Program-made: the position numbers and the translations under genes | Shown: in pieces, positions 1-41,920 of the stretch | Layout of the letters: each line of letters opens with the position of its first letter | Position numbering within the stretch: position 1 is the first letter of the stretch | DNA from: Leifsonia sp. AG29 | GTDB taxonomy: Bacteria > Actinomycetota > Actinomycetes > Actinomycetales > Microbacteriaceae | Direction of reading: 5' to 3' | Assembly (NCBI RefSeq): GCF_009765225.1 | Contig: NZ_VMSF01000002.1 | Span: 1 to 41,920 of the forward strand | Length of the DNA: 41,920 nt | The notes under the pieces: model-generated | What the model was told of the DNA's origin: nothing | The model's input: the letters and a program-made list of their open reading frames with translations, nothing else | The model's database searches: none

Positions 1-138
1 GACCTTCTCGAACGGGTCGCGCGCGGTGCCGGGGGTGCCGAACACGCGGAAGCGCGTGCCCGAGTTGCCGAACGCCCAACTGGGCAGCTCGATCGCCTGC
101 CGCGCCAACCGGTCGCGGATGTTGTCGGCGAGAGTCAT
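1..138 (-). CDS. rhaI: L-rhamnose isomerase, N-terminal 46 codons (runs off the left edge)
   Basis: The minus-strand frame starts at ATG 138-136 and is open to the window edge. The 46 residues contain ELPSWAFGNSGTRF and a following RDPFEK, which I recognise as the N-terminus of the RhaI-type (TIM-barrel, Pseudomonas/actinobacterial) L-rhamnose isomerase that converts L-rhamnose to L-rhamnulose. It begins 40 bases after the stop of the GH78 rhamnosidase gene in the same direction, so released rhamnose would be isomerised by the next gene product. The upstream AAAGAAAG is a weak ribosome site. Base composition is the GC-rich backbone type, unlike the gene upstream. A separate rhaI 3' end lies at the other edge of the window. 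Whether this copy is full length cannot be seen. Confidence 0.85.
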   Translation of the reverse strand, partial: MTLADNIRDRLARQAIELPSWAFGNSGTRFRVFGTPGTARDPFEKV

Positions 139-178
139 GAATTCGCTTTCTTTAGAGCGGTGGAACGGTGGGAGGTTG

Positions 179-2446
179 TCAGACGCCGGCGGCGACGACG
201 GCGGGCAGGTCGGCGGTCGCCGTGACCTGGCCCGCGCCGATGGCCCGCTCCGTGCCGTCGGGGAGCCGCAGGATGCCGTCGACGCCCTCGGGCAGCTCTG
301 CGTCGACGGTGAACGAGCCGTCCTCGACGCGCCAGCTGACGGATACGCGGCCATGCGGCGTCTCGAGCGAGGTCGCCGCTTCGGTCAGTCCGCCGCCGGG
401 CTGCGGGGCGATTAGCACACGGGCGTACCCCGGGGCCAGCGGCGCCAGGCCGCCGACGACCCGGTGCATCCAGTCGGCCACCGCGCCGAGCGCGTAGTGG
501 TTGAAGCTGGTCATCTCGCCCGGGTTGATGGTGCCGTCCGGGCGCATGGAGTCCCAGCGCTCCCAGACCGTGGTCGCGCCCATGGTCACCGGATAAAGCC
601 ACGACGGACACTCGGTCTGCAGCAGAAGTCGGTAAGCATGATCCAGGTAGCCGCTTCGAGTGAGAGCATCCAGGACAAAAGGGGTGCCAGCGAATCCTGT
701 CGAAATTACGAAGCCCTCTTCCTCCACTAGATGCGCAAGACGTGCAGCGCATTCTGCAGAGTCGGCAGGTGAAACAAGATCAAATTCGATCGCGAGCGAA
801 TACACAGTCACGCAGTCGCTGAGAATTGTGCCGGCATTCACATAGTGTCGATTGAAAGCTTCACGCAAATTCGCCGCAAACTTGCCGAACTCGGCTGCGT
901 CAGATTCACGGCCTAGGAGTTCCGCAACCTTCGTCACGATGGTTGCCGAGCGGTAAGCGCAGGCGGTTGCCACAACCCCGGAGTCAGCTTTTCCGGCGCC
1001 TGGATCGTCCGGGGGCGCATCGGGGTCCAGCCAGTCACCGAATTGAAATCCTGTGTCCCACACACCACCCGGCGACAACAGCGTTGCCACCTTGCGCAGA
1101 TGGGCCACCATTGAGTCGAACTGTTCGACCAGGACGCTGCGGTCGCCGTAAGCCTGGTAGATCGCCCAGGGAACCCAAACCGCTGAGTCGCTCCATAGCG
1201 CTGCCGTTTCCTGCGATGGCAGGTTTCCTCCCGATCCGACGAGCTTCATAACGTCGGGTACCACATAAGGAACTACTCCGTCGTGATGATCTTGTTCCAG
1301 CGAGAGATCTCTCAACCAATCGCGGAGGAACAACTCGCTATCAAAGAGGTAGCACGCCGTCGGGGCAAACACCGCAATATCGCCGGTCCAACCCAACCGT
1401 TCATCTCGTTGGGGGCAATCAGTAGGGATGCTGACGAAATTGCCCCTCGTGCCCCAGACGATGTTCTTGTGAAGCTGATTCAGCAACTCGCTCGAACTTT
1501 CGAAACGACCGATTCGACGCAAGTCAGAACCTAGGGCTATGGCCGTGAGATCCTCTAATTTAAGCTCGCAAGGCCATCCAGAAACCTCGGCGTATCGAAA
1601 GCCGTGGAAGGTGAAGGTTGGTTCGAATGTGTCCTTTCGACCACTCAGAATATAGCGGTCGGTAGCGAGCGCGCTTCGAAGCGGCCTCGTTTCTAGTTCA
1701 CTATTCTCGATCACTTCGGCATGACGGATTGTCACGACGGTGCCGGCGGGACCCTCGATCGTCACACGGATCCATCCAACGAGGTTCTGACCAAAGTCCA
1801 CCAGCGTCTTGCCAGACGCGGAGCGCCATGAGCTTTTTGCTTTGACTTCTTGCTGAGGCCGCACGGCGGGGGCAAAGGCTGCTTGAAGCGTGTTGTAGTC
1901 GAAGTCGACGAAGTGGACTCCTACCCAGTCCGCGTCGTCGAACTCGGTGTTTAGCCAGTCCGCACGGCGACGGGCATCAATGGTTTGGCCATCGTAGAGG
2001 TCGTTCATCAGTGTGGCGCTTGGTCCCGCTTTCCAAGTCTCGTCCGTACACACCAGCTGAGTTGCGCCGTCTTCGAACTCGATTCGAAGTTCTGCCATGG
2101 CAGCAAGCTCGTCACCGTACACGTGAGAGCGACCAGTCCAGCCGAGCCGCCCACGGAACCATCCATTTCCCAACGCAAGACCTACAACCGATTGTTCTGT
2201 CAGTAAGTTCGCAACGTCATACACTTCGTACCGTGTACGCCACTCGTAGCTGGACCATCCAGGAGTTAGCAGGTCAGTTGACACGCGCTTGCCATTGAGC
2301 CACGGTTCAATTAGACCTTGGGCGGACAACATCAGGTGCGCGGCAGTTATGCCGCCATGACCCGACGTAACGGTGAACTTCTTGCGCAGAAGGGGTGCGC
2401 CCGAGAATTCATGATCGGAGGCGATCATCTTCGCAGTCCACTGCAT
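179..2446 (-). CDS. alpha-L-rhamnosidase, glycoside hydrolase family 78 (chimeric composition)
   Basis: The 755-residue protein should remove terminal alpha-L-rhamnose from glycosides or oligosaccharides; no signal peptide is visible, so it probably acts in the cytoplasm on imported substrate. The N-terminal beta domains include a lectin-like PWLNGKRV segment near residues 48-55. The catalytic (alpha/alpha)6 domain has DCPQRDERLGWTGD around 343-356 (Glu349 is the likely general acid), VWERWDSM at about 627-634 (Glu629 is the likely base) and SFNHYALG near 647-654. It is the last gene after the binding protein and permeases, about 105 bases from the permease, and it precedes rhaI. GC content jumps within the gene: bases below about 595 (C-terminal ~140 residues) are strongly GC-rich, and the rest is markedly less so. 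This indicates a recombination joint just upstream of the WERW motif. Family assignment is secure; exact substrate is inferred. Confidence 0.93.
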   Translation of the reverse strand: MQWTAKMIASDHEFSGAPLLRKKFTVTSGHGGITAAHLMLSAQGLIEPWLNGKRVSTDLLTPGWSSYEWRTRYEVYDVANLLTEQSVVGLALGNGWFRGRLGWTGRSHVYGDELAAMAELRIEFEDGATQLVCTDETWKAGPSATLMNDLYDGQTIDARRRADWLNTEFDDADWVGVHFVDFDYNTLQAAFAPAVRPQQEVKAKSSWRSASGKTLVDFGQNLVGWIRVTIEGPAGTVVTIRHAEVIENSELETRPLRSALATDRYILSGRKDTFEPTFTFHGFRYAEVSGWPCELKLEDLTAIALGSDLRRIGRFESSSELLNQLHKNIVWGTRGNFVSIPTDCPQRDERLGWTGDIAVFAPTACYLFDSELFLRDWLRDLSLEQDHHDGVVPYVVPDVMKLVGSGGNLPSQETAALWSDSAVWVPWAIYQAYGDRSVLVEQFDSMVAHLRKVATLLSPGGVWDTGFQFGDWLDPDAPPDDPGAGKADSGVVATACAYRSATIVTKVAELLGRESDAAEFGKFAANLREAFNRHYVNAGTILSDCVTVYSLAIEFDLVSPADSAECAARLAHLVEEEGFVISTGFAGTPFVLDALTRSGYLDHAYRLLLQTECPSWLYPVTMGATTVWERWDSMRPDGTINPGEMTSFNHYALGAVADWMHRVVGGLAPLAPGYARVLIAPQPGGGLTEAATSLETPHGRVSVSWRVEDGSFTVDAELPEGVDGILRLPDGTERAIGAGQVTATADLPAVVAAGV

Positions 2447-2551
2447 AGCTAGTTTTCCTTACTATTTCCGGGTACCTGCGCCGTCGCCCGCCAAGGGCCC
2501 CGGCGGGAGCAGGGTTGATAACTTAACGCCGATGGGTCGCGCGGGCTGGCG

Positions 2552-3421
2552 CTACTTGAGGGCCCCGCCGAGCAGACCGCCGACAATTCTTCGTTGTGCG
2601 ATTACGAACAGCACAAGGAGTGGAAGACTCACCAGCAGGACCTGGGTAAAGATCAGATTCCAGTTGAGCGTGTACTGAGTAGCGCTCGCAAAGTTGTACA
2701 AGCCCAGCGGCATAGTCTGCTGAGAAGGATCCGACAGCAAGAAGAACGGCGTGAGGAAGTCGTTCCAAATCAATAGTGCCGAGATCACTGCCGTCGTCAG
2801 AAGTACCGGCCTGAGTGACGGAAGTACGATCGACCAGTAGACGCGGAGGGTGCTCGCTCCATCGACTCGAGCGGCCTCTTCTATCTCAATGGGGATGGAC
2901 TTGACGAATCCCGTCATGACGAACACGGCCAGACTCAGCTGCGTGCCGAGATAGAACAGGATGAGAGCCGGTCGACCCGACAGACCAAGACTGCTCATCA
3001 CTCGAAGGGTTGCCACGATGGCCGGCGGCAGCAAAATACCGCTAATCGCTACAAAATACACAGCGCCGACCGTCCGGGTGCGCCCTCGAGCGAACACCCA
3101 AGCTGCCATAGATCCAAAAAAGAGTATGAGAGCGATCGAAGGAACCGTAATCAATACACTGTTGACGAAGCCCGTGATCGTGTTGCCTTCTTGAATCACG
3201 GTGGCGATGTTGTCGAATAGAGCGAACCGTGATGGCAAGGACGCGCTGACGGAGGTGGCCTCTCCGGTCGGTTTAGAGGCGTTAACGAGTAGCAAGCTGA
3301 GCGGGGCAAGCACAACGACGGCAGCTGTAAACCAGAGGGCTGTTACCCGGGCGACTGAGACAACTTTGACGGGTGGGAGTCCGATCCGCCGAACGGTGCT
3401 AGGACGGCTATAGGTGCTCAT
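2552..3421 (-). CDS. carbohydrate ABC transporter permease, MalG-like (CUT1)
   Basis: This 289-residue inner-membrane protein is the second permease of a sugar importer. I chose ATG 3421-3419 because it overlaps the stop of the preceding permease by four bases (ATGA); the frame stays open upstream, but that part is antisense-like to the neighbouring gene. About six hydrophobic segments are present. The binding-protein-dependent permease signature EEAARVDGASTLRVYWSIVLP, the EAA loop that docks the ATPase, lies about two thirds along. It is preceded by the partner permease and the binding protein and followed by the GH78 gene. No ATPase gene is in the cluster, so a shared MsiK/MalK-type ATPase encoded elsewhere is likely, as in many actinobacterial CUT1 systems. 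Substrate is inferred to be a rhamnose-containing saccharide. Confidence 0.93.
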   Translation of the reverse strand: MSTYSRPSTVRRIGLPPVKVVSVARVTALWFTAAVVVLAPLSLLLVNASKPTGEATSVSASLPSRFALFDNIATVIQEGNTITGFVNSVLITVPSIALILFFGSMAAWVFARGRTRTVGAVYFVAISGILLPPAIVATLRVMSSLGLSGRPALILFYLGTQLSLAVFVMTGFVKSIPIEIEEAARVDGASTLRVYWSIVLPSLRPVLLTTAVISALLIWNDFLTPFFLLSDPSQQTMPLGLYNFASATQYTLNWNLIFTQVLLVSLPLLVLFVIAQRRIVGGLLGGALK

Positions 3422-4380
3422 GCTTCGATCTCCCGACGACGCAAGTATGTGATCAGCGGCAGGGCTATACAAACCACCGTTAGAAACAGGACCAGAGACA
3501 TCGCGGTGGACACTCCGAAAGCTCCCGAACCGAACTGTTGGAATACGAACATGTTGAAAACCTGCGTTGTCGTGCCGGGGCCGCCGCCAGTCGTGGCGAG
3601 AATGACGTCGAAAGCGTTCAATGACCCGATGAGGGTCAGCGTGATGTTGACGGTTACAGCGGGAGCAAGCAGACGCCATTTGATGTACCAGAAGGACTGC
3701 ACACGAGAGGCGCCATCAAGTCTGGCTGCCTCGTCGAGCTCTTCCGGTATTGCTGCCAAACCGGCGATGTAGATCAGCATCGTCAAACCGAAGTATTTCC
3801 ATGAGTGCACGAGTGCAACGACGATGATCGTCCATGTCTCGGATTGAAGAAACGGAATATGAACAGGGTGTCCAGCCAGGGCCGTCAAGAAATGGTTCAG
3901 GGGACCGTCATAGCCCAAGATGCCTTTGAACAAATACCCGGTTGCCAGCGGAGATACGAGAACCGGCACAAAGAACACGGCCCTCAGCACTCCGTTATTC
4001 CTGGTGGTTCGTTGAAGACCGAGTGCAAGTAGCAGACCGAGGGCGTTCTGGATTATGGCCACTAACGACGCAAAGACGAGAGTGACCCGCAGGCTATTGA
4101 GCAGGGTCCCGTCATTCCACAGTCCAGCGAAGTTGTCTAGTCCAACCCACTTGACATCATCAGAATACGAATTCCAATTTGTGAGACTGAGGACGAAATT
4201 TAGGACATTAGGAAGTAGGAAAAAGACCGTGAACAGCGACAGAGGCGCGGCCAGCAAAGCAATTTGCTCCCGTCCGGTCAAGCGGCCCAGGCGAGCTCTA
4301 CGACGTCCGGCTCTTCGCTTGTAGTTCGACCGCTCCGGATCGTTTCGCGGAGTCGCTGTTCTTTCATCGAGTTTGCTCAC
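3418..4380 (-). CDS. carbohydrate ABC transporter permease, MalF/UgpA-like (CUT1)
   Basis: This 320-residue membrane permease pairs with the MalG-like one. The C-terminal half carries the EAA loop (EELDEAARLDGASRVQSFWY). The N-terminus is basic (YKRRAGRRRARLGRL) before the first membrane helix. The frame is open to a GTG at 4425, but that codon lies inside a perfect stem-loop. The GTG at 4380 (SKLDERTATPR) has AGAGAAAG about ten bases upstream, so I prefer it. Its stop overlaps the next permease start (ATGA). Transcribed from the SBP promoter as a downstream cistron. Confidence 0.9.
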   Translation of the reverse strand: MSKLDERTATPRNDPERSNYKRRAGRRRARLGRLTGREQIALLAAPLSLFTVFFLLPNVLNFVLSLTNWNSYSDDVKWVGLDNFAGLWNDGTLLNSLRVTLVFASLVAIIQNALGLLLALGLQRTTRNNGVLRAVFFVPVLVSPLATGYLFKGILGYDGPLNHFLTALAGHPVHIPFLQSETWTIIVVALVHSWKYFGLTMLIYIAGLAAIPEELDEAARLDGASRVQSFWYIKWRLLAPAVTVNITLTLIGSLNAFDVILATTGGGPGTTTQVFNMFVFQQFGSGAFGVSTAMSLVLFLTVVCIALPLITYLRRREIEA

Positions 4381-4401
4381 GTGAGCGTCACTTTCTCTGA
4401 A

Positions 4402-4437
4402 TCGAGCGGGAGAGTGATTGCGCACTCTCCCGCTCGA
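4402..4437 (-). promoter_or_regulatory. perfect 15-bp stem-loop between binding-protein and permease genes
   Basis: Bases 4402-4416 (TCGAGCGGGAGAGTG) are perfectly complementary to 4423-4437, with a 6-base loop. The structure starts about five bases after the binding-protein stop and ends before the preferred GTG of the first permease. Such intercistronic hairpins after the binding-protein gene are known from mal-type operons, where they stabilise the 5' message and reduce downstream expression. There is no T-run, so complete termination is not expected. It would let the binding protein be made in excess over the permeases. Confidence 0.65.
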
Positions 4438-4441
4438 CTGT

Positions 4442-5698
4442 TCAACCCTGCAGCTTGCGCAGCTTGTCGAATGCGTCCTGATACTGACTAGCGAACTCCT
4501 GCGCCGTCAGGGATCCCGTCACCAAGGCCAGTGACAAGTCGGCGCGGTTGGATGGGCCGTAAGCGAGCTGGGTGTCCAAGCTGGGCAGGCTTTTGCCGCC
4601 AGCAAAAAGCGACGCCGCTTCCTTGAGGAGCGGGTTCACCTTTTCGGGATCAGGAACCCCCTTCATGATCGAAGGGCTGCCGAGCGCGGCATTGAGCGTC
4701 TTGTACCCTTGCCCGACCGTGATGTAGTCGACGAATTTGCGGGAGGCCGCCTCACGGGCACTGTCACCGGTTTTGGGGAGCTGCACTGATGCCACATTCC
4801 CTGACTGATACTGCACTGCCTCTGAAGTGGACGGCCAGGGGAAGAAGCCAATATCTGAGGTGTCGGTGAATGTGCCCGCCATCCAGGACGCCATCGGGTA
4901 CATCGCCACGCTGCCCGCCTGAAGCTGCGCCGGCATTGCCGCGTACTGAGCAGACTTGTAATCCGGGTTTACCCACCCCTTGCTCACCCAGCCAGGGGCG
5001 ACGCTGAAAGCATCGATCCATTTCGCATCGGTGAACTTCTCGGAGCCGTTGTTGATCTTCTTGACATCTCCGGCGTGAACAAGGTCGGTACTAGCTTCCA
5101 TGAACGGGATTTGAGTACTCCAGTTGTCGCCGCCGGTCACGCCGAACGGAACTACCCCCTTTGCCTTCAGTGTGGCTGCGGCTGAGTCCAGATCGGCCAC
5201 CGTTTTTGGGATGGCGATGTTGTTATCGGAGAAGACCTTCTTGTTGTAATAGATCCCGAAAACGGAAGGGAAGTCATATGTCGCGGTGTAGTGAACGCCG
5301 TCCATAGTTCCTGCGTCAGCCAACCCGAACTTGGTTTGCTGGACGAACTTCATGTCTCCGAGGTCCTGGAGATTTTTCTTGGCATTGAGGTTTGCGAGAG
5401 ATGAAGGCGCAGGCTGGTAAAACAGGATATCGGGACGCTGCCCAGCTGCCCACTTCGTCTGCAAATTCTGTTCAAACGAGTCTGGAATCGTGACCACGTT
5501 CACGGAGATTCCGGTCGACTTCTTGAAGCCCTCCAATACTGACTTCATCGCGGAAGGGGTTGACTGGGCTTCCCATAGCGTCAGCGATTTGACTTCTGCG
5601 GTACTTCCATTTTCGGCTGCCGAGCATCCTGCTAGGCCTGCCGCCAGAATGCCGAGACCTCCCAGAACTGCGGCAGCACGAACAAATTTGAATCGCAC
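4442..5698 (-). CDS. extracellular sugar-binding lipoprotein, family 1 SBP
   Basis: The 418-residue solute-binding protein is the substrate-capturing part of the importer. It has a lipoprotein signal (GGLGILAAGLAGCSAAENGS) with the lipobox Cys near residue 25, so it should be anchored to the outer face of the membrane. The body looks like MalE/UgpB-type family 1 proteins: an early LTLWEAQ strand, SFEQNLQTKWAAGQRPDILFY, and GIYYNKKVF. The start is GTG 5698-5696, with AAAGAGGAG at a good distance upstream. It is the first gene of the operon, read away from the divergent LacI gene. A likely -35/-10 pair is at 5788-5816. GC content is low compared with the backbone. Confidence 0.93.
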   Translation of the reverse strand: MRFKFVRAAAVLGGLGILAAGLAGCSAAENGSTAEVKSLTLWEAQSTPSAMKSVLEGFKKSTGISVNVVTIPDSFEQNLQTKWAAGQRPDILFYQPAPSSLANLNAKKNLQDLGDMKFVQQTKFGLADAGTMDGVHYTATYDFPSVFGIYYNKKVFSDNNIAIPKTVADLDSAAATLKAKGVVPFGVTGGDNWSTQIPFMEASTDLVHAGDVKKINNGSEKFTDAKWIDAFSVAPGWVSKGWVNPDYKSAQYAAMPAQLQAGSVAMYPMASWMAGTFTDTSDIGFFPWPSTSEAVQYQSGNVASVQLPKTGDSAREAASRKFVDYITVGQGYKTLNAALGSPSIMKGVPDPEKVNPLLKEAASLFAGGKSLPSLDTQLAYGPSNRADLSLALVTGSLTAQEFASQYQDAFDKLRKLQG

Positions 5699-5787
5699 GG
5701 GTACTCCTCTTTGAATACTGATCCGGCGGCCTCTGCTAGGTGCAATGGTTACTGTGGACGCCGGCCCCTCAGGGCGAGGTTGGCAGC

Positions 5788-5816
5788 ACTCTACACAAGC
5801 GAGTTATTCGATTCAA
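5788..5816 (-). promoter_or_regulatory. promoter of the binding-protein/permease/rhamnosidase operon
   Basis: On the minus strand TTGAAT (5816-5811) is followed after 17 bases by TAGAGT (5793-5788), a good sigma-70-type pair. It gives a leader of roughly 80 bases before the GTG at 5698. The same CTATTGAA(T/C)CGA block with a 17-base spacer occurs before the secreted-protein gene at 12064-12092. Reading is from pattern only. Confidence 0.5.
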
Positions 5817-5921
5817 TAGTAGAACGGGATTCACTCGGAGGACTCTTGAGTAAGCAAACACGGGCGTACGGGCCGAATGATGCGTATCACAGCGTCGCTG
5901 ATCTCGAATGTAAACTTTAAC

Positions 5922-5942
5922 CGTTACAACGCGGGCATATGC
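5922..5942. promoter_or_regulatory. candidate LacI-type operators in the divergent region
   Basis: CGTT-AC-AACG (5922-5931) is an inverted repeat with a two-base centre and GCATATGC (5935-5942) is a perfect 8-bp palindrome. Both lie between the divergent sugar-binding-protein operon and the LacI gene, where LacI-family regulators normally bind. The palindromes are short, neither has the classic central CG, and no second copy was found near the GH36 gene. The assignment is tentative. Confidence 0.25.
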
Positions 5943-6020
5943 TTCTGCGTGTGGGAGTTACCCAAACGCTCCGGTCCAACTGCTATCGAAGTGCTCTAGG
6001 GTGAGTCAGAGGGAGAACCT

Positions 6021-7034
6021 GTGCGTACAGTTCGTATGAGGGACGTAGCAGAACACGCGGGCGTGTCTACGGCTAGCGTGTCGAACTTTCTAAATAACCC
6101 CGGCCGCCTAACGGAAGCGACCAGAACCAGAATTGACAAATCAATTCAGGAGCTCGGCTGGGTTCCGAACTCGGCGGCGCGACAGCTGCGAGTCGGAACG
6201 AATTCGACGGTTGGCTACGTGACCTTCGAACTCACTAATGCGCACTCGGTCGAGATAGCCAATGGGATCGAACGCACCCTTGCGGCGCACGGTATGTATC
6301 TCCTCATCGCCAACGATAATGGTTCCTCAGAGCGAGAATGCGATTACCTCAAGATGTTCGAGATGCAGCGGGTTCGGGGCCTAATTGTAGGACCGATCGG
6401 CGATATCGACGAGCAGCTCGAACAGATGCGTCGGAGAGGTACCCCCAGCGTGTTAAGTGGGCGGCAATCGTCTAACCCCAACCAGCCTTACGTCTCGATC
6501 GATGATGTTCTGGGCGGTGAGCTCGCTGTGAGGCATTTGCTCGAGACTGGAAAACGACGAATCGCTTTCATTGGGTCGTCGCTTGACCTTCGTCAAGTTG
6601 GGGACAGAATGCGGGGGGCGCTTCGCGCCGTACAGACGGTGCCCGGCGCGTCCTTGCAGTTCATCAGTGCAGCTGAACGAACCGTCCAAAACGGTAGGCA
6701 AGCAGCATCTGAATTGTTGTCTCGCCCCAAAGATACTTGGCCAGACGGCATCTTCTGCGCAAACGACCTGCTTGCTATAGGGGTGCTCCAACACATCGCA
6801 CTCGACTCGAGCGTGCGTGTACCTCACGATATTGCAGTCGTCGGGTATGACGACATCGAGTTTGCCGCCTCAAACCTCATACCTCTCACATCTATTCGCA
6901 TTCCGCACGAGCAGCTAGGCAAGGCGGTCGCAGACATTTTGCTCAACGAGCTCGCCGACACGCCCATCGCGGATGGGGTTCGTCAGATTGAAACGCAACC
7001 TGAGCTAATCGTTCGCGAGTCCTCCCGCGCATAG
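6021..7034 (+). CDS. LacI-family transcriptional regulator
   Basis: The 337-residue regulator has an N-terminal helix-turn-helix (MRDVAEHAGVSTASVSNFLN, residues about 6-25) and the LacI hinge region ending PNSAARQLR. A periplasmic-binding-protein-like sugar-sensing domain follows, with GLIVGPIGD, FCANDLLAIGVL and VVGYDDIEFA. The start is GTG 6021, with GAGGGAG seven to thirteen bases upstream. It is divergent from the importer operon and probably represses that operon and itself, with a rhamnose- or galactose-containing sugar as inducer. No metabolite or operator is shown directly. Composition matches the low-GC island. Confidence 0.92.
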   Translation: MRTVRMRDVAEHAGVSTASVSNFLNNPGRLTEATRTRIDKSIQELGWVPNSAARQLRVGTNSTVGYVTFELTNAHSVEIANGIERTLAAHGMYLLIANDNGSSERECDYLKMFEMQRVRGLIVGPIGDIDEQLEQMRRRGTPSVLSGRQSSNPNQPYVSIDDVLGGELAVRHLLETGKRRIAFIGSSLDLRQVGDRMRGALRAVQTVPGASLQFISAAERTVQNGRQAASELLSRPKDTWPDGIFCANDLLAIGVLQHIALDSSVRVPHDIAVVGYDDIEFAASNLIPLTSIRIPHEQLGKAVADILLNELADTPIADGVRQIETQPELIVRESSRA

Positions 7035-7466
7035 ACGCTTGCCTAGACGACCCGTTGTTCAGGAGCCTATCGCCCGTCCAAACCGACGTGCTCAACCCGC
7101 ATCAGTCGCCTGTCTGCCCAGCCGCTGGCCCACGGACCCAAGGATAATGTCGCGACGGGGCACCCGAGGGCGCCCCAAGGAAGACTGGAACCGGGCGCGC
7201 CGGCGCGGCCAGCAGGTGGGCGAAGGGTAAAAACGTCCTCTCGCACTGAGCCACATTTCAGCTGCTGCCGTCGCACTACCACCAGGTACGACGGGATTTC
7301 TCGACTCCAGTCCACACAGTCGTGCCTCGCGGACCTCACCGGAGCTCTCAACCCCTCGCGATTCCATTCATGGTTGCGCCAGTGCGCCTCCGGCTCAGCT
7401 TACCTGCCAATGGGCAGAGCGCTCACGGCAGCTCGTCCCGGTCCGGTTTCCGCAGGGATACAACTT
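7035..7466. other. 432-bp gene-free gap between converging genes
   Basis: The gap lies between the stop codons of the LacI and GH36 genes. A GC-rich patch (about 7140-7230) stands out from the surrounding island. The short frames are not supported by start sites or family resemblance, and I found no clear terminator hairpin. It may be debris of a past insertion, but nothing identifiable remains. Confidence 0.5.
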
Positions 7467-9545
7467 CTACGCCATCTCCCCGTGTACGACAAAGGTGCGC
7501 GCGTCCAATCCGGCCGGAATCGAGACACCCACAGAGCGCCCAGTAGGCAGAATATTGAGCTGCCATGGATGCAGCGAGGTGGGAAAAATCGGCTCGATCG
7601 AGTGAAGGCTTCCCGACACATCGATGTCTAGCACCAGCGATGTTGGCCGCTCAGATCTATTCCAAACAGTGACGAAGTGGTCGCCGCCGTCTCGCAAGCC
7701 GAGGACGATAACGTCGTCGCTCCAACCAGCTAATCCGAGCGGCCAGAACGGCTTCGCCCGTGCCAATTGATCGCGCACACCCTTGTATGCCTTGACCGCG
7801 GACTGTACGGCAGCGAAAGCCGGCGCGTGCAATTGATCTAGAAACCCTGAGAAGAAGAAGTTCCCCAGCATGGAGGTGCAGAGGCTGAATGTCAATTCCT
7901 GCGGACTGTCCTCTTTAGTTGGCACTGCCCAATTGCCGGCCGCCTCAGGAGGCATCATCATGGGTGCCGCGCAAGCAATAGGTGGATACAGCGCCGCAAT
8001 CTGCTGATCGCTTGTTGACTGTAGATCTGTGCGCTGGATGAGCACGAAATCTTCCCGCATACCTCCTGATGCGCAATTCTCGAGGATGAGAGTGGGGTGT
8101 CTAAGCCGCAGGCGATCGAGCCATGCCGCCTGCGCGTTTGCGCTCTCCTGCAGTGCGGCCCCAAGGCTAGCGCTTCCTGGCGAGCCCCCATTGCTCGGGT
8201 CTACGTTGTCATCAAATTTGAAGTAGCCAATATTGAGGTCCGCGATGAGTGCGTCGATGGTCGCATCGAGGTAGTCGGAAACTTTGGGATTGGAGTAATT
8301 CAGGCAGTATCTCCCGTGCTCGACGACTGGCTCACCGTTTCGGCATAGCACAGCGTCTATCCCCAGAGCGCGGATGACCTCACTTCGGACGCCGAGAACC
8401 CCTGGTTCCATCCAAATTCCCGGCACCATGCCAAGCTCTTCAATGTATCGAGTGATGGCTTCTAGCCCTCTCGGGAATCGAACGAGAGATGGCTTCCAGG
8501 CGCCGACGGTATCCCACCAGCCGTCTCCATCCGAGTACCAACCGGCGTCGATGCAAAAAACCTCGGCGCCGGCTTCGGCGGCTGACGCGATCAGCGGTAA
8601 GAGCTTCTCCTCCGATGGGTCCGCCATCAATGTGTTCAAGTAGTCGTTGTACACGACCTTTGGTGTGCGTAGAACGCCGTGCTGTGCGCGAACGCGTCGA
8701 CGGTAGGAGGTCATCGCTGCGGACGCCTCGAAGAAGGAGTTCCCAAATGAGATCGACGCCCGTACAGTCTCGAACTCATCTCCTGGGGCGAGCCGATAGT
8801 ATGCCGAGTGATTCTCGTCAGTAGGTCCGGCGAGGACCGCAAAGGCCCCGGCGGAGTCCTCGCCTATGTCCCAGCGCCACGGTCCGTTGTTCTCGATCTG
8901 CCACATTCGAGCTCTCTTGCTTGACTCAATAACGGCGACGGGAAGGCTCGCCGAAGTAGACCAAGGTCCATAGCCGGCGCGGGTTATCGTGGCGTGACTC
9001 GCCGCAACGCGGTGCTCCGCGATCCCAACCTGCGGCAGTCCCGCGTCTCTGAGCGGCACCGTCTTCCATCTTCCCTCGGAGAGCCACGAGTTCTCGCCTG
9101 CGGTCAGTTTGAGCTCCTCTATGGTCTCATCTGCATGGACGAGACCAAACGCAAGCGACGAGGCCGACAGGACTGTCACCTCCCTGAATCCTTCACGAAC
9201 CTCGACTTTGACCCATCCAACCATCGCAGACTCGTTTGGGTAGGTGAGCAGATTCAGAGTCGCGACTACTCCAAACTCGGCGTCTTCCGTGACCACCCTC
9301 AGTCGAGACCATCCGTCTATCACATCTGCCACGTGATCGACGTAGCGGAGTTGCGCGCCGACTACCGTTCGCGAGAGTGAGCGGCCCCAGGATCGGCCCG
9401 CGGATGCGATGCTGATTTCGATAGCCGGCTGTTCTGAAAGTAGCGGAGGATCGCCCGGTAGCCCCAAGCGCACGAACTTCATCGGGCTCGTCGGAGTGGT
9501 GGTCAGCTCGACACTCAGTTGATCGTGGCCCCAGACAAGCGTCAC
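7467..9545 (-). CDS. alpha-galactosidase-type glycoside hydrolase, family GH36
   Basis: This 692-residue enzyme probably hydrolyses alpha-galactosides in the cytoplasm, as there is no signal peptide. Family GH36/clan GH-D is recognised from an N-terminal beta-supersandwich and then the TIM barrel with VFCIDAGWYSDGDGWWDTVG, IGYFKFDDNVD (its first Asp is the likely nucleophile) and LENCASGGMREDF. TDLQSTSDQQ follows and carries the likely acid/base Asp. The start is GTG 9545, with TTGGAGGC just upstream, overlapping the stop of a 37-codon frame. The segments around FKFDDN and STSDQQ deviate from classical KWDMNR and SDxTD, so a related specificity such as another alpha-galactoside or alpha-N-acetylgalactosaminide is possible. 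It sits in the low-GC island. Confidence 0.85.
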   Translation of the reverse strand: MTLVWGHDQLSVELTTTPTSPMKFVRLGLPGDPPLLSEQPAIEISIASAGRSWGRSLSRTVVGAQLRYVDHVADVIDGWSRLRVVTEDAEFGVVATLNLLTYPNESAMVGWVKVEVREGFREVTVLSASSLAFGLVHADETIEELKLTAGENSWLSEGRWKTVPLRDAGLPQVGIAEHRVAASHATITRAGYGPWSTSASLPVAVIESSKRARMWQIENNGPWRWDIGEDSAGAFAVLAGPTDENHSAYYRLAPGDEFETVRASISFGNSFFEASAAMTSYRRRVRAQHGVLRTPKVVYNDYLNTLMADPSEEKLLPLIASAAEAGAEVFCIDAGWYSDGDGWWDTVGAWKPSLVRFPRGLEAITRYIEELGMVPGIWMEPGVLGVRSEVIRALGIDAVLCRNGEPVVEHGRYCLNYSNPKVSDYLDATIDALIADLNIGYFKFDDNVDPSNGGSPGSASLGAALQESANAQAAWLDRLRLRHPTLILENCASGGMREDFVLIQRTDLQSTSDQQIAALYPPIACAAPMMMPPEAAGNWAVPTKEDSPQELTFSLCTSMLGNFFFSGFLDQLHAPAFAAVQSAVKAYKGVRDQLARAKPFWPLGLAGWSDDVIVLGLRDGGDHFVTVWNRSERPTSLVLDIDVSGSLHSIEPIFPTSLHPWQLNILPTGRSVGVSIPAGLDARTFVVHGEMA

Positions 9546-9655
9546 TGAGCGCCTCCAAGAAACGTGGATTGCTCAACGAGTTGGGGTGTCAGGGTACGCA
9601 GTCGCGTTGTTCCCTTTGAAGAGCTACCGTGCGTGATTTTCGGGTGACGTGACAT
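9542..9655 (-). CDS. possible 37-residue coupled small ORF
   Basis: ATG 9655-9653 is preceded by AGAAAGAAG, and the frame encodes 37 basic and threonine-rich residues (MSRHPKITHGSSSKGTTRLR at the start). Its TGA overlaps the GTG of the GH36 gene by four bases, so translation could be coupled. I recognise no family. It could be a leader that helps initiate the GH36 gene, the tail of a lost gene, or chance. Confidence 0.3.
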   Translation of the reverse strand: MSRHPKITHGSSSKGTTRLRTLTPQLVEQSTFLGGAQ

Positions 9656-9757
9656 ATCTTCTTTCTGACGTGGGTGATCGTGCGGGATTAGTGGTGCACT
9701 AGGGGCCATTCGCAAAGCCCCTCGCACTCGACCGCGAATTAGGCCTCACCAATGTGA

Positions 9758-11995
9758 CTACGGAAGGGTGACATTGATATATTTGACTCCGGTTGCATTG
9801 CCGGCATAGAACAACACGAACGACTTTCCCGTGTCGAAAGGGTTGCCGGTGGTGGCGGTGTTTGCTGGGGTGACGTAATAGCCGTACCCAAGATCGCTTT
9901 GTGCGGTGCCCGGAATGAACGGATTGGGCAATACAGGGACGGACGAAGACCACGTGACCAGATCCGTGCTGAAACTCACTTGCGGGATCGCAAGCGCGGC
10001 CGACTGTCGCGCTAGCGAATTGTTGTACGTGAACATCATGTACTTGCCGAGATAAGAGTTATAGCTGACGTGCGGCTGGAATCCGCCCTCAAAAAGCGGA
10101 GTCTCCTTACCTGCATTGGCGGACTCGGTCCAGCCACCGTTGTAGTACTTGGTCCATGTTCCCGGAACCTTCGCGCTTGAGAGCGGTGCGCGTGCCACAT
10201 AGACTGCTCCGCCACCAGCCTGCGCGGAGCTGCTCACCATCGGGCTGTGCGCGATGCCGTAGTACATGTAGAGGTACGAGGAAGTTGCGTAAAGGCTGAA
10301 GTCTCCAGCACCGAGTTCAGCGGCTACGTCGGACGGCTGTCCTACGCCGAGCCCGGCGTCGGGGACGTATGCGTTGGTCCAGCTCTTCTTCTCGGCAGTA
10401 AGCACCCAGCTGTCAAAGGACCAGCTCTGCCCTTGATTAGTGGATGTAGCGAGACCTACGTGGCGAAAGTCTGGTTCGCTTTCGCCCGGGCCGGTGGTTG
10501 TGTAGCCCGTGCCTCCAGCTCCCCAGCCCGTTTCGTTGTGGAAGTAGAGGTAGAACTTTCCGTTGTTGTCGATCCAAAGCCCCATGGGCCAGATCGAGCC
10601 CCGCGACCTGGGTCCGTCTGGGTAAGTAACGCTATTGAAGGCTGTTCCCGCGGCGCCCAGCTGGAAATTCAGCGTCGGTTCGTACTGGTACGTCATGTTT
10701 GTCGATGTGGCGCCCTTCCAAACGGAAAGCTTGTAACGCGTGGTGCCTGTCTGCAGGCTGGTCTGCCCCATCACGGACCACAGGTTGCCGGCGCTATCGC
10801 GGGCCATAGCTTGGCCTCCGTCTTGATAGACAGTGTTCACGGCCTGATATGGGGTGTCGTATGACTGGTTGCTCGCGGTCCACCCCGCACCAACCATGGA
10901 GGAATCTTGCGCGTATGAATAGGTCACAATCGGGTTCCAGTTCGTGCGGTCGTTAGAATTCGTTGAACCCGCGCTAACGATGAACCGGAGCACGTCCCCG
11001 CGAGACACCCAGGCTCGGACGTCATGGCTCTTGCCGGTCGTATCTCCGGCGCTAATAGTCTGACGCCAAAGTATGAGGTGGTTCGGGTTTGAGGAGTACG
11101 CCTCGGTGATAGCTGCCGTTACGCCATCCCCACCGGTGCCGGCCATTGCGGCTGTTCCGGTGATTGCAACCATTCCGTCGTCGGGGGCTGTCCAGCTTCG
11201 GGCCACAGCGGAGGAGGCTCCAGGGTTCACCCAAGAAGAACCGACGAGAGCCTGCGGATCCGTCCCTTTCCAGCGCGTATTGGCTGCGTCGTAGGTCATT
11301 GGGGACCAAGAGGAGACTGTCTCGAAGGAACCATTTCCAGCCTCATAGCCCCACTGATACCAACCCTGATTGCTGGAGAAACCGGTAGACGCGAGCCAAG
11401 TATCTCCTGGTGCTGCGTAAACGTAAGTGAGTTTAGGGTCCCAGTTCGTGGTGTCAAACGAATTCGTGGTCCCCGGATCAACAACGAACCTGATAACGTC
11501 GCCTGCCTGGACTCTGACGCGCAGATCATAACCTCGGCCCACCGTGTCGCCGGCGGATAGGGTCTGCTTCCACAAGTTGGTCGTCGCGCTTCCTGACTTC
11601 ACCGTGATGGCGGCGGTCACGCCGTCCCCGCCAGTGCCAGCCATTGCGGCTGTCCCGGTGAGTTCTACCGAACCATCGGTTGGAGCTGTCCAGCTACGCG
11701 AGACCGCGATCGAGGAGCCCGGGTGCTCCCAGTTCAACCCGATGAGAGCCAGCGGGTCCGTCCCGCTCCACCGACTATCTGCGCTGTCATAGGACATAGC
11801 GGACCATGAGGTCGCGGTGGCGAGTGGCCCGTTAGCTGTCTCGTACCTCCACTGGAAATATCCCTGGGTGCTCGAGAATCCTGAGGACGCCTGCCACGTA
11901 TCACCCGGAGTGGCCGATGCGGGCAGAGCGCCGACAGCGATGATGGCCGCGATGCTCGCGAAAACGCCGACCGCGCGTGCCGCTGACTTTTTCAC
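9758..11995 (-). CDS. secreted protein with two tandem ~166-residue modules and a propeller-like C-terminal domain
   Basis: The 745-residue protein has a Sec signal peptide (28 residues, ending GALPASA). Two homologous modules follow: residues 29-194 and 195-362, each opening PGDTW.AS.GFSS.QG and holding SWTAP..G, TAAMAGTGGDGVTAAI and GDV.RF. The rest (about 363-745) resembles a glycosidase-type beta-propeller, with repeated strands such as GKFYLYFHNETGW and YLGKYMMFTYNNS. No membrane anchor or sortase signal is seen, so it should be released. In context it could bind or cleave a plant polysaccharide upstream of the importer. I cannot name a GH family. It is about 210 bases upstream of GH36 on the same strand and may share its transcript. 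A weak GC stem (AGGGGC/GCCCCT, 9701-9722) follows the stop. Confidence 0.85.
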   Translation of the reverse strand: MKKSAARAVGVFASIAAIIAVGALPASATPGDTWQASSGFSSTQGYFQWRYETANGPLATATSWSAMSYDSADSRWSGTDPLALIGLNWEHPGSSIAVSRSWTAPTDGSVELTGTAAMAGTGGDGVTAAITVKSGSATTNLWKQTLSAGDTVGRGYDLRVRVQAGDVIRFVVDPGTTNSFDTTNWDPKLTYVYAAPGDTWLASTGFSSNQGWYQWGYEAGNGSFETVSSWSPMTYDAANTRWKGTDPQALVGSSWVNPGASSAVARSWTAPDDGMVAITGTAAMAGTGGDGVTAAITEAYSSNPNHLILWRQTISAGDTTGKSHDVRAWVSRGDVLRFIVSAGSTNSNDRTNWNPIVTYSYAQDSSMVGAGWTASNQSYDTPYQAVNTVYQDGGQAMARDSAGNLWSVMGQTSLQTGTTRYKLSVWKGATSTNMTYQYEPTLNFQLGAAGTAFNSVTYPDGPRSRGSIWPMGLWIDNNGKFYLYFHNETGWGAGGTGYTTTGPGESEPDFRHVGLATSTNQGQSWSFDSWVLTAEKKSWTNAYVPDAGLGVGQPSDVAAELGAGDFSLYATSSYLYMYYGIAHSPMVSSSAQAGGGAVYVARAPLSSAKVPGTWTKYYNGGWTESANAGKETPLFEGGFQPHVSYNSYLGKYMMFTYNNSLARQSAALAIPQVSFSTDLVTWSSSVPVLPNPFIPGTAQSDLGYGYYVTPANTATTGNPFDTGKSFVLFYAGNATGVKYINVTLP
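10910..11911 (-). repeat. internal duplication in the secreted-protein gene
   Basis: Codons 29-194 (11911-11414) and 195-362 (11413-10910) encode two modules of 166 and 168 residues that align almost without gaps over their first 100 residues. DNA similarity is also visible, for example around 11124-11160 and 11632-11666. The DNA has clearly diverged, so this is an old rather than fresh duplication. Confidence 0.85.
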
Positions 11996-12063
11996 CGATC
12001 TCCCTTGATCAGAACAACCTAATTTGAGGCGGCGGGCGTGAAGATGCTCGGCGTCTAGGCGAA

Positions 12064-12092
12064 AGACTAGGACAGATTTTGCATCGGTTCAA
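12064..12092 (-). promoter_or_regulatory. promoter of the secreted-protein gene
   Basis: On the minus strand TTGAAC (12092-12087) and TAGTCT (12069-12064) are 17 bases apart, placing the start of transcription about 60 bases before the ATG at 11995. The -35 box overlaps a GTTC-AATA-GAAC inverted repeat (12087-12098) that is flanked on both sides by GCATCG, a plausible operator. The surrounding gap (11996-12324) holds no gene. Confidence 0.5.
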
Positions 12093-12319
12093 TAGAACGC
12101 ATCGCCCAGCTTGCGTTACTTTAGACTGAATTGAAGCCTGTTTCGAACTCCGAAGGTTTAGCTCAAAGGGAAAGGATTTATCGATTAACCGTGATCCGGA
12201 GCTAGGTCCCGAGGGACAAGGGTCGACCCTGTGTCGGATCCGTACTGCTCGGTCGCTACAGGGGTAGCGAGGATCGCACCATTTGAGGAGCCATGATTTT
12301 TTGCGCTATCACTGGGGGA

Positions 12320-12609
12320 CTAGATGTAGTTCCCCGTGAGGTTGTGAACGCGGGCTGCGGGTGTTGAGCCGCCGATGCCGGTGTGGGGTTGGTGGTGATT
12401 GTAGTGATGGAGCCATCGGTCGTAGTCGGCCGCTCGGGCTTCGTCGCTGCTGTAGGCGCGGGCGTAGGCCCATTCGGTTGCCTGGGTGCGGTTGAACCGC
12501 TCGACTTTGCCGTTGGTCTGTGGCCGGTAGGGGCGGGTGAAGCGGTACCGGATCGGGCCGAGTGCGGCGGCGAAGTCGCGTGAGCGGTAGCAGGCGCCGT
12601 TGTCGGTCA
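12320..12609 (-). pseudogene. IS481-family transposase, C-terminal fragment
   Basis: The fragment encodes about 96 residues: MTDNGACYRS carries the second catalytic Asp of the DDE core, and RFTRPYRPQTNGKVERFNRT carries the final Glu in its usual IS481 context. LHHYNHHQPH follows and the frame ends NLTGNYI. The reading frame is cut by the IS3 inverted repeat at 12610. The final codons run through the IS481 end into flanking DNA. A longer open frame upstream on this strand is only the antisense of IS3 orfB. Confidence 0.88.
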
Positions 12610-12653
12610 TGTTGCGCCCCGGGTCTGGTGGAGGCTCCTGACATCCCGAAAGG

Positions 12654-12980
12654 ATGAGGGGTACGCCGAAGTTGAGGAAGTATCCGCCTGAGTTGAAGGA
12701 GCGGGCTGTGCGGCTGGTTCTGGCCGCACGTGATGAAGATGGTGGCCGTCGTGGCGCGTGCACGCGGGTCGGGCAGCAGCTCGGGATCCCGTCGGACACG
12801 CTTCGCGGGTGGGTCCAGCGGGCCGAGGTCGATGGCGGCTTGCGGCCGGGCCGCTCCAGCGACGACGCGGAACACATTGCGAACCTTGAACGCGAGGTCC
12901 GCGAGTTGCGTCGGGCGAACGCGATTCTTCGCAGCGCGTCGGCTTTCTTCGCGGCGGAGCTCGACCGCCCACACAGCTGA
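12654..12980 (+). CDS. IS3-family transposase OrfA
   Basis: The 108-residue protein has the N-terminal helix-turn-helix of IS3 OrfA (KYPPELKERAVRLVL, then QQLGIPSDTLRGWVQRAEVD) and a leucine-zipper-like tail (IANLEREVRELRRANAILRS). It would bind the element ends. The TGA stop overlaps the ATG of orfB by one base, so OrfB is made by re-initiation or, as in other IS3 elements, by a -1 frameshift. The ribosome site is poorly spaced. OrfA itself is intact, but its partner is broken. Confidence 0.9.
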   Translation: MRGTPKLRKYPPELKERAVRLVLAARDEDGGRRGACTRVGQQLGIPSDTLRGWVQRAEVDGGLRPGRSSDDAEHIANLEREVRELRRANAILRSASAFFAAELDRPHS

Positions 12981-13669
12981 TGGTTGATTACATCGACGCG
13001 CACAAGGATGAGTTCGGGGTCGAGCCGATCTGCGAGGAACTGCCGATCGCCCCGTCGACGTATTACGCCGCGAAGACCGCGCCGCCGTCCGCGCGGGCGC
13101 TCAGCGATGAGCGCGCGTTGACTCAGATCCGCCGGGTCCATGCAGAGAATCTCGGCGTCTACGGGGCCCGGAAGGTGCACGCTCAGCTGCGCCGCGAAGG
13201 GCACACGCTCGCACGGTGCACCGTCGAACGGCTGATGCGTCGCGATGGGCTGCGCGGTGTCACTCGAGCTCGCGGCCCGCGCACGAAGATCGCGGGTGAC
13301 CCTGCCGCGCTGCCCCTGGATCTGGTTGAGCGCGCCTTCACCGCAACACGCCCCGACCAGCTCTGGGTCGCGGACATCACTTACATCCGCACCTTCGCCG
13401 GCTGGGTCTACGCGGCGTTCGTGACCGACGTGTTCTCTCGACGCGTGGTGGGCTGGCAACTCTCCACCAACCTGCGCACCGATCTCGCTCTCGACGCCTT
13501 GGAAATGGGTATCTGGACGCGGGAACACGACGGCCACGACACCACCGGGCTCACCCATCACAGCGACCGAGGAGTCCAATATCGAGCGATCCGCTACACC
13601 GAACGTCTCGCCGAAGCCGGCGCGGTCGCCTCGGTCGCCTCGGTCGGCTCCCGCGGCGACTGCTACGAC
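12980..13669 (+). pseudogene. IS3-family transposase OrfB, 5' part (broken by IS110 insertion)
   Basis: This encodes about 230 residues of the DDE integrase: YGARKVHAQL, then DQLWVADITYIRT with the first catalytic Asp, and HHSDRGVQYRAI with the second. It stops at SRGDCYD, exactly where the conserved YDNALAE motif of IS3 transposases should continue. After that point the frame reads into the IS110 end and terminates at 13729. The remaining part resumes in frame at 15017. Confidence 0.9.
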
Positions 13670-13682
13670 TGTCAGTCTGTTT

Positions 13683-13888
13683 CTACCGGATCCCGCGAGG
13701 ATCGGGTAGTCCTGGCCGGCGCGGTCTGACCCGTGCTTATGACTGACCCAGATGGTGTCTTGGCGTTGATCTGTCGACCGCCCGGCCGGGCATGCAAGAA
13801 CCGCTGCCGCCGGACGGGCGTGACCTAATAGGAGCCTGGAGCAGACTTTTGAGAGCGTCCCCGTGACAGTCCTGTCCACCCGCCGGCG
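13683..13888 (+). ncRNA. predicted IS110 bridge RNA (5' hairpin, target loop, donor loop)
   Basis: The non-coding left end folds into three parts in the order known for IS621-type bridge RNAs. (1) Hairpin 13683-13693/13699-13709, 10 of 11 pairs. (2) Target loop closed by 13714-13726/13776-13787, 12 bp with C13720 bulged, topped by a small hairpin at 13745-13759. (3) Donor loop closed by 13808-13818/13879-13888, 10 bp with A13814 bulged. Guides: TTATGAC (13737-13743) reads like the left target CTACGAC (13663-13669) with two U.G-type differences. GGCGTTG (13762-13768) is the exact complement of the right target CAACGCC (15016-15022). ATAGGAGC (13828-13835) equals the element's right end (15006-15013). 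TGACAG (13864-13869) is the complement of CTGTCA at the left joint (13669-13674). Exact RNA ends are not known. Confidence 0.85.
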
Positions 13889-13929
13889 ACAGCGTGACAT
13901 CAACGCTAACCGGCAGGAGACAGCACGCT

Positions 13930-15000
13930 ATGACAGCCCTCGAAACGGCCCGCTCCGGGCACGTCGTTATCGGCATCGACACACATAAGCACATTCACGT
14001 CGCCGCCGTGATGGACACCATCGGAGGGATCCTCGCAACGCTGACGATCACGACCGACCAGGCGGGATTCAAACAGGTGCTGGAATGGGGTGCGTCGTTC
14101 GGAAAGATCCTCGCGCTCGGCATCGAGGGGACCGGCTCCTATGGGGCAACCTTGACATCGTTCCTGCGCCGCCACGGACACAAGGTCGTCGAGGCGGGAC
14201 GACCCGACAGGCGGTCCCGACGAGTGAACGGCAAATCGGACACCCTCGATGCGGAGAACGCCGCCCGATCCGTTCTGGCCGGGTTCGCGACCGCGACACC
14301 GAAGACCGCGGACGGGACGGTTGAAATGATCCGTCAGCTCAAGATCGCCCATGATTCCGCGGTCACGGAGCGCTCCGCGACGATGGTCACGATCAAAGCA
14401 ATGCTCGTCCACGGAGCCGATGAGCTGCGCCGGGAAACCAGCCGCAAGTCCCAGATCATGCTCGCCCGCCATCTCGCTGCGCTACGCCCGCGAGCGTTAG
14501 ACACCCCCGACGACGCGCTGCGACACTCGCTGCGCTCCCTCGCTCGCCGCTGGCAGAACCTGGACGCCGAAGCAAAGGAACTCACCGCGATGATCGAGCA
14601 GCTCGTCACCAACACCGCCCCGCAACTGGTCGAGCAATTCGGCATCGGCATCGACACCGCAGCCGAGATCCTCATCGTCGCCGGCGACAATCCCGAACGC
14701 ATCCGATCCGAGTCAGCATTCGCGAAACTCGCCGGCATCAGCCCCGTCCCAACAGGCTCAGGCATGACCAGCGGCAGGCATCGCATCAACCACGGCGGAC
14801 ACCGCCAACTCAACGCCGCCATCTATCGCACGGTGATCGTCCGAATGCGGTTCCACGAGCCGACAATCGCCTACGTCGCTCGCCGCACCGCCGAGGGCAA
14901 GAGCAAACGCGAGATCATCCGGTGCCTCAAGCGCTACGTCATCCGCGAGGTCTATCACCTCGTCAAAGCCAACCCGACGACCGGCGAAATCGGAAGTTGA
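13930..15000 (+). CDS. IS110-family transposase/recombinase (DEDD, Tnp20)
   Basis: The 356-residue recombinase uses the bridge RNA to join the circular element to its target. The RuvC-like N-terminal domain shows VIGIDTHKH (Asp17), ALGIEGTGSYG (Glu66) and GKSDTLDAENAA (Asp104, Asp107), the DEDD set. The C-terminal Tnp20 domain has GISPVPTGSGMTSGRHRIN and GGHRQLNAA, containing the candidate catalytic Ser. I chose ATG 13930 because AGGAGA stands nine bases upstream; a GTG at 13894 would add 12 residues and extend beyond the predicted bridge RNA end. The gene is complete, so the element may be active. Confidence 0.93.
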   Translation: MTALETARSGHVVIGIDTHKHIHVAAVMDTIGGILATLTITTDQAGFKQVLEWGASFGKILALGIEGTGSYGATLTSFLRRHGHKVVEAGRPDRRSRRVNGKSDTLDAENAARSVLAGFATATPKTADGTVEMIRQLKIAHDSAVTERSATMVTIKAMLVHGADELRRETSRKSQIMLARHLAALRPRALDTPDDALRHSLRSLARRWQNLDAEAKELTAMIEQLVTNTAPQLVEQFGIGIDTAAEILIVAGDNPERIRSESAFAKLAGISPVPTGSGMTSGRHRINHGGHRQLNAAIYRTVIVRMRFHEPTIAYVARRTAEGKSKREIIRCLKRYVIREVYHLVKANPTTGEIGS

Positions 15001-15016
15001 CAACTATAGGAGCGTC

Positions 15017-15256
15017 AACGCCCTCGCCGAGGCGTTCAACTCGCTCTTCAAAGCCGAACTCGTCCGCCACCGCGGCCCTTGGAGATCGATCGAGGACCTC
15101 GAGTTCGCCGTCGCCGAATACATCGACTGGTTCAACCACCGACGCTTGCACTCAGCGATCGGGATGATCCCGCCCGTCGAACACGAACAGCAGCACTACG
15201 ATTCACACCGAACCCCCGATCGCAACAGCGAACGGGTCACCGCGAGCCTCCGATAA
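15017..15256 (+). pseudogene. IS3-family transposase OrfB, 3' part
   Basis: The frame continues OrfB from NALAEAFNSLFKAELVRH, with the catalytic Glu in ALAEAF, through EYIDWFNHRRLHSAIG to TAA at 15254-15256, 79 codons. It joins in frame with the 5' part ending at 13669 when the IS110-type element is removed. The terminal inverted repeat overlaps its last codons. Confidence 0.9.
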
Positions 15257-15271
15257 ACCCGGGGCGCAACA

Positions 15272-15506
15272 ACGCGACAATCCGATGCTCCAACCGCCTC
15301 GAGCACCGGTTCGGCGAGGACCGTGGCCGAGAAGACGGATCCGTCATCGACAAGCCTGAGCGAGCACGATCGACCCAGCGTTTCGCCGTGGCCGGCGAGC
15401 ACTGGAACCGCTCCGCCGCCCGCCGCAGCGACCAGCCGCTCTCCAACACGAGCTCGACCAGGCGTCGGCGCCCCTCCGGCGTCAAGGGTGCATTAGCGTG
15501 AGTCAC
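15272..15506 (-). pseudogene. IS481-family transposase, N-terminal fragment
   Basis: GTG 15506-15504, with ACGGAGGT upstream, starts about 78 codons (MTHANAPLTPEGRRRLVELV, then AAERFQCSPATAKRWVDRA) that form the helix-turn-helix N-terminus of IS481 transposases. The frame is cut at 15271 by the IS3 end. Roughly 140 residues of the usual protein are absent between this part and the C-terminal fragment at 12320-12609. Confidence 0.85.
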
Positions 15507-15564
15507 GAAGACCTCCGTTGGTGACTGTGAGTGTGGTAACCCACATCCTCCACGGAGGTCTTCG
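15506..15564 (-). promoter_or_regulatory. inverted repeat that can mask the IS481 transposase ribosome site
   Basis: CGAAGACCTCCGT (15506-15518) and ACGGAGGTCTTCG (15552-15564) are perfect 13-bp complements. On the minus-strand transcript the downstream arm contains the GGAGGT ribosome site and borders the GTG start. RNA entering from outside the element would pair both arms and hide the start, while transcription beginning between the arms would not. Confidence 0.6.
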
Positions 15565-15601
15565 CCTACCTCAGCTGTTCACAACGTGTCGAGGAACTAC
15601 A

Positions 15602-15714
15602 CCTAAGTGCTCGGACTCGTTTGTTGTCAGTTTGTTGTCAAATCGTCTCGAACCAGAGGTTCGGCTGGGGGTGGATCCCGGCAAACAACTGGGATCGCGC
15701 CCCCTGATTCACTG
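15602..15714. other. junction between IS nest and tRNA-Ser 3' end, with 9-bp direct repeats
   Basis: TTTGTTGTC occurs twice (15620-15628 and 15631-15639) close to the 3' end of tRNA-Ser, a common integration site for genomic islands. Short direct repeats beside a tRNA resemble integrase arm sites. No integrase gene or duplicated tRNA end is present in the window, so this is only a possible scar. Confidence 0.3.
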
Positions 15715-15799
15715 CGGAGGGCGTGGGATTCGAACCCACGAGACATTTCTGTCCACCAGTTTTCAAGACTGGCTCCATCGGCCGCTCGGACAGCCCTCC
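15715..15799 (-). tRNA. tRNA-Ser(TGA)
   Basis: The 85-base gene has a 7-bp acceptor stem (GGAGGGC with GCCCTCC), discriminator G, a T arm GTGGGTTCGAATCCCAC, an anticodon loop CTTGAAA with anticodon TGA (complement of 15763-15765), and a long variable arm as expected for serine. CCA is not encoded. It lies about 2.6 kb from serS. The mobile-element nest lies on its 3' side, while GC-rich housekeeping genes lie on its 5' side. Confidence 0.97.
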
Positions 15800-15887
15800 C
15801 GGCGCCGGAGAACCGGCGTCGCCCGATTCTAGCGAACGGGGCCGACTCGTACGCGGACACCTCGGCGGGACGACCTCGGTCGCCGAT

Positions 15888-15979
15888 TTATCCACAGCCG
15901 CCAGCAGGTCTCGGGCGATGAGCCGTCACTAATGGCCCCCTCAGGCCGCGAAATCGGGCGCGAAGGGGCCATTGGTGAC
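15888..15979 (+). repeat. dispersed repeat, copy 1 (DnaA-box-like motif plus hairpin)
   Basis: TTATCCACAG (15888-15897), 27 bases, then GTCACTAATGGCCCC (15925-15939), which pairs with 15965-15979 at 14 of 15 positions. The loop contains CTCAGG..CGAAATCGGG. It lies about 36 bases beyond the LCP gene stop and could act as its terminator. Copies 2 and 3 at 37579 and 38051 share the motif, the spacing and the TGGCCCCCTCAG core. Confidence 0.75.
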
Positions 15980-16015
15980 GTCTCACGCGCCGGCCCCCGC
16001 GCCGCGCGGGCGGCT

Positions 16016-17326
16016 CTACTCCGAGAACGGCTTCGAGCAGGTGTACTGCGCCGCGGTCTGACCGTGAACGTCCGACGGCAGCTGCACCGTCCCGTCCGCC
16101 GCAGTCGCCCCGGAGCCTGACCCGGAACCGTCGGCGGAACCCGACCCCGTCCCCGGCGTCGCCGGCGCAGCCGACCCCGACGGCGCAGCCGGCGCCGGCG
16201 TCGCCGCCCCCGCCCCACCGGGCGCATTCGGGTCCGCCTCCGAGCCGATGCCCGTGTCACCGGTCAGCGACACCGGCCGGTCGTTCTTCAGCGCCGTGAT
16301 GAGCGTGTCCGCCGCGTCGACCGTCGGCGCGACGCCTCCGTCGACGTAGTGGTTCGGATACTGCACGAACACGACCTTCGACACGTCGATGTTCTTGAGC
16401 GCCATGGCCATGGAGGCGATGGTGGTCGGGTTGTTGAGGCTCTCGGAGAGCGTGATGTTGCTCGTCGCGGCCTTGGCGAGGGCGTACACCTTCACCGGGT
16501 TCGCGAGGGTGTCCGCGCTCTTGATGGTGCGCACCAGCGAGGAGAGGAAGACCTGCTGGTTGCTGATGCGGCCGAGGTCGGAGCCGTCGCCCACCCCGTG
16601 GCGGGTGCGGAGGAAGGCGAGCGCCTCGGCGCCCTGCAGCGTCTGCTGGCCGGCCTTCACGTTCAGCCCGGTGTACGGGTCGTTGATGTTGCCCGCGACG
16701 CAGACCGGGACGCCGCCGACCGCGTTCGACATCTCGATCACGCCGTCGAACTCGATGACCCCCGCGTACGGGATGTCCAGCCCGGTCAGCTTCTCGACCG
16801 TCAGCACCGTGCAGGCGAGCCCGCCGTAACTGAGCGAGTTGTTGATCTTCTGCCTGCTCATCGCGTCGAAGCTGCCGCCCTTGGGGTCGGGGCAGGACGG
16901 GATGGCGACGAACATGTCGCGCGGGAAGCTGATGACGGTCGCGTTCTTGTGGTCGGCGGAGACGTGCAGCAGCATCGTGACGTCGTTGAGCGCCTCCCCG
17001 CGGGTGCCGTAGGCCGGGTTGCCGTCACCGGAGTCCGAGCCGGCGAGCAGCACGTTGAAGGCGCCGTCCATCGCGCCGACGCCGGGCGTCACCTCCTGGC
17101 CCTTGCTGTCCACGAGCTTGACGGACTTCTTGAAACTCGTGGCCACGTCGACGGCGGCGTACGCGCCGAGGCCGATCCCGCTGACCCCGATGACGGCCAC
17201 GAGCGCCGCGACCACGGCCAGGACCGTCTTGAACGGGTGGTGGCGCTTGAGTCGTCCGTGCCGGATGGAGGGTCCGGCCGACTTCTCCTGGGCTCGCGCC
17301 TGGGCGCGGGTCGGGGTGTCGCTCAT
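16016..17326 (-). CDS. LytR-CpsA-Psr (LCP) family cell-wall ligase
   Basis: The 436-residue type II membrane protein probably transfers undecaprenyl-linked polymers such as arabinogalactan-like glycan or teichoic-type polymers to peptidoglycan. A basic N-terminus is followed by one membrane helix (about residues 33-57). The LCP domain has LLAGSDSGDGN, NDVTMLLHVSAD, TVISFPRDMFV and EALAFLRTRHGVGDGSDLGRISNQQ. The C-terminal 70 residues are Ala/Pro/Gly/Ser-rich and probably extended in the wall. It is monocistronic, followed by repeat copy 1. Confidence 0.93.
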   Translation of the reverse strand: MSDTPTRAQARAQEKSAGPSIRHGRLKRHHPFKTVLAVVAALVAVIGVSGIGLGAYAAVDVATSFKKSVKLVDSKGQEVTPGVGAMDGAFNVLLAGSDSGDGNPAYGTRGEALNDVTMLLHVSADHKNATVISFPRDMFVAIPSCPDPKGGSFDAMSRQKINNSLSYGGLACTVLTVEKLTGLDIPYAGVIEFDGVIEMSNAVGGVPVCVAGNINDPYTGLNVKAGQQTLQGAEALAFLRTRHGVGDGSDLGRISNQQVFLSSLVRTIKSADTLANPVKVYALAKAATSNITLSESLNNPTTIASMAMALKNIDVSKVVFVQYPNHYVDGGVAPTVDAADTLITALKNDRPVSLTGDTGIGSEADPNAPGGAGAATPAPAAPSGSAAPATPGTGSGSADGSGSGSGATAADGTVQLPSDVHGQTAAQYTCSKPFSE

Positions 17327-17501
17327 TCACTCCCTTTCGACGGGGCGGCATCGGCGGGCGGGCAGGCGCTATCGCGCTGTGACGCCGGCCGCTGCCCGTG
17401 GGGAGGACGATGACCGACGACGAAGGCGCGCGCCTGTGGGAGAGCGCACACCTCGAATCAGGATGCCACGGGAGACTGGCAGAAATCTGGACGGGGTGCC
17501 C

Positions 17502-18356
17502 TCACAGCGTGTCGAGGAGGTGTGCGACCCCGTCCTCGACGACGGCGCCGGTGACCCGGGAGGCGACCGCCTTGACCTCGTCGGGCGCCTGTCCCATCGC
17601 GACGCTCAGCCCCTCCTGACCGGCCCACTGCAGCAGCTCGATGTCGTTCCGGCCGTCCCCGACGGCGACGACGTTGCTGCGGGGGATGTCGAGCGCGTGC
17701 CGGACCCGCTCCATGGCGGTCGCCTTGTTGACGCCGTCGGGCGAGATGTCCAGCCACGCCGTCCAGCCGATCGAGTAGCTGACCCGCTGCAGGCCCATCC
17801 GCTCCACGATCGAGAGGAACTCCTCCTCGTCGTGCTGCGGCGAGACGACGACGACGCGCGTGGCGGGGCGCTCGAGGAGCTCCTCGAACGGCACCTCGGC
17901 GGCGTTGACGAGCTCCCAGTCGGTCATGCCCGCCGTGTAGTGCCGGAAGCCCGTCGGCCCCTCGACCATGAAGCTGCCGGTCGGGAGGTGCCCGCGGATC
18001 GTGCGCAGCACCTCCGCGGGGTCGAACACCTCGATGAACTCGCGCCGGTACCCGTCCGGCTGAGACTCGTCGCGCTGCATGGTCAGCGCGCCGTTGGCGC
18101 AGACGACGAACTCGCTCGTGAGCCCGAACCGCTCGTGGATGGGTCGAGCCGTCTCCCAGCTGCGACCCGTCGCGAGCATGACCTCGTGGCCGGCGTCGCG
18201 CACCCGCGCGACCGCATCGCGTACCGCATCGCCGACCGTCTCGTCCTCGTGGATGAGCGTGCCGTCCACGTCGAGTGCGATGAGGAGGCGCCCGTCGGCA
18301 CCCCCGGGACGCCGCCCCGGGAGGGATTCGGCCGCGACCTGCGCCTCCTGCGTCAC
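17502..18356 (-). CDS. HAD-superfamily hydrolase, Cof/HAD-IIB type
   Basis: This 284-residue cytoplasmic phosphatase probably acts on a sugar phosphate or similar metabolite. Motif I is [16 protein letters not shown], motif II LATGRS, motif III a Lys in GVNKATAM, and motif [15 protein letters not shown]; a C2B cap lies between. The start is GTG 18356, overlapping the serS stop by four bases (GTGA), so it is translationally coupled to serS. This pairing suggests a conserved serS-HAD operon, but no functional link to serine charging is proven. Confidence 0.9.
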
Positions 18357-19618
18357 GGGGCGACCGGCTCCAGCACCTCGAGGCCGCCGAGGTACGGGCG
18401 GAGCGGCTCCGGCACGACGACCGAGCCGTCCGCTCGCTGGTGCGTCTCGAGGATGGCCACGAGCCACCGGTCGGTCGCCAGCGTTCCGTTGAGCGTCGCG
18501 ACCGGCGCCGTCTTGCCGCTCTCGGTGCGGTAGCGGATCTCCAGTCGGCGCGCCTGGAAGGTGGTGCAGTTGGAGGTGGAGGTCAGCTCGCGATAGCGGC
18601 CCTGGGTCGGGATCCACGCCTCCACGTCGTACTTGCGGGCCGCGCTCGAGCCGAGGTCGCCGGCGGCGGTGTCGATGACGCGGTAGCTGAGGCCGAGCGC
18701 CTGCATCATCTCCTCCTGCCAGCCGAGGAGCCGGGCGTGCTCCGCTTCCGCCTCCGAGGGGAGGGTGTAGACGAACATCTCGAGCTTGTTGAACTGGTGC
18801 ACGCGGATGATGCCGCGGGTGTCCTTGCCGGCCGACCCGGCCTCGCGCCGGTAGCAGGTCGACCACCCGGCGTAGCGGAGGGGCTGCGCCACGTCGATGA
18901 TCTCGTCGGCGTGGTATCCGGCGAGCGCCACCTCGCTCGTGCCCGTGAGGTACAGGTCGTCGGCGGCGAGGTGGTAGACCTCGTCGGCGTGCGCGCCGAG
19001 GAAGCCGGTGCCCTGCATGATCTCGGGCTTCACCAGGGTCGGCGTGATCATCGGCACGAACCCGTTGGCGACGGCCTTGTCGAGCGCCATGTTCATCAGC
19101 GCGATCTCGAGCCGGGCGCCGACGCCGCGGAGGAACGAGAACCGCGCGCCGGAGACCTTGGCCCCGCGCGCCATGTCGATGGCGCCGAGGAGCTCGCCGA
19201 GTTCGAGGTGGTCGCGCGCCTCGAAGTCGAACGCGGGGATCCCGCCCACCGTCTTGAGCACGACGTAGTCGTCCTCGCCGCCGGCGGGCACGCCCTCGAC
19301 GATGGGGTTGCCGATGCTCCGGAGCACGCGGTCGAACCGGGCCTCGGCGTCGTTCGCGGCGGCCTGCGCCTCCTTGACCCGGCCGGCGAGCTGCTGCGCC
19401 TGGGCGACGAGCTCCTTCTTCTGCTCCTTGGGCGCCGCCGCGACGGTCTTGCCGAAGGCGTTCTGCTCGGCCCGGAGCTCCTCGAAGGCGGTGATCGCGG
19501 CGCGGCGCTCGATGTCGGCCTGGATCGCCTCGTCGACGAGCTGCACGGAGTCGCCGCGCGCCTCCTGGGAGCGCCGGACGACGTCAGGGTTCTCACGGAG
19601 CAGGACGGGATCGATCAC
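18353..19618 (-). CDS. serS: seryl-tRNA synthetase
   Basis: The 421-residue class II synthetase charges tRNA-Ser. It begins [18 protein letters not shown] and has an N-terminal coiled-coil arm (about 30-105) that contacts the long variable arm. The catalytic core includes [13 protein letters not shown] (serine binding), [20 protein letters not shown] (motif 2) and, near the C-terminus, [20 protein letters not shown] (motif 3). Length is normal. The cognate tRNA-Ser(TGA) is 2.6 kb away. It is the first gene of a two-gene unit with the HAD hydrolase. Confidence 0.98.
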
Positions 19619-19701
19619 CGTCCCAGCTTATCGACCGGCGGGGAGGCGGGATGGGCGCAGCGGGTGAACGCCCGGCGTCGGCGCGGGAACGCCCCGGAGC
19701 G

Positions 19702-20316
19702 TCACCCTTCGCCGCCGCCCTCGGCCTCCGCGGGCGCGGCCTCGGGCCTGCGCCCGGCCACGGCGGTGAGGAAGAGCAGCCCGACGATCGTCACGAGCCC
19801 CACCGTGATGAGCGGCCCGGCGAGCATCCACCCGAGCTGCGCGAAGACGAGCGATCCGACGTCCGAGTTCGGCGTCGGGCCCGCATAGGAGACGGTGACC
19901 GACACGCAGTAGAGCACGATGCCCACGACCACGAAGCCGGCGCCCACGATCCACAGGGCGAGCATTACCGGGTTGCGGCGCGGCGACAGCTCGATCCGGT
20001 CCAGCAGCCCCGGGGCCGCGACGACGACGGCCGGAGCGGGCTCCCTCTCCGGCTCGATGGCGCGGGCGGGCTCGGCCGCCACCTCGGGCAACGACGCGAT
20101 CGCCATCGACGGGCTCTCCGCGGCGTCGAGCTCGTCGTCGCCGAGGCCCCAAGCCGGCCGGGAGGGGCGGGGCGGCTGATCGTCGAGCGGGAGCGGCCTC
20201 CTCCGTGTGCGCGGCGACTCCCCGGGCAGAGCCCGGTAGCCGCGCTGGAACGCCGGGTCGTAGCGCGGGTCGAACCCCTCGGCGCGGCCGGAGGCCTGCT
20301 CGTCGTCTGCGACCAT
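19702..20316 (-). CDS. conserved two-helix membrane protein of unknown function
   Basis: The 204-residue protein starts with a charged, proline-rich cytoplasmic region (DPRYDPAFQRGYR, then RTRRRPLPLDD) of about 110 residues. Two hydrophobic helices follow (about 119-141 and 162-185) and a short acidic tail EAEGGGEG. The DPAFQRGY motif is seen in small membrane proteins of related actinobacteria. No enzymatic motif is visible. It lies between serS and pheA on the same strand, with 83- and 45-base gaps. Confidence 0.8.
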   Translation of the reverse strand: MVADDEQASGRAEGFDPRYDPAFQRGYRALPGESPRTRRRPLPLDDQPPRPSRPAWGLGDDELDAAESPSMAIASLPEVAAEPARAIEPEREPAPAVVVAAPGLLDRIELSPRRNPVMLALWIVGAGFVVVGIVLYCVSVTVSYAGPTPNSDVGSLVFAQLGWMLAGPLITVGLVTIVGLLFLTAVAGRRPEAAPAEAEGGGEG

Positions 20317-20361
20317 GCGTCCTCCCGAAGGGACCGTTCCTCCGGGCCCTTTCTGCGCAGC

Positions 20362-21360
20362 CTACCCCTGAGCGGGCGCGGCCGGACCGGTCTCTTCGGT
20401 GAGCGACGCCAGCCATTCGCGCGCCTCGGTGAAGACCTCGTCGCGGTAGCGCGGGTCGAACTGGATCCGCTCGCGATCGGCGCGCGGGTACGACCCGAGG
20501 AAGATGACCGACGGACTGAAGCGCCGGAGACCGAGCAGCGCGTCCGCCACCCGCTCGTCGCCGATGTGACCGTCCGCGTCGATGACGAACCGGTACCGGC
20601 CGAGCGCGTCGCCGATCGGCCGCGACTCGATGAGGCTCAGGTTGATGCCGCGCGTCGAGAACTGCTCGAGCAGTTCGAGCAGACCGCCGGGGCGGTCGTC
20701 GGGCAGCTCGGCGATGAGGCTCGTCTTGTCGGCGCCGGTCGGCGGCGGCACGGCCCGCGAGGTGCTCACCAGCACGAACCGGGTGACCGCGTTCGGGTTG
20801 TCGCCGATCTCGTCGGCCAGCACCTCCACATCGAGCCGGTCGACGATGCCGGGAGGCGCGATCGCGGCGTCCGCGGTGCTGCCCTCGAACAGGGAGGCGG
20901 CGGCCGCGACATTGCTCGAGGCAGGGAGGTGCGCATGGCCGGGCAGCGCGCGGTCGAGCCACTGGTGGCACTGCGCGTACGCGACCGGGTGCGCGTTGAC
21001 GGTGCGGACGTCGGCGAGCGCCGTCCCGGGGCGGCCGACGAGCACGAACCGGACGGGGACGAGGTACTCGCCGATGATCCGCAGGCCGGGGATGGTGGCG
21101 AGGGCGTCCTGCGCGACCGAGACGCCGCCGTCGATCGAGTTCTCGATCGCGATCATCGCGGCGACGCTGCGGCCGGCGACGACATCGGCCAGCGCCTCCC
21201 CGACGTTGTTGACGGCGCGCCACTTCTTGCCGCGGGCCTCGGGGACCTGCGCGAGGGCCGCCTCCGTGAACGTGCCGGACGGCCCGAGGAAGCTGTACAC
21301 CTCGTCGACGGAGGCGGGCAGCTCAGCGGTCGGTTCGGCGGGGCCGGGGGCGTCGGACAT
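20362..21360 (-). CDS. pheA: prephenate dehydratase
   Basis: The 332-residue enzyme converts prephenate to phenylpyruvate in phenylalanine synthesis. The PDT domain shows FLGPSGTFTEAAL, AMIAIENSIDGGV, the catalytic TRF motif in NAVTRFVLVS, and a C-terminal ACT regulatory domain with LIAELPDDRPGGL and LSLIESRPIG, the phenylalanine-sensing ESRP site. There is no chorismate mutase domain, so this is the monofunctional actinobacterial type. I took ATG 21360 at MSDAPGPAEP. Confidence 0.96.
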   Translation of the reverse strand: MSDAPGPAEPTAELPASVDEVYSFLGPSGTFTEAALAQVPEARGKKWRAVNNVGEALADVVAGRSVAAMIAIENSIDGGVSVAQDALATIPGLRIIGEYLVPVRFVLVGRPGTALADVRTVNAHPVAYAQCHQWLDRALPGHAHLPASSNVAAAASLFEGSTADAAIAPPGIVDRLDVEVLADEIGDNPNAVTRFVLVSTSRAVPPPTGADKTSLIAELPDDRPGGLLELLEQFSTRGINLSLIESRPIGDALGRYRFVIDADGHIGDERVADALLGLRRFSPSVIFLGSYPRADRERIQFDPRYRDEVFTEAREWLASLTEETGPAAPAQG

Positions 21361-21426
21361 GGCGTTCAGCTTAGCGACGCGAGCCGCCCCTCCCCCGTCG
21401 CCGGACCTCGTGGAAGAGTAGTGCTC

Positions 21427-23046
21427 ATGACCGATCGAGCAGGCACCCCCGCGCAGCCCTCCGACCTCATCGACGTCGACGCCCTCCGGCGCGCGTACTA
21501 CGAGTTGAAGCCCGACGTCTCGATCCCCGAGCAGCGGGTCGTGTTCGGCACCTCGGGCCACCGCGGCTCGTCGCTGAACACCGCCTTCAACGAGGACCAC
21601 ATCGCGGCGACGACGCAGGCGATCGTCGAGTACCGCAACTCGCAGGGCATCACCGGGCCGCTCTTCATCGGTGCGGACACGCACCTGCTCAGCGACTTCG
21701 CCACGACGACCGCCCTCGCCGTGCTCGTCGGCAACGACGTCCGCGTGCTCGTCGACGAGTTCGACGACTACGTGCCGACCCCGGCGGTCTCGCACGCGAT
21801 CATCAGATACAACCGCGAAGGCCATGACGACCGCGCCGACGGCATCGTCGTGACGCCGAGCCACAACCCGCCCTCCGACGGGGGTTTCAAATACAACCCG
21901 CCGCACGGCGGCCCGGCCGACACCGATGCCACGAAGTGGATCGCGGACCGCGCCAACGAGATCATCGCGAACGGCATGCGGGAGGTGCGCCAGGCCGAGC
22001 CGAGCGGCGTCGAGACGTACGACTTCCGCGGCGCCTACGTGGCCGATCTCGAGAACATCATCGACGTCAAGGCGATCCGCGACAGCGGCATCACCATCGG
22101 CGCCGACCCGCTCGGCGGTGCGAGCGTGCACTACTGGCAGCTCATCGCGGAGCACTACGGCCTCGACCTCACGGTCGTGAACCCGGAGGTGGACCCCACC
22201 TGGAGCTTCATGACGCTCGACTGGGACGGGAAGATCCGGATGGATCCGTCGAGCCCTTCGGCGATGGCGTCCGTGGTGGCGCGCAGCGGCGACTACGACA
22301 TCCTCACCGGCAACGACGCCGACGCCGACCGGCACGGCATCGTCACGCCCGACGGCGGCCTCATGAACCCGAACCACTACCTGGCCGTCGCGATCGACTA
22401 CCTGTTCCGCACGCGCACGGGGTGGCGGAAGGACGCCGCGGTCGGCAAGACCCTCGTGTCGTCCTCGATCATCGACCGTGTCGCCGAGTCGCTGGGCCGG
22501 CGCCTGTGGGAGGTCCCGGTCGGCTTCAAGTGGTTCGTCCCGGGCCTCATCGACGGGACCGTCGGGTTCGGCGGCGAGGAGAGCGCGGGCGCGAGCTTCC
22601 TGCGGTTCGACGGCACCGCGTGGACGACCGACAAGGACGGCATCCTGCTGGCCCTCCTCGCGAGCGAGATCCGGGCGGTGACCGGCAAGTCGCCCTCCGA
22701 GCTGTACCGCGAGCTGACCGAGCGCTTCGGTGACCCCGTGTACCAGCGCGTGGACGCTCCCGCGACGCCTGACCAGAAGGCGGCTCTCAGCAAGCTCGAC
22801 GGCGACGCCATCACCGCGACCGAGCTAGCCGGCGAGCCGATCACCGCCAAGCTGAGTCGCGCGCCGGGCAACGACGCCGCGCTCGGCGGGGTCAAGGTCC
22901 AGACCGCCCGCGCCTGGTTCGCCGCGCGGCCGTCCGGCACGGAGGACGTCTACAAGATCTACGCCGAGTCGTTCGACGGGGAGGACAACCTGCGCGAGGT
23001 CCAGGAGGAGGCGAAGCGGATCGTCGGCGACGCCCTCGGCGCCTAG
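21427..23046 (+). CDS. pgm: phosphoglucomutase, alpha-D-glucose specific
   Basis: The 539-residue enzyme interconverts glucose 1- and 6-phosphates, feeding glycogen, UDP-glucose and cell-wall sugars. Four-domain phosphohexomutase motifs are present: VFGTSGHRGSS, the phosphoserine loop VVTPSHNPPSDGGFKYN, the metal loop GNDADADRHG, the sugar loop FGGEESAGAS, and the phosphate-binding RPSGTEDVYKIYAES at the end. It is divergent from pheA. UDP-glucose supply would suit the neighbouring cellulose-synthase-like enzyme, but that link is inferred. Confidence 0.97.
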   Translation: MTDRAGTPAQPSDLIDVDALRRAYYELKPDVSIPEQRVVFGTSGHRGSSLNTAFNEDHIAATTQAIVEYRNSQGITGPLFIGADTHLLSDFATTTALAVLVGNDVRVLVDEFDDYVPTPAVSHAIIRYNREGHDDRADGIVVTPSHNPPSDGGFKYNPPHGGPADTDATKWIADRANEIIANGMREVRQAEPSGVETYDFRGAYVADLENIIDVKAIRDSGITIGADPLGGASVHYWQLIAEHYGLDLTVVNPEVDPTWSFMTLDWDGKIRMDPSSPSAMASVVARSGDYDILTGNDADADRHGIVTPDGGLMNPNHYLAVAIDYLFRTRTGWRKDAAVGKTLVSSSIIDRVAESLGRRLWEVPVGFKWFVPGLIDGTVGFGGEESAGASFLRFDGTAWTTDKDGILLALLASEIRAVTGKSPSELYRELTERFGDPVYQRVDAPATPDQKAALSKLDGDAITATELAGEPITAKLSRAPGNDAALGGVKVQTARAWFAARPSGTEDVYKIYAESFDGEDNLREVQEEAKRIVGDALGA

Positions 23047-23065
23047 CTGCGGCCGCCCTCGGCGT

Positions 23066-23476
23066 TCAGCCGCGGGCCAGCGTCCAGCGGTTGCCGGCCG
23101 CGAGCGGCTCGTGCTCGAACCGGTCGACCAGCAGGCCGATGAGCGCGAGGCCCCTCCCCGACTCGCCGAGGTCCTCCGGGTCCGGCATGGCCGCGTCCGC
23201 CACGGCGAGGTCGACGGGAGGCGCGTCGTCGGTGACGACCGCCTCCAGCCCGCCCGGCGTGGTCCGGATGAGGAGCTCGACCTGCACCGGCCGCTCCTCC
23301 TCGCTGTGCTGCACGACGTTGGTGACGACCTCGACCACGGCCAGCTCGAACGCGCTCCGGAGGTCGCCGGTCAGGTCGGGGCGGCGCTCGGAGAGGCGCT
23401 CGAAGATCTCGTGCACCCGGCCGATGGACGCGAGGTCGGCCGGCGCCCGGAACGACTCGCGGAACGGCTCAGTCAC
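23066..23476 (-). CDS. RsbW-like anti-sigma factor / serine kinase (HATPase)
   Basis: The 136-residue GHKL ATPase has an N box (ELAVVEVVTNVVQHS), a G1 box (VTDDAPPVDL) and a G2 box (GESGRGLALIG). Such proteins phosphorylate a STAS antagonist and may bind a sigma factor. Its start lies 8 bases inside the STAS gene, so the two are coupled. It is the last gene of a four-gene operon starting with a PP2C phosphatase. No sigma-factor gene is nearby, so the released partner is unknown. Confidence 0.9.
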   Translation of the reverse strand: MTEPFRESFRAPADLASIGRVHEIFERLSERRPDLTGDLRSAFELAVVEVVTNVVQHSEEERPVQVELLIRTTPGGLEAVVTDDAPPVDLAVADAAMPDPEDLGESGRGLALIGLLVDRFEHEPLAAGNRWTLARG

Positions 23477-23801
23477 GGTAGGCGTCGTCGGCCGAGGCGT
23501 GCACCCGCAGGATGCGGTCGAGGTTCGTGAGCCGCAGCACGCTCGTCACCTGATCGGCGGCCCCGGCGATGCGGAGGTCGCCGCCCGCCATGCGGGCGGT
23601 CTTCAGTCCGCTGATGAGCGCCCCGAGCCCGGATGAGTCGATGAACTCGACCGCGGTCAGGTCCATGGCGATGCGTGCGTGCCCCTCGTCGACGGCGCGC
23701 TGCACCTCGCGGCGGACCTCGGGCGCCGTGACGAGGTTGATGCGGCCCTCCGCGGCCAGCACCGCCACGCCGTCGGGACGGACGGTGGTCGTGATGTTCA
23801 T
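23469..23801 (-). CDS. STAS-domain anti-sigma factor antagonist (RsbV-like)
   Basis: The 110-residue single STAS domain contains VEFIDSSGLGALISGL, whose Ser is the usual phosphorylation site. The start ATG overlaps the stop of the glycosyltransferase gene (ATGA), with AAAGGAGAA upstream. Known family logic: dephosphorylated by the PP2C protein, it would bind the RsbW-like kinase. Both partners are in the same operon. Confidence 0.92.
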   Translation of the reverse strand: MNITTTVRPDGVAVLAAEGRINLVTAPEVRREVQRAVDEGHARIAMDLTAVEFIDSSGLGALISGLKTARMAGGDLRIAGAADQVTSVLRLTNLDRILRVHASADDAYRD

Positions 23802-25750
23802 CGGTGGAAGTTCTCCTTTCGCGCCGTGTGAGCGGCCGGTCCCCGGTAGAGCGCGGCCCGGGGGATGATGCTGAGCACGACGAGGTCGTAGACGACCCAG
23901 ACGGTGTTGACCAGTGTGCCGACGCCATCGGCCGTCCCGGCGATGACGCGCAGCACGCCGACGACCGAGGCGATGACGAGGACGGCCATGGCCGTCAGCT
24001 GCGGCCAGATCTCGCGCCACGGGACCGGGGCGCGGCCGTTCCGCTCCTTCGGCGTGACGACGAAGCCGAGCGGCCGCCGGAACCAGACGTTGGCGGCCGA
24101 GGTCCAGCACGCCTTGATCCACAGCGGGAACAGCGCGAGGGCGTACTGCTGGCCGCGCCAGGTCCGGACGCCGTGCGCGGCGATGAGGAACATGAGCTGG
24201 CTGAGCACGAAGTACGGGATGAAGCGGGCGAAGAAGTCCACGCTCCACGCGGTCACGGGCATCACGCCCGCGAGCAGGTAGATCGCCGGGGCGGCGAGAT
24301 AGACCACAGCGGCGAATCCGGCGAGGTAGCTCCACATCGTCGCGAAGTACATGATGCGCTGACCGGCGTCGAGGCCCCGCTTCGCGAGCGGGTTGTCCTT
24401 CAGCATCACCTGGAGGGTGCCCTGGGCCCAGCGGAGGCGCTGCTTGAGCATCGTGCCGAGGTCCTCCGGGGCGAGGCCCCGCGCGAGCAGCTCGTGGTGG
24501 TAGACGCTCCTCCACCCGTTGGCGTGCAGCTGCATGGCGGTGGCCATGTCCTCGGTGACCGAGATGGTGGCCATCGGCATGACGGGCTGCGCCTGGTCGG
24601 GCCGGTCGACGGCGAGCGCTTCCGTGATGCTCTGCACGGACTCGATCGCGCCGAGGGGCGACCAGTCGCGCTCGGCGAGCCGATCGAGCGCCGCGTCGTC
24701 GACGACGAAGGCGGGAAGCTCGGAGTCCTGCTCGAACGGGAGCTGAGCGATCGCGGCGAGGTCCTCCTCCATCGCCGTCAGGTGGCCGCGGACGGCGGCG
24801 CGGGAGATCTCGTCGACCTCCGAGCGGAGGCGGAAGGTCACCTCGCCCACGCTCTCGCCGGCGCGCAGCCGCTCGCTCGCTTCGTGCACGCGGGTCCGGA
24901 GCTCCGCGACGAGCTCCGCCGCCTCCGGCTCGGAGCGCGACGACCGGGAGGCGCGCGCGAGCATCCGCTCCGCCGTCCGGAGGGAGTCGCGCACCGTCTG
25001 CTCGACGTCGCGCACGTACCCCGAGATGCCGAGCTGCATGAGCGCCTCCCGGCGGAGCACGGCGTTGGAGCCGCAGAAGAAGGCGGCGTTCCAGCCGTCC
25101 TTGCCCTGCTGGATCGGGCCGTAGAACAGGGGCGCCTGGTTGCCGAGCAGGTCCGCGTCGTCGACGTTGGTGAAGTACTGGGGCGTCTGCACGAGCGCCA
25201 CCTCGGGGTCGGCGAAGTACCCGAGGGTGCGGTCGAGGATCTGCGGCTCGGGGATCTGGTCGGCGTCGAGGATCAGCAGGAACTCGCCGTCGGTCTGGAA
25301 CAGCGCGTTGTTGAGGTTGCCCGCCTTCGCGTGCCGCGGCTTATCGGTCCAGTCCTCGGTGCGGGTGATGTAGCCGATTCCCTCGCCCTCGGCGGCGGCG
25401 CGCATCTCGGGCCGGTCGCCGTCGTCGAGCACCCAGGTGGTGTGCGGATAGCCGATCCGCTGCGCGGCCCGCGCGGTCGCCATGACGAGCGGGATCGGCT
25501 CGTCGTAGGTCGTGATGAACACGTCGACGGTGCCGGCAGGAGGCGCGTCCGGGCCGCTCCTGACCCGGAGGCGCCACATGGTCATCGCGAAGAAGAACGT
25601 GTCGACGAGGCTGTACGTCTCGGCGATGACGAGCGGTACGGCGATCCACCACGCCTCCCAGTTCACCGATGCGAGCCAGCGCCAGACGACGTAGTTCAGC
25701 CCGGCGAGCACGGCCAGCAGTGCGACGACGCGGAGCAGCGCGCCCCTCAC
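23798..25750 (-). CDS. cellulose-synthase-like GT2 glycosyltransferase with a large insertion
   Basis: This 650-residue membrane enzyme is predicted to polymerise a beta-linked glucan or similar polysaccharide from a nucleotide sugar and export it. Processive GT2 motifs: VFITTYDEP, LDDGDRP (109-114), ILDADQIPEP (Asp162, Asp164), FFCGSNAVLRR, SVTEDMATA (399-401) and QRLRWAQGT (437-441). Two N-terminal and about five C-terminal helices form the channel. Between FCGSNA and TED about 150 extra residues (roughly 245-393) with a charged, coiled-coil-like stretch replace the usual short loop. There is no obvious PilZ domain. GTG 25750 overlaps the phosphatase stop, and the gene ends in overlap with the STAS gene. 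No BcsB, BcsZ or other polymer gene is adjacent. Confidence 0.9.
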   Translation of the reverse strand: MRGALLRVVALLAVLAGLNYVVWRWLASVNWEAWWIAVPLVIAETYSLVDTFFFAMTMWRLRVRSGPDAPPAGTVDVFITTYDEPIPLVMATARAAQRIGYPHTTWVLDDGDRPEMRAAAEGEGIGYITRTEDWTDKPRHAKAGNLNNALFQTDGEFLLILDADQIPEPQILDRTLGYFADPEVALVQTPQYFTNVDDADLLGNQAPLFYGPIQQGKDGWNAAFFCGSNAVLRREALMQLGISGYVRDVEQTVRDSLRTAERMLARASRSSRSEPEAAELVAELRTRVHEASERLRAGESVGEVTFRLRSEVDEISRAAVRGHLTAMEEDLAAIAQLPFEQDSELPAFVVDDAALDRLAERDWSPLGAIESVQSITEALAVDRPDQAQPVMPMATISVTEDMATAMQLHANGWRSVYHHELLARGLAPEDLGTMLKQRLRWAQGTLQVMLKDNPLAKRGLDAGQRIMYFATMWSYLAGFAAVVYLAAPAIYLLAGVMPVTAWSVDFFARFIPYFVLSQLMFLIAAHGVRTWRGQQYALALFPLWIKACWTSAANVWFRRPLGFVVTPKERNGRAPVPWREIWPQLTAMAVLVIASVVGVLRVIAGTADGVGTLVNTVWVVYDLVVLSIIPRAALYRGPAAHTARKENFHR

Positions 25751-26931
25751 CGATCGCCCCTGCGGACGACGACCGCTGTCATGTCGTCGATCGGGAGGCC
25801 GGCCCGGGCCGCGCTCACGATCCGCGACACCGCTCCCGCCGCGGTCGCCGAGCTGCGGACGATCGCCTCCAGCCGCGGCAGCGCCCGATCGCCGCCCAGC
25901 GCGTCGAGGATCCCGTCGCTGAAGCAGACGAGGGCGTCGCCGGGTGCGAGGTGCGCCTGCCCGGTCTCGCGGGGCTCGCCTCCGGGGATGCCGAGGGGCA
26001 TCGACGTCGCGTCGAGCCGGTCGAACCGCCCGGCGGCGCGGACGATGAGCGCCAGGCCGTGCCCCGCGTCGACGAAGCGCACCGACCCGTCGACGCCGAC
26101 GCGCGCGTGGAAGAGCGTGACGAACGTGGACAGCTGGTCGAGGTCGTCCTCGACCACGAACGAGGCCGCATCGACAGCGCCTCCGACATCGGAGACGCTC
26201 ATGGCGCCGCGAAGCGCTGTCCGGACGGAGGCGGCCACCATCGCCGCCGCCATCCCCTTGCCCATGACATCGGCGACGGTGACGCAGAAGTCGTCGCCCA
26301 TGTCGTACCAGTCGTAGAAGTCGCCCGAGACGCCGCGCGACGGCTCGCAAGCGGCGGCGACGTCGTACCCCAGCGCCCTCGGCTTCCTGCGCGGGAGCAG
26401 CGCCTTCTGCGCGACCGTGGCGCGGTCCAGCTCGTCGTCGCGCTCCAGCTCGGCCTGGATCCAGTCGGCCAGATCACGGAGGACCCCCAGCTGTTCCGGG
26501 CTCAGCTCCCGGGGGACGGTGTCGAGCACGCAGAACGTCCCGACGGCCTCGCCGCCGGGCGCGTGGAGGGGCTCCCCGGCATAGAAGCGCAGGTGCGGGT
26601 CGCCCTGGACGAAGGGGTTCATCCGGAACCGCTCGTCCGCGGCCGCATCGGGGACGACGAGCGCCGCATCCTGCTGGACCGTCGCGTCGCAGAAGGCGCC
26701 CTCGCGCGGCGCCTCGGTGGAGAGCCCGACGTGCGACTTCCGCCACTGGCGCGGGCCGTCGAGGAGGGTGATGCTGACCATCGGCACGCCGAACAGCTGC
26801 TGCGCGAGTCTCGTGACCCGGTCGAACCGCGCCTCCGGCCCCGAGTCGAGGATGCCGAGCCCGGCCAGCGCGCGCTGCCGCCGGCTCTCTGTCTGCTGTA
26901 ACGCCTCCGCGTCGACGACCATGGCTCCCAC
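25747..26931 (-). CDS. GAF-PP2C (SpoIIE/RsbU-type) serine phosphatase
   Basis: The 394-residue protein has an N-terminal GAF domain (about 20-165, with SITLLDGPRQWRKSHVGL and FYAGEPLHAPGGEAVGTFCVLD). The PP2C-like phosphatase domain has ACEPSRGVSGDFYDWY, VADVMGKGMAAAMVA, ALVCFSDGILDAL and LPIDDMTAVVVRR, the Asp residues for metal binding. It probably senses a small ligand or redox state and dephosphorylates the STAS protein encoded two genes downstream. GTG 26931 is the longest start; ATG 26922 (VVDAEALQQ) is equally possible. Confidence 0.9.
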   Translation of the reverse strand: MGAMVVDAEALQQTESRRQRALAGLGILDSGPEARFDRVTRLAQQLFGVPMVSITLLDGPRQWRKSHVGLSTEAPREGAFCDATVQQDAALVVPDAAADERFRMNPFVQGDPHLRFYAGEPLHAPGGEAVGTFCVLDTVPRELSPEQLGVLRDLADWIQAELERDDELDRATVAQKALLPRRKPRALGYDVAAACEPSRGVSGDFYDWYDMGDDFCVTVADVMGKGMAAAMVAASVRTALRGAMSVSDVGGAVDAASFVVEDDLDQLSTFVTLFHARVGVDGSVRFVDAGHGLALIVRAAGRFDRLDATSMPLGIPGGEPRETGQAHLAPGDALVCFSDGILDALGGDRALPRLEAIVRSSATAAGAVSRIVSAARAGLPIDDMTAVVVRRGDR

Positions 26932-26964
26932 TGTACCGATCCGTCTAGTCCCGCCGCTGCCCGG

Positions 26965-27804
26965 TCAGCGGTATTCGGTGCCGCCCGGGAGCCCGAAGAA
27001 CTCCTCCAGCGTGGTCACTCCCGTGGCGTGCAGCTCGGCCGCCAGCGACGTCCCGATGTAGCGGAAGTGCCAGGGCTCGTAGGTGAAGCCGGTGACGGCG
27101 ACCTTGTCGGCCGGGTACCGCAGCAGGAAGCCGAATCTCCAGGCGTTGGCGGCCAGCCATCGGCCCTGCGGGGTCGTTCCGAAGCAGGCGTCGAGCGAGC
27201 ACGCCGCGGGGACCGCGCTGATGTCGACGGCGAACCCGGTCTGGTGCTCGCTGTGGCCCGGGCGGGCGGTGTCGCCGTCGGCATACGCCTGGCCGTGCTG
27301 CGCGACGTCGGCGTCGTACACCCGCTTCTGCGATTCGAACGAGCGGTAGGCGCTCTGCACGGAGAAGTCGAGCCCCGCCTCCGCCTTGCCGGCGCGGAAC
27401 ATCGCGACGAGCGCCGCGGCGGTCTCAGCGCGCATGGGCTGATGGTTGATGTTCGGGAGATCGGGGTACGTCAGGTCGGCCGGCGCGTAGTCGAGCGGGG
27501 ACAGCGGGCGCTGCTTGTTGACCACGACCCACGGACTGCGCGGGTCGCTCACCGACGAGGCGTACCGGTCGAAGGCCGGCGTGGGGGACGCGGTCGGGGT
27601 CGGCGTCCCGAGAAGGCGCGACTCGGGTGTCGGCAGCGCCGTGCGTCCCGCTCGGTGGGGAGGGAGGGAGGCGTGCGACGGGCTCTCGGAGCTCGCAGCG
27701 CTGCAGCCGGCCAGCACGACGGCGACGGCGAGAGCGGCCGCCACGCAGGAGCCGCGCCGCACGAGCGCCCGTCGGTACCCGGCGAGCCCGGTCACCGAGA
27801 TCAC
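26965..27804 (-). CDS. D-alanyl-D-alanine carboxypeptidase lipoprotein, VanY/peptidase M15
   Basis: The 279-residue protein has a lipobox (AVVLAGCSA, Cys near residue 34), a Ser/Pro/Thr-rich linker, and an M15 zinc peptidase domain. Motifs are FSVQSAYRSFESQ, ARPGHSEHQTGFAVDI (zinc His and Asp) and FTYEPWHFRYIG (catalytic Glu and zinc His). It should trim peptidoglycan stem peptides outside the membrane. The N-terminus begins MISVTGLAGYRRALVRR. There is no sign of a vancomycin-resistance cluster, so a housekeeping role is likely. Confidence 0.92.
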   Translation of the reverse strand: MISVTGLAGYRRALVRRGSCVAAALAVAVVLAGCSAASSESPSHASLPPHRAGRTALPTPESRLLGTPTPTASPTPAFDRYASSVSDPRSPWVVVNKQRPLSPLDYAPADLTYPDLPNINHQPMRAETAAALVAMFRAGKAEAGLDFSVQSAYRSFESQKRVYDADVAQHGQAYADGDTARPGHSEHQTGFAVDISAVPAACSLDACFGTTPQGRWLAANAWRFGFLLRYPADKVAVTGFTYEPWHFRYIGTSLAAELHATGVTTLEEFFGLPGGTEYR

Positions 27805-27849
27805 GCGATGAGCCTAACCCGCGGAGGAGTCGCCTCCGTACCGCGGCAC

Positions 27850-27864
27850 CCCCCTCTTCGGGGG
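27850..27864 (-). terminator. GC hairpin after the amidase lipoprotein gene
   Basis: CCCCC (850-854 of the 27-kb block) and GGGGG (860-864) flank a five-base loop, 9 bases beyond the stop at 27873. It is a short but strong stem without a T-run, as often seen in GC-rich actinobacteria. Confidence 0.45.
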
Positions 27865-27872
27865 CGTCTGCG

Positions 27873-28763
27873 TTACTTGGAAAGGCTCCAGAAGTGCCCG
27901 GTGCCACCCGGGTGGTCCACCGTGATCGCCTCGTCGAGGTCGCGGTAGTCGCTGTCCTCGTTGTGGCCGGCCATGAGGATCTTGATCTTGCCGTTCACGT
28001 TCTGCACGCCGGACACGATCTGGACGTGGTCGAGGGAGTCGTTGTTGTTCCAGTCGAACATGACGATGTCGCCGACCTTGATCTTGTCGCGCTGGTCGAA
28101 CGAGTACTCGGTGAGCCCGAGCTGGGCCGCGTTCTCGCGGAAGTAGTTGTCCATGGCGGGCACGTAGCCCCAGGCCGGGCTCCAGCTGGCGGCCGCGTTG
28201 CGGTTGTACCACTCGCCGTTCATCTGCCACCCGCGCGCGAGGAGCGTCTGGCTCACGAAGTTGGCGCAGTCGCCGCCGACCGGGTTGAGGTCGCCGAACT
28301 GCGCGGTGTTGTAGTTCTTCCAGTATGTGAGGGCGTACTGGAGCTGCTTGTCGACCGGGGTCTGCACCTGGTAGTCGTACGTCTTGCCGTCGGTGGGGAC
28401 GGGCTTCCCGTCCTTGGCGGTGACCGTCACCGGTACCTGACCCGGCTGGAAGTTCTGGGCCGCCGGGACCTGCGCCACGATCTTGTCGGCGCTCGTCTCG
28501 GTCACCGTTGCCGGCTGGCCGCCGATCTGGACCGCTCCGATGGAGGCGAGCCCGCTGCCCGTGATCGTCACCGTGCCGCCCGACACGCTGCCTGCGGCGG
28601 GCTCGATCGACGAGACGGCGGTGCTCTGGGGCGTCGGCGTGGTCGCAGCGTGCGCGATGGCCTTGGTGACCGGCGAGGGTTCGCCGGCGCAACCCGTGAA
28701 GACGAGAGCGACCGCCGCGGCGACGGCGGCCGCGGAGAGGATGCGGGTTCTGAGAGGACTCAT
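27873..28763 (-). CDS. lipoprotein with IPT/TIG domain and putative amidase domain
   Basis: The 296-residue protein has a lipoprotein signal (ALVFTGCAGEP), an IPT/TIG immunoglobulin-like domain (about 45-135, VSSIEPAAGSVSGGTVTITG) and a C-terminal amidase-like domain of the Amidase_6 type. The latter has YWKNYNTAQF, GGDCANFVSQTLLARGW with the candidate catalytic Cys, and SLDHVQIVSG with the candidate His. It probably acts on wall material outside the cell. ATG 28763 gives the complete signal. Confidence 0.85.
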   Translation of the reverse strand: MSPLRTRILSAAAVAAAVALVFTGCAGEPSPVTKAIAHAATTPTPQSTAVSSIEPAAGSVSGGTVTITGSGLASIGAVQIGGQPATVTETSADKIVAQVPAAQNFQPGQVPVTVTAKDGKPVPTDGKTYDYQVQTPVDKQLQYALTYWKNYNTAQFGDLNPVGGDCANFVSQTLLARGWQMNGEWYNRNAAASWSPAWGYVPAMDNYFRENAAQLGLTEYSFDQRDKIKVGDIVMFDWNNNDSLDHVQIVSGVQNVNGKIKILMAGHNEDSDYRDLDEAITVDHPGGTGHFWSLSK

Positions 28764-28873
28764 ACGACCTTTGGGCGAATAGACAGACACGGGTACGGCC
28801 GCGCCCACGGTACTCCCGCTTCCTTTGCGCCACCTGGATGGGGGACGCGGCCGGGTGTACGACGGTGGTGCCG

Positions 28874-28924
28874 CCGCGGGAAACCGCGGGTCCACGGGCC
28901 CGTTCGCCCCTGGCGAACGGGCCC
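28874..28924. terminator. two strong hairpins in the gap before the DHA2 exporter
   Basis: CCGCGG-GAAA-CCGCGG (from 28874) forms a short hairpin and GGGCCCGTTCGCC (28896-28908) is perfectly complementary to 28912-28924, with only three bases between. They lie between the divergent amidase and exporter genes, which is unusual for a terminator. They may insulate the two promoters or act in an RNA leader. Confidence 0.4.
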
Positions 28925-28943
28925 CGGAGGCGGGGTTCACGCG

Positions 28944-29013
28944 TTGCTCGACAAGGCGCACTGGGTGTAACTTTGCAGTCTCCGCAATTTTCTTTCGGCC
29001 CCACACCGGTGTG
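28944..29013 (+). promoter_or_regulatory. promoter and palindromic operator for the DHA2 exporter
   Basis: TTGCTC (28944-28949) and TAACTT (28968-28973) are 18 bases apart. About 30 bases downstream lies the perfect 12-bp palindrome CACACCGGTGTG (29002-29013), between the promoter and the ATG at 29064, where a repressor could block transcription. No TetR/MarR gene is adjacent. Confidence 0.4.
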
Positions 29014-29063
29014 ACGCCCCGCGTGCTTCGGGCGTCCCCTGACGACTCTCGACTCGGAGACTG

Positions 29064-31121
29064 ATGTCCAGCGAAACACGAGCGGCGACCGCCGCACCCC
29101 AGCCGATCATGTCGCACCGGGAGATCCTCTTCGTGATCTTCGGTCTCATGGCCGGCATGTTCCTCTCCGCCCTCGACCAGACCGTGGTCGGCACGGCGAT
29201 CCGCACCATCGGCGACGACCTCCACGGCCTCAGCCAGCAGGCGTGGGTGACCACCGGCTACCTGATCCTCTCGACGATCTCGACGCCGATCTACGGCAAG
29301 CTCTCCGACATCTTCGGTCGCCGGCCGCTGTTCATCATCGCGATCGTCATCTTCATCGTCGGCTCGATCCTCGCGTCCTTCTCCACCTCGATGATCGAGC
29401 TGGCCGCCTTCCGGGCCATCCAGGGCCTCGGCGCCGGCGGTCTGATGTCGATGCCGCTCGCGATCATGGGCGACATGCTAGCGCCGCGCGAGCGCGCCCG
29501 CTATCAGGGCTACTTCCTCGCCGTCTTCGGCATCTCGAGCCTCGTCGGCCCGCTCGTCGGCGGCCTCTTCGCCGGGGCCGACCAGATCCTGTGGATCGCC
29601 GGCTGGCGCTGGGTGTTCCTCATCAACGTGCCGATCGGCATCATCGCCCTCGCCATGGTGCTGCGCTTCCTCCACCTGCCGAAGCGCTCGCGGGGGTCCG
29701 CCCGCATCGACTGGTGGGGCGCGGCCGGCGTGATCGTCGCCCTCGTCCCGCTCCTCCTCGTCGCCGAGCAGGGCCGCGAGTGGGGCTGGGCCAGCGCCGC
29801 GTCGATCTCCTGCTACGTGATCGGCGGGATCGGCATCATCGCCTTCATCCTGATCGAGATCGCCATGAAGGACGACGCGCTCATCCCGATCAAGCTGTTC
29901 CGCTCGAGCACCTTCTCGATGGCCACGGTCATGGGTGTGCTCGTCGGCTTCGGCATGTTCGGCGCCATGCTGACGCTGCCGCTCTACCTGCAGATCGTCC
30001 TCGGTTCGACGCCGACCGTGTCGGGCCTCCAGCTGCTGCCGATGATCCTCGGCCTCATGATCTCCTCGATCGCCTCCGGCCAGATCATCTCCCGCACCGG
30101 CCACTACCGCCAGTTCCCGATCATCGGCACGGCGATGCTCGCGGGCGGGTTCTTCTACCTGACGTTCCTCAAGTACGACAGCTCGTACTGGTTCGTCGCC
30201 GGCGCGATGCTCCTCATCGGCCTGGGTCTCGGCCAGTTGATGCAGACGCTGACGATCGCGAGCCAGAACTCGGTCGGGCTGCGCGACATGGGTGTGGCGA
30301 CCAGCGCCTCCACGTTCTTCCGCCAGATCGGTGGAACGCTCGGTACGGCCGTGTTGCTCTCCCTCCTGTTCACGGTCTTCCCGGCGAACATCCAGGGCTC
30401 GCTCGCCGACAAGGGGACCCTCAGCGACGCGCTCGACGCCGCGCTGACCCCGTCGGTCGCGAGTGCCCCGGAGAACAAGCAGATCATGGACACGATCTAC
30501 TCCAAGTTCACGGTGCCGATCGAGAAGAACGCCCAGGCCGCCGCCCACGCGGCCGGTGTCCAGCAGGCCGTGGCCAAGGGCGTCCCGCAGAGCGTCGCGG
30601 AGCAGGCCGTGCCGGCCGAGCCGATCGACTTCTCGAACGAGACGCAGCGTCAGGCCGTCGTCGACAAGGCCGTTCCCACCATCCAGGCCCAGTTCGACAA
30701 GGCCGGGACGTCGTCGAGCACCAGCTCGTCGATCAACGACACGTCGTTCCTGAACAACGCCGACCCGCGGCTCACCAAGCCGTTCCTCGTCGGATTCAGC
30801 GAGTCGGCCGTCCAGGTGTACTGGGTCGCCATGGTCGTCGTGCTCCTGGCCTTCATCCTGTCGCTGTTCTTCAAGACGCCGCCGCTGCGTGCGAAGTCCG
30901 CGCTGCAGGAGGCCGCCGACGACGCCGCGTCCGAGCGCGCTGCCGCGGAGGATCGGGACCGCGTTCCCGTCGGTGCGGTGGCCTCGGCTGCCGACGACGA
31001 CGAGGAGTACGACACCGGCATCCTGGCGAATCGCGCCGCGAACGAGCTCGGTGCGCTCGTGGAGCCCGGAGCCGACACCGCGTCGGTCCGCGCGCAGCGC
31101 CCGCGGCCCGCGATCGACTGA
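29064..31121 (+). CDS. MFS drug exporter, DHA2 (EmrB/QacA) family, 14 helices
   Basis: The 685-residue membrane protein is a proton-driven exporter of drugs or other amphiphiles. DHA2 motifs are LDQTVVGTAIRTIG in helix 1, PIYGKLSDIFGRRP (motif A) and FRAIQGLGAGGLMSMPLAIMGD. A long extracytoplasmic region (about 450-585, rich in Ala, Gln and Val) separates the last two helices, and the acidic tail (DDDEEYDTG) is cytoplasmic. GGAGA precedes the ATG. The extended loop suggests interaction outside the membrane, but its substrate is unknown. Confidence 0.92.
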   Translation: MSSETRAATAAPQPIMSHREILFVIFGLMAGMFLSALDQTVVGTAIRTIGDDLHGLSQQAWVTTGYLILSTISTPIYGKLSDIFGRRPLFIIAIVIFIVGSILASFSTSMIELAAFRAIQGLGAGGLMSMPLAIMGDMLAPRERARYQGYFLAVFGISSLVGPLVGGLFAGADQILWIAGWRWVFLINVPIGIIALAMVLRFLHLPKRSRGSARIDWWGAAGVIVALVPLLLVAEQGREWGWASAASISCYVIGGIGIIAFILIEIAMKDDALIPIKLFRSSTFSMATVMGVLVGFGMFGAMLTLPLYLQIVLGSTPTVSGLQLLPMILGLMISSIASGQIISRTGHYRQFPIIGTAMLAGGFFYLTFLKYDSSYWFVAGAMLLIGLGLGQLMQTLTIASQNSVGLRDMGVATSASTFFRQIGGTLGTAVLLSLLFTVFPANIQGSLADKGTLSDALDAALTPSVASAPENKQIMDTIYSKFTVPIEKNAQAAAHAAGVQQAVAKGVPQSVAEQAVPAEPIDFSNETQRQAVVDKAVPTIQAQFDKAGTSSSTSSSINDTSFLNNADPRLTKPFLVGFSESAVQVYWVAMVVVLLAFILSLFFKTPPLRAKSALQEAADDAASERAAAEDRDRVPVGAVASAADDDEEYDTGILANRAANELGALVEPGADTASVRAQRPRPAID

Positions 31122-31134
31122 GCCGCACCCCTGC

Positions 31135-31171
31135 GGAACGGCCGTCACCCCTCGCGGGTGGCGGCCGTTCC
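31135..31171 (+). terminator. hairpin after the DHA2 gene
   Basis: GGAACGGCCG (31135-31144) pairs with CGGCCGTTCC (31162-31171), and the loop region is strengthened by CACCC/GGGTG. It is 14 bases after the stop, with T residues at 31174-31176. A good intrinsic-type terminator for GC-rich DNA. Confidence 0.7.
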
Positions 31172-31214
31172 CGTTTGCGCCCGACGAGCAGCGCAGCGGT
31201 CGTAGGCTGATCCC

Positions 31215-32264
31215 ATGCACGGTGAGTACAAGGTCCCCGGGGGCAAGCTCGTCGTCGTCGACCTCGACGTGGTCGATGGCCGGATCGCCGACTTCCAGCT
31301 CGCGGGCGACTTCTTCCTCGAGCCCGACACGGCCCTGGAGGCGATCAACGGCGCGGTGGAGGGCCTCTCCGCCGACACCGACGCGAAGACCATCGCGGCG
31401 GCCGTCCGCGACGCCCTCCCCGACGGGGCGCTCCTCCTCGGCTTCTCGCCCGAGGCCGTCGCCGTCACCGTCCGCCGGGCGCTCGCCCGCGCGACGAGCT
31501 GGCGCGACTACGACTGGGAGATCGTGCACTCGAAGGCGGTCTCGCCGCAGATGCACCTGGCCCTCGACGAGGTGCTCACGAACGAGGTCGGCGAGGGCCG
31601 GCGCGGTCCCACCCTCCGCATCTGGGAGTGGGAGGAGCCGGCGGTCGTCATCGGCAGCTTCCAGTCCGTCAAGAACGAGGTCGATCCCGAGAACGCCGCG
31701 AGGTACGGCATCCAGGTCGTGCGGCGCATCTCGGGAGGCGGCGCCATGTTCATGGAGGCGGGCTCGGTCGTCACCTACTCCATCTACGCGCCGGCCGACC
31801 TCGTGCAGGGCATGAGCTTCGCCGACAGCTACGCGTTCCTCGACGAGTGGGCCATCGTCGCGCTGAAGTCGCTCGGCATCGACGCCGTCTACCAGCCGCT
31901 CAACGACATCACGAGCCCGTCGGGCAAGATCGGCGGCGCCGCGCAGAAGCGCCTCGGATCGGGCGCGGTGCTCCACCACGTCACCATGAGCTACGACATG
32001 GACGGCCAGAAGATGACGGAGGTGCTCCGGATCGGCCGCGAGAAGATCAGCGACAAGGGCATCGCCTCCGCCGTCAAGCGCGTCGACCCGCTCCGCAGCC
32101 AGACGGGCCTCACCCGCGCCGAGATCATCGAGCAGCTCAAGCTCACGTTCCGCAGCCTCTACGGGGCGATCGACGGCGACATCACGGACGCCGAGTACGC
32201 CGCCGCCGAGCGGCTCGTCGCGGAGAAGTTCGCCACCGACGAGTGGCTCTACCGCGTGCCCTGA
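31215..32264 (+). CDS. lplA: lipoate-protein ligase with N-terminal accessory domain
   Basis: The 349-residue enzyme activates lipoate with ATP and transfers it to E2 or GcvH proteins. The N-terminal ~90 residues (GEYKVPGGKLVVVDL, then GDFFLEPDTALEAING) match the accessory domain that is C-terminal in E. coli LplA; here it comes first. The catalytic domain follows: LDEVLTNE, RIWEWEEPAVVIGSFQ, VVRRISGGGAMFME and SPSGKIGGAAQKR, with the conserved Lys. Such domain order is known in actinobacteria. It stands alone between two terminator regions. Confidence 0.9.
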   Translation: MHGEYKVPGGKLVVVDLDVVDGRIADFQLAGDFFLEPDTALEAINGAVEGLSADTDAKTIAAAVRDALPDGALLLGFSPEAVAVTVRRALARATSWRDYDWEIVHSKAVSPQMHLALDEVLTNEVGEGRRGPTLRIWEWEEPAVVIGSFQSVKNEVDPENAARYGIQVVRRISGGGAMFMEAGSVVTYSIYAPADLVQGMSFADSYAFLDEWAIVALKSLGIDAVYQPLNDITSPSGKIGGAAQKRLGSGAVLHHVTMSYDMDGQKMTEVLRIGREKISDKGIASAVKRVDPLRSQTGLTRAEIIEQLKLTFRSLYGAIDGDITDAEYAAAERLVAEKFATDEWLYRVP

Positions 32265-32369
32265 GCCGCCGGGCCGCGGGCCGGGGCGCGGAAACACGCC
32301 GCCGCCGCACACAGCATCCTCAGAGGATCCCCAGAGGGGACGGCTACCCGCCCCGGTAACCTGGACGAC

Positions 32370-32741
32370 GTGAATTTCTGGGTCGTCGGAACACTCGTGG
32401 TGCTCATCGCCGTCCTCGTCGTCGCCGCGAAGCTCGGCTGGATCGACCTCTCGAACAAGTCGAAGCGCGGGTCCGGCACCATGAGCGGCGCGATCGGAGG
32501 GTCGTTCGACGAGATCTTCGCGCCGGCGCGGCACGAGGCCCAGCAGGAGCTCGACCGGCAGTCGCTCCTCCCGGCGCCGGCGCCTCTTCCGGGCGACGGC
32601 GACAAGGGCGTGTGGGACGGCGGCAAGATCACGATCGACGTCGGCACGGCCGGCCGCGGCCAGCGCGCGGAGGGCCGGGCGCCCAGCGAGGACGGCCGCG
32701 CTAGCGCGCCTGCAGGTCGGCGTAGTCGGGATGCTCGCTGA
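32370..32741 (+). CDS. small membrane-anchored protein of unknown function
   Basis: The 123-residue protein starts at GTG 32370 with a single N-terminal helix (NFWVVGTLVVLIAVLVVAAKLGWI). A cytoplasmic or external tail follows with GGSFDEIFAPARHEAQQEL and KGVWDGGKITIDV. It resembles hypothetical proteins common in Microbacteriaceae; function unknown. Its last 41 bases overlap the tail of the converging GNAT gene, so the final residues could be spurious. Confidence 0.7.
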   Translation: MNFWVVGTLVVLIAVLVVAAKLGWIDLSNKSKRGSGTMSGAIGGSFDEIFAPARHEAQQELDRQSLLPAPAPLPGDGDKGVWDGGKITIDVGTAGRGQRAEGRAPSEDGRASAPAGRRSRDAR

Positions 32742-32985
32742 TCCAGTGCCGGACGTAGGGGCACGCGGCGATCACGCGGAGCCCGGTGTTGTCCCGCACG
32801 TCGTCGAGCGCGGCCTGCACGAGCGTCGACGCCATGCCCTTCTCGCGCTTCTCGGGGTCGACCTCGGTGTGCGTGAAGACGATCGCGTCGCTGCGATGCT
32901 CGTACTCCGCGACGCCGATCACCTCCCCCTCGCGGACGATCACGTAACGGGACTGCTCCGGCTGGTTCTCGACGGTCAGCGTCAT
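32701..32985 (-). CDS. small GNAT-type acetyltransferase (YjdJ/Acetyltransf_CG-like)
   Basis: The 94-residue protein has GVAEYEHRSDAIVFTHTEVD, then PEKREKGMASTLVQAALDDV, the acetyl-CoA loop, and ends VIAACPYVRHWISEHPDY. These features match the short GNAT family related to human NATD1. ATG 32985 is preceded by GGATCAACG. Substrate is unknown. Confidence 0.85.
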   Translation of the reverse strand: MTLTVENQPEQSRYVIVREGEVIGVAEYEHRSDAIVFTHTEVDPEKREKGMASTLVQAALDDVRDNTGLRVIAACPYVRHWISEHPDYADLQAR

Positions 32986-33041
32986 GGGATCAACGCTAGC
33001 CCCTGCCGACCCGGCACCGCCCGGTGGGCGAGAATGGGAGC

Positions 33042-33947
33042 ATGTCGCAGCCCCTCCCCGCGGATCGGACCGCACCCGGCCGGCCGCCGGCGTGGCGTGC
33101 GGACGGCCCCAGCACGGTCGTGCGCGGCGACAACCTGGAGGCGGTGGCGACCCTCCCCGACGGCGCCTTCCGCCTGATCTACCTCGACCCTCCCTTCAAC
33201 ACGGGGCGCTCGCAGGCCCGGCGCAGCACGACATCGGTCCGGTCGGAGGGAGGAGCCGGCTCGGTGATCGGCTTCAAGGGCCGCAGCTACGAACGGATCA
33301 AGGGCGACCTGCTCCAGTACGACGACCGGTTCGACGACTACTGGGCCTTCCTCGAGCCGCGGCTCATCGAGGCCTGGCGCCTGCTCGCGACCGACGGCAC
33401 CCTGTACCTCCACCTGGACTACCGGGAGGCGCACTACGCGAAGGTGCTGCTCGACGCGCTCTTCGGCCGGGAGTCGTTCCTCAACGAGATCATCTGGGCC
33501 TACGACTACGGCGCGAAGCCGAAGAACCGCTGGCCGGCGAAGCACGACACGATCCTCGTGTACGTGAAGGACCCCTCCTCGTACCTGTTCGACTCGGCCG
33601 CCGTCGAGCGGGAGCCGTACATGGCGCCAGGCCTCGTCACACCCGAGAAGGCCGAGCTCGGCAAGCTGCCCACGGACGTGTGGTGGCACACCATCGTCTC
33701 GCCCACGGGCCGCGAGAAGACCGGCTACCCCACGCAGAAGCCGGAGGGCGTGCTGCGCCGGATCCTCCAGGCGTCGAGCCGCGAGGGCGACTGGGTGCTC
33801 GACTTCTTCGCCGGGAGCGGCACGACGGGCGCGGTGGCCGCCGCGCTCGGGAGGCGGTTCCTCCTCGTCGACAGCAACCCGGCGGCGATCGAGGTCATGC
33901 GCGCGCGCTTCGCGACCGCCGACCCGCCCGTCCTCTTCGCCGATTGA
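33042..33947 (+). CDS. orphan DNA methyltransferase, beta class (DPPF)
   Basis: The 301-residue protein has motif IV LIYLDPPFNTG (N-terminal) and motif I DFFAGSGTTGAVAAALG (C-terminal), the beta-class order for N6-adenine or N4-cytosine methylation. PTQKPEGVLRRIL lies between. ATG 33042 has GGGAG just upstream; an earlier in-frame GTG (33024) is less likely. No restriction enzyme or specificity gene is adjacent, so it is probably a regulatory or protective orphan. Target sequence cannot be read. Confidence 0.92.
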   Translation: MSQPLPADRTAPGRPPAWRADGPSTVVRGDNLEAVATLPDGAFRLIYLDPPFNTGRSQARRSTTSVRSEGGAGSVIGFKGRSYERIKGDLLQYDDRFDDYWAFLEPRLIEAWRLLATDGTLYLHLDYREAHYAKVLLDALFGRESFLNEIIWAYDYGAKPKNRWPAKHDTILVYVKDPSSYLFDSAAVEREPYMAPGLVTPEKAELGKLPTDVWWHTIVSPTGREKTGYPTQKPEGVLRRILQASSREGDWVLDFFAGSGTTGAVAAALGRRFLLVDSNPAAIEVMRARFATADPPVLFAD

Positions 33948-33996
33948 GGGCGTCCTTTCCGATGTCGTTCAGGACCTTGTGGGAGGGTGGTTGACT

Positions 33997-34821
33997 ATGC
34001 GACCCGGTCTCCGAGCCCTTCCTTTCCTGTGGGGAGCCCTGGCAGCCGCAGCCGCGTTCGCGGTCGTCTACCTCGTCTTCGTGCAGAGCTACATGGGCCA
34101 GGTCATCGACGAGAAGGCCTTCGCCGGGGCCGACGCCTGGAAGGGCGGTCTCATCGACTTCGCGCACACCTTCCTGAACGCGCTCCCCATCGCGGCCGTC
34201 GTGATCGGCGCCGTGCTCGCCATCATCATCGTGCTGGTGCGGCGCAACTGGCTCGTCTTCGCGATCGCCGTGGGCGCCGCCATCGCCGCCAACGTGAGCA
34301 CCCAGCTGCTGAAGTACACCGTGCTGTCGCGTCCGTCGAAGGGCGTCGACGTCGGCCTCTCCAACTCGCTCCCCTCCGGGCACACCGCCGTCGCCGCCTC
34401 CGCCGCGCTCGTCGTGTTCCTCGTCGTCTCCCCCCGCTTCCGGCCGCTCACCGCGGTGATCGGGTCGGTCTTCGCGATCGCGGCGGGCGCCTCCACCCTC
34501 GTCGAGCAGTGGCACCGCCCGAGCGACGTCGTCGCGGCCATGCTCGTGGTTGCGTTCTGGGGCTGCATCGCGGGGATGCTGCTCGCGAGCCTGCGACTGC
34601 CACCCGCCCAGCCTCCGGTCCGCAGCCGCCTGTGGCCGCTCGTCTGGGCGGCGGCCGTGTGCGCGATCGGGTCGATCGCCGCCCTGGCCGTCACCTTCTT
34701 CTCGGCGAAGACGGGGTCGTCTCACCTCTTCATCGCCTATGCGGGCGGCGTCGCCGCCATCGTCGCGACCGGGTTCGCACTCGCTGCCGGCGGCAACCGG
34801 CTCTACCGGGCGCTCGGCTGA
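33997..34821 (+). CDS. PAP2-superfamily membrane phosphatase
   Basis: The 274-residue multi-helix protein has the acid phosphatase triad motifs KYTVLSRPSKG, NSLPSGHTAVAAS and EQWHRPSDVVAA. It should dephosphorylate lipid or isoprenoid phosphates at the outer face of the membrane. About seven hydrophobic segments are visible. ATG 33997 follows GGGAGGGTGG at a good distance; the 49-base gap after the methyltransferase permits co-transcription. Confidence 0.9.
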   Translation: MRPGLRALPFLWGALAAAAAFAVVYLVFVQSYMGQVIDEKAFAGADAWKGGLIDFAHTFLNALPIAAVVIGAVLAIIIVLVRRNWLVFAIAVGAAIAANVSTQLLKYTVLSRPSKGVDVGLSNSLPSGHTAVAASAALVVFLVVSPRFRPLTAVIGSVFAIAAGASTLVEQWHRPSDVVAAMLVVAFWGCIAGMLLASLRLPPAQPPVRSRLWPLVWAAAVCAIGSIAALAVTFFSAKTGSSHLFIAYAGGVAAIVATGFALAAGGNRLYRALG

Positions 34822-34836
34822 CGCTGGAGGCGCGCG

Positions 34837-35736
34837 TCAGCCCCGCGAGGCGAAGCGCGCGTCGAGCCAGGCCGTGAGGTCGGCGAAGACCTCGGCCCGG
34901 TTGGTCTCGTTGTAGACCTCGTGCCGCGCCCCCGGGTAGACGATCGCCGTCACGTCGCTGAGCCCGGAGCGCACCCGGTACGCGCGCTCCAGCTTGCGGG
35001 CGCTGGCCTCGCCTCCCAGGGGGTCGTCGGAGCCGACCTGGATGAGCAGCGGCAGGTCGCGCGTCAAGTCACGGGCCGGTCTCCCGAGCAGACGGGCCGC
35101 GTCGGCCATGCCGAAGAGTTTCTGCAGCGGGGTCAGTGTGGTGAGCGGGTCGTCGATGAACGCCTGTGCGACGGCGGGATCGCGGCTCAGCCACTCCGCA
35201 CCGGTCGCACCGAGGTGCGCGTGCCGCTTGTTGAGGTCGCCGCTGTTCATGGAGCCGACCACCCGATAGGCCGTCCCCGACAGGACCGCCGCGTCGTAGT
35301 CCTCGCTGTGCCGGTTGAGCACCATCTGGGCCATGAGCGAACCCCAGCTGTGGCCGATCAGCACGAGCGGGAGGTCGGGGTTCTCGTCGCGGATGAGCGC
35401 CGTGAATCCGCGCAGGTCGCGGATGGCCGCGCGCAGCCCCCCCGGCCCGAGCCTCCCGAGCCTGGAGTGGTCGCCGCCCCACTGCTCGAGCCCGGTCCGG
35501 CCGTGGCCGCGATGGTCATCGGCGTAGACGGTGTACCCGGCCGCGGTGAGGTGCTCGCCGAGCGCGCTGTAGCGGCCCGCGTGCTCGCCCACGCCGTGCG
35601 ACACCTGCACGGCCGCGCGCGGCCCCTCCTCCGCGCCTCGGGCGGCGTACACGTCGTAGTGGAGGCGCACCCCGTCGTCGGCGACGAAGATGCGGTCCTT
35701 CTCATCCTGCTGCTGCACGGGCTCATTCTGACGCAC
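34837..35736 (-). CDS. alpha/beta hydrolase, monoacylglycerol-lipase-like
   Basis: The 299-residue serine hydrolase has VSHGVGEHAGRY (oxyanion region), ADDHRGHGRTG, the nucleophile elbow LIGHSWGSLMAQ, the Asp in VGSDDPLGG and the His in GARHEVYNE. This pattern is typical of monoglyceride lipase/lysophospholipase relatives. There is no signal peptide. It is divergent from the MarR gene, and both could share the palindromes at 35759-35785. Substrate is inferred. Confidence 0.9.
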   Translation of the reverse strand: MRQNEPVQQQDEKDRIFVADDGVRLHYDVYAARGAEEGPRAAVQVSHGVGEHAGRYSALGEHLTAAGYTVYADDHRGHGRTGLEQWGGDHSRLGRLGPGGLRAAIRDLRGFTALIRDENPDLPLVLIGHSWGSLMAQMVLNRHSEDYDAAVLSGTAYRVVGSMNSGDLNKRHAHLGATGAEWLSRDPAVAQAFIDDPLTTLTPLQKLFGMADAARLLGRPARDLTRDLPLLIQVGSDDPLGGEASARKLERAYRVRSGLSDVTAIVYPGARHEVYNETNRAEVFADLTAWLDARFASRG

Positions 35737-35758
35737 GCCGAGGGCGAACCCCGTTTAT

Positions 35759-35785
35759 TTAGCGACGCTAATTTGTTAGGCTAAC
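35759..35785. promoter_or_regulatory. two palindromes upstream of marR (probable MarR operators)
   Basis: TTAGCG-A-CGCTAA (35759-35771) and GTTAG-G-CTAAC (35775-35785) are perfect inverted repeats with centres 15 bases apart. The second ends five bases before the MarR ATG at 35791. MarR proteins bind such short palindromes and repress their own operon. No ribosome site fits between the second palindrome and the ATG, so a leaderless message is possible. Confidence 0.7.
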
Positions 35786-35790
35786 TATCC

Positions 35791-36222
35791 ATGAAGGCAC
35801 GACTGTCGACGCACGATCTGAGCAGCGCGCTGCGCGTCGCGGTCGCGCGACTGTCGCGGCGCCTCCGTGCCGAGAAGGCCGACGACGAGCTGAGCGACTC
35901 GCAGACCTCGACTCTCGCCTACCTGGTCCGGGAGGGGTCGGGCACGATCGGGAGGCTGAGCGACCACGAGCGCGTCAAGCCCCCGTCGATGAACCGGACC
36001 GTGAACCACCTCGAGCAGGCCGGCTACGTGCGCCGGACCGCCGACGACGCCGACGGCCGCCGCGTGGTGGTCGTGCCGACGGACGCGGGCGTCCAGCTCG
36101 TCACGGAGACCCGCCGCCGGCGCGACGCGTGGCTGCACCAGCGCCTCCGCACCCTCACCCCCGAGCAGCGGGCGGTGCTCGCCGAGGCCGCGACCATCAT
36201 GAGGGAGCTCGCCGACTCGTGA
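35791..36222 (+). CDS. MarR-family transcriptional regulator
   Basis: The 143-residue regulator has a winged helix: TSTLAYLVREGSGTIGRLSDHERVKPPSMNRTVNHLEQAGYVRR with the basic wing DADGRRVVVVPTDAG. It is followed in a 4-base overlap (GTGA) by an MFS exporter, so it probably represses that exporter until a ligand binds, as in classic MarR efflux pairs. Two palindromes cover its start region. Confidence 0.93.
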   Translation: MKARLSTHDLSSALRVAVARLSRRLRAEKADDELSDSQTSTLAYLVREGSGTIGRLSDHERVKPPSMNRTVNHLEQAGYVRRTADDADGRRVVVVPTDAGVQLVTETRRRRDAWLHQRLRTLTPEQRAVLAEAATIMRELADS

Positions 36223-37526
36223 GTGCCATGTTCCGTTCGCTCTCCGGCGTCAACTACCGCATCTGGGCCGCCGGAGCCATCGTCTCCAACGTCGGGACCT
36301 GGATGCAGCGCACGGCGCAGGACTGGATCGTCCTCACCCAGCTGACCCACAACAACGCCTCCGCGGTCGGGATCGTGATGGCGCTGCAGTTCGCGCCGCA
36401 GCTGCTGCTCCTCCCGGTCACCGGCTTCGCCGCAGACCGGCTCGACCGCCGGAAGCTGCTCATGGCGACGCAGGGCCTCATGGGGCTGCTCGGCCTGGGG
36501 CTCGGCATCCTCACCGTCACCGGTGCGGTGCAGCTCTGGCACGTGTATGTGTTCGCCCTGCTGCTCGGCTGCGTCGCCGCCTTCGATGCGCCCGCCCGCC
36601 AGACCTTCGTCTCGGAGCTCGTCGCGGGACCGAACCTGTCGAACGCGGTCGCCCTCAACTCGGCCTCCTTCAACGCCGCGCGCCTCATCGGACCGGCGGT
36701 CGCGGGCCTCCTGACCGCTGCTGTCGGGGCGGGGTGGGTGTTCCTCATCAACGCGGCGACGTTCGGCGCCGTCCTCCTCTCGCTGGCGTTCCTCCGCGTC
36801 GACAAGCTGTACCGCAGCGAGCGGGCGAGGCGGACGAAGGGCAGTCTCGTCGACGGGTTCCGCTACGTGCGACGCCGCCCCGACATCATGGTCATCCTCG
36901 TGATGGTGTTCCTGATCGGCACGTTCGGCCTCAACTTCCCGATCTTCATCTCGACCATGTCGGTGAGCGTCTTCCACCAGGGCGCGGGCGAGTACGGCCT
37001 CCTCTCGTCGGTGATGGCCATCGGGTCGGTCGTCGGAGCCCTGCTGTCGGCGCGCCGCGATCGCCCGCGGGTGGCGCTGCTCTTCGCGGGCGCCGCCTTC
37101 TTCGGGGCGGGCTGCGCCCTCGCCGCCGTCATGCCGAGCTACTGGCTCTTCGCCCTGTCGCTCACCGTCATCGGCGTCTCGTCGCAGACCCTCATGACGA
37201 CCGCGAACGGCACGGTCCAGATGACCACCGACCCGCTCCTCCGCGGCCGCGTCATGGCGATCTACATGGCGATCTTCATGGGAGGCACGCCCATCGGCGC
37301 TCCCATCGTCGGCTGGGTGGCCGACACCTTCGGCCCGCGCTGGGCGCTCGGCGTCGGAGCAGCGAGCGGGTTCGTCGCCGCCCTCGTCGGGGTGGTCTAC
37401 CTCGTCAAGTACCGCGGGCTGCGTGTCCGGTTCGCCGGGCTGCGGCCGAGCGTCGTGCTGGTGCCGCGCGAAGAGGTGCGGGAGGAGCTCGAAGGGGCGG
37501 AGGCGACCGCGACGCGGGCGTCGTGA
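36219..37526 (+). CDS. MFS transporter, EntS/DHA3-like exporter
   Basis: The 435-residue 12-helix transporter has an N-terminal VSNVGTWMQRTAQDWIVLTQL, FAADRLDRRKLLMATQ (motif A) and FDAPARQTFVSELV, all characteristic of the enterobactin-exporter-like MFS_3 group. GTG 36219 overlaps the marR stop; the frame is open further upstream, but those codons are inside marR. Probable role: export of a toxic compound or siderophore under MarR control. Substrate is not determinable. Confidence 0.92.
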   Translation: MSAMFRSLSGVNYRIWAAGAIVSNVGTWMQRTAQDWIVLTQLTHNNASAVGIVMALQFAPQLLLLPVTGFAADRLDRRKLLMATQGLMGLLGLGLGILTVTGAVQLWHVYVFALLLGCVAAFDAPARQTFVSELVAGPNLSNAVALNSASFNAARLIGPAVAGLLTAAVGAGWVFLINAATFGAVLLSLAFLRVDKLYRSERARRTKGSLVDGFRYVRRRPDIMVILVMVFLIGTFGLNFPIFISTMSVSVFHQGAGEYGLLSSVMAIGSVVGALLSARRDRPRVALLFAGAAFFGAGCALAAVMPSYWLFALSLTVIGVSSQTLMTTANGTVQMTTDPLLRGRVMAIYMAIFMGGTPIGAPIVGWVADTFGPRWALGVGAASGFVAALVGVVYLVKYRGLRVRFAGLRPSVVLVPREEVREELEGAEATATRAS

Positions 37527-37578
37527 GGGGCGGCGGCGTCATGAGGTGTGGCGGCTGCGCCAGGCAGCCTCGGGCCAG

Positions 37579-37687
37579 TTCTCCACAGCCGGCGACGGCT
37601 TTCGGTCGTTGAGGCGTCACTCTTGGCCCCCTCAGGCTCGGAAAGCCGGGTCGAGGCGGCCATTGGCGACCGTTCAATCGTTCACGT
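37579..37687 (+). repeat. dispersed repeat, copy 2
   Basis: TTCTCCACAG (37579-37588), 27 bases, GTCACTCTTGGCCCC (from 37616) then CTCAGG and GAAAGCCGGG, and a decayed right arm GGCGGCCATTGGCGAC ending near 37670. The tail CCGTTCAATCGTTCA is shared with copy 3. It lies about 50 bases after the MFS gene. Confidence 0.7.
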
Positions 37688-37787
37688 GGGGCGAGCGGCG
37701 GGAGTGGCCGGGTCGGAGGGAAGAAGGGCTCAGCGGCCGGTGAGGTGGCGAACGCGGTTCGTGGCGGGCCGCGCCTCCGTGAGCCCC

Positions 37788-38013
37788 GCGCGTCGGGCAG
37801 GCCGCGCCTCCGGAGCAACCACCCTCGAGGCCCGCGCGTCGGGCAGGTCGCGCCTTCGGACCGAGCTCCCTCGAGGCTCGCGCGTCGGGCAGGTCGCGCC
37901 TCCGGACCGAGCTCCCTCCAGGCTCGCGCGTCGGGCAGGTCGCGCCTCCGGAACCCCCTCGAGGCTCGCGCGTCGGGCAGGTCGCGCCTCCGGGCCGAGC
38001 TCCCTCGAGGCTC
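37788..38013. repeat. minisatellite-like tandem array, five ~46-bp units
   Basis: Units begin GCGCGTCGGGCAGG at 37788, 37834, 37880, 37926 and 37968 (periods 46, 46, 46, 42, then 46 to the end), each ending near CCCTCGAGG. A half-unit precedes. The period is not a multiple of three, so the reading frames over it on either strand are not credible genes. It sits between copies 2 and 3 of the dispersed repeat; the whole gap 37527-38153 has no supported gene. Confidence 0.9.
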
Positions 38014-38050
38014 GCTTACGATTCGGGCGCGAACGCTCCTCGGGTCGCAG

Positions 38051-38155
38051 TTATCCACAGCGCAGGGTCTGCGTGCCACGGTGAGACGTCACTAGTGGCC
38101 CCCTCAGTGACCGGAAACCGGGCTGAGGGGGCCACAATGGACCGTTCAACCGTTC
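38051..38155 (+). repeat. dispersed repeat, copy 3, with terminator-like hairpin after rhaB
   Basis: TTATCCACAG (38051-38060), 27 bases, GTCACTA then a perfect 13-bp stem GTGGCCCCCTCAG (38095-38107) with its complement at 38123-38135. The loop forms an inner CCGG-AAA-CCGG hairpin. The tail CCGTTCAACCGTTCA matches copy 2. The hairpin lies 19 bases beyond the rhaB stop on the minus strand and could end that transcript. Confidence 0.8.
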
Positions 38156-39683
38156 AATGCGCGCCGCGCGCGGGAGCGGAGGCCGCGCTAGCGGAGGCCG
38201 CGGAAGCGGAAGCCGCGGCAGCGGACGCCGAACCCGCAGCCCCGCGCAACCCCGCCGGCTCGTAGCGCGTCAGCGGCACGGTCGCCGCGACGAGCGCCCG
38301 CAGCGTCTCGAGGTCCCCCTCGATGAATCCGACCGCCCGCGCCTGCACCAGCGCGTTTCCGATCGCGGTCGCCTCGACGGGGCCCGCCACCACGGGCACC
38401 CCGGCGCGGTCGGCCGTCGCCTGGCACAGCAGCGCGTTGCGCGATCCGCCGCCGACGATGTTGATCGTCTCGACCGGCACCCCGGTGAGCTCGGCCGCCT
38501 GGCGCACCGTGCGGGCGAAGGCCTCCGCGAGGCTCTCGATGATGACCCGGACCATCCCGGCGGGGCTCGCCGGAGCGCGGAGGCCTCGCTCGGCGAACCA
38601 CCCGGCGATGCGGCCCGGGAGGTCGCCGGGCGCCAGGAAGCGCGGGTCGTCGGCGTCGAACAGGTCGGCCGGGCGGGGCAGCGCCGCCGCCTCGGTCAGC
38701 AGCGACTCGAGGGTGACGGGCAGGCCCCTCCGCTGCCACTCCCGCAGCGACTCGCTGAGCAGCCAGAGCCCCATGACATTGTGGAGGTACCGGACACGCC
38801 CGTCGACGCCGCCCTCGTTCGTGAAGTTGGCGGCACGACCCGCGTCGCTGACGACGCGGTGCTCGAGCTCGACGCCGACGAGGCCCCACGTTCCGCACGA
38901 GATGTAGGCGGCGCGGGTCGGGTCCATCGGCACCGCGACGACGGCCGAGGCGGTGTCGTGCGAGCCGACCGCGGTGACCACCGGACCGTCCCCGTCGAAT
39001 CCGAGATCGAGCGAGGGCAGCAGACGCCCGACCCCCGTGCCGGCGTCGACGAGCGGCGGGAACAGGTCCCGGCGCAGGCCGAGCCGCTCGATGAGCCGGT
39101 CGTTCCAGCGTCCGTCCGCGGCGAGCAGGGCGGTGGTGGAGGCGTTGGTCCGCTCGGCGACGCGCTCCCCGGTCAGCCAGTAGGTCAGCAGGTCCGGGAT
39201 CAGCAGGAAGCCGTCCGAGCGGTCGAGGTCGCCCGAGTCGCGGTCGACGGCCAGCTGGTAGACCGAGTTGAACGGCAGGAACTGCAGGCCGCCCTCGCGG
39301 TACAGCTCCTCCGGCGGCACGGCGCCGTGCACGAGCGAGACTCCCCGCTCGGTGCGCTCGTCGCGGTAATGGTACGGCTCGCCGACGAGCCGTCCGCCGG
39401 CGAGGAGGCTGTAGTCGACCGCCCACGAATCCACCCCGATGGAGGCGAGCCCCGGCTCGGACCGCGCGACAGCGGCGAGCCCGTCGAGGACGTGCCCGAA
39501 CAGCCCGGTCACGTTCCAGTGCAGGGCGGCGCGGTCTCCCTCCCACAGCCGCACGGGCGTGTTCGCGAAGCGCGCCGCCTCGGTGAGCTCGAGCGTGCGC
39601 GCGCCGACCCGGGCGTGCATGACCCGTCCGCTGGTCGCGCCGAGGTCGACGGCCGCGACCGAGCCGGCGCGCGACCCGGTCAT
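38154..39683 (-). CDS. rhaB: rhamnulokinase
   Basis: The 509-residue FGGY kinase phosphorylates L-rhamnulose at C1. The N-terminal ATPase fold shows VAAVDLGATSGRVM; later come SIGVDSWAVDYSLL, GSHDTASAVVAVP and the signature INIVGGGSRNALLCQATADRAG. Its ATG overlaps the stop of the aldolase/dehydrogenase gene (ATGA). The C-terminus ends in a low-complexity Ala/Ser tail of about 25 residues (SASAAAASASAASASAAS), unusual for the family and perhaps a slippage product. Confidence 0.95.
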   Translation of the reverse strand: MTGSRAGSVAAVDLGATSGRVMHARVGARTLELTEAARFANTPVRLWEGDRAALHWNVTGLFGHVLDGLAAVARSEPGLASIGVDSWAVDYSLLAGGRLVGEPYHYRDERTERGVSLVHGAVPPEELYREGGLQFLPFNSVYQLAVDRDSGDLDRSDGFLLIPDLLTYWLTGERVAERTNASTTALLAADGRWNDRLIERLGLRRDLFPPLVDAGTGVGRLLPSLDLGFDGDGPVVTAVGSHDTASAVVAVPMDPTRAAYISCGTWGLVGVELEHRVVSDAGRAANFTNEGGVDGRVRYLHNVMGLWLLSESLREWQRRGLPVTLESLLTEAAALPRPADLFDADDPRFLAPGDLPGRIAGWFAERGLRAPASPAGMVRVIIESLAEAFARTVRQAAELTGVPVETINIVGGGSRNALLCQATADRAGVPVVAGPVEATAIGNALVQARAVGFIEGDLETLRALVAATVPLTRYEPAGLRGAAGSASAAAASASAASASAASAPARGAH

Positions 39684-41725
39684 CGCAGGAACGCCGCCGC
39701 GACGCCCGCATCGACGGGGATGTGGAGCCCGGTGGTGTGGTCGAGGTCGCTGGAGCAGAGCACGAAGACCGCGTTCGCCACGTGCTCGGGGAGCACCTCC
39801 CGCTTGAGCAGGGTGCGCTGGGCGTAGTACTTGCCCAGCTCCTCCTCGGGCACCCCGTAGACCGCGGCGCGCTTGGCGCCCCAGCCGCCGGCGAAGATGC
39901 CGGAGCCGCGGACCACACCGTCGGGGTTGATGCCGTTGACGCGGATGCCGTGGTCGCCGAGCTCCGCCGCGAGGAGGCGCACCTGGTGAGCCTGGTCCGC
40001 CTTCGTCGCCGAGTAGGCGATGTTGTTCGGCCCGGCGAAGATCGAGTTCTTGGACGAGATGTAGACGATGTCGCCGCCGAGCTTCTGGTCGATGAGGACC
40101 TTCGCCGCCGCGCGCGAGACGAGGAATGAGCCCTTCGCCATGACGTCGTGCTGGAGGTCCCAGTCGGCCGTGGTCGTCTCGAGCAGGGGCTTGGAGATCG
40201 ACAGACCCGCGTTGTTCACGACGAGGTCGAGACCGCCGAAGGCGAGGAGGGCGTCGCGGATGGCTCCGTCGATCGCCTTCTCGTCGGTCACGTTCGCTGC
40301 GACGCCGAGCGCGACGTCCCGGTTGCCGATCTCGGCCGCCGCAGCCTGCGCCTTCTCGAGGTCGAGGTCGGCGATGACGACGCAGGCGCCCTCGGCCGCA
40401 AGACGCGTCGCGATCGCCTTGCCGATGCCGGAGGCGGCGCCGGTGACGAGCGCGATCCGCCCCGCGAGGGGCTTCGGCTTGGGCATCCGCTGGAGCTTCG
40501 CCTCCTCGAGCGCCCAGTACTCGATCCGGAACTTCTCCGCCTCGTCGATCGGCGCGTACGACGACAGCGCCTCGGCGCCGCGCATCACGTTGATGGCGTT
40601 GACGTAGAACTCCCCTGCGACCCGGGCGGTCTGCTTGTCCTTGCCGTAGGAGAACATGCCCACGCCCGGGATGAGGATGATCGCCGGATCGGCTCCGCGG
40701 ATCGCAGGAGAGTCGGGGGTCGCGTGCCGGTCGTAGTAGGCCTGGTAGTCGGCGCGGTACTGCTCGTGCAGCTCCTCCAGCCGCGCGACCGAGTCCTCGA
40801 TGGAGGCGCCGGCCGGCAGATCGAGGACGAGCGGCTTCACCTTCGTGCGGAGGAAGTGGTCCGGGCAGGACGTGCCGAGCGCCGCCAGGCGCGGGTGCTC
40901 GGACCGCGCGAGGAAGTCGAGCACCGCCTCCGAGTCGGTGAAGTGCCCCACCTGCACCCGGTCGGTGGAGGCGATGGCCCGCAGGTGCGGTGCCAGCGCA
41001 GCGGCCTTGGCCCGGCGCTCCGCCTCCGGCAGGGCCTCGTAACCGGGCAGGACGGTTCCGAACGGGTCGGGGCGCCCGTGCTCGGCGATGTAGTCTGCCG
41101 CGGTCTTGATGATCCAGAGCGAGTTGGCCTCGGCCTCCTCGGAGGTGTCGCCCCAGGCGGTGATGCCGTGACCGCCGAGGATCGTGCCGATCGCCTCCGG
41201 GTTCGCCGCTTTGATCGCCGCGATGTCGAGCCCGAGCTGGAACCCGGGCCGGCGCCAGGGCACCCAGACGACCCTGCCGCCGAAGATCTTCTCGGTCAGC
41301 GTCTCGCCGTCGGCCGCGGTCGCGATCGCGATCCCCGAGTCGGGATGCAGGTGGTCGACGTGAGCGGCGTCGACCAGGCCGTGCATGGCCGTGTCGATCG
41401 ACGGGGCCGCGCCTCCCTTGCCGTGCAGCGTGTAGTCGAAGGCCGCGACCATCTCGTCCTCGCGCTCGACGCCCGGGTAGACGTGCTTCAGGGCCCGCAG
41501 CCGGTCCAGGCGGAGCACGGCCAGACCGGCCTCGGTCAGCGTGCCGAGGTCGCCGCCCGAGCCCTTCACCCAGAGCAGCTCGACCGGCTCACCCGTCACC
41601 GGGTCGGTCTCCGTGCCTTTGGCGGAGGTGTTCCCGCCGGCGTAGTTCGTGTTCACCGGGTCGGCGCCGAGGCGGTTCGAGCGGGCCAGCAGGGCCGCAA
41701 CAGTCTCGTTCGTCATGCTGGTCAC
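39680..41725 (-). CDS. rhaD: bifunctional rhamnulose-1-phosphate aldolase / short-chain dehydrogenase (RhaD-type)
   Basis: The 681-residue fusion has an N-terminal class II aldolase domain (residues about 10-400; NTNYAGGNTSAKGTE, metal His in DHLHPDSGIAI and LGGHGITAWG) that splits rhamnulose 1-phosphate to dihydroxyacetone phosphate and L-lactaldehyde. The C-terminal SDR domain has GRIALVTGAASGIGKAIATRL, NNAGLS and YSATKADQAHQV, and oxidises lactaldehyde to lactate. This fused form (RhaDA/RhaEW-like) is known in actinobacteria and Bacillus. GTG 41725 overlaps the rhaI stop by four bases; ATG 41716 (TNETVAAL) is the alternative start. Middle gene of the rhaI-rhaD-rhaB operon. Confidence 0.95.
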   Translation of the reverse strand: MTSMTNETVAALLARSNRLGADPVNTNYAGGNTSAKGTETDPVTGEPVELLWVKGSGGDLGTLTEAGLAVLRLDRLRALKHVYPGVEREDEMVAAFDYTLHGKGGAAPSIDTAMHGLVDAAHVDHLHPDSGIAIATAADGETLTEKIFGGRVVWVPWRRPGFQLGLDIAAIKAANPEAIGTILGGHGITAWGDTSEEAEANSLWIIKTAADYIAEHGRPDPFGTVLPGYEALPEAERRAKAAALAPHLRAIASTDRVQVGHFTDSEAVLDFLARSEHPRLAALGTSCPDHFLRTKVKPLVLDLPAGASIEDSVARLEELHEQYRADYQAYYDRHATPDSPAIRGADPAIILIPGVGMFSYGKDKQTARVAGEFYVNAINVMRGAEALSSYAPIDEAEKFRIEYWALEEAKLQRMPKPKPLAGRIALVTGAASGIGKAIATRLAAEGACVVIADLDLEKAQAAAAEIGNRDVALGVAANVTDEKAIDGAIRDALLAFGGLDLVVNNAGLSISKPLLETTTADWDLQHDVMAKGSFLVSRAAAKVLIDQKLGGDIVYISSKNSIFAGPNNIAYSATKADQAHQVRLLAAELGDHGIRVNGINPDGVVRGSGIFAGGWGAKRAAVYGVPEEELGKYYAQRTLLKREVLPEHVANAVFVLCSSDLDHTTGLHIPVDAGVAAAFLR

Positions 41726-41920
41726 GCCCCCCATCCGGCCTGGGTCCCGCCCACGCGCTCGGACTCGATCTTCTCCTGGTAGCCCGACGCCTTGTAGGCG
41801 GCCATCGGATCGGCCGGCAGGCCGCGCGACTCGCGGTAGGCCGCGAGGTCGCCGCGGACGTCGGTGTTGAACGCGTCCATGAAGACGGCGTGGGCGGCGA
41901 GCACGTCGTGCTCGCGCTGA
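41722..41920 (-). CDS. rhaI: L-rhamnose isomerase, C-terminal 65 residues (runs in from the right edge)
   Basis: The minus frame enters at 41919 with QREHDVLAAHAVFMDAFN and ends GYQEKIESERVGGTQAGWGA, then TGA at 41724-41722. This is the C-terminus of RhaI-type isomerases, whose usual length is near 390 residues. The stop overlaps the GTG of rhaD (GTGA), so the operon is tightly coupled. A different rhaI N-terminus lies at bases 1-138; the two cannot be one gene within this window. Confidence 0.9.
   Translation of the reverse strand, partial: QREHDVLAAHAVFMDAFNTDVRGDLAAYRESRGLPADPMAAYKASGYQEKIESERVGGTQAGWGA

Follow-up and report, generated by a model that had tools for sequence, protein, structure and literature searches.

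A complete IS110-group element in Leifsonia sp. AG29 very probably carries, in its left end, a bridge RNA whose target guides are directed at the codons of a protein motif, namely the Tyr-Asp and Asn-Ala codons that stand directly ahead of the catalytic Glu of IS3 transposases; this reading of the sequence, guides included, is one that we hold with high confidence, and the accompanying core mechanism with less. The element breaks an IS3 orfB between these codons, and the same conserved protein motif is the site common to most of the clade that we examined. The window is the whole stretch of DNA that was analysed, 41,920 nucleotides in length; all coordinates refer to it, and the features are collected in Table 1.

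The ends were read from the sequence. The element starts at 13670 with TGTCAG and finishes at 15016 with TATAGGAGCGTC, the left flank CTACGAC finishing at 13669 and the right flank AACGCC running from 15017, and the joints read CTACGAC-TGTCAG and GAGCGTC-AACGCC (here and below a hyphen within a motif marks the joint). Profile searches scored the recombinase above the NF033542 cut-off and located its DEDD/RuvC and Tnp domains through PF01548 and PF02371, which places it in the IS110 family, and the spacing, with 260 bp between the left end and the ATG and 16 bp after the stop, gives the layout of the IS110 group, in which a long left end holds the guide RNA upstream of the gene and the right end is short. 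A single match to the element was found in its own genome. Intact IS3 relatives keep the site unbroken; one of them, L162, has 69% identity across the part that was queried and reads CTACGATAACGCCCTCGCCGAGGCG, and the site pattern was present in 12 of the 19 loci L162-L180.

Table 1. Coordinates of the IS3 and IS110 features in the window and the basis of each assignment.
Feature	Position	Strand	Basis
IS3 orfA	12654..12980	+	PF01527
IS3 orfB, 5' part, C-terminal ..GDCYD	12980..13669	+	PF00665, NF033516
IS3 orfB, 3' part, N-terminal NALAE..	15017..15256	+	NF033516 positions 314-368
Complete IS110 element, 1,347 bp	13670..15016	+	no target duplication; joints read directly, same ends in relatives
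CAGTCT, -10-like half of putative junction promoter	13673..13678	+	17 nt from TTGACA in the circle; sequence and left-end tallies
Bridge RNA, predicted extent	13683..13894	+	consensus fold and pair counts, 32 left ends
5' stem-loop	13686..13706	+	helix 1: 4 pairs changed on both sides, pairing in 96.0% of cells
Target-binding loop with closing stems	13709..13791	+	helices 2-4
Left target guide (LTG) UUAUGAC	13737..13743	+	pairing with left flank CTACGAC and, in relatives, co-change with the flanks
Right target guide (RTG) GGCGUU, then GA (complement of donor core TC), U	13762..13770	+	right flank AACGCC; GA in 58/63 left ends
Donor-binding loop with closing stems	13802..13894	+	helices 5-7
Left donor guide (LDG) AUAGGAGC	13828..13835	+	identical to right end 15007-15014
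Right donor guide (RDG) UGACA, then GU (complement of target core AC), C	13864..13871	+	left end TGTCA
IS110 recombinase gene	13930..15000	+	ATG 13930, stop TGA 14998-15000; PF01548, PF02371, NF033542 (IS110 family RNA-guided transposase)
TTGACA, -35-like half of putative junction promoter	14997..15002	+	overlaps the stop codon

Around the insertion, the window holds an ALIL pseudoknot (RF01497, 89.2 bits) at 12941-13054 on the plus strand, which is presumably the frameshift signal of the IS3 element, and a tRNA-Ser (tga) lies near the nest at 15714-15799 on the minus strand. Pieces of an IS481 transposase on the minus strand, at 15237-15506 and within 12320-12903, flank the IS3 element, so that the nest looks like an IS110 within an IS3 within an IS481; the pieces cover profile positions 1-71 and 193-284, and the middle of the profile (72-192) was not found.

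The initial annotation had described a bridge RNA in this left end, folding into a 5' hairpin, a target loop and a donor loop, and both the RNA and this fold are supported by paired changes among homologues. A consensus derived from 32 aligned left ends, picked among close relatives, consists of a 5' stem-loop followed by the target loop and the donor loop, each of which holds an inner hairpin, and 97.0% of its 1568 cells (49 consensus pairs) are paired. Double-sided changes occur at 12 pairs, compared with 5.7 ± 1.5 in shuffles, of which 0 of 500 were as good. When the partners were slid along the alignment pairing fell to 31-47%, a control that is biased toward the structure because the structure was derived from the same sequences; the double changes are the stronger structural point, and relatedness can inflate them. 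Closing stems of 12 and 10 bp with a single bulge each had been described, and these did not hold, the consensus target stem having 9 + 7 pairs and the donor stem 10 + 6, with several bulges; the donor stem reaches to about 13894, past the proposed extent of 13683-13888. Folded alone, 13683-13888 reached -90.7 kcal/mol where shuffles averaged -81.3 (z -1.97; 5 of 200 shuffles did as well), and the fold of 13640-13920 did not stand out (z -1.14; 22 of 200 did as well). The energy of a single fold was thus dropped as a stand-alone proof, and since these energies are weak the structural case is the alignment. A search of Rfam over 12800-16000 returned no match resembling a bridge RNA, the six matches listed being the IS3 ALIL pseudoknot, the tRNA and four under the gathering score.

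In several relatives (L016, L019, L034, L132 and partly L041) a different sequence takes the place of the left end almost as far as the left donor guide. The first four are without a target loop, which L041 retains, and the right joints are still at IS3 codons.

All four guide segments that had been assigned from the sequence fit the actual joints. GGCGUU at 13762-13767 together with the G at 13768 is the exact complement of CAACGCC, and UGACAG at 13864-13869 is the complement of CTGTCA. The left donor guide is nearly invariant among relatives, and the right donor guide and the left end vary together (UGACA with TGTCA, UCACA with TGTGA, UCGCA with TGCGA and UCACU with AGTGA), an agreement that is partly circular, as the left boundary was searched with the complement of that guide. 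Pseudo-targets that match the target loop equally well make up 83 of 83,788 in the window (0.1%), and the single locus is for this reason suggestive and the evidence across loci decides.

Relatives were gathered by similarity of the recombinase and not by their flanks. The 160 loci yielded 80 with a parsed RNA, 72 of them distinct (8 parsed loci were duplicates), and the 80 unparsed loci comprise truncated copies, replaced left ends and distant relatives; 36 distant loci that were attempted gave no clear reading. From plasmids, 16 loci were taken among 60 matches listed and 9 among 30 matches listed, with 20 further places added, and no relative was found in the viral contigs searched. The relatives are mostly seen in Actinomycetota and in Alphaproteobacteria too, where two copies (L185 and L187) are at IS3 YD-NA. 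Both joints could be read in 51 of the 56 distinct loci that have ≥50% identity, and in 47 of these 51 the element sits within an IS3 transposase, in frame at [Y/F/W][D/V]-NA; five more distinct loci have one readable joint, which in 4 of the 5 is at YD or NA. Among the exceptions, L028 has its left joint at YD and its right joint displaced by four bases, L040 has its left joint in IS3 after Gly-Asp and its right joint elsewhere, the left side of L051 is cut by the contig end and its right side reads NALAE, and L151 adjoins a region of the group II intron HNH type, with PF21368 on the right flank and a left flank that has no Pfam match. Taking the right ends alone, AAYGCN stands at 64 of 71 distinct right joints, with 4 loci lacking the anchor, and an rve domain was found in 8 of 8 left flanks scanned from the IS3 group, L040 falling under the Pfam cut-off. 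In one Leucobacter metagenome-assembled genome a single guide set is found in different IS3 genes (both joints of L017 and L018, the right joint of L024).

The co-variation of target-loop guides with the flanks of other copies, which the initial annotation had named as the comparison to make, was examined in 15 relatives that have other guides and 44-56% identity (the degraded L134 was excluded, and the left target guides of L048 and L088 were re-read by hand). Positions 1-6 of the left target guide pair with their own flank in 81 of 90 cells, whereas permuting the flanks gave 47.0 ± 4.7, and 0 of 20,000 permutations were as good; with one locus per guide the figures are 45 of 54 against 24.9 ± 3.6, again with no permutation as good. 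The right target guide gave 54 of 78 in 13 loci against 33.4 ± 4.5 (0 of 20,000 as good) and, when each guide was represented by a single locus, 40 of 60 against 24.6 ± 3.6 (0 as good), its pairing being poor in several relatives at 44-48% identity, for example L078 and L102. Among the close relatives read, identical loops at unrelated flanks, named beforehand as the outcome that would speak against guidance, were absent save for the odd joints of L040 and L136, whose right joints are elsewhere, and single or double guide mismatches occur, as in L032. Within the IS3 group the guide partly tracks the aromatic codon, with TGG at Trp (L012, L035), GGC at Gly (L040) and TTT at Phe (L127), but Phe codons are met by seven TAY guides, Tyr codons by two TTT guides and a Trp codon by one TAT guide.

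A common site could also arise if a few old insertions had been carried along with IS3 rather than through repeated targeting, and some flanks are indeed closely related, two clusters holding 8 of the 47 each. Pairwise identity among the 47 IS3 flanks has, however, a median of 42%, and at 70% the flanks fall into 25 clusters, which points to many separate insertions, and we consider a few inherited insertions barely credible as the explanation. Nor does it seem at all likely, if slightly less remote, that the recombinase protein itself recognises the IS3 site and that the guide-like matches in the left end are irrelevant to targeting. The guides and flanks of the IS3 group are so uniform that pairing and a fixed protein preference look alike there, but similar elements with different guides sit at their own matching flanks (L102 and L103 at 84% DNA identity, L040 and L068 at 84%, L098 and L151 at 82%), and none of the permutations of left guides and flanks equalled the observed pairing. 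Repeated, RNA-guided insertion is the reading that we retain, and the interpretation of loops and guides in the initial annotation is upheld by the covariation of the structure, the co-change of guides with flanks and the intact IS3 relatives with their uninterrupted site.

Other relatives are found at other sites. Three of them (L077, L150 and L093) interrupt IS481 transposases, with NGK[I/V] before the joint and ERF after it (profile positions 232 and 233 lie on either side of L150), and L181 is at this site too with a small irregularity; we take the codon at this site to be that of the catalytic Glu. According to the record annotation and the translation, L184 splits an IS256 transposase at YFPD-W. 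L139 (ISMch6) and L149 end at HSD of IS3, L102 lies within an IS5-type transposase and L155 directly after an IS6-type one. L098 and L151, which share one genome and 82% DNA identity, are at IS3 YD-NA and beside the group II intron type HNH region, respectively, and their guides differ. In the plasmid copy from Microvirga ossetica (L135) the left joint, at about 2279, lies in a gene that was read as nadB; the left guide and the left flank have CTTCGTTCGAT in common, and the right guide GCAUU fits the right flank AATGC.

The arrangement of the core was examined with joints re-read without any requirement on letters, since the first boundary search had demanded TC at the right joint and favoured [AT][CT] at the left one. 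Donor TC ends 104 of 105 right joints, and GAY stands at positions 7-9 in 58 of 69 left-joint hits, a few loci having given more than one hit, which places the crossover after position 9. The right target guide was likewise re-read without requiring GA (63 distinct left ends read, 47 loci unread), and GA, the complement of the donor core, follows it in 58 of 63. GU, the complement of target AC, follows the right donor guide in 59 of 63, and GA in 2 (L077 and L093), where the target core is TC and the left target guide has, in our reading, U at position 8; L181 also has GA after its right donor guide, with TC at its irregular left joint. In these few independent changes the left target guide and right donor guide appear to follow the target while the right target guide keeps to the donor, as would be predicted for a handshake that reaches position 8. 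Of the 5 right target guide reads other than GA, L038 is real (GU), L107 and L136 are misplaced anchors whose sequences have GA, and L117 and L121 may be real exceptions; L046, with the left core GTC, breaks the rule for the target core. Unlike cores in target and donor, with right-hand guides that would encode the core of the partner, are probably the main departure from the published rule.

Both wobble pairs of the Leifsonia copy are at third codon positions. Over 50 rows, positions 6 and 9 of the guide have U in 45 cases, facing target C in 31 and T in 14, and C in 50 cases, facing C in 47 and T in 3; this difference (Fisher p 0.0024, or 0.017 when only distinct pairs are counted) suggests that the guide letter matters for the sites reached. 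At position 12 of the right target guide, G stands opposite C in 45 of 53 rows, T in 7 and G in 1. The constancy of this G was dropped as a finding, because rows had been selected for a right target guide ending GCGTT and it is there by construction; L135 has A at this position with target T. In the relatives that target IS481, U of the right target guide faces the third base of the Glu codon, in our reading GAA in L077 and L150 and GAG in L181. Tolerance of synonymous third-position changes by the guide letters is supported by these comparisons.

Whether such tolerance was selected is a separate matter, and it may well be, as we are slightly inclined to think, that U and G at third codon positions reflect drift tolerated through wobble. 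The guides are related, targets in GC-rich genomes mostly have C, and a change from C to U is harmless where U pairs with G; the more frequent meeting of U with T counts against drift and falls short of proof of selection. For the core, a conventional arrangement with the register wrongly set, and hence no special crossed core, is unlikely in our view but by no means negligible. In IS621, handshake guides at positions 6-7 already pair with the partner once strands have been exchanged (PMC11208158, in the portion available), and position 7 shows covariation; position 9 is a pyrimidine in both molecules here, and L038, and possibly L117 and L121, depart from the pattern. On the other side stand the letters at the right and left joints, which set the crossover after position 9, and L077 and L093, where the target has T at 8 and the left target guide (in our reading) and right donor guide have changed alongside while the right target guide stays with the donor. 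The crossed core is on balance the arrangement that we prefer.

A mechanism can be proposed on this basis. In the excised circle the joined ends would create a promoter, TTGACA-17-CAGTCT, that would drive the bridge RNA; TTGACN is present in 68 of 71 right ends, and 67 of these have it at a distance of 14 nt from the crossover. The donor loop would read the element's own joined ends and the target loop the Tyr-Asp and Asn-Ala codons beside the catalytic Glu of IS3 transposases, where U and G guide letters at third codon positions could accept synonymous codons, and the recombinase, by analogy with IS621, would swap top strands after the Asp codon, insert the element and split the IS3 gene before the Glu. 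Core position 8 would not be common to the two molecules, and as each right-hand guide is complementary to the partner there, pairing should favour the exchanged product.

We tentatively put forward a wider possibility, that this branch of bridge-RNA elements preys on mobile elements through wobble-tolerant guides to codons of catalytic motifs, that prey is switched by guide change, that strand exchange is programmed by the RNA, with right-hand guides encoding the partner, and that insertions disarm competing transposons. The prey would comprise IS3 (YD-NA and after HSD), IS481 (NGK[I/V]-ERF), IS256 (YFPD-W), an IS5-type transposase and the group II intron HNH region; L078, L182, L183 and L188 run counter to such a rule, being at CTGAC, with a stop codon there in L078 and L182, and so does L135, in the gene read as nadB. 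The L182 joint, at 1246, coincides with the end of an annotated traB, right at its stop codon, TGA followed by C. Because wobble can absorb synonymous change in active-site codons, prey could hardly escape without loss of function, and an RNA guide aimed at such codons is a concrete and testable case of mobile elements preying on each other. The survey also supplies dozens of natural guide-target pairs, natural retargeting included, for a bridge-RNA clade outside the IS621 group, and the core rule predicts recombination between unlike cores if the right-hand guides encode the partner, which a plasmid assay can test.

Bridge RNAs are already known, as are IS3 catalytic codons as an IS110 target (ISEc21). 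New against the literature covered are the YD-NA target, the sites at the presumed catalytic Glu of IS481, in IS256 and at the group II intron HNH region, and the altered core. In the open-access literature ISEc21 was the only IS110 element reported at IS3 codons; subscription papers and preprints lay outside this scope, and a report there is possible. Statements on published systems refer to the portions of the sources that were available. An IS110 element in Kocuria is described, in the available portion of its source, without its target (PMC12500396), and a bridge RNA was predicted in 85.7% of IS110-group elements (Durrant et al. 2024, PMC11208160). The IS1111 group (ISKpn4, ISPa11, IS4321/IS5075) is alike in RNA-guided choice of site (attC, REP) or insertion in transposon ends, but has its guide RNA downstream of the gene, and its subterminal inverted repeats are longer. 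As in IS621, the Leifsonia element has an IS110 recombinase, a predicted left-end bridge RNA with a 5' stem-loop and target and donor loops, the same guide polarity and putative halves of a junction promoter (PMC11208160, PMC11208158). IS621 has REP sequences as its target and a CT core in target, donor and all four guides, with top strands cleaved after position 9 (PMC11208158), whereas this element goes to IS3 codons and has target AY and donor TC, with right-hand guides that would encode the partner. The nearest precedents are ISEc21 and ISMch6 (Siddiquee et al. 2024, PMC11187229), IS110 elements whose upstream guide RNA is aimed at IS3 codons in the catalytic domain and of which ISMch6 shows natural redirection. 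The ISMch6 recombinase is 44.8% identical to that of the Leifsonia element; ISEc21 and ISMch6 use the codons of the second Asp (HSD; PMC11187229), whereas the Leifsonia element and its clade insert at YD-NA, before the Glu, with other guides.
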